From assembly GCF_947500995.1 (NCBI RefSeq), contig NZ_CANMUA010000008.1, positions 62,001 through 126,000 of the forward strand: a stretch of 64,000 nucleotides of DNA, written 5' to 3'. The stretch is from an uncultured Serinicoccus sp. Its GTDB lineage: Bacteria; Actinomycetota; Actinomycetes; Actinomycetales; Dermatophilaceae. This document shows, in pieces, positions 1 to 64,000 of this stretch. The first letter of the stretch is position 1. Each line of letters begins with the position of its first letter. The position numbers were made by a program, and so were the translations under genes. Under the pieces are notes generated by a model. The model ran no database searches, was not told the DNA's origin, and saw only the letters and a list, made by a program, of their open reading frames with translations.

Positions 1-469
1 CGAGGTCGCCCGAGCACCCGAGGGAGCCGTGCTCGCGCACGACCGGGGTGATGCCGGCGTTCAGGAGCGCGGCATACGCCTGGGCGGTCTCGAGCCGGAC
101 GCCGGTCCGGCCGGTGGCCAGCGTCGAGAGCCGGAGCAGCATGAGGGCCCGGGTCACCTCGCGCTCCACCTCCGGGCCCGAGCCCGCGGCGTGGCTGCGG
201 ACCAGGCTGCGTTGGAGCTGCGCGCGCTTCTGCGGCGGGATGCTCGTCGTGGCGAGCGCGCCGAAGCCTGTCGAGATGCCGTAGTGCGGCCGGCTGTCGC
301 CGGCCAGCTCCTCGATGATGCGGCGGGTGGCGGTGATGCCCTCGGCGGCCTCGTCGGACAGGGTGACGCGGGCACCGTGCCGGGCGACGGCCACGACCTC
401 GGTGAGCGACAACGGGCCGACGCTGGCGACCACCTCGGTCGGGCTGTCGGGTTCGGGAAGGCGGCTCAT
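1..469 (-). CDS. hutH: Histidine ammonia-lyase, N-terminal part (runs off left edge)
   Basis: Only the first ~156 residues are present; the rest lies left of the window. The visible part has the aromatic ammonia-lyase signature YGISTGFGAL about 65 residues in and ends at GSLGCSGDL, the segment whose residues cyclise into the MIO prosthetic group. HutH removes ammonia from L-histidine to give urocanate, the first step of cytoplasmic histidine degradation. The triad reads Cys-Ser-Gly, not the textbook Ala-Ser-Gly, with the Ser retained. I placed the start at the ATG on base 469; an in-frame ATG at 478 is possible and no Shine-Dalgarno decides between them. Other hut genes are not visible. A tyrosine or phenylalanine lyase is less likely, but the C-terminal selectivity residues are missing. 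Confidence 0.88.
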   Translation of the reverse strand, partial: MSRLPEPDSPTEVVASVGPLSLTEVVAVARHGARVTLSDEAAEGITATRRIIEELAGDSRPHYGISTGFGALATTSIPPQKRAQLQRSLVRSHAAGSGPEVEREVTRALMLLRLSTLATGRTGVRLETAQAYAALLNAGITPVVREHGSLGCSGDL

Positions 470-578
470 GCACACCATTAAGCCGCTGCCGGCCCGCCGC
501 GTCACCAGCCTCCGGCGCCTCGGTGTCTCAGATCCCGGACTCCATGCCGCGCGGGTCACGCCGGCCCACCCCCGAGGG

Positions 579-650
579 GACCTGAGCAGAGAAGGATGCC
601 CGACGCAGGTGGTGCACCCCCTGCCTCGGGCGGTTCTCTCTGCTCAGGTC
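579..650. repeat. 72-bp imperfect inverted repeat
   Basis: Arms of about 24 bases (GACCTGAGCAGAG at the outer ends) pair over most of their length and enclose a second near-palindrome around GGTGCACC. It lies between the starts of hutH and the ends of the amidotransferase gene and overlaps that gene's stop codon. It could terminate the amidotransferase transcript, but there is no U-tract. It resembles in architecture the hairpins at 14545, 43541 and 52453. Confidence 0.75.
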
Positions 651-1381
651 GCGGTCGGGCGCCCGAAGCGCTCGACGAAGGCGGGCAGCAGGCCCCGGAC
701 GGGCCCGAGGTCCACCGACCTCGCCTGGGCCACGATGGGCGCGACCTCCTCGGGCTCGCAGTAGCCGTGCCCGGCGTAGATGTGCAGCCGGCGCTCCAGC
801 GACTCCGCGTCCAGCTCGGGGTGGAACTGCGTGGCGTAGACATGCCGCCCGATCCGGAACATCTGCGTCGGGCAGCCCGCCGAGGAGGCGAGCAGCACGG
901 CCCCCGGCGGCAGGACGGCGCAGGCCTCCTTGTGGCCGACGATCGCGTGGAACGGGTCCGGCATACCCGCGAGCAGCGGGTCGGCCCGGCCCTGCTCGGT
1001 GAGCGAGACCTCCACCGCCGCCGGCGCCTCGCCGTACCTGCGGTCGACCGTCCCTCCGCAGGCCAGCCCCAGCAGGCCGATCCCGTAGCACGCCCCCAGG
1101 AACGGCACGTCCGCCTCGACCACCCGGCGGACCAGCGCCGCCAGGTCGCGCTCGACCCGCTGCTGCACCTCCCCCTTGTGCTCGTCGGAGGCGTTGAACG
1201 GGCTGCCGCCCAGGACGATCCCGCTGTAGGCCTCGAGGTCGACCGCCGGCAGCGGCGCCGCCTCGACCCGCACCCGGTGCAGCTCGGCCTCCGCCAGGCC
1301 GGCGTAGCGCAGGAACCCGGCGTACTCGTCGTCCGCGGCGTCGTCCTCGGCGCGCGTGCCGAGCAGCAGGAAGGGCCTCAC
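644..1381 (-). CDS. Class I glutamine amidotransferase (GMP synthase-like GATase)
   Basis: 245 residues starting at a GTG (VRPFLLLG), the start chosen because the amidotransferase fold begins there; upstream codons run into the divergent gene. The nucleophile elbow is FLGACYGIGLLG with the catalytic Cys, and the His-Glu pair lies in YATQFHPELD. Such stand-alone GATase1 proteins hydrolyse glutamine or gamma-glutamyl compounds; many are annotated as GMP synthase domains without the synthetase half. The substrate cannot be read from sequence. The gene is divergent from the ASCH gene with only 25 bases between the two start codons, so the promoters overlap. Confidence 0.88.
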   Translation of the reverse strand: MRPFLLLGTRAEDDAADDEYAGFLRYAGLAEAELHRVRVEAAPLPAVDLEAYSGIVLGGSPFNASDEHKGEVQQRVERDLAALVRRVVEADVPFLGACYGIGLLGLACGGTVDRRYGEAPAAVEVSLTEQGRADPLLAGMPDPFHAIVGHKEACAVLPPGAVLLASSAGCPTQMFRIGRHVYATQFHPELDAESLERRLHIYAGHGYCEPEEVAPIVAQARSVDLGPVRGLLPAFVERFGRPTAT

Positions 1382-1393
1382 ACCCGCAGAGCC

Positions 1394-1399
1394 TAGGGT
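1394..1399 (+). promoter_or_regulatory. -10 box TAGGGT (leaderless type)
   Basis: TAGGGT ends 7 bases before the GTG of the ASCH gene, so transcription should start at or next to the start codon. No Shine-Dalgarno is needed or seen. Confidence 0.55.
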
Positions 1400-1406
1400 G
1401 GGCGGT

Positions 1407-2042
1407 GTGGACGAGCCGACACCGACCGACCAGGAGCAGAGCCGGCGCGACCGCGCGATCGCGGCCTTCTGGGCCGACGCGCGCATCCGCGGCAAGCTCA
1501 ACCGCATCGAGGTGTATGCCGGGGGGCAGGTGAGCGACACCCTCCCGCCCCCGGCGTGGAGCTTCGGTGACGAGGACGACCCGACCACCGCGGACCGGCT
1601 GCTCGAGCTCGTCCTGGACGGCCGCAAGACCGCGACCGCGAGCGCCTACCGCGACTACGAGGAGGAGGCGCGGCAGCGGGGGGCCGGACCCGTCGACGAC
1701 ACACCCGGCGACACCCTCACCCGGGCCCGGGTCGGCCTCGACCTGGCCCTGCCCGAGCCGGGCCTGCTGTCGATCATCCTCGACGGGTCGGGCCAGCCTC
1801 GGGCCCTGGTGCGGATCACCGACGTGGAGGTGTGCCGCTTCGCCGACGTCACCGAGGAGCACGCCCGGCTGGAGGGCGAGGGCGACGAGAGCCTCGAGCA
1901 GTGGCGGGCCGTCCACCGCGAGGCCTTCGCCGCCACCGCGCCGCACGGCGAGCCGGTCGACGACGACACCCTCGTGGTCCTCGAGCGGTTCGAGGTGCTG
2001 GTGCCGGCGTCCGCCCGGAGGGCCGCGCGACGGCATACCTGA
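1407..2042 (+). CDS. ASCH domain protein
   Basis: 211 residues. The middle holds the ASCH (PUA-like) signature ELVLDGRKTATAS about 50-60 residues in, then a beta-rich segment with ALVRITDVEV. ASCH proteins are small cytoplasmic beta-barrel proteins thought to bind RNA or modified nucleosides; some are amidohydrolases acting on N4-acetylcytidine. Which applies here is unknown. I chose GTG 1407 because a -10 box TAGGGT sits 7 bases upstream; GTG 1398 is in frame but overlaps that box. Divergent from the amidotransferase gene. Confidence 0.85.
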   Translation: MDEPTPTDQEQSRRDRAIAAFWADARIRGKLNRIEVYAGGQVSDTLPPPAWSFGDEDDPTTADRLLELVLDGRKTATASAYRDYEEEARQRGAGPVDDTPGDTLTRARVGLDLALPEPGLLSIILDGSGQPRALVRITDVEVCRFADVTEEHARLEGEGDESLEQWRAVHREAFAATAPHGEPVDDDTLVVLERFEVLVPASARRAARRHT

Positions 2043-2093
2043 GGCGCGTCGCGGCTGCGCCCCCCTACCCGGCGGATCCGGGCGGTAGCGGAC

Positions 2094-3113
2094 TCAGACG
2101 CGCACGAGCATCTTGCCGGTGTTGTCGCCGCGCAGGAGGCCGAGGAAGGCGTCGACCGCGTGGTCGATGCCCTCGACGACGGTCTCGCGCGACCGCAGCT
2201 GCCCGGAGGAGAGCCACCCGGCGGCGCGCTCGGCGAACTCGCCCGCGAGGTCCTGGTGGTCGGCGACGAGGAAGCCGGTCATCGTGCCGCGCACCTGGAT
2301 GAGCCGCGCGAGGTTGCGCGGGCCGGGCGCCGGCTCCGTGTCGTTGTAGCCGGAGATGGCGCCGCAGATGGCGATCCGCCCGCCCTGGCGCAGGGCCCCC
2401 ACGGCGGCCTCCAGGTGGTCGCCGCCGACGTTGTCGAAGTAGACGTCGACCCCGTCGGGCGCGTGCTCGGCGAGCTGGGCGGCGACGTCGCCGTCCTTGT
2501 AGTTGAAGGCCGCGTCGAAGCCGAGGTCGCCGACGAGGTGGTCCACCTTCTCCTGCGAGCCGGCGCTGCCGATGACGCGGGCCGCGCCGAGGGCCTTGGC
2601 GATCTGACCGGCCACGCTGCCGACGGCGCCGGCGGCCCCGGAGACGAAGACGACGTCGCCCTCGCGCAGCTGGGCGATCCGGACCAGCCCGGCGTAGGCG
2701 GTGAGCCCGGTCATCCCGAGCACCCCGAGGTAGGCCGAGGCCGGGGCGGCGTCGGTGTCGACGACCCGCGCGGAGGCCGCGTCCACCACCGCCTCCTCGC
2801 GCCAGCCGAGCTGGTGCAGCACGTGGTCACCCACGGCATACCCCGGCGCGCGGGACTCCTGGACGACGCCCACGGCGCCGCCCTCCATCGCCCGGCCCAG
2901 CTCGAAGGGCGCGACGTAGGACCGGGTGTCGTTCATCCGGCCCCGCATGTAGGGGTCGACGGAGATGAGCTCGTTGCGCACCCGGATCTGGCCGTCGCCG
3001 AGCTCGGGCAGCTCGCTGGTGGCGAGCTCGAAGTCGGACGGCTCGGGCCAGCCGTGCGGGCGGGCGACGAGGCGGACCTCACGGGCGGGGGCGGTCTGGT
3101 CGGCAGTGGTCAC
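2094..3113 (-). CDS. NADP-dependent medium-chain oxidoreductase (CurA/leukotriene B4 dehydrogenase-like)
   Basis: 339 residues, full length for the family. It lacks the zinc ligands of alcohol dehydrogenases. The opening ARPHGWPEPSDFEL, the segment SVDPYMRGRM and the nucleotide-binding loop SGAAGAVGSVAGQIAKALG are typical of the prostaglandin reductase/CurA branch, which reduces the double bond of alpha,beta-unsaturated ketones and aldehydes with NADPH. Start GTG 3113 has a GGAGG about 10 bases upstream. Divergent from glgP. Physiological substrate unknown; detoxification of reactive enones is the usual inference. Confidence 0.9.
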   Translation of the reverse strand: MTTADQTAPAREVRLVARPHGWPEPSDFELATSELPELGDGQIRVRNELISVDPYMRGRMNDTRSYVAPFELGRAMEGGAVGVVQESRAPGYAVGDHVLHQLGWREEAVVDAASARVVDTDAAPASAYLGVLGMTGLTAYAGLVRIAQLREGDVVFVSGAAGAVGSVAGQIAKALGAARVIGSAGSQEKVDHLVGDLGFDAAFNYKDGDVAAQLAEHAPDGVDVYFDNVGGDHLEAAVGALRQGGRIAICGAISGYNDTEPAPGPRNLARLIQVRGTMTGFLVADHQDLAGEFAERAAGWLSSGQLRSRETVVEGIDHAVDAFLGLLRGDNTGKMLVRV

Positions 3114-3205
3114 GGGTGAGAACCTCCGGTGTCGGGTGCGATGCTCAGGACTCTCGCTGCCAACACGCGCTTGACGCGAGGTATGCCCCGCAACCCCCGA
3201 GGCCC

Positions 3206-3211
3206 TACCCT
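3206..3211 (+). promoter_or_regulatory. -10 box TACCCT (leaderless type) before glgP
   Basis: TACCCT ends 8 bases before the GTG of glgP, placing the transcription start on or beside the start codon. Confidence 0.5.
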
Positions 3212-3219
3212 TACGACTC

Positions 3220-5769
<2,550 letters not shown>

Positions 5770-5794
5770 GCGCGAGCGGGAACGCGTAGGCGCA

Positions 5795-5800
5795 TACCCT
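5795..5800 (+). promoter_or_regulatory. -10 box TACCCT (leaderless type) before IclR gene
   Basis: TACCCT ends 7 bases before ATG 5808. It lies just after glgP, so the regulator can be transcribed separately from glgP. Confidence 0.5.
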
Positions 5801-5807
5801 CAGGCTC

Positions 5808-6572
5808 ATGGCCACCGGCAACGCCCCCGCCGCCGGGCACGCCCTGGCCATCCTCACCCTGCTCGCCCGGCACGCGACGCCGGTCGCGGCGGCGACGATC
5901 GCCCGCGAGCTGGGGCTGCCCCGGTCCACGACCTACCACCTGCTCACCGTCCTCGTGGAGCAGGGGTATGCCGTGCACCTGCCCGAGGAGCGGCGCTACG
6001 GCCTGGGGGTCGCGGCCTACGAGCTGGGCTCGGCCTACACCCGGCAGGCGCCGCTGCAGCGCCTGGCCCGGCCCCGGCTGGCCCGGCTCGCGGACGCGTC
6101 GCGGCACAACGCCCACCTCGCGGTGCTGCACGGCCCGGACGTCCTCTACGTCGTCGAGGAGCGGGTCGCCGGCCGGCCCTCGCTCGTCACCGACGTCGGG
6201 GTCCGGCTTCCGGCGACCCTCACCGCCAGCGGCCTGGCCATCCTCGCCGCGCTCCCGGAGGCCCAGGCGCGCGCGCTCTTCCCCTCGCGCGAGGCCTTCG
6301 TGCAGCGCCACGGCACCGGCCCGCGCTCCCTCGTCGAGCTCCGTCGCGAGCTCGTCGCCACCCGCGCCAGGGGGTATGCCGTCGAGGACGGCCTCGTGAC
6401 GCCCGGTCTGGCATCCGTCGCCTCGGCGGTGCGGGACCACTCCGGCCACCCCGTGGCCGGAGTCGCCGTCACCTACCCGGCCGACGACGACGTGGACGTC
6501 ACCGGCCTCGTCCGGCAGGTGCGGTCCTGCGCTCGGGAGCTGTCCGACCGCCTGGGTCACCGCACGCCCTGA
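5808..6572 (+). CDS. IclR family transcriptional regulator
   Basis: 254 residues: an N-terminal winged helix (about 8-70; ATIARELGLPRSTTYHLLTVL is the recognition region) and a C-terminal IclR effector domain (about 80-250) with RPSLVTDVGVRLPATLTASG. IclR proteins bind small carboxylates, sugars or aromatic acids and repress or activate neighbouring catabolic genes. It lies 38 bases after glgP and 124 before the nucleoside transporter; either could be its target, and nothing in the sequence decides. Effector unknown. Confidence 0.9.
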   Translation: MATGNAPAAGHALAILTLLARHATPVAAATIARELGLPRSTTYHLLTVLVEQGYAVHLPEERRYGLGVAAYELGSAYTRQAPLQRLARPRLARLADASRHNAHLAVLHGPDVLYVVEERVAGRPSLVTDVGVRLPATLTASGLAILAALPEAQARALFPSREAFVQRHGTGPRSLVELRRELVATRARGYAVEDGLVTPGLASVASAVRDHSGHPVAGVAVTYPADDDVDVTGLVRQVRSCARELSDRLGHRTP

Positions 6573-6696
6573 CGGTCCCTGCGCCGCAGCGCTGCCGTGC
6601 CCCGGCGCGGCGCCCGGCCCCTCCGCGTCGTCCCGGCCCCACCCGGCGCGATACGGTCGCCGCACACCTGCGACGACGCATACCGGGAGGTCCAGC

Positions 6697-7989
6697 ATGG
6701 ATGTGCTCTGGGGCATCGGCGGCATGGCAGCACTCATCGGGCTGGCCCTGCTGCTCTCGACGAACCGACGGGCGGTGCGATGGCGCACCGTGCTGGCGGC
6801 GCTGACCATCCAGGTCGTCTTCGGCGTCCTCGTCCTCTACTGGTCCTGGGGCCAGCGGGCCCTCGAGCAGGTGTCGCTGGGCGTGCAGGCGATCATCAAC
6901 TCCGCCAACGCCGGCATCGAGTTCCTCTTCGGGCCGGTGCTGCCGCAGGGCGAGGACGCCGGCTCGGTCTTCGCCTTCCAGGTGCTTCCGGTCATCATCT
7001 TCTTCGCCTCGCTCACCGCGGTGCTCTACCACTTCAAGATCCTGCAGTTCGTCGTCGAGCGCCTCGGTTCGGCGCTCGGCTGGGCGCTCGGCACCCGCAA
7101 GGCGGAGTCGGTCAACGCGGCGGCCAACATCTTCGTCGGCCAGACCGAGGCGCCGCTGGTCATCCGCCCCTACCTGGGCGGTCTGACGAAGTCCGGTCTC
7201 TTCGCGGTCATGGTGGGCGGCCTGTCGACCGTGGCCGGGTCGGTGCTCGTCGGCTACTCCCTCCTCGGCGCCCCGCTGGAGTACCTCATCGCCGCCTCCT
7301 TCATGGCGGCGCCCGGTGCCCTGCTCATGGCCAAGCTCGTGCTGCCGGAGGAGGTCGACGACGTGCCGCCGGACGAGAAGGCCGACGAGGACGCGACGAC
7401 GGCCGGCGACGAGGACGACGCGGGCACGGCGGCGGCCGAGGTGGACGACGACGACGAGCTGGAGGGAACGGAGTACCGCAACGTCATCGACGCCGCCGCC
7501 TCGGGCGCCGCGGACGGGCTCAAGCTCGCGCTCAACATCGGCGCGATGCTGCTGGCCTTCATCTCCCTCATCGCGCTGGTCAACCTGCTCATCGGCGCGG
7601 TCGGCGGGTGGTTCGGTGCGCCCGACCTCACCTTCGAGCAGATCCTCGGCTACGTCTTCGCCCCGCTCATGACCGTCATCGGGGTCCCCTGGAGCGAGGC
7701 GACGAGCGCCGGCAGCTTCGTCGGCCAGAAGGTCGTCGTCAACGAGTTCGTGGCCTTCTCCAACTTCGCGCCGGTCATCGACGAGTTCAGCCCGAAGACC
7801 GCGGCGATCGTCACCTTCGCGCTCACCGGCTTCGCCAACCTCGGCTCGCTCGGCATCCTGCTCGGCGGCCTGGGCGGCCTCATCAAGGACCGTCGTCACG
7901 AGATCGCCCAGCTGGGCATCCGGGCCATCCTCGCGGCCACCCTGGCCAACCTCATGAGCGCGGCGATCGCCGGCATCCTCATCGGCTAG
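6697..7989 (+). CDS. nupC: Concentrative nucleoside transporter (NupC/CNT family)
   Basis: 430 residues with about 8-9 membrane segments. The family hallmark GQTEAPLVIRPYL (about 147-160) lines the nucleoside site, and a C-terminal gate/Nucleoside_tran domain follows. CNT proteins import nucleosides with H+ or Na+. About residues 222-265, between the two halves, is a very acidic linker (many Asp/Glu, no hydrophobics), expected to be cytoplasmic and unusual in length. ATG 6697 follows GGGAGG by about 8 bases. A -10 candidate TACGGT is at 6652-6657. The next gene, mraY, uses a UDP-nucleotide substrate, but a functional link is speculation. Confidence 0.92.
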   Translation: MDVLWGIGGMAALIGLALLLSTNRRAVRWRTVLAALTIQVVFGVLVLYWSWGQRALEQVSLGVQAIINSANAGIEFLFGPVLPQGEDAGSVFAFQVLPVIIFFASLTAVLYHFKILQFVVERLGSALGWALGTRKAESVNAAANIFVGQTEAPLVIRPYLGGLTKSGLFAVMVGGLSTVAGSVLVGYSLLGAPLEYLIAASFMAAPGALLMAKLVLPEEVDDVPPDEKADEDATTAGDEDDAGTAAAEVDDDDELEGTEYRNVIDAAASGAADGLKLALNIGAMLLAFISLIALVNLLIGAVGGWFGAPDLTFEQILGYVFAPLMTVIGVPWSEATSAGSFVGQKVVVNEFVAFSNFAPVIDEFSPKTAAIVTFALTGFANLGSLGILLGGLGGLIKDRRHEIAQLGIRAILAATLANLMSAAIAGILIG

Positions 7990-8039
7990 CGGCCGCGGCG
8001 CGCCTGGCGAGCTCCCGGGGCGAGCGGTCACCGCGGGTC

Positions 8040-8045
8040 TAGAGT
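8040..8045 (+). promoter_or_regulatory. -10 box TAGAGT before mraY
   Basis: TAGAGT about 60 bases upstream of mraY gives a short leader ending in the Shine-Dalgarno AGGAAGGG. The leader can form a hairpin (GGCCCGACCGGGCC). This suggests mraY has its own promoter apart from nupC. Confidence 0.4.
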
Positions 8046-8105
8046 GGTCCGGCTGGGTCGCCCACGGCCCGACCGGGCCGGCGGGAGCGGGCAGGAAGGG
8101 ACTCG

Positions 8106-9218
8106 ATGGTCAACGTCATGCTCGCCGGCGGGCTCGCGATGCTGCTCGCGCTGCTGTGCACGCCGCTGTTCATCCGCTTCCTCGTCCGGCGCAGCTACGG
8201 CCAGTTCATCCGGGACGACCTCACCCACCACCACGTCAAGCGGGGCAAGCCCACGATGGGTGGGGCGGTCATCATCGGGGCGGCCCTCGTGGGCTACTTC
8301 GGCTCGCACGGCGCCGTCCTGCTCCTCGACCTCACGGGGCTGCTGGACGTCACCGCCACCCCCATCTCGGTCAACGCGCTGCTCGTGCTCTTCCTGCTCA
8401 CCGGGCTGGGTGTCATCGGCTTCTTCGACGACTACACCAAGATCCGCAAGGAGCGCAGCCTCGGGCTCACCTCGGGCCAGAAGCTCGTCGGCCAGACGCT
8501 CGTGACGGTCGTCTTCGCCCTGGCCGCGCTGCTCGTCGAGGACGAGGAGGGCCGCTCCCCGGCCTCGACCGCCATCTCCTTCGTCCGCGACACCCCGCTC
8601 GACCTCGCCTTCGCCGGCCCGGTCGTCGGGCTCCTCCTCTTCCTCCTGTGGTCCAACCTGCTCATCACCGGCGCGTCCAACGGGGTCAACATCACCGACG
8701 GCCTCGACGGGCTCGCCACCGGGGCGTGCACGATGGTCTTCGGCGCCTACGTCGTCATCGCCATGTGGCAGCACAACCAGGCCTGCGGCATCGAGCCCGG
8801 GTCCAACTGCTACTCCATCAGCAACGCGCTGGACCTGGCGGTGGTCGCCGCCGCGATCTCCGGGGCCTGCGCCGGCTTCCTGTGGTGGAACGCCTCCCCC
8901 GCCGCCATCATCATGGGCGACACCGGCTCACTCTCCCTGGGCGCGGCCCTGGCCGGTATGGCGATCCTCACCCACACCCAGCTGCTCCTCGTGGTCCTGG
9001 GCGGGCTGTTCGTCATCATCACGGCCTCGGTCATCATCCAGGTCATCAGCTTCAAGACGACCGGCCGACGCGTCTTCCGCATGGCCCCGCTGCACCACCA
9101 CTTCGAGCTGCTGGGGTGGGCCGAGATCACCATCGTCATCCGCTTCTGGATCGTCGCCGGCATCTGCGTCGCCGCCGGGCTGGGGCTGTTCTACGCCGAG
9201 TGGGTCGTCACCCTCTGA
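8106..9218 (+). CDS. mraY: Phospho-N-acetylmuramoyl-pentapeptide transferase (MraY)
   Basis: 370 residues, about 10 membrane segments. All MraY signatures are present: GKPTMGGAV near residue 45, FFDDYTK near 105 (catalytic Asp pair), NVNITDGLDGLA near 195 with the third catalytic Asp, MGDTGSLSLGA near 270, and APLHHHFELLGW near 325. MraY joins UDP-MurNAc-pentapeptide to undecaprenyl phosphate, making lipid I at the inner face of the membrane. It normally lies in the dcw cluster with mur and fts genes; here the neighbours are a nucleoside transporter and an oxidoreductase. It is either the only copy, displaced, or a second paralogue. Confidence 0.93.
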   Translation: MVNVMLAGGLAMLLALLCTPLFIRFLVRRSYGQFIRDDLTHHHVKRGKPTMGGAVIIGAALVGYFGSHGAVLLLDLTGLLDVTATPISVNALLVLFLLTGLGVIGFFDDYTKIRKERSLGLTSGQKLVGQTLVTVVFALAALLVEDEEGRSPASTAISFVRDTPLDLAFAGPVVGLLLFLLWSNLLITGASNGVNITDGLDGLATGACTMVFGAYVVIAMWQHNQACGIEPGSNCYSISNALDLAVVAAAISGACAGFLWWNASPAAIIMGDTGSLSLGAALAGMAILTHTQLLLVVLGGLFVIITASVIIQVISFKTTGRRVFRMAPLHHHFELLGWAEITIVIRFWIVAGICVAAGLGLFYAEWVVTL

Positions 9219-9266
9219 GCCGCGACGTCACGCGCGGCCCGTCCGACGGCGCCCCGCACCGCCCGT

Positions 9267-9272
9267 TACGTT
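9267..9272 (+). promoter_or_regulatory. -10 box TACGTT (leaderless type)
   Basis: TACGTT ends 6 bases before ATG 9279 of the quinone oxidoreductase gene. Confidence 0.5.
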
Positions 9273-9278
9273 GGGGCC

Positions 9279-10268
9279 ATGCGAGCGATCACCATCCCCG
9301 AGCCCGGTGAGGCCGACGCCCTGGTCCCCGCCGACGTGCCCACCCCGACGGCCGGAGAGGGCGAGGTGCTCGTCGACGTCGTCGCCGCCGGCGTCAACCG
9401 CGCGGACGTCATGCAACGCAAGGGCGCCTACCCGCCCCCGCCCGGTGCCTCCGAGCTTCCCGGCCTCGAGGTCAGCGGGCGCATCAGCGCCCTCGGCGAG
9501 GGCACCGAGGACGCCGGGTGGTCGGTCGGCGACGAGGTGTGCGCCCTGCTCGCCGGCGGAGGGTATGCCGAGACGGTCGCCGTCCCGGTCGGTCAGCTGC
9601 TCCCCGTGCCCGACGGCATACCTCTGGAGGACGCCGCCGCACTGCCCGAGGTGGCGTGCACGGTGTGGAGCAACCTGGTCATGGAGGCCGGGCTGCGCGA
9701 GGGCGAGACCGTGCTGCTGCACGGCGGCTCGAGCGGCATCGGGACGATGGCCATCCAGGTCGCCAAGGCCCTCGGCGCCCACGTGGCGGTCACCGCCGGG
9801 TCGGCGGACAAGCTGGCGGCCTGCCGGGAGCTCGGTGCCGACGTGCTCGTCAACTACCGCGAGCAGGACTTCGTCGAGGAGGTCAGGGCCGCGACCGACG
9901 GCCGAGGTGCCGACGTGATCCTCGACGTGGTCGGCGCGAAGTACCTCCCCGACAACGTCCGTGCCCTCGCCCGCGACGGCCGGCTCGTCGTCATCGGCCT
10001 GCTCGGTGGCCGCACGGGCGAGCTCGACCTGGGGGCGCTCCTGGCCAAGCGCGGCCGGGTCCAGGCGACCTCGCTGCGCTCCCGGTCGCCCGAGGGGAAG
10101 GCCGAGATCGTCGCGGCCGTGCGCGAGCACGTGTGGCCCTGGGTCGCGCAGGGGCGCGTGCGCCCGCTCGTCCAGTCGCGCCACCCGCTGGAGGAGGCCG
10201 CCGCCGCTCACCGCGAGATGGAGGCCAGCCAGCACATCGGCAAGATCCTCCTCACCGTCGCGGGCTGA
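9279..10268 (+). CDS. NAD(P)H quinone oxidoreductase (PIG3/TP53I3-like MDR)
   Basis: 329 residues, full length. NRADVMQRKGAYPPPPGAS near residue 40 is characteristic of the PIG3 branch of medium-chain reductases, and GGSSGIGTMAIQVAKALG (about 147-165) is the NADPH-binding loop. No zinc ligands. These enzymes reduce quinones by one or two electrons with NADPH; the physiological substrate is unknown. Transcribed alone from its own leaderless promoter. Confidence 0.92.
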   Translation: MRAITIPEPGEADALVPADVPTPTAGEGEVLVDVVAAGVNRADVMQRKGAYPPPPGASELPGLEVSGRISALGEGTEDAGWSVGDEVCALLAGGGYAETVAVPVGQLLPVPDGIPLEDAAALPEVACTVWSNLVMEAGLREGETVLLHGGSSGIGTMAIQVAKALGAHVAVTAGSADKLAACRELGADVLVNYREQDFVEEVRAATDGRGADVILDVVGAKYLPDNVRALARDGRLVVIGLLGGRTGELDLGALLAKRGRVQATSLRSRSPEGKAEIVAAVREHVWPWVAQGRVRPLVQSRHPLEEAAAAHREMEASQHIGKILLTVAG

Positions 10269-10339
10269 GGGCCGGGGAGACTCGAGCGGGCCGGGCATAC
10301 CGGCCCTGACCTGGGCACAGGCCGGCAGCCCATCCGGGC

Positions 10340-10870
10340 CTACCCCTGGGCGTCGAGCAGCCGCCCCGGCCGGGCCGGGACCCCGGCCTGCTCCAGGGCG
10401 GCGAGGATGCCCCGGGTGTCCCGGTCGGCCGCACCCAGCTCCCCGCGGCGGGTCCAGCGGGCCTTGCGGGCCTCGGTCGCCAGGTCGAGGTCCGGGCGCT
10501 GGTCGAGGAGGACCCGGAAGACGACGTCCACCCCTTGCTCGACGGCGTCGACGCGCACGGTCACCGGGTCGCCGGGGTCGATGTCGAGCCCGACCTCCTC
10601 GGCCACCTCCCGCCGCACCGCGTCCGCCGGCTCCTCGCCCCGACCGAGCAGCCCGCCCGGCAGGCTCCACCCCCTGCGGTGCGGCTGCCACAGCACGAGG
10701 ATCTCTCCGTCGTGCTCGATGACGCACACCGCGCCGACGGTGTAGCTGGGCGCGACCGTGCGCACGACCAGGCGCTTGAGCGGCCCGGGCGTGACGCGGA
10801 AGCCGACCAGCGCGGCCGTGCTCGCCTTCCGGCGCAGCGTCGAGAGGTCCATCCCGTCAGCCAACCACAC
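10340..10870 (-). CDS. Nudix hydrolase
   Basis: 176 residues. The Nudix box is complete: GGLLGRGEEPADAVRREVAE followed by EVGLD, with the metal-binding Glu residues in place. An N-terminal basic helix (RRKASTAALVGFRVTPGPLKR) precedes the fold. Nudix enzymes cleave nucleoside diphosphates linked to X; NDP-sugar, ADP-ribose or oxidised dNTP substrates cannot be separated here. Start uncertain: ATG 10870 or ATG 10852. The convergent quinone reductase ends 71 bases from its stop codon. Confidence 0.85.
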   Translation of the reverse strand: MWLADGMDLSTLRRKASTAALVGFRVTPGPLKRLVVRTVAPSYTVGAVCVIEHDGEILVLWQPHRRGWSLPGGLLGRGEEPADAVRREVAEEVGLDIDPGDPVTVRVDAVEQGVDVVFRVLLDQRPDLDLATEARKARWTRRGELGAADRDTRGILAALEQAGVPARPGRLLDAQG

Positions 10871-10885
10871 CGCCCCCGACCTGCC

Positions 10886-10937
10886 GTTCTGGACATAGGT
10901 TCCTGGGGAGCGGGCCCCAGAAAGCCATGTCCAGAAC
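10886..10937. repeat. 52-bp inverted repeat, family A copy 1
   Basis: Arms of 23 bases (outer GTTCTGGACAT, inner CTGGGG) pair at about 20 positions around a 6-base loop. A second copy is at 24489-24544. It lies upstream of the Nudix gene and downstream of the FAD dehydrogenase, both on the minus strand. No U-tract follows either arm. Confidence 0.85.
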
Positions 10938-10985
10938 TTCCGGAGTCAGCGGGTCCCAGGACCGACCTCCAGGACGGTCAGCGGA

Positions 10986-12668
10986 CTAGCGGGTCGCGTC
11001 GGCAGCCGCCCGCCCGGCGGCCCGGCCGGTGAACAGGCAGCCGCCGAGGAAGGTCCCCTCCAACGACCGGTAGCCGTGCACCCCACCACCGCCGAACCCC
11101 GCGACCTCGCCGGCGGCATACAGCCCCGGGACCGGCGACCCGTCGTCGTCCAGGGCCCGGGAGGACAGGTCGGTCTGCACCCCGCCGAGGGTCTTGCGGG
11201 TGAGGACGCGCAGCCGGACGGCGACGAGCGGGCCGTGCCGCGGGTCGAGGAAGCGGTGCGGCGGCGCCGTGCGGATGAGCCGGTCACCCAGGGAGCGCCG
11301 CGCGGCGCGCACCAGCGCGGTCTGCACGTCCTTGCCGTAGCCGTTGGCCAGCTCCCGGTCCCGCGCCTCCACCAGCCCGCGCACCTGCGCGGCGTCCACC
11401 AGCTCAGCCCCGGTGAGCGCGTTCATCCTGGCCACCAGCTCCTCCACGGTGTCCGCCTCCACGACGTCCGCGCCGTGGTCCACGAAGGCCTGCACGGGCG
11501 CGGGCACGTCGGTCGTGACCCGTCCCAGCACCTGCCGCACGGACCGGCCGGTGAGGTCCGGGTTCTGCTCGGAGCCGGAGAGCGCGTACTCCTTGCCGAG
11601 CACGGTCCGGCTCGCCACGAACCAGCTGTGGTCGTGCTCGGGCACGGTCCGCCGCAGGTGCGCCAGGGTGCCGAGGGTGTCGAACCCCGGGAGGTATGGC
11701 GCGGGGAGCCGCCGCCCGGTCGCGTCCAGCCAGAGGCTGCTGGGTCCGGGCAGGATGCGGATCCCGTGCCCGGGCCAGACCGGCGAGTGGTTGGCCAGGC
11801 CCTCGACGTAGTGCCACATCCGGTCACGGTTGACCAGGCGGGCGCCGACCGACTCCAGCGGGTCGAGCATCGAGCCGTCGACGTGGGCGGGCACCCCGGT
11901 GACGACCTCGCGCGGCGGCGGGCCGAGCCGCTCGGGCCAGAAGCGGCGGACCAGCTCGTGGTTGGCCCCGATGCCGCCGCTGGTGACGACGACGGCCCCC
12001 GCCTCGATCTGCACCTCGCCCACGACGGTGCGGGAGGACGGCATACCCCGGTCCACCGGGTCGTCGGCGAGGACGTGGCAGCGCACCCCGGTGACCGACC
12101 CGCCGCTCGTCACGAGCCCGGTGACCCGGTGGCGGCCGCGCAGCTGCACGAGCCCGGCGGCCACCCCGTCGCGGACCGCCCGCTCGAACGGCTCGACGAG
12201 CCCGGGCCCGGTGCCCCAGGTGAGGTGGAAGCGCGGCACCGAGTTGCCGTGCCCGCTGGCCGTGCCGTCGCCGCGCTCGGCCCACCCGACCACGGGGAAG
12301 AGGCGCACGCCGCGCTCCCGCAGCCAGGCCCGCTTCTCCCCGGCGGCCCAGTCGACGTAGGCGCGGGCCCAGCGGCGGCCCCAGTCGTCCTCCCCCGTCC
12401 GGCCCGCCTCCCCGTCGCGGTCCCACCCCGCGCTGCCGCACCAGTCCTGCCACGCGAGGTCCACCGAGTCGTGGATGCGCATCCGCCGCTGCTCCGGGCT
12501 GTCCACGAGGAAGAGCCCGCCGAAGCTCCACCAGGCCTGGCCGCCCAGGTGCTCGGTGCGCTCCTGGTCCACCAGCGCGACCTGCCGGCCGGCGGCGACC
12601 AGCTCGGCGGTCGCGACCAGACCGGCGAGCCCCGCACCCACGACGACGACGTCCACGTGCTCGCTCAT
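10986..12668 (-). CDS. FAD-binding dehydrogenase (KsdD/fumarate reductase flavoprotein-like)
   Basis: 560 residues. N-terminal FAD fold VVVVGAGLAGLVATAELVAAG, conserved HLGGQAWWSFGGLFL around 40-55, and a C-terminal FAD-closing segment PGLYAAGEVAGFGGGGVHG near 525. This matches the FAD-binding dehydrogenase group related to 3-ketosteroid delta1-dehydrogenases and fumarate reductase flavoproteins. No twin-arginine signal, so cytoplasmic. The oxidised substrate cannot be inferred; no steroid genes are near. Divergent from the metallophosphoesterase with 56 bases between. Confidence 0.85.
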   Translation of the reverse strand: MSEHVDVVVVGAGLAGLVATAELVAAGRQVALVDQERTEHLGGQAWWSFGGLFLVDSPEQRRMRIHDSVDLAWQDWCGSAGWDRDGEAGRTGEDDWGRRWARAYVDWAAGEKRAWLRERGVRLFPVVGWAERGDGTASGHGNSVPRFHLTWGTGPGLVEPFERAVRDGVAAGLVQLRGRHRVTGLVTSGGSVTGVRCHVLADDPVDRGMPSSRTVVGEVQIEAGAVVVTSGGIGANHELVRRFWPERLGPPPREVVTGVPAHVDGSMLDPLESVGARLVNRDRMWHYVEGLANHSPVWPGHGIRILPGPSSLWLDATGRRLPAPYLPGFDTLGTLAHLRRTVPEHDHSWFVASRTVLGKEYALSGSEQNPDLTGRSVRQVLGRVTTDVPAPVQAFVDHGADVVEADTVEELVARMNALTGAELVDAAQVRGLVEARDRELANGYGKDVQTALVRAARRSLGDRLIRTAPPHRFLDPRHGPLVAVRLRVLTRKTLGGVQTDLSSRALDDDGSPVPGLYAAGEVAGFGGGGVHGYRSLEGTFLGGCLFTGRAAGRAAADATR

Positions 12669-12711
12669 GGCCAGGGACGTTACCGCGCGCCAGGCCCGGT
12701 CGACCGCTCGC

Positions 12712-12717
12712 TAGGCT
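12712..12717 (+). promoter_or_regulatory. -10 box TAGGCT (leaderless type)
   Basis: TAGGCT ends 7 bases before ATG 12725 of the metallophosphoesterase gene. Confidence 0.55.
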
Positions 12718-12724
12718 GCGGCCG

Positions 12725-14470
12725 ATGGGCATCCGGCAGAGCTCCGCGGCAGCGGTCCCGTGGCTCCGGCGCATCGGCGTCGTGGCCATGCTGCTCGTCG
12801 TCGCCTGGACCGGCGGGGTGGCGGCCACCCAGCTGTGGCCGGTGCACACGCAGACCCGCTACTTCGCGGCGGACATCTCGATCCAGCCGCGGCTCGACTC
12901 GACGCTGCTGCTGCCGACGGTCGTCGGCGACATGGAGGTGTCCTTCGACCGCAGGGTGCTGCCCGCGCCGGGCCTGGAGGCGCGCGTCCAGGTGCGCGAG
13001 GAGGTCACCGACCTGCTGCGCCGCGGCCAGCTGCGCACCGCCGACCTGGAGCCGACCCCGGAGGAGCTGCGCGCGGCCATCGACGACGGCGTCGCCGAGC
13101 TGGCGTGGAAGTTCGCCGCCGGCGCCCTGGTCACGACGGCCCTGGTCATGCTCGCGTATGCCGCCGCGCGGCCTGCGCACGTGGCCCGCGGCCTGGTCGC
13201 CTCGGCCGTCGCAACGGTGCTGGCGATGCTCGTGCCGGGGACGGCGGCATACCTGACCTATCGGACCGACCGGGTCTCCGAGTTCCGCACCACCAGCCTG
13301 CTGTCGCTCGTCGAGCAGAACACCGACATCCTCGCCGGGCTGGACCGTAAGGCCGACCAGGGCGCGGTCTACGTGACCAACCTGCTGGCGCTGTCCTCGG
13401 CGATGCGCGAGGAGTTCAGCCCGGACGCGGTCCAGACGGAGCCGTCCGCCCGGTTCCTGCTCGTGAGCGACATCCATGGGCTCAACCAGTACCCCCTCAT
13501 GCGCGAGATCGTGCAGACGCAGGACATCGACGCCGTCATCGACGCCGGCGACATCGTCAACTTCGGGCGGCAGGACGAGGGCGACCTCACCGACATCTAC
13601 GACGGCATCGAGAGCCTCGGGGTGCCCTACATCTTCGTCCGCGGCAACCACGACGGCGCCTTCGCGGGGGACGAGAGCGTGCTGAGGCGGCTGGCGCAGG
13701 TCCCCAACGTGCTGCTCGTCGAGCCGACCGAGGGCGAGCTGCAGCAGATCAGCGTCAACGGCGTGACCATCACCGGGTTCAACGACAGCCGCTACTTCAA
13801 CCAGCGCAGCGACGACTACGGCGCCGACCAGGCCGCGCTCGCGGAGCGCTTCCGCGAGGCGACCGCCGGGCTGGACCCGAGCGACATCGTGCTCACCCAC
13901 CAGCCCTACGCCGCCGAGCGGGTGACCGCGGGCGCCGTGACGATCAACGGGCACATGCACATCCCCGGCCTCACCGGGCAGCACCTGCAGGTCGGGTCGT
14001 TCACCGGCGGCGGGTTGGTCAACCAGTTCCGGCTGCCGCCGCTCACCGAGCGGGCCCAGGAGGCGGCGGAGGAGGACCCGGAGACCGCGGGCGAGCTCCA
14101 GGCCCACGCCTACAGCTTCGACATCCTCACCTTCGGCGAGGACTGCGCGATCAGCAGCCTCACCCGCTACAGCTACCGCAACCTCGTGTCCGGCCGCCCG
14201 CAGTTCGACGACGTCAGCCTCATCAACGGCCGCACCATCCAGCCGCAGGTGCCGCAGGACCGGTCGTGCTCGGCCGGCCAGGGGGTCGAGGTGCAGGCGG
14301 TGGAGCAGCTCGTCGACGACGCCGAGGCGGACCCGACGCAGGTCGAGGTCCCCCCGCCGGACGACGCGGTCGTCACCACGCTGCCGCCGCTGGAGCTGCC
14401 GGAGATCGACGACGAGACAGGGGGCGGAGCCGGCGCGGGCGACCGGTCCGGCGCGACCCAGCAGCCCTGA
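12725..14470 (+). CDS. Membrane-anchored metallophosphoesterase
   Basis: 581 residues. One N-terminal membrane segment (about 17-38) and two near 130-180 precede a calcineurin-type phosphoesterase: LLVSDIHG (metal ligands about D249 and H251), DAGDIVNFG, RGNHDGAF (about 307-314), VLTHQPY, and NGHMHIPG. All five metal-binding motifs are intact, so it should be active. The topology suggests the catalytic domain faces outside. A disordered acidic/proline tail ends the protein. Substrate unknown; nucleotides or phospholipid headgroups are the usual guesses. Confidence 0.88.
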   Translation: MGIRQSSAAAVPWLRRIGVVAMLLVVAWTGGVAATQLWPVHTQTRYFAADISIQPRLDSTLLLPTVVGDMEVSFDRRVLPAPGLEARVQVREEVTDLLRRGQLRTADLEPTPEELRAAIDDGVAELAWKFAAGALVTTALVMLAYAAARPAHVARGLVASAVATVLAMLVPGTAAYLTYRTDRVSEFRTTSLLSLVEQNTDILAGLDRKADQGAVYVTNLLALSSAMREEFSPDAVQTEPSARFLLVSDIHGLNQYPLMREIVQTQDIDAVIDAGDIVNFGRQDEGDLTDIYDGIESLGVPYIFVRGNHDGAFAGDESVLRRLAQVPNVLLVEPTEGELQQISVNGVTITGFNDSRYFNQRSDDYGADQAALAERFREATAGLDPSDIVLTHQPYAAERVTAGAVTINGHMHIPGLTGQHLQVGSFTGGGLVNQFRLPPLTERAQEAAEEDPETAGELQAHAYSFDILTFGEDCAISSLTRYSYRNLVSGRPQFDDVSLINGRTIQPQVPQDRSCSAGQGVEVQAVEQLVDDAEADPTQVEVPPPDDAVVTTLPPLELPEIDDETGGGAGAGDRSGATQQP

Positions 14471-14530
14471 GCCTCGGGACGGCCGCGAGGACGCTCACAC
14501 CGCGCCATACCTGAGCCTCGGGACGGCCGT
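14466..14530. repeat. Direct repeat of 20 bases
   Basis: CCTGAGCCTCGGGACGGCCG occurs at 14466-14485, covering the metallophosphoesterase stop, and again at 14511-14530. The copies are 45 bases apart. Origin unknown; possibly a local duplication of the gene's end. Confidence 0.8.
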
Positions 14531-14544
14531 ACGCGAGAGGCCCC

Positions 14545-14636
14545 GAGCACGCTTGTGCATCTCGTCGTGCAGGATCTCGTGTCACACGCGTCGCTCGAGC
14601 GACGCATGTGTCACCAGAGTCTGCACAAGCGTGCTC
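14545..14636. repeat. 92-bp nested inverted repeat between convergent genes
   Basis: Perfect 15-base outer arms (GAGCACGCTTGTGCA and its complement) enclose a second near-perfect palindrome centred on GCGTCGCTCGAGCGACGC. It separates the convergent metallophosphoesterase and RNA phosphodiesterase genes, so it may act as a bidirectional terminator, though no U-tract is present. The rest of the 242-base gap holds only the direct repeat and GC-rich sequence. Confidence 0.8.
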
Positions 14637-14712
14637 TGGGTCGGGCTCCGGTACGTTGCCTAAAGTCCGGATAGCGGGCGGTGGCAGGGCACCATCGGGC
14701 GGTGGCGGGCGG

Positions 14713-15285
14713 TCAGGCGAGGGACCAGGTGTGGCGGACGGCATACCTCGGGGTGCCGCCGGGGCCCTGGCCGAGCTCGGAGCGCACGAGACACACCTCC
14801 TCCGCCCGCCACGACGAGGTATGCAGCGTGTCCAGCGCCTGCACCAGATGACCGGCGGGCCGCGGTCGGCCGACGGAGCGGGCCAGGGTGACGTGGGCGC
14901 GGAACCGGGTGCCGTCCACGCGCGCTCCGGACCGGCTGGCGAGCGCCCGGAGCGCGTGCGCCCAGGCGGCGAGCGAGCCCTCGGCCGGCTCGACGACGTC
15001 GGCCCACAGGACCCGGGCGGCACCGGGGTCGGGGAAGGCGCCAGCCCTGTGGAGCGCGAGCCGCAACGGGTGGTTCCGCTCCGCCCAGGCCGCCCCCGCC
15101 TCGACGAGCTCCTCCTCGCGCCACTCCTCCAGCTCAGGCAGGAACGCCAGGGTCAGGTGGCGCTGCTCGCTGCGGGTCCAGCGCCAGTCCCCGCGGGGGG
15201 CCAGCGCGTCCTGCCGGGGCTCCAGGAAGCGGTCGAGCTCCTCGGTGACCGCGTCCGGCGGCAGCAGGGCGATGAAGGCGCGCAC
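14713..15285 (-). CDS. thpR: RNA 2',3'-cyclic phosphodiesterase (2'-5' RNA ligase family)
   Basis: 190 residues, normal length. The two catalytic HxTx motifs are visible: HLTLAF near residue 43 and HVTLAR near 130, separated by about 87 residues as expected for the 2H phosphoesterase fold. These enzymes open 2',3'-cyclic phosphate ends of RNA and can join tRNA halves in vitro. Start is GTG 15285; a CAGGAT -10-like box lies 6 bases upstream. Divergent from the thioredoxin-fold gene. Confidence 0.92.
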   Translation of the reverse strand: MRAFIALLPPDAVTEELDRFLEPRQDALAPRGDWRWTRSEQRHLTLAFLPELEEWREEELVEAGAAWAERNHPLRLALHRAGAFPDPGAARVLWADVVEPAEGSLAAWAHALRALASRSGARVDGTRFRAHVTLARSVGRPRPAGHLVQALDTLHTSSWRAEEVCLVRSELGQGPGGTPRYAVRHTWSLA

Positions 15286-15332
15286 CGCACCATCCTGGCA
15301 GCAGCGTCGGGCCGGTGTGCGACGCTGGCCCC

Positions 15333-16235
15333 GTGAGCACGCCGACCTCGCCCCAGCCCCGGACCGACCGCACCGTCGTCGCGGTGGCCTGGGCCGTCGC
15401 CGCGGTGGTCGTCGCCCTGGTGGCGGCCTTCATCGCCTGGCTGGCCCTGGGCGAGCGCGGCGAGCAGCAGGCGGTCGCACCGTCGCAGACGGCCGGCAGC
15501 GAGGCCGAGGCCGCTCCGGCCCCCGAGGGGGACGGTGCGGACGAGGGCGGTGCGGACGAGGGCGACGGTGAGAGCGCGCCGCGGGGTTCCTCGACCCCCG
15601 ACGGCGGCTCCGCGGCCGAGCCGCCGGCCGACCCGGGGGCGGCGCAGCAGACCCCTCCCCCGGAGGTCGCGCAGATGATGCTGGACCTGCAGCGCCGGGA
15701 CCCCGAGGACCCGATGGCCGTGGGTGAGGTGGACGCACCGGTGGTCATGATCGAGTACGCCGACTACCGCTGCCCCTACTGCGCGCGGTTCCACCTCGAG
15801 ATCCGGCCCGAGCTGATGCCGCTGGTCGAGGACGGCACGCTGCGCATCGAGTTCCGCGACTTCGTCATCTTCGACGAGACCTCGCAGCTCGCCGCCGTGG
15901 CCGGCCGCGCCGCCGCGGAGCAGGACCGGCTGGAGGAGTTCCAGAGCGCCGTCTTCGCGCTGTCCACGGACGGCCACGGGGAGTACGGGCAGGAGGAGAT
16001 CCTGGAGATCGCCGAGGAGGTGGGGGTCCCCGACCTGGAGCAGTTCGAGGCCGACCTCACCGACGCCGAGCTCACCGCCGCGGTCGAGGCCGACAGCGCC
16101 GAGGCCCGGGCCATCGGCGTCTCCTCCACCCCCACCTTCCTCATCAACACCCAGGTGCTGCAGGGCGCCTACCCCGCGGACCGGATGCTGGAGATCATCG
16201 AGGAGCAGAGGCAGGACGCGACCGAGCAGTCGTGA
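15333..16235 (+). CDS. Membrane-anchored DsbA-like thiol oxidoreductase
   Basis: 300 residues. One membrane helix (about 16-38) is followed by an acidic, low-complexity linker (about 45-125) and a DsbA/thioredoxin domain with the active site CPYC at about Cys147-Cys150, then STPTFLIN containing the cis-proline. The domain lies outside the cell, and would oxidise or isomerise disulphides of exported proteins, like actinobacterial MdbA-type enzymes. The GTG start follows the family N-terminus. The 3' end overlaps the convergent membrane protein gene by 41 bases. Confidence 0.92.
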   Translation: MSTPTSPQPRTDRTVVAVAWAVAAVVVALVAAFIAWLALGERGEQQAVAPSQTAGSEAEAAPAPEGDGADEGGADEGDGESAPRGSSTPDGGSAAEPPADPGAAQQTPPPEVAQMMLDLQRRDPEDPMAVGEVDAPVVMIEYADYRCPYCARFHLEIRPELMPLVEDGTLRIEFRDFVIFDETSQLAAVAGRAAAEQDRLEEFQSAVFALSTDGHGEYGQEEILEIAEEVGVPDLEQFEADLTDAELTAAVEADSAEARAIGVSSTPTFLINTQVLQGAYPADRMLEIIEEQRQDATEQS

Positions 16236-16752
16236 CCTCGTCGGCGGCGCTCCTGCCGCGGCGACGGCGCACGGCATACCACCGGTGCCCGAGCGCGACC
16301 AGCAGGGTGAGGGCGACCGCGAGCCCGGCGGCGAGCCACGGCCCGCCCGCGAGCAGTGCCTCGAAAGCGAGCGCCCAGATGGCGAAGCCGACGGTCGCGT
16401 AGATCGCGGCCCAGGCCAGGGCGCCCACCGACTGCGCGAGGGTGAAGCGCCACCACCGCATCCGCAGCACCCCCGCCGAGGCGAGCACCACCGTCTGCAG
16501 CCCGACGGTGAGGTAGCACAGGGGCACCGCGCCGATGCCGCAGCGCTCCACCGCCCCGCGTCCGCGGTCGACGGCGTCGCTCGAGAGCCAGCGGTGGACG
16601 GCGGCGCGCCAGCCCGACGTGGGACGGGTGTGCCGCAGCGTCTGCTCGGTGACGCTGCGCGCGATCCAGTAGGTGACCTGGCCACGCAGCATGGCCACGC
16701 CCCACAGGAAGGCGAGGGCGAGGCCGAGCGGGAAGGACTGCCAGGCGTCCAC
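16195..16752 (-). CDS. DedA/VTT-domain membrane protein
   Basis: About 185 residues, four to five membrane segments and a basic C-terminal tail. The core GIGAVPLCYLTVGLQTVVL followed by RMRWWRFTLAQSVGALAW matches the DedA/VTT pattern (Pro-containing loop, then a small-residue G-x3-W helix pair). Such proteins are implicated in lipid (undecaprenyl phosphate) flipping and envelope homeostasis. Shorter than typical DedA (about 200-220). Start GTG 16752 is the best in-frame choice but there is no clear ribosome site. Tail-to-tail overlap of 41 bases with the DsbA-like gene. Confidence 0.7.
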   Translation of the reverse strand: MDAWQSFPLGLALAFLWGVAMLRGQVTYWIARSVTEQTLRHTRPTSGWRAAVHRWLSSDAVDRGRGAVERCGIGAVPLCYLTVGLQTVVLASAGVLRMRWWRFTLAQSVGALAWAAIYATVGFAIWALAFEALLAGGPWLAAGLAVALTLLVALGHRWYAVRRRRGRSAADEVTTARSRPASAPR

Positions 16753-16828
16753 GACACCATGATCCCATGCGACGGCGCGCCCGCGCGGCGCGGCCGGTCG
16801 CCGACGGGCCGCACGGCATACTCCGGCC

Positions 16829-17755
16829 ATGAGGATCGTCGTCGCCCTCGGGGGCAACGCGCTGCTGCAGCGCGGCCAGGTGCCCGACGCCGCGGCGCAG
16901 GTCGCCAACATCCGCCGCGCCATGCGGGCCCTCGCCCCGCTCACCGACGACCACCAGGTCGTCATCACGCACGGCAACGGGCCGCAGGTCGGCATCCTCG
17001 CGATGGAGAGCGCGGACGACGCGCGGCTGAGCCAGCCCTACCCCTTCGACGCCCTGGGGGCGATGACGCAGGGGCTCATCGGCTACTGGATCCTGCAGGC
17101 GATCGGCAACGAGCGGCCCTACCGCCAGTTCGCGGCCGTGCTCAACCAGACCCTCGTCGACGCCGAGGACCCGGCCTTCGCGGACCCGACGAAGTTCGTG
17201 GGCGAGGTCTACGACGAGGCGACCGCCCGCGAGCTCGCCGACCGGCACGGGTGGCAGGTCAGGGCCGACGGCGAGCACTGGCGCCGCGTCGTGCCCTCGC
17301 CGCGCCCGCGCGAGATCATCGAGACCCGGCTCATCGACCACCTGCTCGACGAGTCCGTCATCGTCGTCTGCGCCGGCGGCGGCGGCGTGCCGGTCGTCCG
17401 CACGGGCAGCGGCGACCTGCAGGGCGTCGAGGCGGTCATCGACAAGGACCTGTCGGCAGCGCTGCTCGCGCACAGGCTCGGCGCCGACCGACTCCTCGTG
17501 CTCACCGACGTGCCGGCCGTCATGGAAGGGTACGGCACGGACCGGCAGCGCGAGATCCGGCGCACGACGCCGGAGGAGCTCAGGTCCCTGGACCTGCCGG
17601 CCGGGTCGATGGGCCCCAAGGTCGAGGCGGTATGCCGGTTCGTCGAGGTCGCGGGATCAGCGCGGCCCAGGGTGGCGGCCGCGATCGGGAGCCTGGACGA
17701 GGTCGCCGCGCTGGTGGACGGCTCGGCCGGGACCTACGTGACCGCCGAGGGCTGA
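16829..17755 (+). CDS. arcC: Carbamate kinase
   Basis: 308 residues, full length. N-terminal RIVVALGGNALLQRGQ, then THGNGPQVGILAM near 50, CAGGGGVPVV near 190 and DKDLSAALLAHRLGADRLL near 212 match the amino-acid kinase fold of carbamate kinases. The reaction transfers phosphate from carbamoyl phosphate to ADP, or the reverse. The arginine deiminase and ornithine carbamoyltransferase genes that usually accompany arcC are not next to it. Start ATG 16829 has no good Shine-Dalgarno. Confidence 0.95.
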   Translation: MRIVVALGGNALLQRGQVPDAAAQVANIRRAMRALAPLTDDHQVVITHGNGPQVGILAMESADDARLSQPYPFDALGAMTQGLIGYWILQAIGNERPYRQFAAVLNQTLVDAEDPAFADPTKFVGEVYDEATARELADRHGWQVRADGEHWRRVVPSPRPREIIETRLIDHLLDESVIVVCAGGGGVPVVRTGSGDLQGVEAVIDKDLSAALLAHRLGADRLLVLTDVPAVMEGYGTDRQREIRRTTPEELRSLDLPAGSMGPKVEAVCRFVEVAGSARPRVAAAIGSLDEVAALVDGSAGTYVTAEG

Positions 17756-17778
17756 CGCAGCCGACCGGTCGGCCGGTC

Positions 17779-17868
17779 AGCGCCGGTGCACGGATCCATC
17801 ACCCGACGGCGCGACCTGTGCACGGATCTGCCACCCGGGCGCGACCTGTGCACGCTTCTGCAGCCAGG
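17779..17868. repeat. 30-bp tandem repeat, three units
   Basis: Two good units (17809-17838 and 17839-17868) begin GCGCGACCTGTGCACG; a third, weaker unit (17779-17808) shares GTGCACGGATC and CACCCG. They fill the gap between the convergent carbamate kinase and YciI genes. The remaining 57 bases contain further GTGCA/TGCAC words that could fold back on the repeats. Confidence 0.75.
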
Positions 17869-17925
17869 ACGTAGGGAAGAACACATGCACAGGCTGCACC
17901 AGCGTGCCCAGGTCCGACAGAGCCC

Positions 17926-18240
17926 TCAGAGCTCGCCGGCGAGGGGCCCGTCGAACCAGGCGCCGAGCACCGGCGACCACTCCCGGATGGCCACCTGCTC
18001 CACCAGACCCAGCTGCTGGAACGGGTCCTCCCGCAGCAGCTCGGCCAGCTCGGCCGCGCTGTCACCGCGCAGGATGAGCATGGCGGCGTCGGGGGCCTCC
18101 TCGACGTCGGCGTAGGGACCGGTGAGCAGCGCGGTGCCCTCCTGCGCCAGACCGCCCAGGAACTCCCGGTGGGCGGGCCGGTGCTCGTCCCGCGCCGCGG
18201 TGTCGTCGGAGTAGGTGTAGTGCACCACGAAGAGGCTCAT
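17926..18240 (-). CDS. YciI family protein
   Basis: 104 residues. A ferredoxin-like alpha+beta protein: MSLFVVHYTYSDD, then RPAHREFLGGLAQEG with the conserved His, and LLTGPYAD. YciI proteins are small cytoplasmic proteins proposed as dehalogenase-like enzymes or accessory factors; the role is unknown. A -10 box TAGGAT lies 7 bases before the ATG, so the message should be leaderless. Confidence 0.85.
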   Translation of the reverse strand: MSLFVVHYTYSDDTAARDEHRPAHREFLGGLAQEGTALLTGPYADVEEAPDAAMLILRGDSAAELAELLREDPFQQLGLVEQVAIREWSPVLGAWFDGPLAGEL

Positions 18241-18247
18241 GACTCTC

Positions 18248-18253
18248 ATCCTA
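18248..18253 (-). promoter_or_regulatory. -10 box TAGGAT (leaderless type) before YciI gene
   Basis: On the minus strand TAGGAT ends 7 bases before ATG 18240. Confidence 0.55.
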
Positions 18254-18361
18254 GGGACGCAACCGCACGGACCGCCGACCGTGACGGCGCCGGCCGGGGC
18301 GCAGCGCTGCACCGCCCGTCGGTTTCGGCCTGACGCCCTTGTCCCGACTTGGCTAGGTTGC

Positions 18362-18367
18362 TAGCAT
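18362..18367 (+). promoter_or_regulatory. -10 box TAGCAT (leaderless type) before RHH gene
   Basis: TAGCAT ends 6 bases before ATG 18374. TTGTCC at 18339 could be a -35 at a 17-base spacing. An RHH autoregulator would be expected to bind here. Confidence 0.5.
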
Positions 18368-18373
18368 TCTAGG

Positions 18374-18523
18374 ATGACCGAGAAGGCGCAGTTCAACGTC
18401 TACCTGCCCAAGGACCTCATCACCGAGATCAAGCACCGGGGCATCGACGAAGCCCTCAGCCTGTCCGCGCTGGTCGAGAAGGCGCTGCGGGCATACCTCA
18501 CCTCGACGCAGGAGGACGCATGA
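18374..18523 (+). CDS. Ribbon-helix-helix (CopG/ParD-like) small DNA-binding protein
   Basis: Only 49 residues. The start [15 protein letters not shown] has the alternating pattern of an RHH beta-strand and first helix, and [15 protein letters not shown] fits the second helix. RHH proteins dimerise and insert a beta-ribbon into the DNA major groove; many are antitoxins or autorepressors. The stop codon overlaps the next start (ATGA), so translation of the VOC protein is probably coupled. No toxin-like gene is adjacent; the partner is the double-VOC protein. Antitoxin function is therefore not supported. Confidence 0.85.
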
Positions 18524-19242
18524 TCACCGACCTGATCGCCCAGCCCATCCGCTTCACCGCCGACATCCCGGCGTGGCAGCGCCTCCTCGAGGCTCTGGGC
18601 GCCCGGCTGATCCTGGAGCGGCCCGGCTGGCTGGTGTATGCCGTGGGCTCGGGCCGCGTCGCCCTGCACCAGGCGAGCGACGACCAGCCGCCCGGCACGA
18701 CGCTCGCCTTCTCGACGACGACGCCGGTGCCCGACGCGGTCACGACGGCAGCCAAGGCCGGGGTGCCCGTCACCCTGGGCCGCCCCGACCACGGCGAGGC
18801 GGGCATGGTGTCGGCGCCCGACGGCACGGCCTTCACCCTCGACGCGCCGACCCCGGTGGAGCAGAGCGGACCACCCGCCGACCCACGCCTGCTCGTCCTG
18901 CCGATCTGGTACGGCCCCGACACCACCATGATCCGCGCCGTCCTCGAGGGCATCGGGGCGCGGCCGCGGCTCGTCGCCGACGACGGGATCTGGACCGACC
19001 TCACCTGCGACGGTGGAGGGCTCGTGGCCGCCCACCGCGAGGACGACACGGCCGTCGAGCTGGCCTTCGAGTGGGACGGGGACGTGGAGGAGGCCCTCGC
19101 CCTGCTCACGGCGGCAGGCGTCCGGGCCACCCTCATCGACGAGACCTACAGCCGGACCGTCCAGGTCGAGGACCCCGACGGGGTCAAGGAGGTCTGGATC
19201 AACGAACGGCAGTCCGACCACTACGGCTACACGCGTCTCTGA
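18520..19242 (+). CDS. Tandem VOC (glyoxalase/bleomycin-resistance fold) protein
   Basis: 240 residues forming two VOC halves (about 1-115 and 120-235). The halves end in parallel ways: [14 protein letters not shown] in the first and [14 protein letters not shown] in the second. VOC proteins act as metal-dependent glyoxalases, dioxygenases, or drug- and metabolite-binding proteins. A clear His/Glu metal set is not obvious, so it may be a binding protein. Its ATG overlaps the RHH gene stop. The gene ends one base before a 22-bp tandem repeat. Ligand unknown. Confidence 0.8.
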
Positions 19243-19330
19243 CCACGCGTCCGGTGCGGCCTGCCCACGCGTCCGGTGCGTCCTGCCCACGCGTCCGGTG
19301 CGGCCTGGCCACGCGTCCGGGTGTGGGGTC
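19243..19330. repeat. 22-bp tandem repeat, four units
   Basis: Units begin at 19243, 19265, 19287 and 19309, each starting CCACGCGTCCGG; the last has diverged in its second half. Same family as 46823, 51805 and 52537 but reverse orientation. Fills the whole gap between convergent genes and touches the PLP enzyme stop codon. Confidence 0.9.
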
Positions 19331-20426
19331 AGGCCGGGTCCAGCGCCCTGTCCAGCGCCCGGGCCAGGTCGACCCAGAGGTCCTCGACGTCCTCCACGCC
19401 GACCGAGAGACGGACGAGGTCCTCGGGCACGGTCGCGACCTCCAGGGGGTGGCGACGACGGCGCTCGATCTGGCTCTCCACACCACCCAGGCTGGTCGAG
19501 TGCGTCCAGAGCCGTGTCGCCGCGCAGACCCGCTCGGCACCCTCCACCCCTCCGGCGACCTCGATCGAGAGCATCCCGCCGAAGCCCGGGTAGCGCACCC
19601 GCCGCACGGCCGGGTGCTCCGCCAGCCGCCCGGCGAGCACCTGCGCCCCGACCTGGGCCCGCTCCAGGCGCAGGTGCAGCGTGCGGACGCCCCGCAGCAC
19701 CAGCCACGCCTCCATCGGCCCGGGGATCGCCCCGTGCAGCGACCGGTGGGTGTGCAGCCGGTCGCGCAGATCCACCCGGGCGTCAGCGACGACGGTCGCC
19801 CCGAGCAGCACGTCGGAGTGCCCGGCGAGGTACTTCGTCGCCGAGTGGATGACGACGTCCGCGCCCCAGGCCAGCGGCTGCTGCGCGAGCGGCGTCGCGA
19901 AGGTGTTGTCCACGGCGACGAGCGGGCGGGCGTCGGCATACCTCTCCCGCAGCCCGCGCACGACGGCCGGGACGTCGGTGAGCTCCATCATGGGGTTGGT
20001 GGGCGACTCCAGCAGGAGCAGGTCGGCACCCTCGCTCGCCTCGACGATCGCGTCGACGTCCTCGGCCTCGACCCGGCGGACGGTGAGCGCCCCCGCCGCC
20101 TCGCGCTCGTCGAGCAGCCCGGTCGTCCCGTTGTAGACGTGCCGCGGCGCCACCACGACCCCGCCGACGGGCACCAGCGCCACGACGGCCGCCACCGCAC
20201 CCATCCCGGAGGCGAAGGCCAGTGCCGAGCCGCCCTCGAGCGAGCCGAGCACCTCCTCCAGCGCCTCCCACGTCGGGTTCGAGGTGCGCGCGTAGGCGAC
20301 CTCCCCGTCGGCGACGTAGGTCGAGGTGAAGGTCACCGGGGTGCTGACCGGCGCGCCGGGCTCCCGGTCGGGGCGCCCGAGCGCCACGGCGCGGGTGGCG
20401 GGGGCGAGGTCGTCGTGGTGGGTCAT
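19329..20426 (-). CDS. Cystathionine gamma-synthase/lyase-type PLP enzyme
   Basis: 365 residues. The Cys/Met metabolism PLP fold is clear: ALAFASGMGAVAAVV near 75, ESPTNPMMELTD near 140, and HSATKYLAGHSD near 195 with the Schiff-base lysine. The family includes cystathionine gamma-synthase, gamma-lyase and methionine gamma-lyase; I cannot choose. Cytoplasmic. ATG 20426 is preceded by GGAAG. The CGNR regulator ends 22 bases upstream on the same strand, so co-transcription is possible. Confidence 0.9.
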   Translation of the reverse strand: MTHHDDLAPATRAVALGRPDREPGAPVSTPVTFTSTYVADGEVAYARTSNPTWEALEEVLGSLEGGSALAFASGMGAVAAVVALVPVGGVVVAPRHVYNGTTGLLDEREAAGALTVRRVEAEDVDAIVEASEGADLLLLESPTNPMMELTDVPAVVRGLRERYADARPLVAVDNTFATPLAQQPLAWGADVVIHSATKYLAGHSDVLLGATVVADARVDLRDRLHTHRSLHGAIPGPMEAWLVLRGVRTLHLRLERAQVGAQVLAGRLAEHPAVRRVRYPGFGGMLSIEVAGGVEGAERVCAATRLWTHSTSLGGVESQIERRRRHPLEVATVPEDLVRLSVGVEDVEDLWVDLARALDRALDPA

Positions 20427-20448
20427 CGCACTCTTCCGGTATGCCGTC

Positions 20449-21081
20449 TCATCCGTCCGCGGACCCCTCACCGGGGCCCGCGTCGCCCTTGTCGGACTGC
20501 CGCCCACGATAGGCCGCGGCGGCGACCCGGTTGCCGCAGGCGGTGCTGCAGAAGCGCTTGGACCGGTTGCGCGACAGGTCGACGAAGACCCCGTCGCACC
20601 CGTCGGCCTCGCACCGCCGCAGCCGCTGCAGCTCGTCGGCGCGCACGACGTCGACCATCGCCATCGCCGCCTCGACCGCCATCCGGGTCGCGAAGGGGGC
20701 GTCGTCCGGCACGGCGTGCAGGTGCCACCCCCAGCCGTCGTGGTCGACCAGCCGGGGCACCGCCCGCTCCTCGGCGAGCAGCGCGTTGACGAGGTCCACG
20801 ACCGCCTCCTCGCCCAGCTCCCAGAACGTCGCGAGCCGCGGCCGGACGAGGCGCACCCGCTGCACCTCGGCGGACCGCCGCGGCGGCGTACCCGACCACT
20901 GCCAGTGCTCCACGAAGGCCTCCAGGTCGGCCACGGTCGTCAGGGTGTCGACACCCTCGGCGCGCGCCTGCGCGGCCCGTTCCGAGGGCAGGTGGTCGCT
21001 GCCGCTGCCGGCTCCCGTGCGGGTGTTGACCAGGGCTGCGGCCGAGCGCAGCGCCTCCACTGCGTCATGAGTGAAAGGCAA
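20449..21081 (-). CDS. ABATE/CGNR zinc-finger transcriptional regulator
   Basis: 210 residues. N-terminal ABATE domain (about 1-150; FTHDAVEALRSAAALVNTR opens it) and a C-terminal CGNR zinc finger: CEADGCDGVFVDLSRN then RFCSTACGNRVAAAAYR, with four cysteines and the name-giving Cys-Gly-Asn-Arg. ABATE is thought to sense a small molecule that the neighbouring enzyme or transporter handles. The start is TTG 21081, preceded at 5 bases by AGGAG. The divergent EamA gene is the likely target; the shared promoter holds duplicated operator-like sites. Confidence 0.9.
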   Translation of the reverse strand: MPFTHDAVEALRSAAALVNTRTGAGSGSDHLPSERAAQARAEGVDTLTTVADLEAFVEHWQWSGTPPRRSAEVQRVRLVRPRLATFWELGEEAVVDLVNALLAEERAVPRLVDHDGWGWHLHAVPDDAPFATRMAVEAAMAMVDVVRADELQRLRRCEADGCDGVFVDLSRNRSKRFCSTACGNRVAAAAYRGRQSDKGDAGPGEGSADG

Positions 21082-21142
21082 GTTGACTCCTGACGTCGGG
21101 CCTCGGTATCGTCATGAGTGTCGTAGAATTACGCTCCTGACG
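21063..21142. promoter_or_regulatory. Divergent promoter with two matched operator-like inverted repeats
   Basis: CGTCATGAG and CTCCTGACG (inverted, one mismatch) form a pair at 21063-21071/21087-21095 and again at 21110-21118/21134-21142. Both pairs have the same 15-base spacer, and the copies are 47 bases apart. A promoter toward EamA is TTGACT (21083-21088), 18 bases, TATCGT (21107-21112); TAGAAT at 21124-21129 is another -10 and lies inside the second pair. The first pair covers the start region of the CGNR gene. This suggests autoregulation plus control of the exporter. Confidence 0.65.
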
Positions 21143-21169
21143 CCAACCACGAGAGAGGGGGCCAGCCCC

Positions 21170-22207
21170 ATGACCACCACCCGGACCAGCCTCGACCACC
21201 CCACCACGTCGACCCGCCGGGCGGGCGCGCGCACCCTCCTGCTGGGGCTGGCGGTCGCGCTGCTCTCCGCCTCGATGTTCGGCACCGCGGGCGCGGTCGG
21301 CAAGAGCCTGCTGCTGGAGGGCTGGACCCCGGGGGCGGCCGTGACCGCCCGGGTCGCCCTGGGCGCCCTCGTGCTCGCCGCCCCCGCGGCCATGGCCATG
21401 CGCGGGCGCTGGCACCTGCTGCGCCGCCCGATCACCTGGATCCACACCGGGCTCTTCGGACTCGTCGCGGTGGCCGGGTGCCAGCTCTTCTACTTCCTCG
21501 CCGTCGAGCGGCTGTCGGTCGGTGTCGCGCTCATGCTGGAGTACCTCGGCCCCATCCTCGTCGTCGGCTGGCTCTGGGCCCGGCACGGCCAGCGCCCGCG
21601 ACCCCTGACGATCGGTGGCGTCGTGCTCGCGGTCGCCGGCCTGCTGCTGGTCCTCGACGTGCTGGGCGACGTGCAGCTCAGCGCCGTCGGGGTCATGTGG
21701 GGCCTGCTCGCGGCGGTCGGACTGGCGGTCTTCTTCGTCGTCGGTGCCGACGACGCCAGCGGCCTTCCCCCGACCGCGTTCGCCGCGATGGGTATGACGA
21801 TCGGCGCGGTCGCGCTCACCCTCGCCGGCGTCCTCGGCGTGGTCCCGATGGGGATGAGCACGCAGGACGTGCTCCTCGCCGGTGTCGACGCGCCGTGGTG
21901 GGCGCCGGTGCTGTGGCTCGGCCTGGTCGCGGCCGCCGGGGCATACCTCAGCGGGATCGTCGCCGCGCGCATGCTCGGCGCCAAGGTCTCCTCGTTCGTC
22001 GGCCTGGCCGAGGTGATGTTCGCCGTGCTCTTCGCCTGGCTGCTGCTGGCCGAGATGCCGGCACCGGTGCAGCTGCTCGGTGGCGTGCTCATCGTCGCCG
22101 GGGTCGCGGCGATCAAGGCCGACGAGCGGGAGAGCGGGCTGCCTGTCGCGACCTACGAGGTCGAGCCGCTCCCGGACGTCGCCGACGACACGACGCCGAT
22201 CCGCTGA
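21170..22207 (+). CDS. EamA/DMT family transporter
   Basis: 345 residues with ten hydrophobic segments in two EamA repeats (about 25-155 and 170-310). GVALMLEYLGPILVVGW near 120 and LGAKVSSFVGLAEVMFAVLF near 270 match the paired signatures. DMT proteins export amino acids, nucleosides or drugs. ATG 21170 is preceded by GAGAGAGGGGG. Divergent from the CGNR regulator, which probably controls it. Substrate unknown. Confidence 0.9.
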   Translation: MTTTRTSLDHPTTSTRRAGARTLLLGLAVALLSASMFGTAGAVGKSLLLEGWTPGAAVTARVALGALVLAAPAAMAMRGRWHLLRRPITWIHTGLFGLVAVAGCQLFYFLAVERLSVGVALMLEYLGPILVVGWLWARHGQRPRPLTIGGVVLAVAGLLLVLDVLGDVQLSAVGVMWGLLAAVGLAVFFVVGADDASGLPPTAFAAMGMTIGAVALTLAGVLGVVPMGMSTQDVLLAGVDAPWWAPVLWLGLVAAAGAYLSGIVAARMLGAKVSSFVGLAEVMFAVLFAWLLLAEMPAPVQLLGGVLIVAGVAAIKADERESGLPVATYEVEPLPDVADDTTPIR

Positions 22208-22225
22208 GCACGCGGCCAAGGCCGC

Positions 22226-22849
22226 TCAGCCCTCGAAGGTGACGGTCACGTCGCCGTGACCCAGGGCGTCGAGCAGTCCCTCGAGCATGGCCACCGTGTT
22301 GCTCTCGGCGAGGTCGGCCAGCGGGCCTCCCTCGGAGGCGGCCCGGCTCATCTGGGCCACCGCGGTGCGCTGGGCCTCCTGCTCGAGGTCGGAGCCACGG
22401 AAGCGGTTGGTGATGCCGCGGTCGACGCTGACGACGTAGCTCTCCTCGAGGTCCAGCGTCGGCCCGCCGACCGTCGGCTGCGGCAGCAGGACCGTCACCG
22501 CGCCGTCCTCCTCGGACACCTGCACCCGGCGGGAGTCCAGCTCGCCGAAGTCGACGATGGCATCGACGTCGCCCTTGCCGACGTAGAGGACCCGCTCGCC
22601 GCTGATCCAGTCAGGCACGAAGCGGGTGTCCCGCTCGAGGTCGACGACCGTCTCGTAGTAGGCGCTCGCCGCGTGGAACTCGCTGATCTCGGTGAGCGAC
22701 TGCAGGACGGAGGGGCCGGTGCGGTCGACCTCCTCCTCGGCGAAGGGGTTGAGCGAGGGCCGCCAGTCGGTCAGCAGGCTGAACCCGCCGAAGACGGCCA
22801 GCAGCACGACGGGAATCATCAGCAGGACTCCGACGACGCGACCCAGCAT
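22226..22849 (-). CDS. DUF4230 domain protein, membrane-anchored
   Basis: 207 residues. One N-terminal membrane helix (about 5-25), then an extracytoplasmic DUF4230-type domain with ISEFHAASAYYE and YVGKGDVDAIVDFGEL. The domain is found in many bacteria without known function. ATG 22849 is chosen because TAGGGT sits 7 bases upstream; a GTG nine bases further out overlaps that box. Faces the convergent EamA gene with 18 bases between. Confidence 0.8.
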   Translation of the reverse strand: MLGRVVGVLLMIPVVLLAVFGGFSLLTDWRPSLNPFAEEEVDRTGPSVLQSLTEISEFHAASAYYETVVDLERDTRFVPDWISGERVLYVGKGDVDAIVDFGELDSRRVQVSEEDGAVTVLLPQPTVGGPTLDLEESYVVSVDRGITNRFRGSDLEQEAQRTAVAQMSRAASEGGPLADLAESNTVAMLEGLLDALGHGDVTVTFEG

Positions 22850-22856
22850 GCGGCAC

Positions 22857-22862
22857 ACCCTA
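22857..22862 (-). promoter_or_regulatory. -10 box TAGGGT (leaderless type) before DUF4230 gene
   Basis: On the minus strand TAGGGT ends 7 bases before ATG 22849. Confidence 0.55.
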
Positions 22863-22909
22863 GCGACGGGCCGCCCCGCGGTCCTCGTGAACCACGACGT
22901 GCAGGCCGG

Positions 22910-24424
22910 TCAGCGGCCCGCTGCCCTCCGGACGAAGTCGGTGATGCCCTCGGCCTCCTCGACCCGGGAGGTCTCGCCAACGTAGGGCATGTGGCCGGTC
23001 TCGAACCACGCGTGCTCGACCCGGTCCATGGCCGCGTCCGGCAGCCGCAGGTGGGCGACCGTGTCCTCGGCGGCCCAGTAGGGCGTGGCCAGGTCGTAGT
23101 AGCCGTACTCGAAGCGGACGCGCAGGTGCGGGTTGGCGCGCATGACCCGCTCCAGCTTGTCGGCGACGTTGATGGGCTTGGCCTCGAACTCCTTGTAGGA
23201 CCAGTGCTCGATGGCGTCGGAGAAGACGGCGTAGGGCAGGTCGAGCTCGGAGCGCAGCTCGGCCCGCAGGTAGTGGTGGATGGCCGCGGCGTACGGCCCC
23301 ATGATCGCGTCGATGCTGGGGTCGGCGTCCATGCCCTCGGCGATCCCCGAGTGCAGCACGCCACGGATGCGCCCGTCGATCCGCCCGACCGTCTCGCCAC
23401 GGTCGCGCAGCAGCTCGGTGCAGAAGCGCCAGTGCTCGGGCCTCAGGTCGCACCGCTCGACGTAGTCGCGGGACAGCCCGGTCAGGGCCGCCAGCCGCTC
23501 CACCACGTCGGCCCGCTCGTCCTCGGTGAGCCGGTTGCCGCGCGCCAGCGCCCACCGGTAGGTCCCGGCGGCGAACTCCTCGGCCTCCTCGAGCACCTCC
23601 GAGAGGCTGCGCCCCTGGTGCTTGCCGTGGTAGTGCGCGATCGCGGCGTAGGTCGGCAGGTAGGACAGGCAGGCCTCGTCGTGGCGAAGGAAGCGGAAGT
23701 CCTGGGTGCCGAAGTCCAGCACGCTGGAGATGAGGACCAACCCGTTGAGCTGCATACCGAAGCTGCCGAAGAGGCGCTCAGCGACGGACACGGCCCGCGT
23801 GGTGCCGTAGGACTCCCCGGCGAGGAACTTCGGGCTCATCCAACGGTCCTCGCGGGTGCACCACAGCCGGATGAGCTCGGTGACCTGCTCGACGTCCTTC
23901 TTCCACCCGTGGTAGTCCTTGGCCTTGCCGCCCTCCACCGCGCGAGACCAGCCGGTCGACATCGGGTCGATGAAGACCAGGTCGGAGGCCCGCAGCAGCG
24001 TCTGCGGGTTGTCGTGCAGGGCGTAGGGCGGCGCCGTCGGGTCGTTCGGCTCGCCCGCGTCGGCGATCCGCGGCCCGAGCACCCCGAGGTGCAGCCACAC
24101 CGAGCTCGACCCGGGGCCGCCGTTGAAGACGAAGGTGATCGGACGGCTGCGGTCGGGCTCACCCTCCCCGTCGACCAGGGTGTATGCCGTGACCGCCAGC
24201 TCCCCGCGCGGCGTCCAGCCCTGGAAGACCTCGTCCTTGACCTCCTCCTCGCGGATGACGATCCGCCCGGTCCGCGCGGTGTAGGTCAGCTCGCCCTCGG
24301 TGGTGCCGATGGTGTGGGTCGTCTCGACCAGCACGTCGCGCGGCTCGGGGCGGTCCTTGCCCCCCGGGGTCGCGGGGTCGGTCGCCGGGCTGTCGCCGGT
24401 GGTCGTCGAGGCCTCGTCGCTCAT
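22910..24424 (-). CDS. Serine carboxypeptidase-like peptidase (S10 family)
   Basis: 504 residues. The S10 set is complete: FVFNGGPGSSSVW (oxyanion hole), LAGESYGTTR with the nucleophile Ser about 205, YYDLATPYWAAED (catalytic Asp), and ETGHMPY (catalytic His). Bacterial members of this clade release C-terminal amino acids. No signal peptide, so it should be cytoplasmic, unlike yeast carboxypeptidase Y. ATG 24424 is 7 bases from TAGGGT. Divergent from an M3 oligopeptidase, which suggests both are used in peptide turnover. Confidence 0.9.
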   Translation of the reverse strand: MSDEASTTTGDSPATDPATPGGKDRPEPRDVLVETTHTIGTTEGELTYTARTGRIVIREEEVKDEVFQGWTPRGELAVTAYTLVDGEGEPDRSRPITFVFNGGPGSSSVWLHLGVLGPRIADAGEPNDPTAPPYALHDNPQTLLRASDLVFIDPMSTGWSRAVEGGKAKDYHGWKKDVEQVTELIRLWCTREDRWMSPKFLAGESYGTTRAVSVAERLFGSFGMQLNGLVLISSVLDFGTQDFRFLRHDEACLSYLPTYAAIAHYHGKHQGRSLSEVLEEAEEFAAGTYRWALARGNRLTEDERADVVERLAALTGLSRDYVERCDLRPEHWRFCTELLRDRGETVGRIDGRIRGVLHSGIAEGMDADPSIDAIMGPYAAAIHHYLRAELRSELDLPYAVFSDAIEHWSYKEFEAKPINVADKLERVMRANPHLRVRFEYGYYDLATPYWAAEDTVAHLRLPDAAMDRVEHAWFETGHMPYVGETSRVEEAEGITDFVRRAAGR

Positions 24425-24431
24425 GGTCGCC

Positions 24432-24437
24432 ACCCTA
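24432..24437 (-). promoter_or_regulatory. -10 box TAGGGT (leaderless type) before S10 gene
   Basis: On the minus strand TAGGGT ends 7 bases before ATG 24424. Confidence 0.55.
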
Positions 24438-24488
24438 TGCAGTCCTTATCGCGGCCCGACGACAGGCTGGATATCACTCCTGAATCAG

Positions 24489-24544
24489 CACTTCTGGACA
24501 TCGGTTTCTGGGGCCCGTTCCCCAGAAAGCTATGTCCAGAAGTG
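24489..24544. repeat. 56-bp inverted repeat, family A copy 2
   Basis: Arms of 25 bases (outer CACTTCTGGACAT, inner CTGGGG) with a 6-base loop. Closely similar to 10886-10937, including CCCCAGAAAGC on the right arm. Here it sits between divergent genes, where a terminator is not expected; it may insulate the two promoters or be a mobile REP-like element. Confidence 0.85.
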
Positions 24545-24575
24545 TGCGTGGGTGGCCTGTGATGTGATGAGAGGT

Positions 24576-26645
24576 ATGACCAACCCCCTCCTCTCCCCGT
24601 CCACGCTGCCCTTCTCGCTCCCCGACTACGCGAACCTCACCGACGCCCACGTCCGGGAGGCGGTCGAGGTGGGGATGGCCGAGCAGCTCGAGGCGCTGCG
24701 GGCCCTGGCCGAGGACCCGGAGCCGGCGACGGTGGAGAACGTCCTGCACGCCTGGGAGACCTCCGGGGCGACGCTGGACCGCACGCTGTCGGCGTTCTGG
24801 GTCGCCAAGTCGGCCGACACCAACGACGAGCGGGACGCCATCATGGCCGAGTTCGCGCCGCGGCTGGCCGCGCACACCGACACGATCATGCTCGACCAGG
24901 GCCTGTATGCCCGGCTCTCCCAGCTGGGCGACCGCGCCGATGCCGGGGAGGTCGACCTCGACGAGCAGGACGAGTTCGTCCTCACCGAGCGGCTGCGCGC
25001 CTACGAGCGCGGCGGGATCACGCTCGACGCCCCCGGCCAGGCCCGGCTGCGCGAGCTCAACGGGGAGCTGGCGACGCTCTCGACCGAGTTCGACCGGCTG
25101 CTGGTGACCGGCCGCGCGGCGGCCGCGGTGCACGTCACCGACGAGGCCGAGCTGGCCGGGCTGGACCAGGACGCGCGGGCCGGGCTGCGCGAGGCCGCGG
25201 AGGCCAGGGGCCTCGACGGCTGGCTCGTCACCCTGACGAACACCACCGGGCAGCCGATCCTGGACGGCCTGGAGCACCGTGGCCTGCGCGAGCGGGTCTT
25301 CCGGGCCTCCGTCGAGCGGGGGCTGGGCCGGGAGGGGCACGAGGCCCACGACACCCGCGACATCCTCGTGCGGATCGCCCGCCTGCGCGCCGAGCGCGCG
25401 ACGCTGCTCGGCTACGAGCACCACGCGTCCTACGTGCACCAGGTCGGCTGCGCCCAGACCACCGACGCGGTCAACGACCTGCTCGGCCGGCTCGCCCCGG
25501 GCGCCGTGGAGATCGCCCAGCGCGAGGCCGACGCCCTGGCCGAGCAGCTGCACACCCTCGAGCCGGGGGCGACGCTGGAGGGCTGGGACTGGCAGTTCCT
25601 CGCCGCCCGCAGCGCCGGGGAGGGCTTCGACACCGGGCAGCTCACGCCCTACCTGGAGTTCGAGCGGGTGCTCACCGACGGCGTCTTCGCCGCGGCCACG
25701 GCGCTCTACGGCATCACCTTCCACGAGCGGGAGGACCTCGTCGGGTACACCGAGGCGGCCCGCGTCTTCGAGGTGCGCGAGGCCGACGGCAGCCAGCTGG
25801 GCGCCGTCGCCATCGACCCCTACACCCGGCCGACGAAGAAGGGCGGGGCGTGGATGACGAGCATCGTCGACCAGTCGCACCTGCTCGGCGACCTGCCCGT
25901 GGTGACCAACACGTGCAACGTGCCGCCGCCGTCGGCCGGCCAGCCCAGCCTCATGACCTGGACCAACGTCATCACGCTCTTCCACGAGTTCGGCCACGAC
26001 CTGCACGGGCTGCTCTCGGACGTGCGCTACCCCTCGCGCTCGGGCACGTCGGTGCCGCGCGACTTCGTCGAGTTCCCCAGCCAGGTCAACGAGATCTGGG
26101 CCTGGGAGCCGGCGCTGCTGCGGCGCTACGCGCGTCACCACGAGACCGGCGATCCGGTCCCGCAGGAGTGGGTCGACCAGCTCGTCGACAGCCGCACCGA
26201 GACCGGATACCACACCATCGAGCTGCTCAAGGCGATGATCCTGGACCAGGCCTGGCACCAGACGCCGCTGGCGGAGCTGCCGGAGGACGGGTCCGGCGTG
26301 GAGGCCTTCGAGCAGGCGGCCCTCGAGCAGGCCGGGGTGGCCTTCCCGCTCGTCCCGCCGCGCTACCGCAGCGCCTACTTCCACCACATCTTCGGCGGCG
26401 GGTACGCCGCGGGTTACTACTCCTACCTGTGGTCGGAGGTCATGGATGCCGACACCGTCCGGTGGTTCCGCGAGCAGGGCGACGCCGACCACCCCGGAGG
26501 TATGACGCGCGCCGCCGGCGACGTCTTCCGCCGGGAGCTCCTGGGTCGGGGCGGGTCCATCGAGGCGCTGGAGACCTACCGACGCTTCCGCGGCCGCGAC
26601 CCCGAGGTGGGCCCGCTGCTGGAGCGGCTCGGGCTGACCGGCTGA
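24576..26645 (+). CDS. M3 family metallopeptidase (oligopeptidase/Dcp-like)
   Basis: 689 residues, right for M3A. The zinc site HEFGHDLHGLL is at about 470-480 and the downstream region FVEFPSQVNEIWAWEP supplies the third ligand. These cytoplasmic enzymes cut short peptides, some as dipeptidyl carboxypeptidases. I chose ATG 24576; an in-frame ATG at 24567 is also possible. The gene is divergent from the S10 peptidase. Confidence 0.94.
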   Translation: MTNPLLSPSTLPFSLPDYANLTDAHVREAVEVGMAEQLEALRALAEDPEPATVENVLHAWETSGATLDRTLSAFWVAKSADTNDERDAIMAEFAPRLAAHTDTIMLDQGLYARLSQLGDRADAGEVDLDEQDEFVLTERLRAYERGGITLDAPGQARLRELNGELATLSTEFDRLLVTGRAAAAVHVTDEAELAGLDQDARAGLREAAEARGLDGWLVTLTNTTGQPILDGLEHRGLRERVFRASVERGLGREGHEAHDTRDILVRIARLRAERATLLGYEHHASYVHQVGCAQTTDAVNDLLGRLAPGAVEIAQREADALAEQLHTLEPGATLEGWDWQFLAARSAGEGFDTGQLTPYLEFERVLTDGVFAAATALYGITFHEREDLVGYTEAARVFEVREADGSQLGAVAIDPYTRPTKKGGAWMTSIVDQSHLLGDLPVVTNTCNVPPPSAGQPSLMTWTNVITLFHEFGHDLHGLLSDVRYPSRSGTSVPRDFVEFPSQVNEIWAWEPALLRRYARHHETGDPVPQEWVDQLVDSRTETGYHTIELLKAMILDQAWHQTPLAELPEDGSGVEAFEQAALEQAGVAFPLVPPRYRSAYFHHIFGGGYAAGYYSYLWSEVMDADTVRWFREQGDADHPGGMTRAAGDVFRRELLGRGGSIEALETYRRFRGRDPEVGPLLERLGLTG

Positions 26646-26691
26646 GCCGTCCGGGGTCGCCGTGATCCTCGCCGACCGGCGGCGAGGAGGC

Positions 26692-26706
26692 GACCTTGTT
26701 AAGGTC
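26692..26706. promoter_or_regulatory. Short palindrome and -10-like TAAGGT upstream of small membrane gene
   Basis: GACCTT-GTT-AAGGTC is a perfect 6-base inverted repeat containing TAAGGT. The gene start follows about 25 bases later with a strong AGGAGG. It may be a promoter with an operator. Confidence 0.35.
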
Positions 26707-26730
26707 ATGAGTCACCTGAGGAGGTGGCCG

Positions 26731-26967
26731 ATGAAGTCCTTCCCGCTCATTCCCTACGCCGTCGCCGGTCTGGTCGTGCTCGGCTGGTGGGTGGTGACCC
26801 AGTCGTGGGTGGCCCTCGGAGTCATGGTCGTGCTCCTCGCGGTCGCGTCACTGCACGTCATCAAGGCCACGAGCGGCCCCGGCTCCCTCGGCAGCGGCCA
26901 GGACGAGGCGGAGTCGCGCGCCCGGGCCACCTTCCCCACGCCGCCGGAGCGCCCGCACGGCCTCTGA
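26731..26967 (+). CDS. Small two-helix membrane protein, function unknown
   Basis: 78 residues: two adjacent membrane helices (about 7-45) and a short polar tail ending in prolines. ATG 26731 was chosen over an in-frame ATG at 26708 because AGGAGGTGG lies at ideal spacing. No family recognised. It is followed after three bases by the stop of the convergent MarR gene. Confidence 0.65.
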   Translation: MKSFPLIPYAVAGLVVLGWWVVTQSWVALGVMVVLLAVASLHVIKATSGPGSLGSGQDEAESRARATFPTPPERPHGL

Positions 26968-26970
26968 CGC

Positions 26971-27438
26971 TCAGCCCCGCTCGGCGTCGATCTGCTCGGC
27001 CACGTCCTGCATGCGTTCGGTGAGGCGCGCCAGGTCGGCGAGCTCGGCGTCGCTCAGCCGGTCGAGCACCTGAGCCTTCGCCTGCAGGACCGGACCCTCC
27101 AGCGAGGCGAGGACCTCCTCGCCCTCCGGGGTGATCCGCAGCACCAGCCGCCGCCGGTCGGCCGGGTCGTGCTCGCGCCGCAACCACCCGCGCGCGACGA
27201 TGCGCTCGAGGATCCCGCTCGTGGTCGGGGTGGACACCCCCAGGTGCTCGGCCAGGGCCTGCCCGCTGAGATCAGGGTTGGCCCGGACCAGCACGAGCAC
27301 CTGGACCTGGCGCAGGGTCAGCTCGGCGGGGACGGGCCGGGGGTCGAGCCACCGCATGGCGACCGCGTGGAGCCGGGCCTCGCTGGCGCCGATCCGGCCC
27401 AGCAGCGCCGCACGTCCGTGCTGGTCGGGCCGATCCAT
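26971..27438 (-). CDS. MarR family transcriptional regulator
   Basis: 155 residues. Winged helix with LRQVQVLVLVRANPD, then SGQALAEHLGVSTPTTSGIL as recognition region, and REHDPADRRRLVLRIT as the wing with the canonical DxRxxR. Divergent from the RND efflux gene with 60 bases between, the standard layout of a drug-responsive repressor and its pump. ATG 27438 is preceded by AAGGAG at 9 bases. Ligand unknown. Confidence 0.92.
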   Translation of the reverse strand: MDRPDQHGRAALLGRIGASEARLHAVAMRWLDPRPVPAELTLRQVQVLVLVRANPDLSGQALAEHLGVSTPTTSGILERIVARGWLRREHDPADRRRLVLRITPEGEEVLASLEGPVLQAKAQVLDRLSDAELADLARLTERMQDVAEQIDAERG

Positions 27439-27483
27439 ACGTCGCACTCCTTCGTCGATTCGGTCGAGGGTAATGGTTCGCCT

Positions 27484-27489
27484 TAGGCT
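27484..27489 (+). promoter_or_regulatory. -10 box TAGGCT before RND gene
   Basis: TAGGCT ends 9 bases before ATG 27499; a near-leaderless transcript is expected. Confidence 0.45.
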
Positions 27490-27498
27490 AGGCATCCT

Positions 27499-30400
27499 AT
27501 GGCACGTCTCACCCTGTTCAGCGTCCGCAACCGGGCGCTCGTGGCGCTCGCCACCGTCTTCGGCATCCTGGCCGGCCTCTGGTCGGCCAGCAGCCTGCCG
27601 CGGGAGCTCTTCCCGTCGCTGCAGTTCCCGGTGCTGGTCGTCGCCACCAGCACGCCCGGGTCCAGCACCTCGGTCGTCGAGGAGCAGGTCACCGAGCCGG
27701 TCGAGGTCGCCGCGCAGGGGCTGAACAACGTCGTCGAGGTGTCCTCGACCAGCACCGACGGCTTCTCCTCGGTCGTCATCGAGCTGGACTACGGCACCGA
27801 CACGGGCGCGGCGCAGACCGACCTGCAGCGGGCCGTGCTGTCCCTGCCCGACCTGCCGGACTCGGCCTCCCCACAGATCTTCGCCGGCAACCTCGACGAC
27901 TTCCCCATCATCCAGCTCGCCGGAAGCGGCGGGGAGGACGCCCGCGACCTCGTCGACCGGCTCGAGCGGGTCGTCATCCCCGACATCGAGGACATCGACG
28001 GCGTCCGCTCGGTCACCCTCTCCGGGGTGGCCGACCGGGTGGTCACCGTGGACCTCGACGAGGAGGAGGCCGCCGACGCGGGGGTGACGCTGCAGACGGT
28101 GAGCCAGGTGCTGCAGGCCAACGGCGTCGTGCTCCCGGGAGGCTCCGTCCTGGACGGTGACACCGAGCTGCCGGTGCAGGTCGGTTCGCGGCTCACCTCC
28201 GCCGAGCAGATCGGCGCGCTCCCCATGCTCGGGCAGCAGGCCGTCGCCGCCCAGCAGGCGGCGGCGCAGACCCGGGCCCAGGCGCAGGAGGCCCAGGCCG
28301 CGGCGGACGAGGCCGCCCAGGCGGCCCAGGCCGCACCGCAGGACCCCGAGCTGGCCGCGGCCGCGGCGGCTGCCGCCGGCGCCGCGGAGCAGGCCACCGC
28401 CGCCGCCGAGGAGGCGGGCGCCGTCGAGGTCCCCCTGCTGCGCGACGTCGCGACGGTGACGCTGGAGGAGCGCGAGCCCACGGCATACACCCGCACCAAC
28501 GGGGAGCCCAGCGTCGGCCTCGCCATCACCAAGACGCCGGACGGCAACGCGGTGGAGATCTCCAGCGAGCTGGCGGCGCTGCAGGACCAGATCACCACCG
28601 ACCTCGACGGCGGCGAGCTGGTGACCATCTTCGACGGCGCGCCGTTCATCGAGAAGTCCATCGAGGACCTGGCCACCGAGGGCCTGCTCGGGCTCGGCTT
28701 CGCCATCCTCGTGGTGCTGCTCTTCCTGCTCTCGGTCCGCCTGACCCTGGTCACCGCGGTGTCGATCCCGCTGTCGCTGCTCATCGCGCTGCTGGGGCTG
28801 CAGGTGGCGGACTACAGCCTCAACATCCTCACCCTCGGCGCCCTCACCATCTCGGTCGGCCGCGTCGTCGACGACTCGATCGTCGTCATCGAAAACATCA
28901 AGCGCCACGTCGCGCGCGGCGAGGACCGGCGCACCGCCGTGGTCGAGGCGACCCGGGAGGTGGCCGGCGCGATCACCTCGGCGACCATCGCGACGGTCGC
29001 GGTCTTCCTGCCGCTGGGCTTCGTCGGCGGCCAGGTGGGCGAGCTGTTCCGGCCCTTCGCGGTCACCGTGACCCTGGCGATGCTGGCCTCGCTGCTCGTG
29101 GCGCTGACCATCATCCCGGTGCTGGGCTTCTGGTTCCTCGGCCGGAGCTCCGGCGTGGGCAAGCACGAGCCCGAGTCGGCCCTCACCGAGCACACCGACG
29201 AGCCGGACCGGATGCAGCGGACCTACCTGCCGGTGCTGCGGAACGCCCTCGGCCGGCCCTGGCTCACCGTGGGCCTGGCCGTGCTCCTGCTGGGCGGCAC
29301 CGGGTATGCCGCGACCCTGCTCAAGACCGACTTCATCGGGGGCACCGGGGAGAACACCCTGCAGGGCACGCTCACCATGCCGACGGGCACCACGCTCGAC
29401 GACACCGACGAGCAGGCCACCGAGGTCGAGGCGTGGCTCGCCGACCAGGACGAGGTCGTGACCTACCAGGTCACCGCTGGCAGCCCCGGCGGGATCGAGG
29501 CGGTCTTCCTCGGCAGCGGGGCCAACTCCGCGACGTTCGCCGTGACCTTGGACGACGGCGTGGACGGTGAGGCCTTCGGCGAGGAGCTGACCACCTCCGT
29601 CGACCTGCCCGAGGGCGCCACCTTCACCGCGCAGGCCGGCCAGCAGGGTGGGCCCACGACCGCCGGGCTGGAGGTGCAGGTGCAGGGCCAGGACCTCGAC
29701 CAGCTCGACGCGGCGGCCCAGGACGTCGTCGCGCTCATGGAGGAGGCCGGTGCGCTGGACGTCACCAACAACCTCACCGACACCGTGCCGGCCCTGCAGG
29801 TCGAGGTGGACCGCGAGGCCGCCGCGGCGGCCGGGCTGGCCGAGGCCCAGCTGGGCCAGACGATCCAGGCGGCCACCGACGGCGCGGTCGTCGGGCAGGT
29901 GGAGATCGACGCCACCCAGGTGGACGTCGTCGTGAGCGAGGGCTCGGCCGACGACGTCGCCGCCCTGCGGGACCTGGAGGTCGGCTCCGACCCCGACGGC
30001 GACCCCGTCGCCCTCGGCGAGGTGGCCGAGCTGCGCACGGTCGACGAGGCGGTCAGCATCACCCGGGTCGACGGGCTGCGCGCCGCCACGGTCAGCGGAC
30101 GCTCCGCGACCGACGACCTCGGGGCGCTCACCGCCGACCTGCAGCAGCGCCTCGACGACCTGGAGACCCCGGAGGGCGTCGAGGTGACGCTGGGCGGTGT
30201 GAGCTCGGACCAGCAGGACGCCTTCGCGGCGCTCGGCCTGGCCCTGCTCGCGGCCATCGCCATCGTCTACCTCGTCATGGTCGCGACCTTCAACTCGCTG
30301 GTCCAGCCGCTCATCCTGCTCGTGTCGGTGCCCTTCGCGGCGACCGGCTCGATCGCGCTGCTGCTGCTCACCGACACCGCGCTGGACGTCGCCTCGATGG

Positions 30401-30765
30401 TCGGCCTGCTCATGCTCATCGGCATCGTCGTCACCAACGCGATCGTGCTCATCGACCTGGTCAACCAGTACCGCGCCCGCGGTCTGGGCCGCACCGAGGC
30501 CGTGCTCGAGGGGGCGCGGCACCGGTTCCGGCCGATCGTCATGACCGCGCTGGCGACCATCCTGGCGCTCACCCCGATGGCCTTCGCCGTCACCGGAGGC
30601 GGGGCGTTCATCTCCCAGCCGCTGGCCATCGTCGTCATCGGCGGGCTCATCAGCTCGACCGCGCTGACGCTCATCCTGGTGCCGGTGCTCTACGAGCTGG
30701 TCGGCCGGGGAGCCACCTGGGCGGGTGGCCTGCGGTCCCGTCGCGAGGAGCGCCAGGCCGCCTGA
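27499..30765 (+). CDS. RND family efflux transporter (HAE1/AcrB-like)
   Basis: 1088 residues. Two blocks of six membrane helices with large extracytoplasmic loops. The TM4 motif GRVVDDSIVVIENIKRHV near 453 carries the proton-relay Asp pair, and LPRELFPSLQFP follows TM1 as in HAE1 pumps. The first porter loop holds an unusual Ala/Gln-rich segment (about 245-310), probably a coiled coil. No membrane-fusion protein or TolC is adjacent, as expected in a Gram-positive. It probably exports drugs or lipids under the divergent MarR. Confidence 0.93.
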   Translation: MARLTLFSVRNRALVALATVFGILAGLWSASSLPRELFPSLQFPVLVVATSTPGSSTSVVEEQVTEPVEVAAQGLNNVVEVSSTSTDGFSSVVIELDYGTDTGAAQTDLQRAVLSLPDLPDSASPQIFAGNLDDFPIIQLAGSGGEDARDLVDRLERVVIPDIEDIDGVRSVTLSGVADRVVTVDLDEEEAADAGVTLQTVSQVLQANGVVLPGGSVLDGDTELPVQVGSRLTSAEQIGALPMLGQQAVAAQQAAAQTRAQAQEAQAAADEAAQAAQAAPQDPELAAAAAAAAGAAEQATAAAEEAGAVEVPLLRDVATVTLEEREPTAYTRTNGEPSVGLAITKTPDGNAVEISSELAALQDQITTDLDGGELVTIFDGAPFIEKSIEDLATEGLLGLGFAILVVLLFLLSVRLTLVTAVSIPLSLLIALLGLQVADYSLNILTLGALTISVGRVVDDSIVVIENIKRHVARGEDRRTAVVEATREVAGAITSATIATVAVFLPLGFVGGQVGELFRPFAVTVTLAMLASLLVALTIIPVLGFWFLGRSSGVGKHEPESALTEHTDEPDRMQRTYLPVLRNALGRPWLTVGLAVLLLGGTGYAATLLKTDFIGGTGENTLQGTLTMPTGTTLDDTDEQATEVEAWLADQDEVVTYQVTAGSPGGIEAVFLGSGANSATFAVTLDDGVDGEAFGEELTTSVDLPEGATFTAQAGQQGGPTTAGLEVQVQGQDLDQLDAAAQDVVALMEEAGALDVTNNLTDTVPALQVEVDREAAAAAGLAEAQLGQTIQAATDGAVVGQVEIDATQVDVVVSEGSADDVAALRDLEVGSDPDGDPVALGEVAELRTVDEAVSITRVDGLRAATVSGRSATDDLGALTADLQQRLDDLETPEGVEVTLGGVSSDQQDAFAALGLALLAAIAIVYLVMVATFNSLVQPLILLVSVPFAATGSIALLLLTDTALDVASMVGLLMLIGIVVTNAIVLIDLVNQYRARGLGRTEAVLEGARHRFRPIVMTALATILALTPMAFAVTGGGAFISQPLAIVVIGGLISSTALTLILVPVLYELVGRGATWAGGLRSRREERQAA

Positions 30766-30796
30766 GCGACGCCGGACCCGTGACCGCGCCGTCGGC

Positions 30797-33412
30797 TCAG
30801 TCGGTGAGGCGAGGGCTGCGGTAGGGCAGGGCGTCGGGGCGGCCGCAGCGCCACACGGCATACACCGCGGCGGGGTGTCCGAGCTCCCCCGTGACGTGGG
30901 CGTCGACCGCGGCCGCGGCGTGGGGCTCGTCCAGCAGCTCGCTGAGCGGGTGCGCGGACCAGCCGCCACGCTCCCCGGCCAGCCAGCAGGCCAGGAGCGA
31001 CCCGCCGAGCGGGCCGAGCTCGTCCGGCGTGAGGCCCGGTGCGGCCCACAGGGCGAGAACCGCGCCGCGTGGCCGCAGCGCGCTGGTCCGCGCCACCCAC
31101 CGGTCGAGACGGCTGGTCTCCAGCGCCCGACGCAGGGGCCCGGCCGAGGTGAGCAGCGCGAGACCGCGCGCCTCCGCCGCGGAGAGCCCGAGCGCCGTCG
31201 CGCTGAGACCGTCGAGGTCGCGGCGGGGGTGGCGTGGCGACAGCCGCAACCACTGCGCCAGCTCCGACGCCGCGGGCCCGGTGAGGGTGTGCGCGGTCGC
31301 GCGCGGGAGCAGCTCGTCGACGAGGTCGTCCGGCAGCTCCAGCAGGCCGCAACCCTCCCCGAGCCCGGCGGTGCGGGCGATCTCGGCGACCTGGCACGGG
31401 TTCGGCCGCTGCGGGTATGCCGTGCGGACCGTCGCCCGCGCGTGCAGCTCCGCGACGGACCAGGGCGGCGGCGCCTGCCGGGCGCCCGCGGCCGCCGGCG
31501 ACGGACGGCGCTGCGGGGGCTGCGACCGGGTCTCGGGGCCGGGGAGGGCACGGAGCGTGACCACCGCGGCCCGGCGGGCGTCGACGTCCACCCCCCAGGT
31601 GACGTCCGCCTCCAGCCCGAGGTCGGCCGCCACCACCTCCAGGCTGAGCGCGAGGGCCCCGAGCGAGAGCAGGAGGTCGCGCCGGCCGGCGTCGGCGACG
31701 GGCAGCTCGCGGTCGGCGTGCCACCCGAGCAGCAGCCTGTCCTCGTCCAGCACCCGCACGTCCCACGGCTGGGTGTTGTGCGCGCTGGGGGCGCGGCCCC
31801 AGTCGTGGGCGCGGGCCAGCAGCCGCACCGCCGGGCCGCGCTCCTTGACGGCCGAGGTCGGGGCCGCGACCGTGCGCTGGTCACCACTCGGGGTCCCGCC
31901 GACGTGCACCGCGCGGGTGTAGAAGCACGTGCCGTGCAGCGGCCGCCCGCCCATGGCGACGAACTGTGCCTGCGACCCCGTGTTGTCGTCCTCGACGAAG
32001 GTGACCCGGAGCGCGTCATACCCTCCGGCCTGCAGACCCTGCAGCAGCTCTCGCGACAGGTGGCGCATGAGCCCCTGCCCGCGCGCCCCGGGCACGGTGC
32101 CCTTGATGATGAGGACGGCCTCGCGCCGGTAGCGGCGCCGGCTGGCGAGGAGCCGCACGGTGTCGACCGGCCCGAGCCGCCCCCCGGTGGAGCGGACGAA
32201 GTCGGTGAGGTCGGGCACCACCAGCACGAAGGCCACCGGCTCCCCGCCGCGCTCCAGCCAGAGCAGCAGGCGCTCGTCGAGCAGGTGCGCGAGACCGTCG
32301 GTGGCAGCGGCCAGCTCGTCGGCCTCGATCCGGGTGAAGTAGCCGAGCTCGGCGAAGGAGGCGTTGAGCATCTGCCGCAGGACCGGCAGCTGCTCATCCA
32401 GCCGGCGTCGGTCGGCGTGCCGCAGCACGACGCCCTCCGGGAGCGGGTCGTCGCCGAAGAGGGCCGTCGGGTCGAGCGAGCCCAGGTCGGGGCAGATCCA
32501 GGTGGACCCCGTCCAGACCCGCTCGAAGCCGGCCGCCTCCCAGTCCCGGACGTAGTGCGGCGGGCTCCACGGCCCGTCGAGGAAGCCCGGCTCCTCCCAC
32601 CCCGACGTCACCACCCCGCCGACCTGGTTCGGCAGCAGCGACACCGGGCCCAGGAGCCGCGTGCGCCCGCGCTGCCGCGCCAGGGCCTCGGCGTACTCCA
32701 CCATCGCGACCAGGGCCGCCTCCCCGGCGAACTCGGTGGCCCCCATGAGCAGGGTGCGCTCGCCGAGCTTGTGGTCCATCCGGTCGTCGGTGTGCAGCGT
32801 CGTGCGGCCGTGGACGATGCCCCACGGGTCGCGCACGACGTAGAGCTGGACCGCCCCGTGCGCGTGGTGCGGCCCGCTGCCGGTCCACCAGGAGCGGACG
32901 GTGCTGTGCCACAACGGCACCCCGTGGGTCTCGCGCCGCGTCCCCCACGGCGGCACCCGCAGGACGTCGCGCAGGTCGGCCCGGGTGCGGACCGGCTCGA
33001 CCCGCAGGCCCGAGCCCCTGCCGGAGCGCTCCCGCACCACCGGGGGCCCGACCTCCTCGCGGCCCACCGGGGTGAAGCGCTCCACGTGGGCCATCCGCCC
33101 GTCCTCGGCCCGCCACACCCCGTTGCTGTAGCCGTCCGGATCCGCCTCGTGCACCTGGACCACGACCCCGCCCTCATCCTCCACCCGCCGGCGCGCGTCC
33201 GCGCCGGCGGCGGCGTCGGCATACCAGGCGATGACACCCGTGCGACGCACCCCGACGCGCAGCCACTCGCGCCGCACCGGGCCGGGCCCCTCCAGCGCGC
33301 GGGTGACCGAGCGCAGCCACGCGCCCGAGGCGCGCCCCTGCTCCGGCTCCACGGTGAGCATCACCGTGGCCCTGGCCAGCGGCGGTGCGGCGGAGAAGTC
33401 ACGCGTGCGCAC
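30797..33412 (-). CDS. Fusion of YghO-like acyltransferase and nitroreductase-like domain
   Basis: 871 residues. About 1-125 is an unrecognised domain. About 130-520 resembles YghO-type GNAT acyltransferases: GPVSLLPNQ then WSPPHYVRDWEAAGF, with a second acyl-CoA-binding-like segment KGTVPGARGQGLMRHL near 475. About 545-871 resembles the FMN nitroreductase/Acg family, with SAHNTQPWDVRV at the flavin site; the family is often divergent, so activity is unproven. GTG start; the first 14 bases overlap the upstream gene, so translation is coupled. Third gene of the operon with the PaaK-like ligase. A pathway that activates, transfers and reduces an acyl group is possible, but substrate and product are unknown. 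Confidence 0.7.
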   Translation of the reverse strand: MRTRDFSAAPPLARATVMLTVEPEQGRASGAWLRSVTRALEGPGPVRREWLRVGVRRTGVIAWYADAAAGADARRRVEDEGGVVVQVHEADPDGYSNGVWRAEDGRMAHVERFTPVGREEVGPPVVRERSGRGSGLRVEPVRTRADLRDVLRVPPWGTRRETHGVPLWHSTVRSWWTGSGPHHAHGAVQLYVVRDPWGIVHGRTTLHTDDRMDHKLGERTLLMGATEFAGEAALVAMVEYAEALARQRGRTRLLGPVSLLPNQVGGVVTSGWEEPGFLDGPWSPPHYVRDWEAAGFERVWTGSTWICPDLGSLDPTALFGDDPLPEGVVLRHADRRRLDEQLPVLRQMLNASFAELGYFTRIEADELAAATDGLAHLLDERLLLWLERGGEPVAFVLVVPDLTDFVRSTGGRLGPVDTVRLLASRRRYRREAVLIIKGTVPGARGQGLMRHLSRELLQGLQAGGYDALRVTFVEDDNTGSQAQFVAMGGRPLHGTCFYTRAVHVGGTPSGDQRTVAAPTSAVKERGPAVRLLARAHDWGRAPSAHNTQPWDVRVLDEDRLLLGWHADRELPVADAGRRDLLLSLGALALSLEVVAADLGLEADVTWGVDVDARRAAVVTLRALPGPETRSQPPQRRPSPAAAGARQAPPPWSVAELHARATVRTAYPQRPNPCQVAEIARTAGLGEGCGLLELPDDLVDELLPRATAHTLTGPAASELAQWLRLSPRHPRRDLDGLSATALGLSAAEARGLALLTSAGPLRRALETSRLDRWVARTSALRPRGAVLALWAAPGLTPDELGPLGGSLLACWLAGERGGWSAHPLSELLDEPHAAAAVDAHVTGELGHPAAVYAVWRCGRPDALPYRSPRLTD

Positions 33413-33743
33413 GACGCCCCTCCTCCTCGACCGGCGCGCCCGTCACGGGCCGCTCGTAGACCCGGATGTAGCCGCCGGTCGCGTGCTGCGTACCGTCGGT
33501 GACCCACTGCATGAGCTCGCGGTGCACCCCGCTGCGGGCGAAGCGCAGGAGGTCCTCGCGGGTGGAGAAGTAGCCCACGGTGCCGAGGGTGAACGGCGGG
33601 TCGAGGTAGACCTGGTGGTGCACGTAGCCCGGCATCCGGCGCATCTGGTCGACCATCGCCCGCCAGCGCGGCGCCAGACGCACCCAGGCCAGCGGGGAGG
33701 TGTAGCGCGTCGCGCCGACGAAGACCGCCCCAGCGCCCTCCAT
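33399..33743 (-). CDS. Small dimeric alpha/beta-barrel-like protein, function unknown
   Basis: 114 residues. VFVGATRYTSPLAWVRLAP, then MPGYVHHQVYLDPPFTLGTVGYFSTREDLLRFARSG-like pattern, is typical of ABM/spheroidene-monooxygenase-like ferredoxin folds. Such proteins can be cofactor-free monooxygenases, haem proteins or scaffolds. Its ATG shares one base with the ligase stop (TGATG), and its own stop overlaps the next gene start, so the three genes form one coupled unit. Confidence 0.7.
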   Translation of the reverse strand: MEGAGAVFVGATRYTSPLAWVRLAPRWRAMVDQMRRMPGYVHHQVYLDPPFTLGTVGYFSTREDLLRFARSGVHRELMQWVTDGTQHATGGYIRVYERPVTGAPVEEEGRRAHA

Positions 33744-35338
33744 CAGCCCGCGGCACCCGGACGCAGGTAGACGCGCTTGAGCGTGGTGGGCGTCGCGGCG
33801 AACGGCCCGGTGCCGGCGTCGTGCACCCGCACCTCGATGTCGTCGCTGCGCTCGCTCTCCTCCAGCGACTGCGCGAAGTCGCGGCTCGTCCGGGCGAGGT
33901 AGTCGACGACGCCCTCGCGCACACCATCGGCGAGCGCGGTCCGCTCAGCCGGCTCGAGCTGCACGTCCTCGCGCAGCTCGAGGTGGATCGTCGGCTGCTG
34001 GCGGGTCGCGTCCTGCTCGACGTCCTCGAGGGTCAGCGTGAACGAGCCGATCTGGGCGGCCCGCCGCGGGTCGGTGTAGAGGCCGTTCTCCACGTCCTGC
34101 GGGTAGATGTTGGCGCCCATGAAGGAGATCGTGGCGTCGGCCCGGCCAAAGAGCAGCAGCAGCGGCAGCTTCATCCTCTGCTTGGCGAAGGCCTCGCGGG
34201 CCGGCCCCTGCCACTCCGGCTGGCTGCGCAGCACCGCCGCGAGGTCGTGCCAGTCCATGAGCCGGGCCTCGTCACCGATGTTGTAGCGCAGCTTGGGCGA
34301 GAGCACCGCGGTCGAGGTCAGCGTGCAGAGCAGCTCGCCCTCGGGGGTGGTCTCGAGGTAGGTCTCCAGGGGGTTGTACTGGAAGATCATCGGGGTCCGG
34401 GTCTCGCCCGGGCCGAGCACCGCCTCGCGCAGGTCGTGGTCCTCCAGCAGCGCACGCCGCAGCCACACCGTGAGGTCGGTCTCGCCGCCGATCCCGATGG
34501 TGAGGTCGGAGGCACCGTAGCCGGAGCGGACGGTGAGGAAGCGCTCCTCGCAGTAGTCGCGCAGCGCCTCGGTCATCCCCTCACCGCCGACCAGGCCGTG
34601 CATCCGCCAGGCCGGCCAGTCCCAGCCCTCGGCGTCCAGCCGGTCGCGCAGGTCCTTGAGGAAGGGCGGGTAGGCCGAGACCAGGTAGGTGAAGCCCGGC
34701 CCGAAGTGGCGCATCGTGTCGACGATCTTGTCCAGGTCGGGGCCGGTGTTCTTGACCATGGCGATCTTGGCCATGGCGATGCCGGTGTTGGTGCCGGTGG
34801 CCCACGCCCCCATGGAGTAGGCGTTGATGACGAAGAGCCGCTCCTCGTCGCGCATCATCAGCGCGGTGAAGCCGGCGACGTTGCGGTGGATGTCGGCCAG
34901 CTCGTCGCGGCCGCGCACCCAGTTGAAAGGGGTGCCGGAGCTGCCCGAGCTCTCGTCCACGAGCGTCCCGCGCAGCTCGAGGCGACCGGAGCGCGTGCGG
35001 GAGGTCTCGTCATACCGCTGGACGTAGCTCGCCTTGTCGGTGGGCGGGTAGTTCTCCAGGTCCCACCAGCGGAAGCGCCAGTCGTGCTCCGCGAGGTGCT
35101 GACGGTATGCCGGGACGTGCAACGAGCCGAGCTGGCAGGTCATCCAGGCGTGCAGCCGGGCGAAGTCGCCCATCCACGGCTGGTAGTGCGTCGCGGTGAG
35201 CCGCCAGGTCGCCGGGTGCACCTTGTAGAGGCTGTACGTCGTGCTCAGCGCCCGGGTCCCCGCCCGGAGCGCACCCCGGCGCGCCACCGTCAGCGGTGTG
35301 CTCGTCCAGACCGACTCCCCCAGGTCTCTCCATCCCAT
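33743..35338 (-). CDS. Adenylate-forming enzyme, PaaK/F390 synthetase-like
   Basis: 531 residues. Core motifs of the ANL superfamily are readable: ESSGSSGTPFNWV near 130 (phosphate loop), RSGYGASDLTIGIG near 275, YNIGDEA near 355, and FMGANIYPQDVE near 415 resembling the PaaK GVNIFP segment. A C-terminal lysine lies in TPTTLKRVYLR. It should activate a carboxylic acid with ATP as acyl-AMP, possibly then acyl-CoA. The acid is unknown; no phenylacetate catabolic genes are near. First gene of a coupled three-gene operon. A -10 box TAGAGT is 6 bases upstream of the ATG. Confidence 0.8.
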   Translation of the reverse strand: MGWRDLGESVWTSTPLTVARRGALRAGTRALSTTYSLYKVHPATWRLTATHYQPWMGDFARLHAWMTCQLGSLHVPAYRQHLAEHDWRFRWWDLENYPPTDKASYVQRYDETSRTRSGRLELRGTLVDESSGSSGTPFNWVRGRDELADIHRNVAGFTALMMRDEERLFVINAYSMGAWATGTNTGIAMAKIAMVKNTGPDLDKIVDTMRHFGPGFTYLVSAYPPFLKDLRDRLDAEGWDWPAWRMHGLVGGEGMTEALRDYCEERFLTVRSGYGASDLTIGIGGETDLTVWLRRALLEDHDLREAVLGPGETRTPMIFQYNPLETYLETTPEGELLCTLTSTAVLSPKLRYNIGDEARLMDWHDLAAVLRSQPEWQGPAREAFAKQRMKLPLLLLFGRADATISFMGANIYPQDVENGLYTDPRRAAQIGSFTLTLEDVEQDATRQQPTIHLELREDVQLEPAERTALADGVREGVVDYLARTSRDFAQSLEESERSDDIEVRVHDAGTGPFAATPTTLKRVYLRPGAAG

Positions 35339-35344
35339 GGCCGG

Positions 35345-35350
35345 ACTCTA
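35345..35350 (-). promoter_or_regulatory. -10 box TAGAGT (leaderless type) before PaaK-like operon
   Basis: On the minus strand TAGAGT ends 6 bases before ATG 35338. It is the only promoter seen for the three-gene unit. Confidence 0.5.
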
Positions 35351-35392
35351 GCGCCTGGGTGGGCGGGGGGCGCCGGAGTCCGCCACCCGGGG

Positions 35393-36760
35393 TCAGACCC
35401 AGCCGTCGGGGCCGGCCGAGCCTGCGGCGTACTCCTCCAGCGGCACCTCGTCCGCCTGCCAGGCGTCGAGGACCGGCTCGACGATCCGCCACAGCTCCTC
35501 CGCCTCGTCGCCGCGGATGGTCAGCAGCGGGTTGCCGTCGAGGATGGAGCCGAGGATCTCGCCGTAGGGCAGCATCCGGGCCTTGCCGAGCTCGGCGGAC
35601 AGCTCCTTCTGCTCCAGCTCGAAGGGGTCGCCCTCGGCGTTCATGGACAGGTCGAGCGAGACGCTGCCGGGCTTGAGCTCCAGCACGAGCCGGTCCGGGT
35701 CCGGGGTGTCGGTGAGCCCGTCGGGCACGTGCGCCGGCGCCCGGAAGGTCACGACCACCTGCTTGGAGGCGGTGCCCAGCGCCTTGCCGGAGCGCAGCAC
35801 GAAGGGCACCCCGGCCCAGCGGGCGTTGTCCAGCTGCACCGTCAGCTGGGCGAGCGTCTCGGTCTGGCGGGTCGGGTCGACACCCTCCTCGTCCGCGTAG
35901 TCGGGGACCGTGCGGTCGCCGAGCCGACCCGCGACGTACCTCGCCCGCCGGGACGCGGCGACCGGGTCGTGGCCCCACGGCTGGGTCGCCCGCAGCGCCT
36001 GCGCCTTGAGGCCGCGGATCTCCTCGGCGTGCATCGTCGCGGGGGCCTCCATCGCGAAGAAGGCGAGGACCTCCAGCAGGTGGCTCTGGATCATGTCCAT
36101 GAGCGCGCCCGCGTGGTCGTAGTAGCCGGCCCGCCCCTCCAGCGCCAGCGTCTCGTCGTAGCAGATGTCGACCCGCTCGATGTGCTCCGCGGACCAGATC
36201 GGCTGCAGCAGCCGGTTGGCGAAGCGGATGCCGATGAGGTTGAGGATGGTGTTGACGCCGAGGAAGTGGTCGATCCGGAAGATGTCGCCCTCGGGGACGA
36301 CCCGCAGCAGCTGTCGGTTGAGGGCGCGTGCCGACTCCAGGCTGTCGCCGAAGGGCTTCTCCAGGGCCAGTCGGGTGCCCTCGGGCACCGTGAGCTCCTC
36401 CAGCAGCGCGCACACCTTGATGGTGATCGCCGGCGGCAGGGCGAAGTAGAGCACGACCGGCTCGTCGACGGCGTCGAGCAGGGCCTGCAGCTGGTCCCGC
36501 TCCAGGAGGTCCGTCCGGAGGTAGGTCGCCGCGCTCACCACCGGCTCGGCGACGTCGTCGGGCACCTCGGCCTCGGCGAGGCTGTCGCGGACCCTGCCCC
36601 GCCAGTCCTCGTCGCTGAGCTCGAGCCGGTCGGCGCCCAGGACCCGCACCCTGCGGTCGGTCTCCTCGCGCAGCAGCGTCCCGAGCCCGGGCAGCAGCAG
36701 CCGCCGGGTCAGGTCACCGGAGGCTCCCAGGATGAGCAGCGTGGTGGTCTGGTCGGCCAT
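35393..36760 (-). CDS. zwf: Glucose-6-phosphate dehydrogenase paralogue
   Basis: 455 residues, slightly shorter than typical 480-510. GASGDLTRRLLLPGL is the NADP loop, EKPFG and YYDHAGALMDMIQSHLL (catalytic His) are present. The substrate segment reads RIDHFLGVNT, whereas the canonical form is RIDHYLGKE; the conserved Lys that contacts glucose-6-phosphate is absent. It may prefer another substrate or be a low-affinity paralogue. No gnd, tal or opcA partner lies next to it. ATG 36760 follows AGAAGG. Confidence 0.85.
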   Translation of the reverse strand: MADQTTTLLILGASGDLTRRLLLPGLGTLLREETDRRVRVLGADRLELSDEDWRGRVRDSLAEAEVPDDVAEPVVSAATYLRTDLLERDQLQALLDAVDEPVVLYFALPPAITIKVCALLEELTVPEGTRLALEKPFGDSLESARALNRQLLRVVPEGDIFRIDHFLGVNTILNLIGIRFANRLLQPIWSAEHIERVDICYDETLALEGRAGYYDHAGALMDMIQSHLLEVLAFFAMEAPATMHAEEIRGLKAQALRATQPWGHDPVAASRRARYVAGRLGDRTVPDYADEEGVDPTRQTETLAQLTVQLDNARWAGVPFVLRSGKALGTASKQVVVTFRAPAHVPDGLTDTPDPDRLVLELKPGSVSLDLSMNAEGDPFELEQKELSAELGKARMLPYGEILGSILDGNPLLTIRGDEAEELWRIVEPVLDAWQADEVPLEEYAAGSAGPDGWV

Positions 36761-36817
36761 GCGGACGTCCTTCTTCCCTCGGGTATGACGCGTCCGCGCC
36801 AGTGTGGCACCTCGGGG

Positions 36818-37528
36818 TCAGAGCTGCGTGCCGACCAGCGCACCGATGGCATAGGTCACGGCCATGGCGGTGAGGCCGCCCAGCACGTTGCGGGCGATCG
36901 CCCGCGGCCGCGGCGAGCGGCCCAGGGTGGCGCTCACCCAGCCGGTGAGCACGAGGGCGAGCAGCACGGAGCCCACGGTAACCGGCACCCGCCAGGCCAG
37001 CGGCGGGGAGAGGATGGCGAGCAGCGGCAGCAGGGCGCCGAGGGTGAAGGCGACCAGCGAGGCCCAGGCGGCGTGCCAGGGGTTGGTGAGCTCGTCGGGG
37101 TCGATGTGCAGCTCGGCCTCGGCGTGCGCCGCGAGCGCGTCCCGCTCGGTGAGCTCGACGGCCACCCGGTGCGCGAGTTCGGGGGACAGACCCTTGCCGC
37201 GGTAGATGTCGGTGAGCTCGGCCAGCTCCTCCTCAGGCATCTCCTGCAGCTCGCGCCGCTCCAGGTCGAGCAGGGCGCGCTCGCTGTCGCGCTGGGTGCT
37301 GACCGAGACGTACTCCCCCACCGCCATCGACATGGCGCCCGCGGCCAGACCGGCGAGCCCGGCGGTGAGGATCGCCGTGCGGTCGGTGGTCGCCGCGGCG
37401 ACACCGATGACCAGGCCGGCGGTCGAGATGATCCCGTCGTTGGCGCCGAGGACCCCGGCGCGCAGCCAGTTGAGCGTGCTCGCGGTGGTGCGCGGCTCGG
37501 CGTGCTGCTGCAGGGATGACCCGACCAT
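36818..37528 (-). CDS. VIT1/CCC1 family membrane transporter
   Basis: 236 residues, five membrane helices. GANDGIISTAGLVIGVA near 28 and MSMAVGEYVSVSTQRDSERA near 66 are family signatures; a charged cytoplasmic helix (about 85-150) follows. Homologues move Fe2+ or Mn2+ out of the cytosol. Metal preference cannot be read here. It is transcribed separately from the iron-uptake module 10 kb away. Confidence 0.92.
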   Translation of the reverse strand: MVGSSLQQHAEPRTTASTLNWLRAGVLGANDGIISTAGLVIGVAAATTDRTAILTAGLAGLAAGAMSMAVGEYVSVSTQRDSERALLDLERRELQEMPEEELAELTDIYRGKGLSPELAHRVAVELTERDALAAHAEAELHIDPDELTNPWHAAWASLVAFTLGALLPLLAILSPPLAWRVPVTVGSVLLALVLTGWVSATLGRSPRPRAIARNVLGGLTAMAVTYAIGALVGTQL

Positions 37529-37611
37529 GTCTCCAGCGTCCTCCGGGTCGGCCGGGCGCGCCAGGACGGTGAGGCTTCGCTACCTCGATGCGCGGTAGGA
37601 GCGTGTGGCGT

Positions 37612-38868
37612 TCAGCGGGTCAGGTCCGCCTCGCGCCGGCCCCGGGCGGCCCGCGGCCCCACGTGGCGTCGGTGCACGAGCAGCGAGACGCCGAGCACGA
37701 CGAGGCCGGCCACGGAGAGCGCGGCGCCGACGAGCGCGGGCGCGCGGTAGCCGTAGCCCGCGGCGATGACCAGCCCGCCGACCCAGGCGCCGAGCGCGTT
37801 GGCGACGTTGAGGGAGGCGTGGTTCATGGCCGCCCCCAGGGTCCTGGCCGGACCGGCGACCTGCATGAGCCGCAGCTGCAGCCCGATCACCCAGGCCGAG
37901 CTGAAGAGGCCGATCGCGGCGACCGTGACCATGGCCGGCACGAGGGCGCCGGAGCTCCAGAAGAAGACGAGCAGCGCGGCCGCCGACCCGGTGCCGGTGA
38001 GGACCAGGGTGCGCAGCACCGACCAGTCCCCCAGCCGACCGCCGAGCCACGTCCCCACGACCGACACCACGCCATACACGAGCAGGAAGACGGGCACCCA
38101 GCTCTCGGCGAGACCGGTGACGTCGGTGAGCGTCGGGGCGATGTAGGAGTAGGTGGCGAACATGCCGCCGAAGCCGATGGCCCCGATCGCGAGCGTGAGC
38201 CAGAACTGGGTGCTCGTGAAGGCGCGCAGCTCGGCCCGGCGCGAGCGGGTCCGGTCGCGGGGGGTGCGCGGCACCCACAGGCGCACCAGCACCGCGGCCA
38301 GCAGCCCGATGACGGCGACCGCCCAGTAGCTCACCCGCCAGCCGAAGACCTGCCCGGCCCAGGTGCCGAGCGGCACCCCGACCAGCAGGGCGATCGGGAT
38401 GCCCAGCATGACGGTGCCGACGGCGCGGCCGCCCCGGCCGGGAGGTGCGAGCGAGATCGCGACCAGGGAGGCCAGCCCGAAGAAGCCGGCGTGCGGCAGC
38501 CCGGCCACGAAGCGGGCGGCCACGAGCGTGCCGAGCGTGGGGGCGAGGGCCGCGGCCGCGTTGGCCAGCGCGAAGAGCAGCATGAAGCCGACGAGGACGG
38601 CGCGGCGGGGCAGCCGGGCCGCCCCCACCGCGGCGACCGGGGCACCGACGACCACGCCGAGCGCGTAGGCGGAGATGGCATACCCGGCCGTCGGGATGGA
38701 CACGTCGAGGCCGGTCGCGATCTGCGGCAGCACGCCCATGGTGACGAACTCGGCGACGCCGATGCCGACACCACCCAGGATGAGGGCCGCGAAGGCGAGG
38801 GGAGGCGGCTGCCCGCCCGCGGGGGGACGTGCGGTGCGGGGCTGAGCGGTGGCGGACAGGGTCGACAA
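37612..38868 (-). CDS. MFS exporter (AraJ/Bcr-like)
   Basis: 418 residues, 12 membrane helices. GVAEFVTMGVLPQIATGL near 35 is typical of the DHA1/AraJ-type exporters, and RLPRRAVLVGFMLLFALAN is motif A. Probably exports drugs or sugars. Start is TTG 38868; no stronger start is nearby. A -10 box TAGGCT at 38935-38940 (minus) would give a leader of about 60 bases; a hairpin GTCCGC/GCGGAC (38908-38928) lies at its beginning. Confidence 0.88.
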   Translation of the reverse strand: MSTLSATAQPRTARPPAGGQPPPLAFAALILGGVGIGVAEFVTMGVLPQIATGLDVSIPTAGYAISAYALGVVVGAPVAAVGAARLPRRAVLVGFMLLFALANAAAALAPTLGTLVAARFVAGLPHAGFFGLASLVAISLAPPGRGGRAVGTVMLGIPIALLVGVPLGTWAGQVFGWRVSYWAVAVIGLLAAVLVRLWVPRTPRDRTRSRRAELRAFTSTQFWLTLAIGAIGFGGMFATYSYIAPTLTDVTGLAESWVPVFLLVYGVVSVVGTWLGGRLGDWSVLRTLVLTGTGSAAALLVFFWSSGALVPAMVTVAAIGLFSSAWVIGLQLRLMQVAGPARTLGAAMNHASLNVANALGAWVGGLVIAAGYGYRAPALVGAALSVAGLVVLGVSLLVHRRHVGPRAARGRREADLTR

Positions 38869-38934
38869 AGGAGGGCCTCGGGTCTGAGGGGCACGACGAT
38901 GGGGGACGTCCGCACCCCGGGCGCGGACCTCTCC

Positions 38935-38940
38935 AGCCTA
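38935..38940 (-). promoter_or_regulatory. -10 box TAGGCT before MFS gene
   Basis: On the minus strand, about 67 bases from the TTG start, with a hairpin at the expected start of the leader. Confidence 0.4.
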
Positions 38941-38989
38941 ACCCCGCGGGCCCCCGCCCCCGTCCCCGTTCCCCCTGACCGCGCCCGGG

Positions 38990-39571
38990 TCAGCCGTCGA
39001 CGGCCTCGGCGATCGCGACGAAGTTGGCCTTCTGCCCGCCGTCGCTGCGGGCGCCCAGGGAGGGGTCGCAGGTGATGAGGGCGATCCGCGCCACCTCGTC
39101 CTGGTCGCCCCAGACCGCGTCGCTGCGCTGCAGGCCCTCCTTGGAGATCTGCTGGGTCGAGGTGACGACGAAGTCACGGGTCCCGCCGTGGCCGTAGCCG
39201 ACCGTGACGACGTCGCCGTCGCTCACCTCGGCCAGGTCGTAGAACACGTCCGGCTCGTCGTAGTAGGTGACGTGCGCGGCGATGACCGCCGTCCCCACCT
39301 GGCCGGGGACCACGCGCCCGGACCCGGCGTACCAGATCGCCTCGCCCTGGTCGGGGTTGATCGTCCCCTGGGGCGTGAGGCCCTCGGGCGCGATGGGCTC
39401 CTCCTCCAGCCCCGCCGCCGGCACCGTGACCCAGGCCGGCGCCGCGTCGCCCTCGGCGTGGACGGGCCGCCCGTCGGTGCCCTGGATCGCCCCCACCGCC
39501 TGGACGGCGAGCGCACTGACCCCGAGCGCGCCCACCAGCAGCCCGGTGGGCACCAGCAGGCGGGCGTTCAC
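38990..39571 (-). CDS. Class E/F-type sortase
   Basis: 193 residues. N-terminal membrane helix (about 7-28), then a sortase barrel with catalytic His in VIAAHVTYY and catalytic Cys in ALITCDPSLG. GQVGTAVIAAH and WYAGSGRVVPGQVGTAV match single-domain actinobacterial class E/F enzymes. The catalytic Arg is probably the one in GARSDGG. Sortases cut a C-terminal sorting signal and attach the protein to peptidoglycan. It follows the surface-protein gene by 20 bases, so that protein is the natural substrate candidate. Confidence 0.85.
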   Translation of the reverse strand: MNARLLVPTGLLVGALGVSALAVQAVGAIQGTDGRPVHAEGDAAPAWVTVPAAGLEEEPIAPEGLTPQGTINPDQGEAIWYAGSGRVVPGQVGTAVIAAHVTYYDEPDVFYDLAEVSDGDVVTVGYGHGGTRDFVVTSTQQISKEGLQRSDAVWGDQDEVARIALITCDPSLGARSDGGQKANFVAIAEAVDG

Positions 39572-39591
39572 GCTCGGGACTCCGGAAGGGC

Positions 39592-40263
39592 TCAGCCCTG
39601 GTGGCGGTGCTGCTGGCGACGCACACCCAGCGCGGCAGCACCGGCACCGGCGACCGCCAGGACGGCACCACCGACGAGCAACGGCGACAGCCCGGCCTCC
39701 CGCAGCGGCCCGTCGGTCTCGACCGCGGGCCCGGCGGCCTGCACGTCCTCCTGGGCCTCGTCACCCGCGGCCGCGTCGTCGCTGCCCGCGCTCGCCTCGT
39801 CGTCCCCGGCGGCGGCCTCGTCGCCGGCCGCCGCACCGTCGTCCTCGGCCGCCGCACCGCCGTCCTCGGCGGCCGCACCGCCGTCCGACTCCTCCTCGGG
39901 CGCCGGTGCCTCCTCCTCGGCGGCCGCGCTGCCCTGGCACAGGGTGATCTCGCGGATGACGGCCCCGCCCTCGCTGCTGTAGGTCTCCCCGTAGCCCGGG
40001 TCGGCGACCTCGACGGCGCTGTCGTCCGAGGTGAGGGTCAGGGCGACCCACTCGTTGCCCCCCTCGAGGTATGGCCCGTGGGTCGCCTCGTCGAGGTACG
40101 TCGCCGTCGCCGTACCGGGCATGGCCATGACGTCGCACCGCACGTTGTCGTAGGTGTCGGCCAGCTGGTCCTCGTCGACCGCCAGGGCGGGGCCGGCGGC
40201 CAGCGCCGTGAGCGCGGCCGCTCCGGCCGCGACGGTCAGGGTCCGCAGGGTCGTGGTGCTCAT
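39592..40263 (-). CDS. Acidic secreted surface protein with C-terminal membrane anchor
   Basis: 223 residues. Signal peptide (about 1-28), a globular segment with two Cys (about 30-110), an Ala/Asp/Glu repeat region (about 115-180), and a C-terminal helix with a basic tail (RRQQHRHQG). Before the helix is LREAGLSP, where an LPxTG-type motif would lie; no canonical motif is present. The C-terminal layout is that of a sorting signal. ATG 40263 follows GGAGAGG. Co-transcribed with the sortase. Function unknown. Confidence 0.75.
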   Translation of the reverse strand: MSTTTLRTLTVAAGAAALTALAAGPALAVDEDQLADTYDNVRCDVMAMPGTATATYLDEATHGPYLEGGNEWVALTLTSDDSAVEVADPGYGETYSSEGGAVIREITLCQGSAAAEEEAPAPEEESDGGAAAEDGGAAAEDDGAAAGDEAAAGDDEASAGSDDAAAGDEAQEDVQAAGPAVETDGPLREAGLSPLLVGGAVLAVAGAGAAALGVRRQQHRHQG

Positions 40264-40329
40264 GAGGGTCCTCTCCGCAGGCACGCGGTTCGTCGCGGTG
40301 CCGGGCCGTCCTGCGCGCGGACCAGCCCG

Positions 40330-40356
40330 GTCACACGAATCACATCTGTCACATTC
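40330..40356 (-). promoter_or_regulatory. Triple 9-bp GTCACA-type direct repeat (MtrA-box-like)
   Basis: On the + strand GTCACACGA, ATCACATCT and GTCACATTC follow each other at exact 9-base spacing. Tandem GTCACANNN is the site described for the actinobacterial response regulator MtrA, which controls cell-wall genes. A -10 box TAGGGT is at 40368-40373 (minus), so the repeats would lie just after the transcription start. Confidence 0.5.
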
Positions 40357-40440
40357 GACGCTTCCGCACCCTAGCGAGGCCGACGCGGACCCTGAACCAC
40401 CAGACCGGCGTGTCGCCGAACCGCGGGGCAGCGGGCCCGG

Positions 40441-42360
40441 TCAGCGCGCGTGCACGAGCGCCACGAGGGTGGCGCCCTCCTGCGGGAGGTGGCTGCGCGG
40501 GGTGACGACCGTCGCCACCCCGTCCTGCACGACGAACATGAGGACCGCGTCCGGCTCGCGCTCCCGGAAGTCGTCGAGCGTGTGCTGGGAGGTCAGCCGG
40601 GTCTTGCGCACCTGCATCCCCTCCCGGGTCGCGGTGTCCAGCTCGGGCGCCGACATGGGCGGGGCGAAGGCGACCTGCGCGGTGAGCTTGCTGGCGGTCT
40701 GCTGCTTGGCCTTGGCCTCCGAGAGCGTGCCGCCGCTGCCCCCGCTGGTGCGGTCCCGGGGCCTCGAGCGCCGCGGCAGCGACTCGCCCTGGCGCCGCAG
40801 CTGGTAGGTGTTGGACTGGCCGAGGGCGTGCCCGAACTCCCGCGCCGCCGTCGAGTTGGTGTCGTCGTCGTGCGTGGCCGCGACGAGGGAGCCGAGACCG
40901 GCCAGCTCCATGTCCTCCACGGCATACTCCGAGAGGATGTGCGTCCGCTCCACCCGCAGCCCCGCCATCCGCGCCTGCGCCACCTCGGCCGGCGCCAGCG
41001 AGACGAGCAGCGTCGGCACCTTGAGCTCGGTGAGCACCCCCGCGGCCTGCCGCGCCCACAGCGGCGCCCCGGCGAAGAGGACGCCGTTGGGCGTCGTCGT
41101 CGCCAGCCCCAGCCGCTCGGCCAGGCGCCCCACCCCCAGCCCGTAGACCGCGACCGTCACGACGATGGTCACGAACACCAGGGGCACCAGGTCGGCCGAG
41201 GCGAGCACGAGCTGCTCCAGCCGCTCTGCCGAGGCCTCGAGCGCGAGGCTCTCCCGGGCGTCCTCCCCGCCGAGCGCGGCCAGCGAGCGCGCCTCGTCGG
41301 CCGCGTGCTCGATCTCGAGCGCGAAGATGCTCGTCACCGCGGCGGCGACGATGCCCCGGGGCGCCATGAAGGCCAGCAGGGTGCGTTCCTGCCGGGTCGC
41401 CTGGGTGCCGAGCAGCCCCAGCGCGACGGACGCGGGGCGCACCACGAGGAGCAGGAGCAGGACGAAGACCGCCGCGGTGGGCGCGACGGCGACCACCTCG
41501 GCGGGACTGACCCGCCCGGCCAGCAGCACGAACAGCGCGCCCACGATGAGCACCTGCAGGTGCTCCTTGAACTCCCGGACGTGCTCCAGCCGCAGCCCGG
41601 GCCGGTTGGCGAGGTAGATGCCCAGCATCGTCACGGTCAGCAGGCCGCTCTCGGACTGCAGCTCGTTGGAGATGACCAGTGACCCCACCGCGACGGCGAG
41701 GAAGGTCACGCCCTCGAGGAAGTCAGGGATGAGGTGACGACGCATCGCCACCTCCAGCAGGACCCCGAAGAGCAGCGCGAGCACGGTGGAGATGACGACC
41801 GTGCGGCCCAGCGTGAGGGCGGCCGTCGCGAGCGCCCCGTCCGGGCCGCCGACGATGATGGCCTGGAAGACCAGCACGGCGAGGATCGCACCGATGGGGT
41901 CGACGACGATGCCCTCCCACCGCAGCATGGAGGACACCCGACGCGTGGGGCGCAGCTGGCGGATGATGGGGGCGATGACGGTGGGGCCGGTCACCACGAG
42001 CAGCGCCCCGATGAGCAGGGCGAGCTGCCACTCGACCCCGGCCACGATGGCGGCCACGGTCGTCAGCGCCCACGCCAGCAGCACGGTGACGGAGCAGAGC
42101 CGGACGACGGCCGTGCTCAGGCCCCGCAGGTCACGGAACCGCAGCGACAGCGACCCTTCGAAGAGGATGACGCCGACCGCCAGGTTGACGCCCGCGAAGA
42201 GCAGGTCCCGGCCGAGCACGGTCTCGGGGCTGACGAACTGCCCGAGCCCGAACCCGACGACGAGCAGCAGCAGGATCGAGGGCACCCGCAGCCGGTATGC
42301 CGCGAGCTGGCAGACGATGGCGACCCCGAGCACGAGGGCGAGGTAGGGGGCGGGCGGCAC
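40441..42360 (-). CDS. Na+/H+ antiporter, CPA1/NhaP-type with C-terminal regulatory domain
   Basis: 639 residues. Twelve to thirteen membrane helices (about 1-420). VVTGPTVIAPIIRQL near 130 and RWEGIVVDPIGAILAVL near 155 (ion-binding Asp) match CPA1, and FMAPRGIVAAAV near 345 is also a family segment. The C-terminal 220 residues form a TrkA-like nucleotide-binding part and a poorly conserved tail. It should exchange Na+ or K+ for protons. GTG 42360 chosen; the codons upstream are antisense to the next promoter. Confidence 0.9.
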   Translation of the reverse strand: MPPAPYLALVLGVAIVCQLAAYRLRVPSILLLLVVGFGLGQFVSPETVLGRDLLFAGVNLAVGVILFEGSLSLRFRDLRGLSTAVVRLCSVTVLLAWALTTVAAIVAGVEWQLALLIGALLVVTGPTVIAPIIRQLRPTRRVSSMLRWEGIVVDPIGAILAVLVFQAIIVGGPDGALATAALTLGRTVVISTVLALLFGVLLEVAMRRHLIPDFLEGVTFLAVAVGSLVISNELQSESGLLTVTMLGIYLANRPGLRLEHVREFKEHLQVLIVGALFVLLAGRVSPAEVVAVAPTAAVFVLLLLLVVRPASVALGLLGTQATRQERTLLAFMAPRGIVAAAVTSIFALEIEHAADEARSLAALGGEDARESLALEASAERLEQLVLASADLVPLVFVTIVVTVAVYGLGVGRLAERLGLATTTPNGVLFAGAPLWARQAAGVLTELKVPTLLVSLAPAEVAQARMAGLRVERTHILSEYAVEDMELAGLGSLVAATHDDDTNSTAAREFGHALGQSNTYQLRRQGESLPRRSRPRDRTSGGSGGTLSEAKAKQQTASKLTAQVAFAPPMSAPELDTATREGMQVRKTRLTSQHTLDDFREREPDAVLMFVVQDGVATVVTPRSHLPQEGATLVALVHAR

Positions 42361-42478
42361 GCTCGCAGTCTGCCAGCACAACGCGTCCTGGCCCCGCTCA
42401 CCGGCGCGTCGGGGTGGCCACGTGCACGTCATCGACGGGGGCGACCCGCTGCGGGAGGTCGACCTGCGCGGCGCTGGC

Positions 42479-42484
42479 TAGCCT
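42479..42484 (+). promoter_or_regulatory. -10 box TAGCCT (leaderless type)
   Basis: TAGCCT ends 6 bases before GTG 42491. Divergent from the antiporter gene. Confidence 0.55.
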
Positions 42485-42490
42485 GGCCTC

Positions 42491-43477
42491 GTGGACGAGC
42501 AGGCGGACGAGGAGGACGAGTCCGACTCGGCGCTGCGCGAAGCGGTCTCCGCGGTGTATGCCGCCGCGCCCGCCGACTTCGTCGCGACCCGTCAGGAGTG
42601 GGTCACCCGGCTGCGCTCCCAGGGGCGCAGGGACCTCGCGAAGGAGGCCGGGGCGCTGCGCAAGCCGAGCGTCGCGGCGGCCGCGGTCAACGCCCTGGTG
42701 CGGGCCGGGGACCCGGCCGCCGAGAGGTTGACGGAGGTCGGGGCCCGGCTCCGGCACGCCCAGTCGGCGATGGACGTGACCGGGCTGCAGGAGCTGCGCG
42801 CCGAGCGCGACGCGGTGCTGGCCGAGTGGGTCGCGGCCGCCCGCCGGCACGCGCCCGTGCCGCTCACGGCCGCCGGTGAGGGCGAGGTCCGCGACACCGG
42901 GGTCGCCGCCCTGGCCGGCGCCCACGCGACCGAGGTGGTCCTCGGTGGGACGTTGACCCGGGCGCTGGCCTACAGCGGGTTCGGCGAGGTCGACGTGGCC
43001 GACGCCGTGGCGCGCACGAGCACCGGTGTCGTGCTCACCCGGATCGAGGGTGGCGGCGCCGCGGACCAGCCGGCACCCGCCGGGGTCGGGGACCCGTCCC
43101 GCGACGACGACGGGGCGACGCCAGCCGGACCCGACGGACCCGACGGGGCCGCTGAGGAGCCCGACGACAGCGACGCACTGCCACGGCTGCAGGACGAGCT
43201 GGAGGCGGCCGAGGCGGAGGTCGGCCGGGCGCGGGAGGCCCGCAAGGAGGCCGCGGAGGCGGCGGGCCGGCGACGGGACGAGCTCGAGGTCGCCCGGTCC
43301 GGGGTGGAGCAGGCCCGCCGGCTGCTGGCCCAGGCGGAGCAGCACGCGACCACGGCGCAGGAGCGCGCCGACCGTGCCCAGGGCGAGGAGGACGCCGCGG
43401 ACGAGGGCCTGGCGGCGGCACGCACCGCCCGGGACGAGGCGCGAACCCGGCTCGAGGAGGCGCAGGACGCCGGCTGA
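42491..43477 (+). CDS. Coiled-coil protein of unknown function
   Basis: 328 residues. The N-terminal half is helical (DFVATRQEWVTRL, then RRDLAKEAGALRKPSVAA); about 190-225 is an Asp/Pro/Gly linker; the C-terminal ~100 residues have a strong heptad pattern (LQDELEAAEAEVGRAREARK). No enzyme motif or membrane segment. I recall similar uncharacterised proteins in other actinobacteria but cannot name the family. GTG start supported by the -10 box. Confidence 0.7.
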   Translation: MDEQADEEDESDSALREAVSAVYAAAPADFVATRQEWVTRLRSQGRRDLAKEAGALRKPSVAAAAVNALVRAGDPAAERLTEVGARLRHAQSAMDVTGLQELRAERDAVLAEWVAAARRHAPVPLTAAGEGEVRDTGVAALAGAHATEVVLGGTLTRALAYSGFGEVDVADAVARTSTGVVLTRIEGGGAADQPAPAGVGDPSRDDDGATPAGPDGPDGAAEEPDDSDALPRLQDELEAAEAEVGRAREARKEAAEAAGRRRDELEVARSGVEQARRLLAQAEQHATTAQERADRAQGEEDAADEGLAAARTARDEARTRLEEAQDAG

Positions 43478-43540
43478 GCAGGCCGGTTCGAGTCCCCCGC
43501 CGGGGAGGGGCGCCCCGTCACGTCACGAGCCTGCCGACCC

Positions 43541-43610
43541 CACTCATACGCAGAAGGTGTTCCTCTGCGGGGATGCATCCCGGCGGAGGAACACCTTCTG
43601 CGTGGGAGTG
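43541..43610. repeat. 70-bp inverted repeat, family B copy 1
   Basis: Arms of 24-25 bases (ACGCAGAAGGTGTTCCTC inside) pair with two mismatches and enclose GGGATGCATCCC, itself a perfect palindrome. Lies between the convergent coiled-coil and bioY genes. A related copy is at 52453-52521. Possible bidirectional terminator or REP-like element. Confidence 0.85.
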
Positions 43611-43618
43611 TGGTGCGC

Positions 43619-44230
43619 TCAGTCGCGCCCGGAGTCCAGACGGCGCACGAGCGCCCAGACGGCGGGGAAGATCGCGGCGGCGATGCCGGCCTTGATGATG
43701 CCGGGCACGATGAAGGGCGTGACGCCGATGGCGGCGATGGCCGCCGGGTCGGTCATGCCGAGGATGCCGGCCATGTAGGGCACGCCCACGAGGAAGGGCG
43801 CGGCCGTGGCGAGGAGGAAGCCGACCATGGCCAGCCCGACGTGCCGGTCCCAGGCCCGCTCGGCGGCCCAGCCGGCGATGGCCGCCGCGGCGACGAAGCC
43901 GATGATGAACCCGAAGGTCGGCGACATGAGGTAGAGCGGACCACCCGCTCCGCCGGCGAAGATCGGCGCTCCCGCCAGGCCGGCGACCATGTAGGTCGTC
44001 AGGGCCGCGGCACCGCGGCGCATGCCCAGCGCCGACCCGACGAGCATGACGCCCAGGGTCTGCCCGGTGATGGGGACCGGCCCGATGCGGAACTCCACGA
44101 GGGCGAGCAGCGACACCACGACCACACCACCGGCGACGAGCCCGACGTCGGTGAGGACCCCCCGCCGCGGCAGGAGCCGGTCGGCGAGGACGAGCGACGG
44201 TGCGGGGGACGAGGCGGAGGCGGTCGACAT
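43619..44230 (-). CDS. bioY: Biotin transporter substrate-binding component BioY
   Basis: 203 residues, six membrane helices. VPITGQTLGVMLVGSALG near 60 and GGPLYLMSPTFGFIIGF near 105 are BioY signatures. BioY binds biotin in the membrane and works with an ECF EcfA/EcfT module or alone; the energising genes bioM/bioN are not adjacent. ATG 44230 was chosen as the first start in front of the hydrophobic core; the longer frame upstream is low-complexity. No BirA/BioR site was recognised. Confidence 0.92.
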   Translation of the reverse strand: MSTASASSPAPSLVLADRLLPRRGVLTDVGLVAGGVVVVSLLALVEFRIGPVPITGQTLGVMLVGSALGMRRGAAALTTYMVAGLAGAPIFAGGAGGPLYLMSPTFGFIIGFVAAAAIAGWAAERAWDRHVGLAMVGFLLATAAPFLVGVPYMAGILGMTDPAAIAAIGVTPFIVPGIIKAGIAAAIFPAVWALVRRLDSGRD

Positions 44231-44418
44231 GGGCCACAGGATGCCACAGCCGCACCCGCGCGGCGGCCCGCCACGACCGGCCCCGCCGACCTGGGGCGAC
44301 TGGCACCCGGGTGACCCCACGTCATACCCTGGGAGCCGCACTGGCGCCGGTCACTGCCCCCTGGGGTGGCCGGCGCGATGTCGTTGCCGCCCTGTGAGAC
44401 CACGACGAAGGACACTGC

Positions 44419-45438
44419 ATGAAGATCGGCCTGCTGACCTCCGGCGGCGACTGCCCCGGACTCAACGCCGTCATCCGTGGCGTGGTCCTCAAGGGGGACC
44501 GGATCTACGAGCACGAGTTCGTCGGCATCAAGGACGGCTTCCGCGGCCTGGTCGAGGACGACATCGTCCCGCTCCCCCGCAAGCGCGTCCGCGGCCTGTC
44601 CAAGGTCGGCGGCACCATCCTCGGCACCTCCCGGATCAGCCCGATCCGCACCGGCGGCATCGACAGGGTCAAGGAGGTCATGGACAAGCACGAGATCGAC
44701 GCGCTCGTGGCGATCGGCGGTGAGGGGACGCTGACCGTGGCCCGCATGTTCCACGACGAGGGCATCAACGTCGTCGGCGTGCCCAAGACGATCGACAACG
44801 ACCTCTCGGCCACCGACCGGACCTTCGGCTTCGACACCGCGGTGTCCATCGCGACCGAGTCCATCGACCGGCTGCGCACCACCGGCGAGGCGCACTCGCG
44901 CTGCATGGTCGTGGAGGTCATGGGCCGGCACGTCGGGTGGATCGCCCTGCACGCCGGCATCGCCAGCGGCGCGCACGCGATCCTCATCCCGGAGGTGCCG
45001 GTGGCCACCGACCAGCTGTGCCAGTGGGTGCAGAACGCCATGGACCGTGGTCGCGCGCCGACCATCGTGGTCGCCGAGGGCTTCACCTTCGCCGGGGCCG
45101 AGCAGGTCGCCAGCGACCGGGTGGACGGCTTCGGGCGCCCGCTGCTCGGCGGCATCGGCGAGGCGGTGACCCGCGTCATCGAGGAGCGCACCGGCATCGA
45201 GACCCGCAACACCACGCTGGGCCACCTGCAGCGCGGCGGCGTCCCCAGCTCCTACGACCGGGTGCTGGCCACCCGGTTCGGCACCGCCGCCATCGACTCG
45301 GTCAGCGCCAAGAAGTGGGGCACGATGGTCGCGCTGAACGGCATGGACATCGTCAACGTCAACCTGCGCGACGCGACCAGCGAGCTCAAGCTCGTCCCCC
45401 GCGACCAGTGGGACGAGGCCGCCATCATGTTCGGCTGA
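44419..45438 (+). CDS. pfkA: 6-phosphofructokinase
   Basis: 339 residues. LLTSGGDCPGLNAVIRGV is the N-terminal nucleotide loop; AIGGEGTLTVAR carries Gly after GGE, the residue that marks ATP-dependent forms; VPKTIDNDLS has Lys where E. coli has Gly. Gly plus Lys is the combination seen in actinobacterial ATP-PFK, and Asp plus Lys would indicate pyrophosphate. So ATP-dependent is predicted. Catalytic Asp in TIDND. ATG 44419 is preceded by AAGGA. Transcribed alone. Confidence 0.93.
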   Translation: MKIGLLTSGGDCPGLNAVIRGVVLKGDRIYEHEFVGIKDGFRGLVEDDIVPLPRKRVRGLSKVGGTILGTSRISPIRTGGIDRVKEVMDKHEIDALVAIGGEGTLTVARMFHDEGINVVGVPKTIDNDLSATDRTFGFDTAVSIATESIDRLRTTGEAHSRCMVVEVMGRHVGWIALHAGIASGAHAILIPEVPVATDQLCQWVQNAMDRGRAPTIVVAEGFTFAGAEQVASDRVDGFGRPLLGGIGEAVTRVIEERTGIETRNTTLGHLQRGGVPSSYDRVLATRFGTAAIDSVSAKKWGTMVALNGMDIVNVNLRDATSELKLVPRDQWDEAAIMFG

Positions 45439-45528
45439 CGCCGGAGGCCGGGCCGCGGGCCGACCATGGTCGCGCCGGCACCTCTTGACCCGGCGTCACC
45501 CCGGTCCAGGGCAGGTGCGGCGCGCACC

Positions 45529-45534
45529 TAGGAT
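45529..45534 (+). promoter_or_regulatory. -10 box TAGGAT (leaderless type) before ilvA
   Basis: TAGGAT ends 6 bases before ATG 45541. Confidence 0.55.
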
Positions 45535-45540
45535 CGCGGT

Positions 45541-46821
45541 ATGCCGTTCTCCGAGCCCGTGCACGCCTCACCCGACCAGGCGCTGCCGACGGCGACCGAC
45601 ATCGAGGAGGCCGCAGGGCGCATCGCGGGGCGGGTGGGCCGGACCGCGCTGGAGCGCAGCGACCGGCTCTCGGAGCAGACCGGCGCCTCGGTGTGGCTCA
45701 AGCGGGAGGACCAGCAGCCGGTGCGGTCCTACAAGGGTCGCGGGGCCGCCAACCTCATCGCCCAGCTGGACAGCGAGCAGATCTGGGCCGGGGTCGTCTG
45801 CGCCAGCGCCGGCAACCACGCCCAGGGCGTGGCCCACGCCTGCGCCACCCTGGGCGTCAACGCCCGCATCTACCTGCCCGCGAACACCCCCCGGCAGAAG
45901 CGGGACCGGGTCGCCGACATCGGGGGCGACTGGGTCGAGGTCGTCGTGGGGGGCCGGACCTACGACGAGGCCGCCGCCGCCGCGCTGGCCGACGCGGAGC
46001 GCACCGGTGCGACCCTCGTGCCTGCCTTCGACCACCCGCACACCATCGCCGGGCAGGGGACGATCGCCCGGGAGATCAGCGAGGACCTGCCCGGCCCGCC
46101 GGACGTCGTGGTCGTGCCGTGCGGTGGCGGCGGGCTGCTCGCCGGGTGCCTCACGTGGTTCGGCGAGCACGCGCCCGGGGTGCGGGTCGTCGCCGCCGAG
46201 CCGGCCGGCGCCGCCAGCATGATGGCAGCCACCCGCGCCGGCGAGCCGGTCGCGCTGGAGGAGATCGACCGCTTCGTGGACGGTGCCGCGGTGCAGAAGG
46301 TCGGGAGGCACACCTTCGAGGTGGTGCGACGGCACACCCCCGAGCTGGTCGCCGTGCCGGAGGGCCGCATCTGCACCGAGATGATCCGGCTCTACCAGAG
46401 CGAGGGCATCATCGCCGAGCCTGCCGGGGCGCTGGCTCCCGCTGCGCTGGAGGGCCTGGGCGACCTGCGCGGTCTCACGGTCGTCGTGGTGGTCTCCGGC
46501 GGCAACAACGACCTGCTGCGCTACCCCGAGGTGATGGAGCGCTCCCTCATCCACGAGGGCCTCAAGCACTACTTCCTCGTCGACTTCCCGCAGGAGCCGG
46601 GGATGCTGCGGCAGTTCCTCAACGAGGTGCTCGGCCCGGACGACGACATCGCGCTGTTCGAGTACGTCAAGCGCAACAACCGCGAGACCGGCCCGGCCCT
46701 GGTCGGCATCGAGCTCGGGGCCCGGGAGGACCTCGCGCCGCTGCTGGAGCGCCTGGAGGCCAGCTCGATGGAGATCGAGCCGATCCAGCCCGACAGCCCG
46801 CTCTTCCGCTTCATCCTCTGA
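45541..46821 (+). CDS. ilvA: Threonine dehydratase, biosynthetic (IlvA)
   Basis: 426 residues. PLP lysine in RSYKGRGAANL near 65, CASAGNHAQGVAHAC near 90, and the phosphate-binding loop CGGGGLLAG near 200. A C-terminal ACT-like segment (about 340-426, HYFLVDFPQEPGMLRQFL) indicates the regulated form inhibited by isoleucine. It deaminates threonine to 2-oxobutanoate, the first step to isoleucine. Other ilv genes are not nearby. The gene ends two bases before a 22-bp repeat array. Confidence 0.94.
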   Translation: MPFSEPVHASPDQALPTATDIEEAAGRIAGRVGRTALERSDRLSEQTGASVWLKREDQQPVRSYKGRGAANLIAQLDSEQIWAGVVCASAGNHAQGVAHACATLGVNARIYLPANTPRQKRDRVADIGGDWVEVVVGGRTYDEAAAAALADAERTGATLVPAFDHPHTIAGQGTIAREISEDLPGPPDVVVVPCGGGGLLAGCLTWFGEHAPGVRVVAAEPAGAASMMAATRAGEPVALEEIDRFVDGAAVQKVGRHTFEVVRRHTPELVAVPEGRICTEMIRLYQSEGIIAEPAGALAPAALEGLGDLRGLTVVVVVSGGNNDLLRYPEVMERSLIHEGLKHYFLVDFPQEPGMLRQFLNEVLGPDDDIALFEYVKRNNRETGPALVGIELGAREDLAPLLERLEASSMEIEPIQPDSPLFRFIL

Positions 46822-46822
46822 G

Positions 46823-46888
46823 CACAGGACGCGCGGCCGGGCCGCACCGGACGCGCGGCCGGGCCGCACCGGACGCGTGGCCGGGCCG
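46823..46888. repeat. 22-bp tandem repeat, three units
   Basis: Units start at 46823, 46845 and 46867; each has CACMGGACGCGYGGCCGGGC. Fills the whole gap between convergent ilvA and the siderophore-interacting protein gene and ends one base before the latter's stop codon. Confidence 0.95.
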
Positions 46889-47719
46889 TCAGTGGCTGGC
46901 GCCGGCCTTCCAGTAGCCGCAGAAGCTGATCTGCTTCTTCGGTATACCGTGGCGCACCCAGTGCCGGCGCGCGGCGGTGGCGAGGTCGGACTCGCCGGCG
47001 ACCCAGGCATACACGGGGCCGTCGGGCACCGGCACCTCCCGCAGGGCGGCGAGGACGGCCGCCCCCGGGGTCGCCCCCGCCGGACGCACCACCCAGCGGA
47101 CGTCGATGCCCTCCGGCCCCTCCAGCGCCTGCCGGTCGTCGGGGTGCGGCACCTCGACGACCGCGGTGCCGCGGGCCTCGCTGGGGGCGTGCCGCAGGAT
47201 GCCGGCGAGCGCCGGCAGCGCCGACTCGTCGGCGGCCAGCAGCAGGGGCGCCTCCTCGAGCGGGTGGTAGATCGCCCCCTCGTCGATGATGGCCACCTCG
47301 TCGCCCACCTCGCAGCGCTGCGCCCACAGCGACGCGGGGCCGGCGTCACCGTGCTCCTCGCTGCCGTGGACGACGAAATCGACGTCGAGCTCGGGCCCGT
47401 CCACCCCGTGCTCGCGGTAGGCCCGCACGGTGTAGTTCCGGATGACGGGACGCTGGGAGGCCGGGACGAGCATGAACTTCGCGTAGGCCGCCGTGGTCAG
47501 CTGGTCCGGCACGTGCCGCAGCGAGTCCGGCCCCCCGGTGGGCAGGAAGAGCCGGAACCACTGGTCGTCACCGATCACCTCGAAGTCGTCCAGGTCGGCT
47601 CCGCCCAGGGTGATCCGGGCGAAGGTGGGGGTGGGGCGGTACGCACCCCGCACACGGAGGCGCAGGGCGCGCGCGACCCGGGGCTTGCGTCGGGTGGCCT
47701 GCAGGTTGCTCTTGGCCAT
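46889..47719 (-). CDS. Siderophore-interacting protein (ferric-siderophore reductase)
   Basis: 276 residues. FAD_binding_9/SIP fold: RNYTVRAYREHG near 110 (FAD site), FVVHGSEEHGDAGPAS near 130, LLLAADESALPALAGIL near 180, and a C-terminal GYWKAG. These enzymes use NAD(P)H to reduce iron in imported siderophores and release it in the cytosol. AGGAG lies 11 bases before ATG 47719. Divergent from the uptake operon and shares its iron box. Confidence 0.93.
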   Translation of the reverse strand: MAKSNLQATRRKPRVARALRLRVRGAYRPTPTFARITLGGADLDDFEVIGDDQWFRLFLPTGGPDSLRHVPDQLTTAAYAKFMLVPASQRPVIRNYTVRAYREHGVDGPELDVDFVVHGSEEHGDAGPASLWAQRCEVGDEVAIIDEGAIYHPLEEAPLLLAADESALPALAGILRHAPSEARGTAVVEVPHPDDRQALEGPEGIDVRWVVRPAGATPGAAVLAALREVPVPDGPVYAWVAGESDLATAARRHWVRHGIPKKQISFCGYWKAGASH

Positions 47720-47789
47720 GGTGATCGGTCTCCTGCGGTGTGGGGCGACGGGGCGGGGTGGTACCGACCACCCAGCGCCAGCATATACA

Positions 47790-47808
47790 TTAGGTTCGCC
47801 TTGCCTAA
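47790..47808. promoter_or_regulatory. DtxR/IdeR iron box
   Basis: TTAGGTTCGCCTTGCCTAA matches the DtxR/IdeR consensus TTAGGTTAGSCTAACCTAA at 16 of 19 positions. It lies between the divergent siderophore reductase and lipoprotein genes and overlaps promoter elements for both (TACATT for +, TATGCT for -). Iron-loaded regulator should repress both. Confidence 0.8.
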
Positions 47809-47825
47809 CTCGACTAAGGAGAACC

Positions 47826-48884
47826 ATGCGATCCTCTCGCGTCCTCGGCGCCGCCACGGCGCTCACCCTCGCCCTGGCGCTGACCGCCTGCGGTGAGTCG
47901 TCCGGCTCCTCCGAGGAGACCGACGCCGAGGCGGGCGCCACCGAGGGCTCGTCCGACGGCGCGTCCGAGGGCACCTTCCCCGTCACCATCGAGCACGCCT
48001 TCGGCGAGACGACCATCGAGGAGCAGCCCGAGCGGGTCGCCTCGGTCGCGTGGGCCAACCACGAGGTGCCGCTGGCCCTCGGCATCGTGCCGGTGGGCAT
48101 GAGCGAGGCCACCTGGGGCGACGACGACGACAACGGCGTGCTGCCCTGGGTCGAGGACGCGCTCGCCGAGATGGACGCCGAGACCCCGGTCCTCTTCGAC
48201 GAGACCGACGGCATCGACTTCGAGGCCGTGGCCGACACCGAGCCCGACGTCATCCTCGCCGCCTACTCCGGTCTCACCCAGGAGGAGTACGACACCCTCA
48301 GCCAGATCGCGCCGGTCGTGGCCTACCCCGAGCTGGCGTGGGGCACCACCTGGCAGCAGATGGTCGAGCTCAACAGCCAGGCGCTCGGGATGGCCGAGGA
48401 GGGCGACGCCCTGGTCGAGGAGCTGGAGGGCTACGTCTCCGACACCGTCGCCGACTACCCCGAGCTCGAGGGCAAGAGCGCCATGTTCAGCTCGCACAGC
48501 ACCGACGACCTCAGCCAGGTCGGCTTCTACACCACCAACGACCCGCGGGCGCTCTTCCTCGAGGAGCTGGGGATGACCACGCCCGAGCTGGTCGCCGAGC
48601 GCTCCGCGGAGAGCGACACCTTCTACGAGACGGTCAGCGCGGAGAACGCCGACCTGCTCGAGGACGTCGACCTGCTCGTCACCTACGGCGACGACAGCCT
48701 CCTGACCCAGCTGCAGGACAACGCCCTCGTCTCGGAGATCCCGGCCGTCGAGGACGGCGCCGTCGTCATGCTGGAGAACGACACCCCGCTCGCCGCCGCG
48801 GCCAACCCCTCGCCGCTCGCCCTCGAGTGGGGCCTGACCGACTTCCTCGACCTGGTCTCCGCCGCCGCAGAGAAGAGCCGGTGA
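47826..48884 (+). CDS. Iron-siderophore ABC transporter, substrate-binding lipoprotein
   Basis: 352 residues. Lipoprotein signal with lipobox LTACG (lipidated Cys about 22), acidic linker, then a Fhu/FepB-type bilobal fold: ERVASVAWANHEVPLALGI near 65 and EPDVILAAYSGLTQEEY near 135. It captures ferric siderophore outside the membrane. AAGGAG precedes the ATG by 4-5 bases. Stop overlaps the next GTG (GTGA). First gene of a four-gene iron-uptake operon. Confidence 0.94.
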   Translation: MRSSRVLGAATALTLALALTACGESSGSSEETDAEAGATEGSSDGASEGTFPVTIEHAFGETTIEEQPERVASVAWANHEVPLALGIVPVGMSEATWGDDDDNGVLPWVEDALAEMDAETPVLFDETDGIDFEAVADTEPDVILAAYSGLTQEEYDTLSQIAPVVAYPELAWGTTWQQMVELNSQALGMAEEGDALVEELEGYVSDTVADYPELEGKSAMFSSHSTDDLSQVGFYTTNDPRALFLEELGMTTPELVAERSAESDTFYETVSAENADLLEDVDLLVTYGDDSLLTQLQDNALVSEIPAVEDGAVVMLENDTPLAAAANPSPLALEWGLTDFLDLVSAAAEKSR

Positions 48885-49939
48885 CCGACACCCTCACCGC
48901 CGCCCCGCCGGACGCCGCGACCCCCGCGGCGCGCCGGCGGGTCGGCACGCGGGCATACCGCCTCATCACCCTCGTCGTGGCCCTCGGTGCGCTCGTGCTC
49001 GCCGGGGTCCTGTCGGTCACCTTCGGCGCCCGAGAGATCGGGTATGCCGATCTCGTCGCCGCGCTGGGTGGCGCGCAGGACAACATCTCGCAGGCCGCCG
49101 TCGCGCAGCGCGTGCCCCGCACCCTCCTGGCCATGCTCGTCGGCGCGGCCCTGGGCCTGGCCGGCGCCGTCATGCAGGGCGTCACCCGCAACCCCCTCGC
49201 CGACCCCGGCATCCTCGGGGTCACCTCCGGCGCCTCGCTGGCAGTGGTGGTCGGCATCGCCTTCTTCGGGCTGTCCACCGCCGGTGGCTACATCTGGGTG
49301 GCCATCCTCGGTGCCGCGGTCGCGTCCGCCGTCGTCTACGCGATCGGCTCGATGGGGCGCGGCGGCGCCACCCCGCTCAAGCTGGCCCTCGCCGGTGCCG
49401 CGATGTCCGCGGCCTTCTCCTCGCTGGTCAGCGCGATCCTGCTGCCGCGGATCCAGGTGATGGACTCCTTCCGGTTCTGGCAGATCGGTGGCGTCGGCGG
49501 GGCCACCCCGGAGAAGATCCTCGTGGCCCTCCCCTTCCTGCTCGCCGGCACGCTCCTGTCCTTCCTCGTGGCCCGGGGCCTCAACTCGCTCGCCCTGGGT
49601 GACGACCTGGCCGCCGGGCTGGGCGAGCGGGTGGCCCTCACCCGCGTGCTGGCCGCGGTCGGGGCGGTCACGCTCTGCGGCGCTGCGACCGCCGTGGCCG
49701 GACCGATCGGCTTCGTCGGGCTCGTCGTGCCGCACGCCTGCCGGCTCGTCGTCGGCACCGACCACCGGTGGCTGCTCCCGCTGTCCATGCTGGTCGGGGC
49801 GGTCCTGCTCACCCTCGCCGACGTCGTCGGGCGGGTCGTGGCGCGGCCGGCGGAGGTCGACGTGGGCATCATCACCGCGCTCATCGGGGCGCCGGTCTTC
49901 ATCATCATCGTGCGCCGGATGCGGGCGAGGGCACTGTGA
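48881..49939 (+). CDS. Iron-siderophore ABC transporter, permease 1 (FecCD)
   Basis: 352 residues, about ten membrane helices. RVPRTLLAMLVGAALGLAG near 85, GVTRNPLADPGILGVTSGA near 107 and GPIGFVGLVVPHACRLVVG near 275 match FecCD permeases. GTG 48881 overlaps the lipoprotein stop; its own stop overlaps the next start by GTGA. It forms a heterodimeric channel with permease 2. Confidence 0.95.
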   Translation: MTDTLTAAPPDAATPAARRRVGTRAYRLITLVVALGALVLAGVLSVTFGAREIGYADLVAALGGAQDNISQAAVAQRVPRTLLAMLVGAALGLAGAVMQGVTRNPLADPGILGVTSGASLAVVVGIAFFGLSTAGGYIWVAILGAAVASAVVYAIGSMGRGGATPLKLALAGAAMSAAFSSLVSAILLPRIQVMDSFRFWQIGGVGGATPEKILVALPFLLAGTLLSFLVARGLNSLALGDDLAAGLGERVALTRVLAAVGAVTLCGAATAVAGPIGFVGLVVPHACRLVVGTDHRWLLPLSMLVGAVLLTLADVVGRVVARPAEVDVGIITALIGAPVFIIIVRRMRARAL

Positions 49940-50985
49940 GAACGGCACCCGCCACCCGCCCCGCCCCGTCCCCGCTGCGCGCGGGCCGTCGGCGGCGCGC
50001 CGCGAGCCGTCGTCGTGCCGCCGCCCTCCTCGGGGTGCTCGTGCTCGCGCTCTTCGCGCTGAGCCTCATGGTGGGGCAGACGTTCTACGGGCCTGGGGAG
50101 GTCTGGCGGGTCGTCCTCGGGCAGGACGTGCCCGGAGCCTCCTTCACCGTCGGCACCCTGCGGCTGCCGCGCGCCGTCCTCGGGCTGGTCGCCGGTGCCT
50201 CGCTCGGGATCGCGGGCGTGACCTTCCAGACCATGCTGCGCAACCCCCTCGCCTCCCCCGACATCATCGGCATCAGCGCCGGGGCCAGTGCCGCCGCCGT
50301 CATCGGCATCGTGGTGCTGCGGGTGGACGAGGCGTTGGTCTCCGGCATGGCGATCGTGGCTGCGCTGGTGACGGCGCTGGTCATCTACCTCCTCGCCTAC
50401 CGGGACGGCGTCCTGGGTACCCGGCTCATCCTCATCGGCATCGGCATCGCCGCGATGCTGGACTCGGTCGTCGCCTACGTCATCGTGCGCGCCGCCGCGT
50501 GGGACCTGCAGGTCGCCATGCGCTGGCTCACCGGCAGCCTCAACGGCGCCACCTGGGGCATCGTGCTGCCGCTCGTCGTGGCGGCGGCGGTGCTCATGCC
50601 CGTGCTGCTCGCCCAGTCGCGCCAGCTGGACCTGCTGCAGCACGGTGACGACACCGCCAGCGCCCTCGGGGTGCGCGTGGAGCGCACCCGGCTGACGGTC
50701 ATCGTGGCCGCGGTGGCGCTCATCGCCTTCGCGACCGCCGCCGCGGGTCCCATCGCCTTCGTCGCCTTCCTCGCCGGGCCGATCGCGGCGCGCGTCGTCG
50801 GACCGGGGGGCTCGCTCATGGTCCCGGCCGCGCTCACCGGCGCCCTGCTCGTGCTGGCGGCGGACCTCGCCGGGCAGCACCTCTTCGGCACCCGCTACCC
50901 GGTCGGGGTCATCACCGGGGTCCTCGGGGCCCCCTACCTCGTCTACCTGCTCGTCCGCACCAACCGCGCCGGAGGCTCGTTGTGA
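49936..50985 (+). CDS. Iron-siderophore ABC transporter, permease 2 (FecCD)
   Basis: 349 residues. An Arg-rich N-terminus then ten membrane helices; RLPRAVLGLVAGASLGIAG, MLRNPLASPDIIGISAGAS and GPIAFVAFLAGPIAARVVG repeat the permease 1 motifs. It starts and ends by 4-base GTGA overlaps with its neighbours, so the subunits are translationally coupled. Confidence 0.95.
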   Translation: MRTAPATRPAPSPLRAGRRRRAASRRRAAALLGVLVLALFALSLMVGQTFYGPGEVWRVVLGQDVPGASFTVGTLRLPRAVLGLVAGASLGIAGVTFQTMLRNPLASPDIIGISAGASAAAVIGIVVLRVDEALVSGMAIVAALVTALVIYLLAYRDGVLGTRLILIGIGIAAMLDSVVAYVIVRAAAWDLQVAMRWLTGSLNGATWGIVLPLVVAAAVLMPVLLAQSRQLDLLQHGDDTASALGVRVERTRLTVIVAAVALIAFATAAAGPIAFVAFLAGPIAARVVGPGGSLMVPAALTGALLVLAADLAGQHLFGTRYPVGVITGVLGAPYLVYLLVRTNRAGGSL

Positions 50986-51800
50986 CCGACTCGCACACCC
51001 TTGTCGCCGAGCACGTCAGCCTCGGCTACGGCGACCGCACCGTCGTGGACGGCCTCGACCTCACCGTCCCCCCGGGTCGCATCACGACCATCGTCGGCGC
51101 CAACGCCTGCGGCAAGTCGACGCTGCTGCGCGCGCTGTCGCGGCTCCTCGCGCCCAGCCAGGGCCACGTGCTGCTGGACGGCAAGGCCGTGCACACCCAG
51201 CCCACCAAGGCCGTCGCGCGCACCATGGGCCTGCTGCCCCAGAGCCCCCTCGCGCCCGAGGGCATCGCGGTCGCCGACCTCGTCGCCCGCGGGCGCAGCC
51301 CCCACCAGCGGATGCTGTCCCGGTGGGCGGTCGCCGACGAGCAGGCGGTCGAGGAGGCGCTCGAGCTGACCGGGACGACCGACCTCGTCGACCGGTCCGT
51401 GGACGAGCTCTCGGGCGGGCAGCGGCAGCGGGTCTGGATCGCCATGGCCCTCGCCCAGCAGACCGACATCCTGCTCCTCGACGAGCCGACGACCTTCCTC
51501 GACATCTGCCACCAGATCGAGGTGCTCGACCTGCTCACCGACCTCAACCGGACGCGGGGCACGACGATCGTCATGGTGCTGCACGACCTCAACCTCGCGG
51601 CGCGCTACGCCGACCACCTCGTCGCGATGTGCGGCGGCCAGCTGCTCGCGGGCGGGACCCCCGAGGAGGTGCTCACCGCCGAGACCGTCGAACGGGTCTT
51701 CGGCATGCGCAGCGAGGTGGTGGCCGACCCCGTCTCCGGCAAGCCGATGGTGCTGCCCATCGGCCGCCACCACTCCGCCCAACCCGTCGGGCACGCCTGA
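50982..51800 (+). CDS. Iron-siderophore ABC transporter, ATPase (FepC-like)
   Basis: 272 residues. Walker A GANACGKST near 38, Q-loop LLPQSPLAP, signature LSGGQRQRVWIAM near 143, Walker B ILLLDEPTTFLD near 165, H-loop VLHDLNLAARYAD near 197. All catalytic motifs are intact. The GTG overlaps permease 2. It energises siderophore import. The gene ends four bases before a 22-bp repeat array. Confidence 0.96.
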   Translation: MTDSHTLVAEHVSLGYGDRTVVDGLDLTVPPGRITTIVGANACGKSTLLRALSRLLAPSQGHVLLDGKAVHTQPTKAVARTMGLLPQSPLAPEGIAVADLVARGRSPHQRMLSRWAVADEQAVEEALELTGTTDLVDRSVDELSGGQRQRVWIAMALAQQTDILLLDEPTTFLDICHQIEVLDLLTDLNRTRGTTIVMVLHDLNLAARYADHLVAMCGGQLLAGGTPEEVLTAETVERVFGMRSEVVADPVSGKPMVLPIGRHHSAQPVGHA

Positions 51801-51804
51801 ACCG

Positions 51805-51906
51805 CACCGGACGTGCGGTCAGGACACACAGGACGCACGGTCGGGACACACCGGACGCGCGGCCAGGACGCACAGGACACGCGATCAGGACACACCGGAC
51901 GCACGG
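51805..51906. repeat. 22-bp tandem repeat, four full units and a partial fifth
   Basis: Units start at 51805, 51827, 51849, 51871 and 51893 (last shares 14 bases). Each begins CACMGGAC and the period is exactly 22. Copies differ by several bases. It occupies most of the 191-base gap after the iron-uptake operon; the rest has no gene I can see. Confidence 0.95.
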
Positions 51907-51991
51907 TGCACGCAGACCCGTCCCGTGGGCATGCCTGGCGCTGACGATGCGACGGCAGCAGCAGCGGCGTCGTGACTGCCACGATGGGGGT

Positions 51992-52405
51992 ATGCCGCGC
52001 GTCCAGATCCAGCCCACCCGCACCCAGTTCTGGCTCATGGTCGCTCCGTGGCCCCTCATCCTCACCGCGAACCTGATCGGCCTGGTCGACGGTGGTCGGG
52101 ACGGTGCCGCCTGGCTGGTCCTCGACCTCGTGTTCGTGCTGGGCCCGGCCGCGCTGCTCGTCATGATGGTGACCGGCGCCCAGACCACCACCGCCGATGC
52201 CGACGGCCTGCACCGCCACTGGTTCTACGGCCGTCGGCGGGTCCCCTGGAGCGAGGTCACCGAGATCCGACCGGCTCCCAGCTACCCGGAGCGCCTCGTC
52301 ATCCGCGGCGAGGCCCGCCGGACCCTGGTCGAGGGGATGAAGCCGACCGACGACGAGGTGGCGCAGCTGCATACCTGGCACCAGGCGGCTCTCCGCACAC
52401 CCTGA
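51992..52405 (+). CDS. PH-domain membrane protein
   Basis: 137 residues. Two membrane helices (about 13-60), then a small bacterial PH-like domain: TADADGLHRHWFYGRRRVPWSEVTEI near 70-95, with the RRVPWSEV turn typical of DUF/bacterial PH proteins. Function unknown; probably cytoplasmic side. The ATG follows GGGGGT and an ACGAT -10-like sequence; spacing is ambiguous. Confidence 0.75.
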   Translation: MPRVQIQPTRTQFWLMVAPWPLILTANLIGLVDGGRDGAAWLVLDLVFVLGPAALLVMMVTGAQTTTADADGLHRHWFYGRRRVPWSEVTEIRPAPSYPERLVIRGEARRTLVEGMKPTDDEVAQLHTWHQAALRTP

Positions 52406-52452
52406 CCGCCCGTCGGGTGTGACGGGACGCCCTCGTCGGCTGCGAGGGACCG

Positions 52453-52521
52453 GACTCATACGCAGACATGCTTCCTCTGCCGTGAGGCGTCACGACAGAG
52501 GAAGCACTGGTGCGTACGAGT
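52453..52521. repeat. 69-bp inverted repeat, family B copy 2
   Basis: Outer arm ACTCATACGCAGA and inner TTCCTCTG match family B at 43541. Arms pair imperfectly around CGTGAGGCGTCACG. Lies between the convergent PH-domain and MMPL genes, next to a 22-bp array. Confidence 0.85.
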
Positions 52522-52536
52522 GGACGGTGCGGACCG

Positions 52537-52602
52537 GACGCGCGTCCTGTGCGGACCCGACGCGCGTCCGGTGCAGCCCTACCGCGCGTCCGGTGCGCCG
52601 GC
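52537..52602. repeat. 22-bp tandem repeat, three units, running into MMPL 3' end
   Basis: Units start at 52537, 52559 and 52581, each with CGCGCGTCCKGTGC. Orientation opposite to 46823 and 51805. The third unit encodes the last residues of the MMPL protein. Confidence 0.9.
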
Positions 52603-54825
52603 AGGGGCCAGCTCCGCCGTGCCCTGGCCGCCGGCCTCCGTGCCCTCCTCGTCGGTCCGGTGGCGGCCGGCCTGGTCCACGCGCCGCGGCCACCAGAAGC
52701 GCTCGCCGAGCACCCGGACGATCGCCGGGACGAGCACCGTCCGCACCAGCAGCGTGTCGAGCAGCACACCGATGCAGATCACGACACCGATCTGGGCCAG
52801 CACCACCAGCGGCAGCACCCCCAGCACCGCGAAGACCGCCGCCAGCAGGATGCCGGCCGAGGTGATGACGCCACCGGTCGCACCCAGCGCCCGCAGCACG
52901 CCGTCGCGCGTCCCGTGCACGCCGGCCTCCTCCAGCGTCCGCGTGATGAGGAAGATGTTGTAGTCCACGCCGAGCGCCACGAGGAAGAGGAAGGCCAGCA
53001 GCGGCATGCTGGCGTCGATCGCCCCGAAGCCGAAGACGCCGGTGAAGAGCCACCACGACACCCCGATCGCCGCGCAGAACGTGGCGACCACCGAGGTGAC
53101 GAGGATGACGGGGGCGAGGACCGAGCGCAGCAGCCCCATGAGCGCCAGCAGCACCAGCGCGAGGATGAGCGGCATGACGACGAAGCGGTCGCGGACGTTG
53201 CCGTCCGACTCGTCCAGCGCGGAGGCGTCACCGCCGGTGACGTGGGTGTCGGCATACCCCTCGACCGCGGCGCGCACCTCCCCGACGGTCTCCTGGGCGG
53301 CCTCGCTGCCGGGCTCGGCCTCCAGCACGACCTGCACCTGACCGATGCCGTCGACCGGCTCGACCGGCGTCACCTGCGTCACCCCGTCGACGTCCTCCAC
53401 CGCCGCGGCGAGCTCGTCGACCTGCGCCTCGTCACCGCGGGTGACGACGACGAGCGGGTCGGAGGTCCCGGCCGGGAAGGACTCGCCCAGCCGCTCGGCC
53501 GCGGTGATCGCCTCGGGCGTCTCGAGGAACTGGTCCTCCGGCGCCAGCCCGCTGCTGATCTGGGTGATCCCGAACGCCATGGCGGCGAGCAGGGTGAGGG
53601 TCCCGGCGATGTATGCCGCGGGGGCCTTCGCGACCGTGTCGCCGATGCGCCGCCACAGCGAGCGGGACTCCGCGAGCACGGCCTGCCCCTCGCGCGGCAC
53701 CTGGGGCCAGAAGACCCAGCGCCCGAAGACGACGAGCGCACCCGGGAGGACGAGCAGCACGAAGGCCATCGCCACGAGGACGCCGACCGCGCACGCCAGC
53801 CCCAGACCGCGGGTCGAGGGGAAGACCGAGAGCAGCAGGCACAGCACGCCGACGACGACCGTGCTGGCGCTGGCGATGATCGCCTCGGCGGCCCGGCGCA
53901 GCGCCAGCGCCATGGCCTCGTGCCGGGAGGAGTGCCGGCGCAGCTCGTCGCGGTAGCGGCTGATGAGCAGCAGGGCGTAGTTGGTGCCGGCGCCGAAGAC
54001 GAGGACCGACAGGATGCCGATGGTCGACTCGTCCCACGGGATGCCGAAGAGCTTGAGCACGTGCGTCGCCGCGCTGGCCGCGGTCTGGTCGGCGACGCCG
54101 ACGACGAGCAGCGGGATGACCCACAGGACGGGGCTGCGGTAGGTCACGATGAGCAGCAGCGCCACGACGGCCGCGGTCGTCCCGAGCAGGGTGATGTTGG
54201 CGCCGTCGAAGACGGAGGCCAGGTCGGCCTCGATCGCGGCCGGGCCGGTGACCTGCGCCGTCACGCCGTCGGGTACGCCGTCGCTCAGGTCGGTGCGCAG
54301 CTGCGTCACCACCTGCTGGGTGTCGGTGGCGGTCGGCGCGTCCAGGTCGATGACACTGATCGCCGCGGTGCCGTCCTCGGCGGGGATGACCGGGTACTCA
54401 CCGCTCAGCCCCGGCGGCGGCCCGCCACCCTCCTGGCCGGCGCCCTCGGGAGCCCCCGACCCCTCGGCCCCCTCCGGTGCGCCGCCCTCGGGCGCCCCCT
54501 CGCCCGCGCCGGACCCCTGGGTCGCGGGCGGCTCGGCACCCTCGGGAGCGACGTCCTCCATGAGCTGGGAGAGCTCGGGCAGCGACGCCTCGATGTCGGA
54601 GTCGGCGGTGAAGAGCACGATCGCGGTCTTGCTGCCCTCGTCCGGCAGCTCGTCCAGCAGCGCCTGCCCCTGGGTGCTGTCGAAGCCGGCCGGCAGGGTG
54701 TCCAGGGCGGACGCGCTGCGCTCGGCCTGGCCGATCCCGGCGATGACGCCGACGCCGAGCAGCAGCCCGACCAGCGCGATGATCCAGGACCGAGGAGCGG
54801 TGAGCGTGGTCACGAGGCGAGACAT
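52579..54825 (-). CDS. MMPL/RND family membrane transporter
   Basis: 748 residues, 11-12 membrane helices in two blocks. FGAGTNYALLLISRYRDELRR near 305 and LGVDYNIFLITRTLEE near 640 are the MMPL family TM4-type motifs with proton-relay residues. The first outer loop holds a Gly/Ala/Glu/Pro-rich insert (about 105-150). Actinobacterial members export envelope lipids or drugs. GGAGG precedes ATG 54825. Divergent from a MarR regulator. The C-terminal residues come from repeat sequence. Confidence 0.92.
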   Translation of the reverse strand: MSRLVTTLTAPRSWIIALVGLLLGVGVIAGIGQAERSASALDTLPAGFDSTQGQALLDELPDEGSKTAIVLFTADSDIEASLPELSQLMEDVAPEGAEPPATQGSGAGEGAPEGGAPEGAEGSGAPEGAGQEGGGPPPGLSGEYPVIPAEDGTAAISVIDLDAPTATDTQQVVTQLRTDLSDGVPDGVTAQVTGPAAIEADLASVFDGANITLLGTTAAVVALLLIVTYRSPVLWVIPLLVVGVADQTAASAATHVLKLFGIPWDESTIGILSVLVFGAGTNYALLLISRYRDELRRHSSRHEAMALALRRAAEAIIASASTVVVGVLCLLLSVFPSTRGLGLACAVGVLVAMAFVLLVLPGALVVFGRWVFWPQVPREGQAVLAESRSLWRRIGDTVAKAPAAYIAGTLTLLAAMAFGITQISSGLAPEDQFLETPEAITAAERLGESFPAGTSDPLVVVTRGDEAQVDELAAAVEDVDGVTQVTPVEPVDGIGQVQVVLEAEPGSEAAQETVGEVRAAVEGYADTHVTGGDASALDESDGNVRDRFVVMPLILALVLLALMGLLRSVLAPVILVTSVVATFCAAIGVSWWLFTGVFGFGAIDASMPLLAFLFLVALGVDYNIFLITRTLEEAGVHGTRDGVLRALGATGGVITSAGILLAAVFAVLGVLPLVVLAQIGVVICIGVLLDTLLVRTVLVPAIVRVLGERFWWPRRVDQAGRHRTDEEGTEAGGQGTAELAPAGAPDAR

Positions 54826-54920
54826 CTGGGGTCCTCCGGCGTAGGCTGAGACGGAATCGTCAGGCAAGTACCTAACCAAGTGAGCAATCTAGTGACCGAA
54901 AGTAGCACGGGGCGGCCCCG

Positions 54921-55460
54921 GTGACGAGCCGGGAGACGACGTCGGCGTCCGGTCCGGGAGGCACCTCCGGTCCGGGTCCCGGCGCGCAGGGCGCGGCACG
55001 CCCCGAGGTGGGGCCGCAGACCCGGTGGGTCGACGCGTGGCAGCCCGGCCCGGTGCTGGACACCCTGCGCCGGCTGCTCGACAGCGGTCGCCGCGCCACC
55101 CCGGCACTCGCCCGCCGGGCCGGGCTGACGCATACCGAGCTCGCGGTGCTCGAGCACCTCATGGAGGACCCGGCAGGACCCAGCGAGCTCGCCCAGCGCC
55201 TCGGCGTCACGACGGCCGCCGCCAGCGGGATCGTGGACCGGCTCGTCTCCCGCGGGCACGCCCAGCGCCAGCCGCACCCGACCGACCGCCGCCGCACGGC
55301 GGTGGTGGCCACCCCCAGCGGGCGGGAGGAGCTCATGGGGCACCTCATGCCGATGTTCGCCGAGCTGGCCCAGGTCGAGGCCTCCCTGACCGACGCCGAG
55401 CGCGAGGTCGTGCTGCGCTTCCTCACCGACGCGGACCGGGCCGTCGGGCGCCTGCTGTGA
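54921..55460 (+). CDS. MarR family transcriptional regulator
   Basis: 179 residues. A Gly/Pro-rich leader of about 35 residues precedes the winged helix: LTHTELAVLEHLMEDPAGPSELAQRLGVTTAAASGI and wing PHPTDRRRTAVVAT. Divergent from the MMPL exporter with 95 bases between, so probably its repressor. GTG 54921 is used; if translation began later, the leader would vanish. Confidence 0.9.
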   Translation: MTSRETTSASGPGGTSGPGPGAQGAARPEVGPQTRWVDAWQPGPVLDTLRRLLDSGRRATPALARRAGLTHTELAVLEHLMEDPAGPSELAQRLGVTTAAASGIVDRLVSRGHAQRQPHPTDRRRTAVVATPSGREELMGHLMPMFAELAQVEASLTDAEREVVLRFLTDADRAVGRLL

Positions 55461-55468
55461 CGCGCACC

Positions 55469-55474
55469 TAGACT
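55469..55474 (+). promoter_or_regulatory. -10 box TAGACT (leaderless type) before mogA-moaA
   Basis: TAGACT ends 6 bases before ATG 55481; a GTG at 55478 is too close to the box to be the start. Confidence 0.5.
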
Positions 55475-55480
55475 GACGTG

Positions 55481-56026
55481 ATGAGCCAGCAGGCTGGCGA
55501 GCACACGCAGGAGACGACGCCCGGGCGCACGGGAGCCGTGGCGATCACCGTCTCCGACCGCAGTTCCGACGGACGCCGCGAGGACGAGAGCGGGCGGCTG
55601 CTGGTCGCCGCGCTCCGCGACCTCGGGTATGCCGTCTCCTCCTCGGTCGTCGTGCCGGACGGGGTCGAGTCGGTCGCCGACGCGTTGCGCGCGGCCGTCG
55701 CCGACGGCGCCCGCCTCGTCGTGACGACGGGTGGCACCGGCATGGGGCCCCGTGACCTCACCCCGGAGGGCACCCGTCAGGTCATCACCCGGGAGAACCC
55801 CGGCATGGCCGAGCTCATGCGCCGGGAGGGGTCCCGGCAGACCCCCTACGCGGCGGTGTCGCGCGGGGTGGTCGGCGTCGTCGACTGGCCGGCCGAGCGC
55901 GGCGTCGGTGGCACCCTCGTCATCAACCTGCCCGGCCGGCCGGCCGCGGTGACCGAGGGCATGGACATCATCGGGCCGCTGCTGCGCCACGTGCTGTCGC
56001 AGGTCAGCGGGGGTGACCACACGTGA
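55481..56026 (+). CDS. mogA: Molybdopterin adenylyltransferase-like protein (MogA/MoaB family)
   Basis: 181 residues. VTTGGTGMGPRDLTPEGT near 83 is the MoCF substrate loop and NLPGRPAAV near 150 is conserved. MogA adenylates molybdopterin before molybdenum insertion; MoaB-type homologues may do the same. The stop overlaps the moaA start (GTGATG). Operon with moaA. Confidence 0.9.
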   Translation: MSQQAGEHTQETTPGRTGAVAITVSDRSSDGRREDESGRLLVAALRDLGYAVSSSVVVPDGVESVADALRAAVADGARLVVTTGGTGMGPRDLTPEGTRQVITRENPGMAELMRREGSRQTPYAAVSRGVVGVVDWPAERGVGGTLVINLPGRPAAVTEGMDIIGPLLRHVLSQVSGGDHT

Positions 56027-57054
56027 TGACCCGCGACCCGCTGGTCGACAGCTACGGCCGGGTCCACCGCGACCTGCGGATCTCGGTGACCGACCGGTGC
56101 TCGCTGCGCTGCACCTACTGCATGCCCGAGGACGGGGTGCCCTGGCTGCCGCGGGCGACGATGCTCACCACCGAGGAGGTCGTGCGCCTCGCCGACGTGG
56201 CGGTGTCCATGGGCATCGACGAGATCCGGCTCACCGGCGGCGAGCCGCTGCTGCGCCGCGACCTCGTCGACGTCGTCGCCGGCCTCTCCGCGCTCGACCC
56301 GGCGCCCGAGATCTCCATGACGACCAACGCCATCGGCCTGGCCAAGAACGCCGCCGCCCTGCGCGAGGCGGGCCTGACGAGGGTCAACGTCAGCCTCGAC
56401 ACGCTGCGGCGCGACGTCTTCATCTCCCTCGCCAAGCGGGACCGGCTCGCCGACACCCTCGCCGGGGTCCACGCCGCCGCCGCGGCAGGGCTGGTCCCGG
56501 TCAAGATCAACACCGTCCTCATGCGCGGGGTCAACGACGCCGACGAGGACGTCGTGGCGCTGCTGACCTTCGCCCTCGAGCACGGCTACGAGCTGCGCTT
56601 CATCGAGCAGATGCCGCTGGACGCCCAGCACGGCTGGGACCGCACCCAGATGATCAGCGGCGCGGAGATCCTGGACAAGCTGCGCACCGGCTACGACCTC
56701 ACCGCCCAGCCGGACGAGTCGCGCGGCAGCGCACCGGCCGAGCTCTTCGACGTCCGGCCCCTGGGTGCCGCACCCGGCAGCGAACCGCTCGGCACCGTCG
56801 GCGCCATCGCGTCGGTGACGATGCCGTTCTGCGGCAGCTGCGACCGGGTCCGGCTCACCGCAGACGGCATGATCCGCAACTGCCTCTTCGCCGCCGGGGA
56901 GACCGACCTGCGGACCCCCCTGCGCGAGGGCGCCTCGGACGACGAGCTGGCCGCGCTGCTGCGCGCCTCGATCACCGCCAAGCTGCCCGGGCACGGCATC
57001 AACCAGGCCGACTTCCTGCAGCCGCCCCGGCCCATGAGCGCCATCGGCGGCTAA
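56023..57054 (+). CDS. moaA: GTP 3',8-cyclase MoaA
   Basis: 343 residues. Radical SAM cluster CSLRCTYC near 28-35; a second cluster near the C-terminus, CGSCDRVRLTADG then CLF; and the C-terminal Gly-Gly. It turns GTP into the cyclic precursor of molybdopterin. GTG 56023 or ATG 56026 start; both are in frame and either overlaps mogA. Only the first step is here; moaC and moaE are not in view. Confidence 0.95.
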   Translation: MMTRDPLVDSYGRVHRDLRISVTDRCSLRCTYCMPEDGVPWLPRATMLTTEEVVRLADVAVSMGIDEIRLTGGEPLLRRDLVDVVAGLSALDPAPEISMTTNAIGLAKNAAALREAGLTRVNVSLDTLRRDVFISLAKRDRLADTLAGVHAAAAAGLVPVKINTVLMRGVNDADEDVVALLTFALEHGYELRFIEQMPLDAQHGWDRTQMISGAEILDKLRTGYDLTAQPDESRGSAPAELFDVRPLGAAPGSEPLGTVGAIASVTMPFCGSCDRVRLTADGMIRNCLFAAGETDLRTPLREGASDDELAALLRASITAKLPGHGINQADFLQPPRPMSAIGG

Positions 57055-57086
57055 GCCACCACCAGCGGCTCGCCCCCGATCGAGGG

Positions 57087-58892
57087 TCAGACCGCCGCGC
57101 CGACCGGCTCCTTCTCTCCGCCCTCGCCGTCGTCGCCGGTGCTCCCGGCGTCGGCGCGGGCCTGCTCGTGCGCACGCTGGTCGAGCGCCTTGCCCCGCCG
57201 CAGCTCCCAGTAGGCGGCGACGAAGTAGACCACCGTGCCGGTGATGGCGATGGTGTAGAAGGTGTTGCGCTGCGTCAGGTAGGTGTAGATGTCGGGGCTG
57301 TCGAGGAACACCACCAGGGCGTAGACGAGGATGACGGCGAGCGCGAGCATCCAGATGCCCCGCAGCATCCGGGTCAGCGTCGACGTGTCCTTGACGTGCC
57401 CCGGCAGGGACTCGGCCTGCCGGCGCTTGAACTCCTGGGCGCGTTCGAGGAACAGCTCGTTGTCCTTCACCTCCTCCGTGTAGTCGTCGGCCGCTCCGGC
57501 CCGTCGGGCCAGCGCGATGTAGAGCAGGCTGGCGACGATCCAGGCCGGCACGAAGGCGAAGTAGGGGGAGATGATCTGGGTGATGTTCAGCACCGCCCCC
57601 ACGCCGAAGGCGGCCGCCCAGGCGATGATCGCCGGCACGTTGGTGACCCCCTTGAAGCGCGCCCAGTACTCCGTGAGGCCGAAGCGGGGGAAGAGCTTGT
57701 GCTCGGCGTACACGATGCCGCCGACGGGTGCGAGGAGGACCCCGGCCCAGGTGACCAGCGGGGCGTAGTTGCGGTAGACGAACGGGAAGCACGCGACGAC
57801 CACGACGATGACGCCGACGATGAGGGTCGCCCGACCGCGCGACATCGACGGGAAGACTCCCTGGGTGGCCAGCCCCGCCCGGTAGAGGTTGGCGTTGGCG
57901 GTCGTCCATCCCGCGACGACCACGGTGACGTACCCCGCATACCCGAGGGCCACCCAGGACACGTCGCCCGGGGACAGGACGGTGATGCTCGTCAGCGTGA
58001 GCGCGGCGGTGGCCGCGCCCATGAGGCCGGCGGAGAACCAGGCGACGTAGTGCCCGAAGAGCATGCCGGTCGAGGTCATGAGCCCGTGCCACCCCTTGCG
58101 GGCGTAGCGCAGCAGCGCCATGTCGATCATCCCCGCGTGGGCGAAGCTGTTGGCCGCCCAGGCCAGGCCGGCGACCTCGAGCATCCCGATGCCGGGCTCC
58201 CCCTCGGGGGTGACGCCGGTGAAGACCGTCGCGCCGGCGATGTCGACGAACTCGCTGAAGCTGCTGATCGTCGTCACGCCGGTGACCGACTCGGCGACGG
58301 CCGGCAGCAGCACGAGGCCACCGACGGTGAACATCGTCGCGAGCCAGGGCCCGCAGATCGTCGCGAACTCGGCGAGCGCGTTGAACCCGAACACTGCGAC
58401 GAGCACGGCGACGACGCTGAAGGCCACGACGAGGATGACGAAACCGAGATGGGTGGGGTATGCCTCCGCCTGGGTCGGGATGCCGATCACCCGTTGGACG
58501 GCGGTCGCCGACACGGTGAGCATGGCCGCGGAGATGACGGCGAAGACGATGGCGTTGGCGAGGTTGTAGATCCGGGAGATGGAGCCTCCGCCGAACCGCA
58601 GCAGGTAGGTGTAGACGCTCAGCCCGACCTCCCGCGCGACCGGGGTCGTGATGAGCCAGAAGGTGAGGACGGCCAGGGCGTTGCCGATGAGCAGCCCGAT
58701 GAGCACGTCCCAGATCCCGGCACCGAGGATGACGAAGGTGGCCCCGAAGACGAACTCGGTCCCGGCGACGTTCTCGGCGGCGTAGAGGCCGGCGAAGTGC
58801 TTGGCCCCGTGCTTCTCGTGCTCGCCGACGGGCAGCAGCTCGGGGTCGGTGTTGGCGATCTGGCGGTCGATCTGCTCGGTGGTCCGTGCCAT
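57087..58892 (-). CDS. NCS1-type (cytosine/purine) permease
   Basis: 601 residues, about 12 membrane helices. GTEFVFGATFVILGAGIWD near 48 and GWTTANANLYRAGLA near 345 match NCS1 permeases for nucleobases, hydantoins or similar. It is longer than the usual 450-500 because of a polar loop near 440-485 and an extra C-terminal membrane pair. It begins five bases after the stop of a solute-binding lipoprotein. Substrate unknown. Confidence 0.85.
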   Translation of the reverse strand: MARTTEQIDRQIANTDPELLPVGEHEKHGAKHFAGLYAAENVAGTEFVFGATFVILGAGIWDVLIGLLIGNALAVLTFWLITTPVAREVGLSVYTYLLRFGGGSISRIYNLANAIVFAVISAAMLTVSATAVQRVIGIPTQAEAYPTHLGFVILVVAFSVVAVLVAVFGFNALAEFATICGPWLATMFTVGGLVLLPAVAESVTGVTTISSFSEFVDIAGATVFTGVTPEGEPGIGMLEVAGLAWAANSFAHAGMIDMALLRYARKGWHGLMTSTGMLFGHYVAWFSAGLMGAATAALTLTSITVLSPGDVSWVALGYAGYVTVVVAGWTTANANLYRAGLATQGVFPSMSRGRATLIVGVIVVVVACFPFVYRNYAPLVTWAGVLLAPVGGIVYAEHKLFPRFGLTEYWARFKGVTNVPAIIAWAAAFGVGAVLNITQIISPYFAFVPAWIVASLLYIALARRAGAADDYTEEVKDNELFLERAQEFKRRQAESLPGHVKDTSTLTRMLRGIWMLALAVILVYALVVFLDSPDIYTYLTQRNTFYTIAITGTVVYFVAAYWELRRGKALDQRAHEQARADAGSTGDDGEGGEKEPVGAAV

Positions 58893-58897
58893 CGCTC

Positions 58898-60313
58898 TCA
58901 GTCCTCGGTGCTCTCGGAGTCGGCCTCGGCGTCCTCCTGGTCGGCGAGCAGCCTGGTCTGCTCGATGGTCTGGTCCGCGACCCACTGGCTGCGCTCCAGC
59001 GCCTCGTCCAGGTCGAGGTCGCCGGCGATCGCCTGGGTCATCTGCTGCCCCACGGCGTTGCCGAGGCTCTGGAAGGCCGGCACGTCGACGTACTGCATGC
59101 CGACGTAGGGGACCGGCTCCGTGCTCGGCTCGGTGATGTCCGAGGTGCGGATCGACTCCAGGGTCAGCTCGGCGAACGGCTCGGCCGCCTCCCGGTAGTC
59201 AGGGTTGTCGTAGAGGTCGACCCGGCTCCCCGGCGGGACCGCCGCCCAGCCCCGGTCCTCGGCGACGAGCGCGGCATACTCGCTGGACGTCGCCCAGGTG
59301 ACGAACTCCCGCGCGAGCTCGCTGTTGTCCGAGGACGCGGGGATGGCGAGCGCCCACGACCACAGCCAGTTGCTCGGGCGGCCCTCCGGGGTGCCCGGCG
59401 CCATGACGAAGCCGACGTCCTCGGCCACCGTCGAGGCCTCGGGGTCGGTGACGAAGCTGGCGGCCGAGGTGGCGTCGACCCAGACCCCGCACTCCCCCTC
59501 CCGGAAGAGGGCGAGATTCTCGCTGTAGCCGGCCTCGGCGACACCCTCGGGCGCCAGGGCGGCGAGGGCGAGGTAGGTCTCGGCGGCCGCGTGCCACTGC
59601 TCGCTGTCGAGCTCGGCACGCCAGTCCTCGTCGAACCAGCGCGCGCCGTAGGAGTGGGCCATCGCGGTGAGGACGGCGCCGTTCTCGCCCCAGCCGGCCT
59701 TGCCACGGATGCAGGCCCCGGCGGTGTCGGTCTGCTCGTCGACGGCGGTGGCGGCAGCGAGCACGTCCTCCCACGTCGGCTGGTCGGGCATCTCGACGCC
59801 GACCTCCTCGAGCAGGTCGGTGCGGTACATCGTCACGCTGGACTCGCCGTAGAAGGGCGCCGCCTGCATCGTCCCGTCCGTGCTGAGCGCGTCGCGCACC
59901 TCGGGCACGAAGGCCTCGGGGTCGAAGCCCTCGGGCATGTCCGTCAGGGGCGTCAACAGCTCCTGGCCGGCCCAGACCTGGGCCTCGTAGGTGCCGACGG
60001 ACGCCACGTCGAAACGGCCGGCGCCCGTGCCGACGTCGGTCGAGACCGTCTCCCGCAGCTCGTTCTCCCCCTGGCGGACCCACTCGATCTCGACGCCGGG
60101 GTGCTCGTCGAGGAAGGCGGTGCTCAGCTCCTGCAGCACGTCCAGGTCGCCGTTGTCGACGACGGCGACGGTCAGCGTGTCGGGGCCGGTCTCCTCCTCG
60201 CCGCTGCACCCGGCCAGGGCCAGCAGCGACATCGCACCGACGAGCGCCACCGCCCTGCCTGCGCGCACCGGAGACGGTCGTCGGGAGGCGGGTGCGGACG
60301 GCTCTGGTCGCAT
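58898..60313 (-). CDS. Extracellular solute-binding lipoprotein (MalE-like), orphan
   Basis: 471 residues. Lipobox LALAGC (Cys about 36). Family 1 binding-protein fold: DTLTVAVVDNGDLDVLQEL near 45, GRFDVASVGTYEAQVWAGQ near 98, ENGAVLTAMAHSYGARWFDE near 215. Such proteins deliver sugars or polyols to ABC permeases, but no MalF/MalG/MalK genes are near; the only transporter is the NCS1 permease five bases downstream. AAGGAG precedes ATG 60313. Ligand unknown. Confidence 0.9.
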   Translation of the reverse strand: MRPEPSAPASRRPSPVRAGRAVALVGAMSLLALAGCSGEEETGPDTLTVAVVDNGDLDVLQELSTAFLDEHPGVEIEWVRQGENELRETVSTDVGTGAGRFDVASVGTYEAQVWAGQELLTPLTDMPEGFDPEAFVPEVRDALSTDGTMQAAPFYGESSVTMYRTDLLEEVGVEMPDQPTWEDVLAAATAVDEQTDTAGACIRGKAGWGENGAVLTAMAHSYGARWFDEDWRAELDSEQWHAAAETYLALAALAPEGVAEAGYSENLALFREGECGVWVDATSAASFVTDPEASTVAEDVGFVMAPGTPEGRPSNWLWSWALAIPASSDNSELAREFVTWATSSEYAALVAEDRGWAAVPPGSRVDLYDNPDYREAAEPFAELTLESIRTSDITEPSTEPVPYVGMQYVDVPAFQSLGNAVGQQMTQAIAGDLDLDEALERSQWVADQTIEQTRLLADQEDAEADSESTED

Positions 60314-60412
60314 GCGGTGACTCCTTCGTCAGGGGTGCCGGACCCGCTCGGGCCCGGCGACCGACACCTGGACCAAGGCTCGCACACCCCGCCCGGCCGT
60401 CGGCTCCACGGC

Positions 60413-60437
60413 TGCTCATCTGAGCATCTTGAGATGC
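60413..60437. promoter_or_regulatory. Two overlapping palindromes upstream of lipoprotein-NCS1 operon
   Basis: TGCTCA-TC-TGAGCA (60413-60426) and GCATCT-TG-AGATGC (60424-60437) overlap by three bases. They are about 100 bases from the start codon and look like a regulator site. The rest of the 262-base gap (60314-60575) is GC-rich with no gene I can see. Confidence 0.5.
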
Positions 60438-60575
60438 ACTTATGAGATCCCTCCTAGCAAACGGTACGTGCCAGTGCCTGTCAAGGCGGGGGGCGGAGGG
60501 CAACGGCCGGCCCGTGCCAGGGGTGCGTGCGGCCAGGTGGCGTGCGGGTCCGGCGTGGCGCTGCAGGCGAGCGGC

Positions 60576-60815
60576 TCAGCCGCCGGCGAAGGGGGGCAGC
60601 ACGTCGACGACGGCGTCGTGGTGCAGCGGCAGGGCCGGGTCGGCGACGTACTGGCCGTCGTGCAGGACGGTGCTCAGGGCCAGGACCCGGGTGAGCTCGG
60701 CCCCGTGCCGCTCGCGCAGGGCGGCGAGCAACGAGCCGAGGTCATCCGCCTCGACGTGCTCGCTCTCGGTGCCGGCGGCCTCGGCGGCCGCGGCGAAGAA
60801 CCTCACCGTCGCCAT
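60576..60815 (-). CDS. moaD: Molybdopterin synthase sulfur carrier MoaD
   Basis: 79 residues, ubiquitin-like fold. VRFFAAAAEAAGTESE at the start and DVLPPFAGG at the end; the terminal Gly-Gly is adenylated and thiocarboxylated by the MoeB/MoeZ protein. It donates sulfur to molybdopterin with MoaE. Next upstream genes mobA and moeZ lie on the same strand. No Shine-Dalgarno; likely leaderless or translated from a readthrough message. Confidence 0.9.
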   Translation of the reverse strand: MATVRFFAAAAEAAGTESEHVEADDLGSLLAALRERHGAELTRVLALSTVLHDGQYVADPALPLHHDAVVDVLPPFAGG

Positions 60816-60920
60816 GGCGCCAGTCTTGCAGACGCGCCGGTATGCCGCGTCCCCGCCGGTGCCCTGCCGAGGCCCGTGACCTCCAGGCGCGAGCGGCTCG
60901 CCCCCGCACTCCGGGGACGG

Positions 60921-61583
60921 CTACTCCCAGCGCCGGAGGTCCTCCCAGGTGTCGATGTCGCCGAGACGACCGGGGTCGACCTCGACCTCGCCCCAGCGCA
61001 GGTCGGCGACGAGGGAGCGCACGGACGCGTGGTGGGCCTGCCCGATCCTGCGCAGGGCCGCTTCCAGGACCGGGCGCCGGTAGACCGCCAGCAACCACTG
61101 GCGGCGCCCGGTGCCGTCGGAGGGGCAGAGGGCGTCGACGCCGGTCCCCGCCCCGGGCAGCTGGGCCCTCAGCCGGGCGAGGACCCCGGCGGCCTGCGGC
61201 TGGTCGACGGCGCAGACCGCGACCCAGGCCGTCGGACGACCGGCGGGACGGGCCTCGAGCGCCTCCAACCCCGCGGCGATCCCGGCCACCGGGCCACCGC
61301 CCGGAGGGTCCTCGAGGGTGCGCTCGACACCCGTCGGGACGGGGGTGTCACCGACCACCACCACGCGACCGCCGAGGTCGGCGTCGAGCACGCGGTCCAG
61401 GAGGCTCCGGCCCTCCACGACGAGCGCGGCCTTGTCGGCCCCGCCGAGGCGCTCCCCCCGGCCCCCGGCCAGGACGACGAGGTCGACGTCGGGCAGCTCG
61501 CCCCCGAGACCTCCGCGACGCTGGCCGGCCCCGCCCTCGGGCTCACGGCCGCCGTGCTCACCGCGCGGCTCCACCGGGGTCAT
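60921..61583 (-). CDS. mobA: Molybdenum cofactor guanylyltransferase (MobA-like)
   Basis: 220 residues. After a disordered 30-residue leader comes LAGGRGERLGGADKAAL with the NTP-binding Lys, AVDQPQAAGV near 135 in place of the common CDxP, and DIDTWEDL near 210. It attaches GMP to Mo-molybdopterin. A related nucleotidyltransferase role cannot be excluded. Begins 21 bases after moeZ. Confidence 0.85.
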   Translation of the reverse strand: MTPVEPRGEHGGREPEGGAGQRRGGLGGELPDVDLVVLAGGRGERLGGADKAALVVEGRSLLDRVLDADLGGRVVVVGDTPVPTGVERTLEDPPGGGPVAGIAAGLEALEARPAGRPTAWVAVCAVDQPQAAGVLARLRAQLPGAGTGVDALCPSDGTGRRQWLLAVYRRPVLEAALRRIGQAHHASVRSLVADLRWGEVEVDPGRLGDIDTWEDLRRWE

Positions 61584-61604
61584 GAGGAGGTCACCAGGAG
61601 GGCA

Positions 61605-62828
61605 TCAGTAGGTCGGCAGGGTCGGGTCGACCTGCTCGATCCACGCGAGGATCCCGCCGGTCATGACGCTGACGTCCCCGTGCCCGAGCCGCACCAGGTG
61701 GGCCGCCGCACGCTGGGCCCGCGGGCCCGCCTTGCAGTAGACGACCACCGGGCCGGGCGGCAGGTGGTGGTCGAGGTCCTCCCAGCTCAGGACCTCACCG
61801 ACCGGCACGAGCAGCGCCCCGGGGACGGTCCCGAGCTCGTGCTCGGCCGGCTCCCGCACGTCCAGCACCACGGGGGCCGCACCCGCCGTGCCGTCGCCCG
61901 TCGGGCAGGAGCCGATGACGTCGGGCCGGGTGGGAGCCTCACCACCACCGGCGGGAGCCGACGGGAGGCCTGCGCCGAGCATCCCGGCCACCTCCGCCGG
62001 GCCGACCTCGGGCAGCGGCACGACCGGCCGCAGCTGCTCGCGCTGCTCCGGCTGCACCACGGCCCCGACCGGACGCAGGGGTACCTCCCTGGTGCGCTGC
62101 GTCAGCGCGTCGATGAGCAGGATGCGACCGACCAGCGGCTCCCCGAAACCGCAGACCAGCTTGACCACCTCCGCCGCCATGATCGAGCCCACCTGGCCGA
62201 CCAGCGCCCCGAGCACCCCCGCCTCCGAGCAGCTGGGGACGTCCTCCGCGCGGGGTGGCACCGGGAAGAGGTCCCGCAGGGACACGGCGTCCTCGACGCC
62301 CGGCACGAAGGTCGACAGCTGGGCGTCGAAGCGCAGCACCGCGGCCCACACCAGGGGGACCCCCAGGGCGACGCAGGCGTCGGACACGGCATACCGGGTC
62401 GGGAAGTTGTCGGCACCGTCGAGCACGACGTCGTGCCCGCGCAGCAGCTCCTGCGCGTTGCCCGCGTCGATCCGGGTACGCCGCACGCTCACCGACACGT
62501 CCGGGTTCAGCCCGCGGACGAAGGCCTCGGCGGAGGCCCCCTTGGGGGTGCCCACGGCGTCGGCGCGGTGGATGACCTGCCGCTGGAGGTTGGTGACGTC
62601 CACGTCGTCGTCGTCGATCACCGTGAGGTGCCCGACGCCGGCGGCGGCCAGGTAGGCGAGCACCGGGCTGCCGAGCCCTCCGGCCCCCACCACGGCCACG
62701 CTGGCGTTCAGCAGGCGGCGCTGCGCGCTCATGCCCATGCCGGGCACCAGGAGGTGACGTGAGTAGCGGGACACCTGCTCGGGCGTCAGCGGCGGGCCGG
62801 GCTCGACCAACGGCGGCAGCGGGGTCAT
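61605..62828 (-). CDS. moeZ: MoeZ-like adenylyltransferase with rhodanese domain
   Basis: 407 residues. N-terminal E1-like domain: RYSRHLLVPGMG, AVVGAGGLGSPVLAYLA (ATP loop) near 50, DDDDVDVTNLQRQVIHR near 77. C-terminal rhodanese domain with active-site loop YCKAGPRAQ near 370. It adenylates the MoaD (or ThiS) C-terminus and supplies sulfur as persulfide. The CxxC zinc pair of E. coli MoeB is reduced to PSCSEAG, usual in MoeZ. ATG 62828 picked over an upstream low-complexity start. Confidence 0.92.
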   Translation of the reverse strand: MTPLPPLVEPGPPLTPEQVSRYSRHLLVPGMGMSAQRRLLNASVAVVGAGGLGSPVLAYLAAAGVGHLTVIDDDDVDVTNLQRQVIHRADAVGTPKGASAEAFVRGLNPDVSVSVRRTRIDAGNAQELLRGHDVVLDGADNFPTRYAVSDACVALGVPLVWAAVLRFDAQLSTFVPGVEDAVSLRDLFPVPPRAEDVPSCSEAGVLGALVGQVGSIMAAEVVKLVCGFGEPLVGRILLIDALTQRTREVPLRPVGAVVQPEQREQLRPVVPLPEVGPAEVAGMLGAGLPSAPAGGGEAPTRPDVIGSCPTGDGTAGAAPVVLDVREPAEHELGTVPGALLVPVGEVLSWEDLDHHLPPGPVVVYCKAGPRAQRAAAHLVRLGHGDVSVMTGGILAWIEQVDPTLPTY

Positions 62829-62859
62829 GGACCCAGTGTGCACGCCCGCCGCGCGCGGC

Positions 62860-63738
62860 TCACCGCCGTGCCGGGACGGGGATGCGGCCGGAGGCGTCGC
62901 GCTGCACGACACCCTCGCCCACGAGCCGGCTGAGCCACGGATGGTCCGGCTCGGCGCCCCACCGCTCGCGCCAGACCGCGGCGTGGGCCCGGGCGTAGCG
63001 TGCCTCCTGGTCCGGCGTCAGGCGCTCGCTGGGCTGGCGGTAGGCCTCGGCGCCGCCGACCCAGACCAACGTCCCGCCCGCCCGGTCCACGACGTGGGCG
63101 AAGTCGTGCGCCTCCAGGCCCGGGCCGACGTAGTCGGTGCAGAAGCCGCCGGTCTGGTGGAAGTGGTCGGCGCTCAGCGCGAAGCTGGCCGGGGTGAAGA
63201 GGTGCAGGCGCTCGTTCACCTGCGTCTCGCCGGGCGCGAGCGCGGGCGCGCCGGGTGCCCGCAGGCTCAGCTCGTGCATCTGGCGCAGGGGGTAGCCCAG
63301 CGCGGGATTCTCCAGCGGCGGGAGCCTCAGGACCGGCGAACTCCACACCACCGGACCGGCGGGGGTGCCCGTCTCGCGCTGGTCGGTGACGGCGGCGACA
63401 TACCTCTCCAGCGTGCGCGGTCCGGGGATGACCGCGGCGTCGAGGAAGACAAGGACGTCGGCGCCCTGCTCCACGGCGAGCTCGGCAGCGCGGTTGCGGG
63501 CGGCGGCGTAGGGCAGAGCGCGCCGGTCGGTGGTCACCGGCTTGACGATCGTCTGCCAGCGGTCGGTCCCGAGGGGAAGCCGACCACGGGTGAGGTCGCG
63601 GTCTCCCATGGAGATGACGACGTGCAACGCGGGCGGCATCGTCCCTACCGACAGGCCGTCTACCTGGGCCAGCAGGTGGTCGTGATGCCCGCGCGTCATG
63701 GTCAGCACAGCAACAGTCACGGGCACGCGCCGAATCAT
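62860..63738 (-). CDS. Family 2-like glycosyltransferase
   Basis: 292 residues. VTVAVLTMTRGHHDHLLAQ is a GT-A nucleotide-sugar fold start; YAAARNRAAELAVEQGADVLVFLDAAVIP near 95 gives the DxD-equivalent Asp; HDFAHVVDRAGGTLVWVGGAEAYRQ near 225 is the acceptor region. No membrane segment. Acceptor unknown; natural product or cell-surface sugar are both possible. It lies 31 bases upstream of moeZ on the same strand, which may be chance. Confidence 0.75.
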   Translation of the reverse strand: MIRRVPVTVAVLTMTRGHHDHLLAQVDGLSVGTMPPALHVVISMGDRDLTRGRLPLGTDRWQTIVKPVTTDRRALPYAAARNRAAELAVEQGADVLVFLDAAVIPGPRTLERYVAAVTDQRETGTPAGPVVWSSPVLRLPPLENPALGYPLRQMHELSLRAPGAPALAPGETQVNERLHLFTPASFALSADHFHQTGGFCTDYVGPGLEAHDFAHVVDRAGGTLVWVGGAEAYRQPSERLTPDQEARYARAHAAVWRERWGAEPDHPWLSRLVGEGVVQRDASGRIPVPARR

Positions 63739-63832
63739 AGGCAGCCCATCTGGACGGTCACTACATCCCAAAGGGTGGTTCTCGGGCCGCCGACCGAGGC
63801 GGTTCGGCGTGCCAGGCCCCCCTGCCCCCGCG

Positions 63833-63838
63833 TAAGGT
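63833..63838 (+). promoter_or_regulatory. -10 box TAAGGT (leaderless type)
   Basis: TAAGGT ends 7 bases before ATG 63846 of the response regulator gene. Confidence 0.5.
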
Positions 63839-63845
63839 GCGGGGC

Positions 63846-64000
63846 ATGGCTGGGACAGAGCCGCTCCGCGTGGCCCTGATGAACGACTTCGAGGTGGTCG
63901 TCCGGGGCCTCCAGGCCATGCTCGAACCCTTCCAGCACCGGGTCTCGGTGGTCGAGCTGGGGGCTCAGTCGGAGGTCGAGCAGTCGGTCGACGTGACCCT
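63846..64000 (+). CDS. Response regulator, N-terminal fragment (runs off right edge)
   Basis: 51 residues visible. LRVALMNDFEVVVRGLQAML is the first strand and helix of a receiver domain, with Asn-Asp-Phe in place of the common acidic pair. NarL/LuxR-type regulators of this start usually carry a C-terminal helix-turn-helix, but that part is outside the window. No kinase is visible. Confidence 0.7.
   Translation, partial: MAGTEPLRVALMNDFEVVVRGLQAMLEPFQHRVSVVELGAQSEVEQSVDVT

Follow-up and report, generated by a model that had tools for sequence, protein, structure and literature searches.

Three overlapping Serinicoccus genes as a fused form of a conserved actinobacterial cassette that may make an N-acylated, flavin-oxidised metabolite

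Three overlapping genes of an uncultured Serinicoccus sp. encode a PaaK-like ligase, a small barrel protein and a large fusion protein, which raises the question of what such a combination could produce. The genes lie in a window of 64,000 nucleotides, the whole stretch of DNA that was analysed, from a genome of 3.8 Mb. An earlier note on this DNA had read them as a chain of acid activation, acyl transfer and redox tailoring.

All three genes are on the minus strand (Table 1), and the overlaps of 1 and 14 bases described in the earlier note were confirmed. The GTG start of the fusion is supported because the family N-terminal motif MRTxDFS begins exactly there. The single leaderless promoter that had been proposed was not confirmed: a scan for sigma-70-type sites found none of that type, and the ligase start is preceded, 54 bases upstream, by the end of a same-strand G6PD gene (35393-36760). 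Because of this arrangement, co-transcription of the three genes with the G6PD gene is possible. Positions 26971-30765 of the window encode a MarR-type regulator together with one RND-type pump. The pump gene (27499-30765) contains a long Ala/Gln-rich insertion and converges with the fusion gene, the 3' ends being 31 bases apart. Both families recur in 6 of 21 sources examined, counting the window itself; no genes were obtained from 3 of the 21. An export role of the pump for the cassette is possible.

Table 1. Features of the cassette in the window
Feature	Position	Strand	Product	Basis
PaaK-like ligase gene	33743-35338	minus	531 aa, ATG start	ORF reading and profile matches
Small barrel gene	33399-33743	minus	114 aa, ATG start	PF13826 match
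Fusion gene	30797-33412	minus	871 aa, GTG start	barrel copy, predicted tandem GNAT and predicted Acg-type flavin domain
Fusion aa 1-135, decayed second barrel copy	33008-33412	minus		end motifs, predicted fold
Fusion aa 136-505, predicted tandem GNAT	31898-33007	minus		YghO homology along its length
Fusion aa 526-871, predicted Acg-type flavin domain (nitroreductase superfamily)	30800-31837	minus		profile and fold match
RAPSAHNTQPW motif	31763-31795	minus		common to Acg (2ymv) and cassette flavin enzymes

The ligase gave no match to Pfam in a single-sequence search. Its match to the PaaK model TIGR02155 (E = 8.2e-7, 27.9 bits) falls far short of the equivalog threshold, 646.3. In contrast, a profile of seven rows (7 of the 10 ligases of the first set, with L052, L053 and L054 left out) matched PaaK structures, with an E value of 4.4e-14 for 2y4o. 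In the same alignment, what we take to be the ANL motifs are kept or nearly so, namely the P-loop (ESSGSSGTP), Y-G-x-S-D/E (YGASD), the G-R-x-D hinge (GRxD...GANIYP) and the C-terminal Lys (K521). This is in agreement with the earlier description of the ligase motifs as intact. The protein is assigned, by motif and profile, as a predicted PaaK-like member of the ANL (adenylate-forming) superfamily, and its length exceeds that of the compared PaaK chains (436-443 aa) by about 90 residues. The closest named ligases belong to Serinicoccus, with 98% identity to that of S. chungangensis.

The small protein matched PF13826 (Monooxy_af470-like) with 27 bits against a gathering cut-off of 25, a family match that it shares with the af470-like/ABM monooxygenases. 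The same model was matched (E <= 0.01) by 21 of 33 aligned members of the barrel family. The whole fusion gave no match to PF13826. Its N-terminal domain, present as the earlier note had stated but called unrecognised there, was found to be a decayed second copy of the small barrel, as evidenced by end motifs and fold. This copy keeps the end motifs MRTRDFS and YSNGVWRAED and has lost both core His residues, while the small barrel of the window keeps the core with its two conserved His and is devoid of the N-terminal MRTxDFS and the C-terminal YxNG motifs. Residues 17-89 of the fusion are predicted to form a beta-alpha-beta-beta-alpha-beta fold (AlphaFold2, block pLDDT 73-91; the alignment used for folding excluded just six single-barrel rows and five barrel-GNAT fusions). 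In four genomes of the genus (G006, G014, G019 and G013), the region matching the fusion N-terminus is a separate protein, 61-64% identical to the small barrel itself.

The middle part of the fusion was compared with E. coli YghO through a profile of 26 relatives, a hand-picked subset, as are the 29 rows of the flavin profile and the 33 rows of the barrel alignment. The hhalign probability was 99.6 (E = 5.4e-25, 360 columns, 22% identity), and this part is assigned as a predicted tandem GNAT homologous to YghO over its whole length. A single-sequence search of the fusion against the PDB gave no match. A stand-alone relative from locus L072 was modelled with a pLDDT of 92.3 (AlphaFold2), and its fold matched the tandem GNATs 2wpw and 7q3a and mycothiol synthase 2c27; FemA and N-myristoyltransferases were among the lower-ranked matches. 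In the portion of PMC9386255 available, yghO is described as aca, an acyl-CoA N-acyltransferase gene required for dihydroceramide synthesis. The resemblance to this bacterial ceramide N-acyltransferase, aca/bCerS (CC_1154; E. coli yghO), lies in the GNAT. In contrast to aca/bCerS, the cassette is without spt, acpR, aasR and epi genes and links the GNAT to a ligase, a flavin enzyme and a barrel instead. Within the cassette none of spt, acpR and aasR was found, and the 10-kb flanks, compared by family and not by name, have no further family in common across many loci.

The C-terminal part of the fusion was assigned as a predicted Acg-type flavin domain of the nitroreductase superfamily. The profile of 29 relatives matched 2ymv with an E value of 1.3e-24, and 2ymv was also the top fold match of the whole-fusion AlphaFold2 model (pLDDT 83.1; pTM 0.49, so that the domain arrangement is not reliable). 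The score of the fusion with NF047509 (Acg family FMN oxidoreductase) was 92.8 bits, below the curated cut-off of 199, and all 29 relatives scanned matched this model at E <= 0.001. The domain scores best with the Acg/Rv3131 model and is nearer to Acg/Rv3131 than to Rv1355c. It shares with Acg (Rv2032; M. smegmatis 5246, PDB 2ymv) the predicted fold and the motif RAPSxHNTQPW; unlike Acg and Rv3131, it falls under the NCBIfam cut-off, is fused to a GNAT and a barrel, and is linked to a ligase. The structural models thus bore out the earlier division of the fusion, the predicted GNAT and nitroreductase parts displaying the tandem-GNAT and Acg folds and motifs.

In order to follow the gene combination beyond the window, a genome collection was scanned with the seven-row ligase alignment. 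The scan gave 367 relatives among 410 candidate stretches, and the best 80 of the 367 were read, all actinobacteria by title. The order ligase-barrel(-barrel)-GNAT-nitroreductase, on one strand and within about 6 kb, was found in 78 of these 80 loci. Within the genus, strong ligase matches (E 7e-59 or better) and fusion matches were found in the same 15 of 31 genomes; some ligase match occurred in 27 of the 31, most second matches being weak. The co-occurrence anticipated for homologues of the three genes was therefore observed, and the linkage is far beyond chance. The three genes are the local form of a conserved four-activity cassette of ligase, small barrel, tandem GNAT and Acg-type nitroreductase. 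Most junctions are 4-base overlaps (start codons chosen by script): barrel and GNAT overlap in this way in 42 of 59 cases, GNAT and nitroreductase in 49 of 58.

At L111 and L136 (Streptacidiphilus) the GNAT is absent from the locus and present elsewhere in the genome (E ~1e-116). The lone GNAT of these two Streptacidiphilus genomes (L152, 9381-10547; L153, 8551-9717) adjoins bL9-like and MATE-like genes, labelled by eye from their first residues. At L112 and L141 the entire cassette sits after three genes sized like ssb-rpsR-rplI, a likeness of sizes only, and a MATE transporter lies beside L072 and L141.

The flanks of the 80 loci were less constant. The next family after those of the cassette was present at 15 of 80 loci, the three members displayed being from Brevibacterium. 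Some flank families turn up at a small number of loci from different genera, one of them at 11 loci (member L074_05 is an alpha/beta hydrolase). These are undercounts, since the ligase family itself was placed in 76 of the 80 loci by the same count. No transporter, carrier-protein or precursor gene was linked across lineages in the 10-kb flanks.

In a sample of the phylum, a ligase match was found in 16 of 296 genomes; five of these 16 matches, all weak, were left out of the locus reading. Among these 16, the full cassette is present in the window's own genome, in G259 and in G254. All four cassette genes are also present in G041, from another family of the order. G254 is a phylum member of 1.8 Mb and 35% GC with a complete four-gene cassette (L048, 4749-9033), suggesting horizontal transfer or great age. 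Five genomes (G147, G290, G195, G141 and G333) have only the ligase and a nitroreductase in the stretch read, with neighbours that share no common theme. In G127 and G133 the ligase was seen without other cassette genes nearby, and the locus of G278 is cut by the contig end. A search of the whole genome gave no GNAT match in any of the five ligase-nitroreductase genomes or in G127 (0 of 6). The ligases of these GNAT-less genomes are distant (35-41% identity).

Domain fusions are recurrent on the ligase tree. Among the 80 loci, four barrel-GNAT-nitroreductase, eight GNAT-nitroreductase and seven barrel-GNAT fusions were found, one of the eight being L070, near the window's clade; L134 was ambiguous. 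The tree has 80 rows (79 loci and the window), L134 and the five distant ligases having been left out. On this tree the GNAT-nitroreductase fusion needs 5 changes, 4 of them forced by well supported branches, and the barrel-GNAT fusion needs 2, gains or losses in either case. The three-gene layout of the window looks like a derived fusion of the four-activity cassette, because the genes are separate in the genus genomes G006, G013, G014 and G019.

The two barrel copies of the window have counterparts in many loci. Of 81 loci (the 80 and the window), a single complete barrel is present in 45 and a pair of copies in 35; the one other locus, L119, has a core copy only. This last state is probably an artefact of the ligase frame reading on into the region, and L119 was counted among the single-copy loci in the complementarity comparison. 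In 34 of the 35 two-copy loci, one copy carries both end motifs and the other carries neither and keeps the core. The pair jointly keeps the N motif, the second His and the C motif in 34 of 35, the exception being L091, which has no N motif. A simulation of independent motif loss, which ignores shared ancestry, gave a mean of 15.7 of 35 where 34 of 35 were seen. The split between the copies is not absolute. On a core score out of 21, end-motif copies reach 0-10, with one outlier at 16 (L140), and core copies 12-19. One or both core His are kept in 9 of 35 end-motif copies, both of them in the intermediates L073 and L140, and the first core His is missing in 6 of 35 core copies.

The order of the copies differs between lineages. 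The end-motif copy is first in 27 loci, with both copies in one open frame, and the core copy is first in 8 loci, as separate genes (the window, L067-L071, L073 and L140). Among the core copies sampled, each of the two lineages falls into a clade of its own with good support (8 rows, 99/98; 6 rows, 100/99), while the deep forks between these clades are weak. The opposite gene order and the separate clades, on which alone the independence of the splits rests, point to two independent duplications with complementary loss. A single ancient split of the barrel followed by rearrangement is less likely. This division into complementary copies sets the cassette barrel of the two lineages apart from other af470-like/ABM monooxygenases, and, as complementary halves, the small barrel and the N-terminal domain of the fusion probably form a heterodimer.

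The nearest known parallel in composition is found in the acyl-oxazolone systems. As far as the accessible text of PMC10404671 goes, TyzA N-acylates, TyzC desaturates in an O2-dependent reaction, and TyzB cyclises in an ATP-dependent one. The available parts of PMC12856293 and PMC12479983 place the N-acyltransferase/ThiF/FDO trio in other bacteria as well, and the ThiF-FDO pair is presented as a fused or adjacent unit in oxz/tyz/trz in what could be consulted of PMC10404671 and PMC12856293. Like oxzAB, tyzABC and trzAS, the cassette combines in a compact cluster a putative N-acyltransferase, an ATP-dependent adenylating enzyme and a nitroreductase-superfamily flavin oxidase, and fused domains are seen in OxzB and TrzS as in the window's fusion. 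It would thus offer the same three chemistries, partly through different families, plus a barrel. Unlike these systems, it has an ANL/PaaK-like ligase instead of a ThiF adenylating cyclase, a YghO-type tandem GNAT instead of another N-acyltransferase type, and an additional af470-like barrel. A flavin-dependent oxidase of Acg type is adjacent, though it is nearer to subgroup B (Acg/Rv3131) than to the oxazolone subgroup A. No ThiF-type cyclase is adjacent or fused in the cassette; the only ThiF-family (PF00899) match in the window's genome is at 62076-62765 of the window, about 27 kb from the cassette, and is probably a housekeeping gene. Judged by ThiF, the cassette falls outside the oxazolone family, but by analogy it may work like a member.

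From gene order, co-occurrence, fusions, homologies, predicted folds and the split barrel, we infer reactions, substrates, product and a complex as follows. The tandem GNAT would acylate an amine or amino acid. The carboxylate adenylated by the ANL ligase would most likely belong to the N-acyl product, leading to ring closure or further coupling; otherwise the ligase would provide the acyl donor. The Acg-type flavin enzyme would desaturate the product using O2, and the af470-like barrel would add oxygen or guide cyclisation. These activities probably form one complex, which in Serinicoccus would partly be a single polypeptide. The product is most likely an N-acylated, flavin-oxidised, lipid-like (fatty amide-type) compound. 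In the broad sense of an amide-lipid cassette this reading is reasonably probable. The narrower proposal, that an N-acyl (amide) metabolite is made by an oxz/tyz-like scheme with the PaaK-like ligase replacing ThiF, is advanced tentatively. The chain of acid activation, acyl transfer and redox tailoring of the earlier note fits the parts and is broadly supported as to its activities, less so as to the order of its steps.

In favour of the oxz/tyz-like scheme, five distant genomes have the ligase-nitroreductase pair but neither GNAT nor barrel, in the manner of the ThiF-FDO pair of oxz/tyz/trz. Because of this occurrence, the ligase may act with the flavin enzyme and not as a supplier of the GNAT, suggesting that it works like a ThiF partner. 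The linkage, the mostly 4-bp junction overlaps, the recurrent fusions, the YghO-homologous GNAT, the Acg-group flavin domain and the remote position of the sole ThiF match are also counted in its favour. A further point for it comes from the available portion of PMC10404671, where members of the wider FDO subgroup are reported to desaturate N-acyl amino acids and most of the actinobacterial flavin oxidases in that subgroup to be located close to putative lipid genes. Against it, PaaK-type ligases normally yield CoA thioesters, no transporter, carrier-protein or precursor gene accompanies the cassette across lineages, and the distant ligases of the GNAT-less genomes may do something else. Moreover, in the available portion of PMC10404671 the branch holding Acg and Rv3131 (FDO-B), to which the flavin domain is closest, is stated not to be involved in oxazolone synthesis, and TyzA is described as nearest to AHL-synthase-type acyltransferases, in contrast to the tandem GNAT found here. 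A more far-reaching version appears rather unlikely: a pathway widespread in actinobacteria that would use an ANL ligase in place of ThiF to make lipids of dehydro-amino-acid or oxazolone-like type, and whose af470-like barrel would have duplicated and split twice, independently and in opposite order, into an obligate heterodimer.

Nearly as likely as the oxz/tyz-like scheme, and doubtful in its own right, is a supply of acyl-CoA by the ligase to the GNAT, which would load a long-chain amine or amino-lipid in the manner of a ceramide synthase, the flavin enzyme and the barrel decorating the chain with no ring closure. This explanation keeps the step order of the earlier chain and agrees with the resemblance of the ligase to PaaK CoA ligases and with the homology of the GNAT to YghO/aca, whose pathway has a dedicated acyl-activating enzyme according to the available text of PMC9386255. 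It accounts less readily for the ligase-nitroreductase pair of the five distant genomes, which have no GNAT homologue (0 of 6 when G127, with a ligase and no nitroreductase seen nearby, is included), and the cassette itself holds no serine palmitoyltransferase or carrier protein. A catabolic or detoxifying cassette, in which an aromatic or xenobiotic acid would be activated, acylated and then reduced or oxidised for clearance, is improbable. PaaK-like ligases and nitroreductase-superfamily domains are typical of such functions, and the patchy distribution (15 of 31 genus genomes) would suit them, whereas no catabolic or uptake family recurs widely (the next family is at 15 of 80 loci), the flavin domain is Acg-like, and four activities kept and repeatedly fused suggest a fixed product. 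Least probable of all, and very unlikely, is the acylation of a protein or envelope polymer instead of a free small molecule: GNAT-fold enzymes also act on polymers, as the lower-ranked fold matches to FemA and N-myristoyltransferases recall, yet no conserved target gene lies beside the cassette, and the ligase and the flavin enzyme would have no obvious part.

No published description of the cassette was found in the open-access literature searched. Within that literature, the findings point to a conserved and apparently undescribed metabolite pathway in Actinomycetota. They bring an Acg-type flavin enzyme, from a group described in PMC10404671 as of unknown function, together with a YghO-type acyltransferase in one testable pathway. 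The barrel, in turn, would be a case from nature in which an enzyme has been divided into complementary halves, apparently on more than one occasion.
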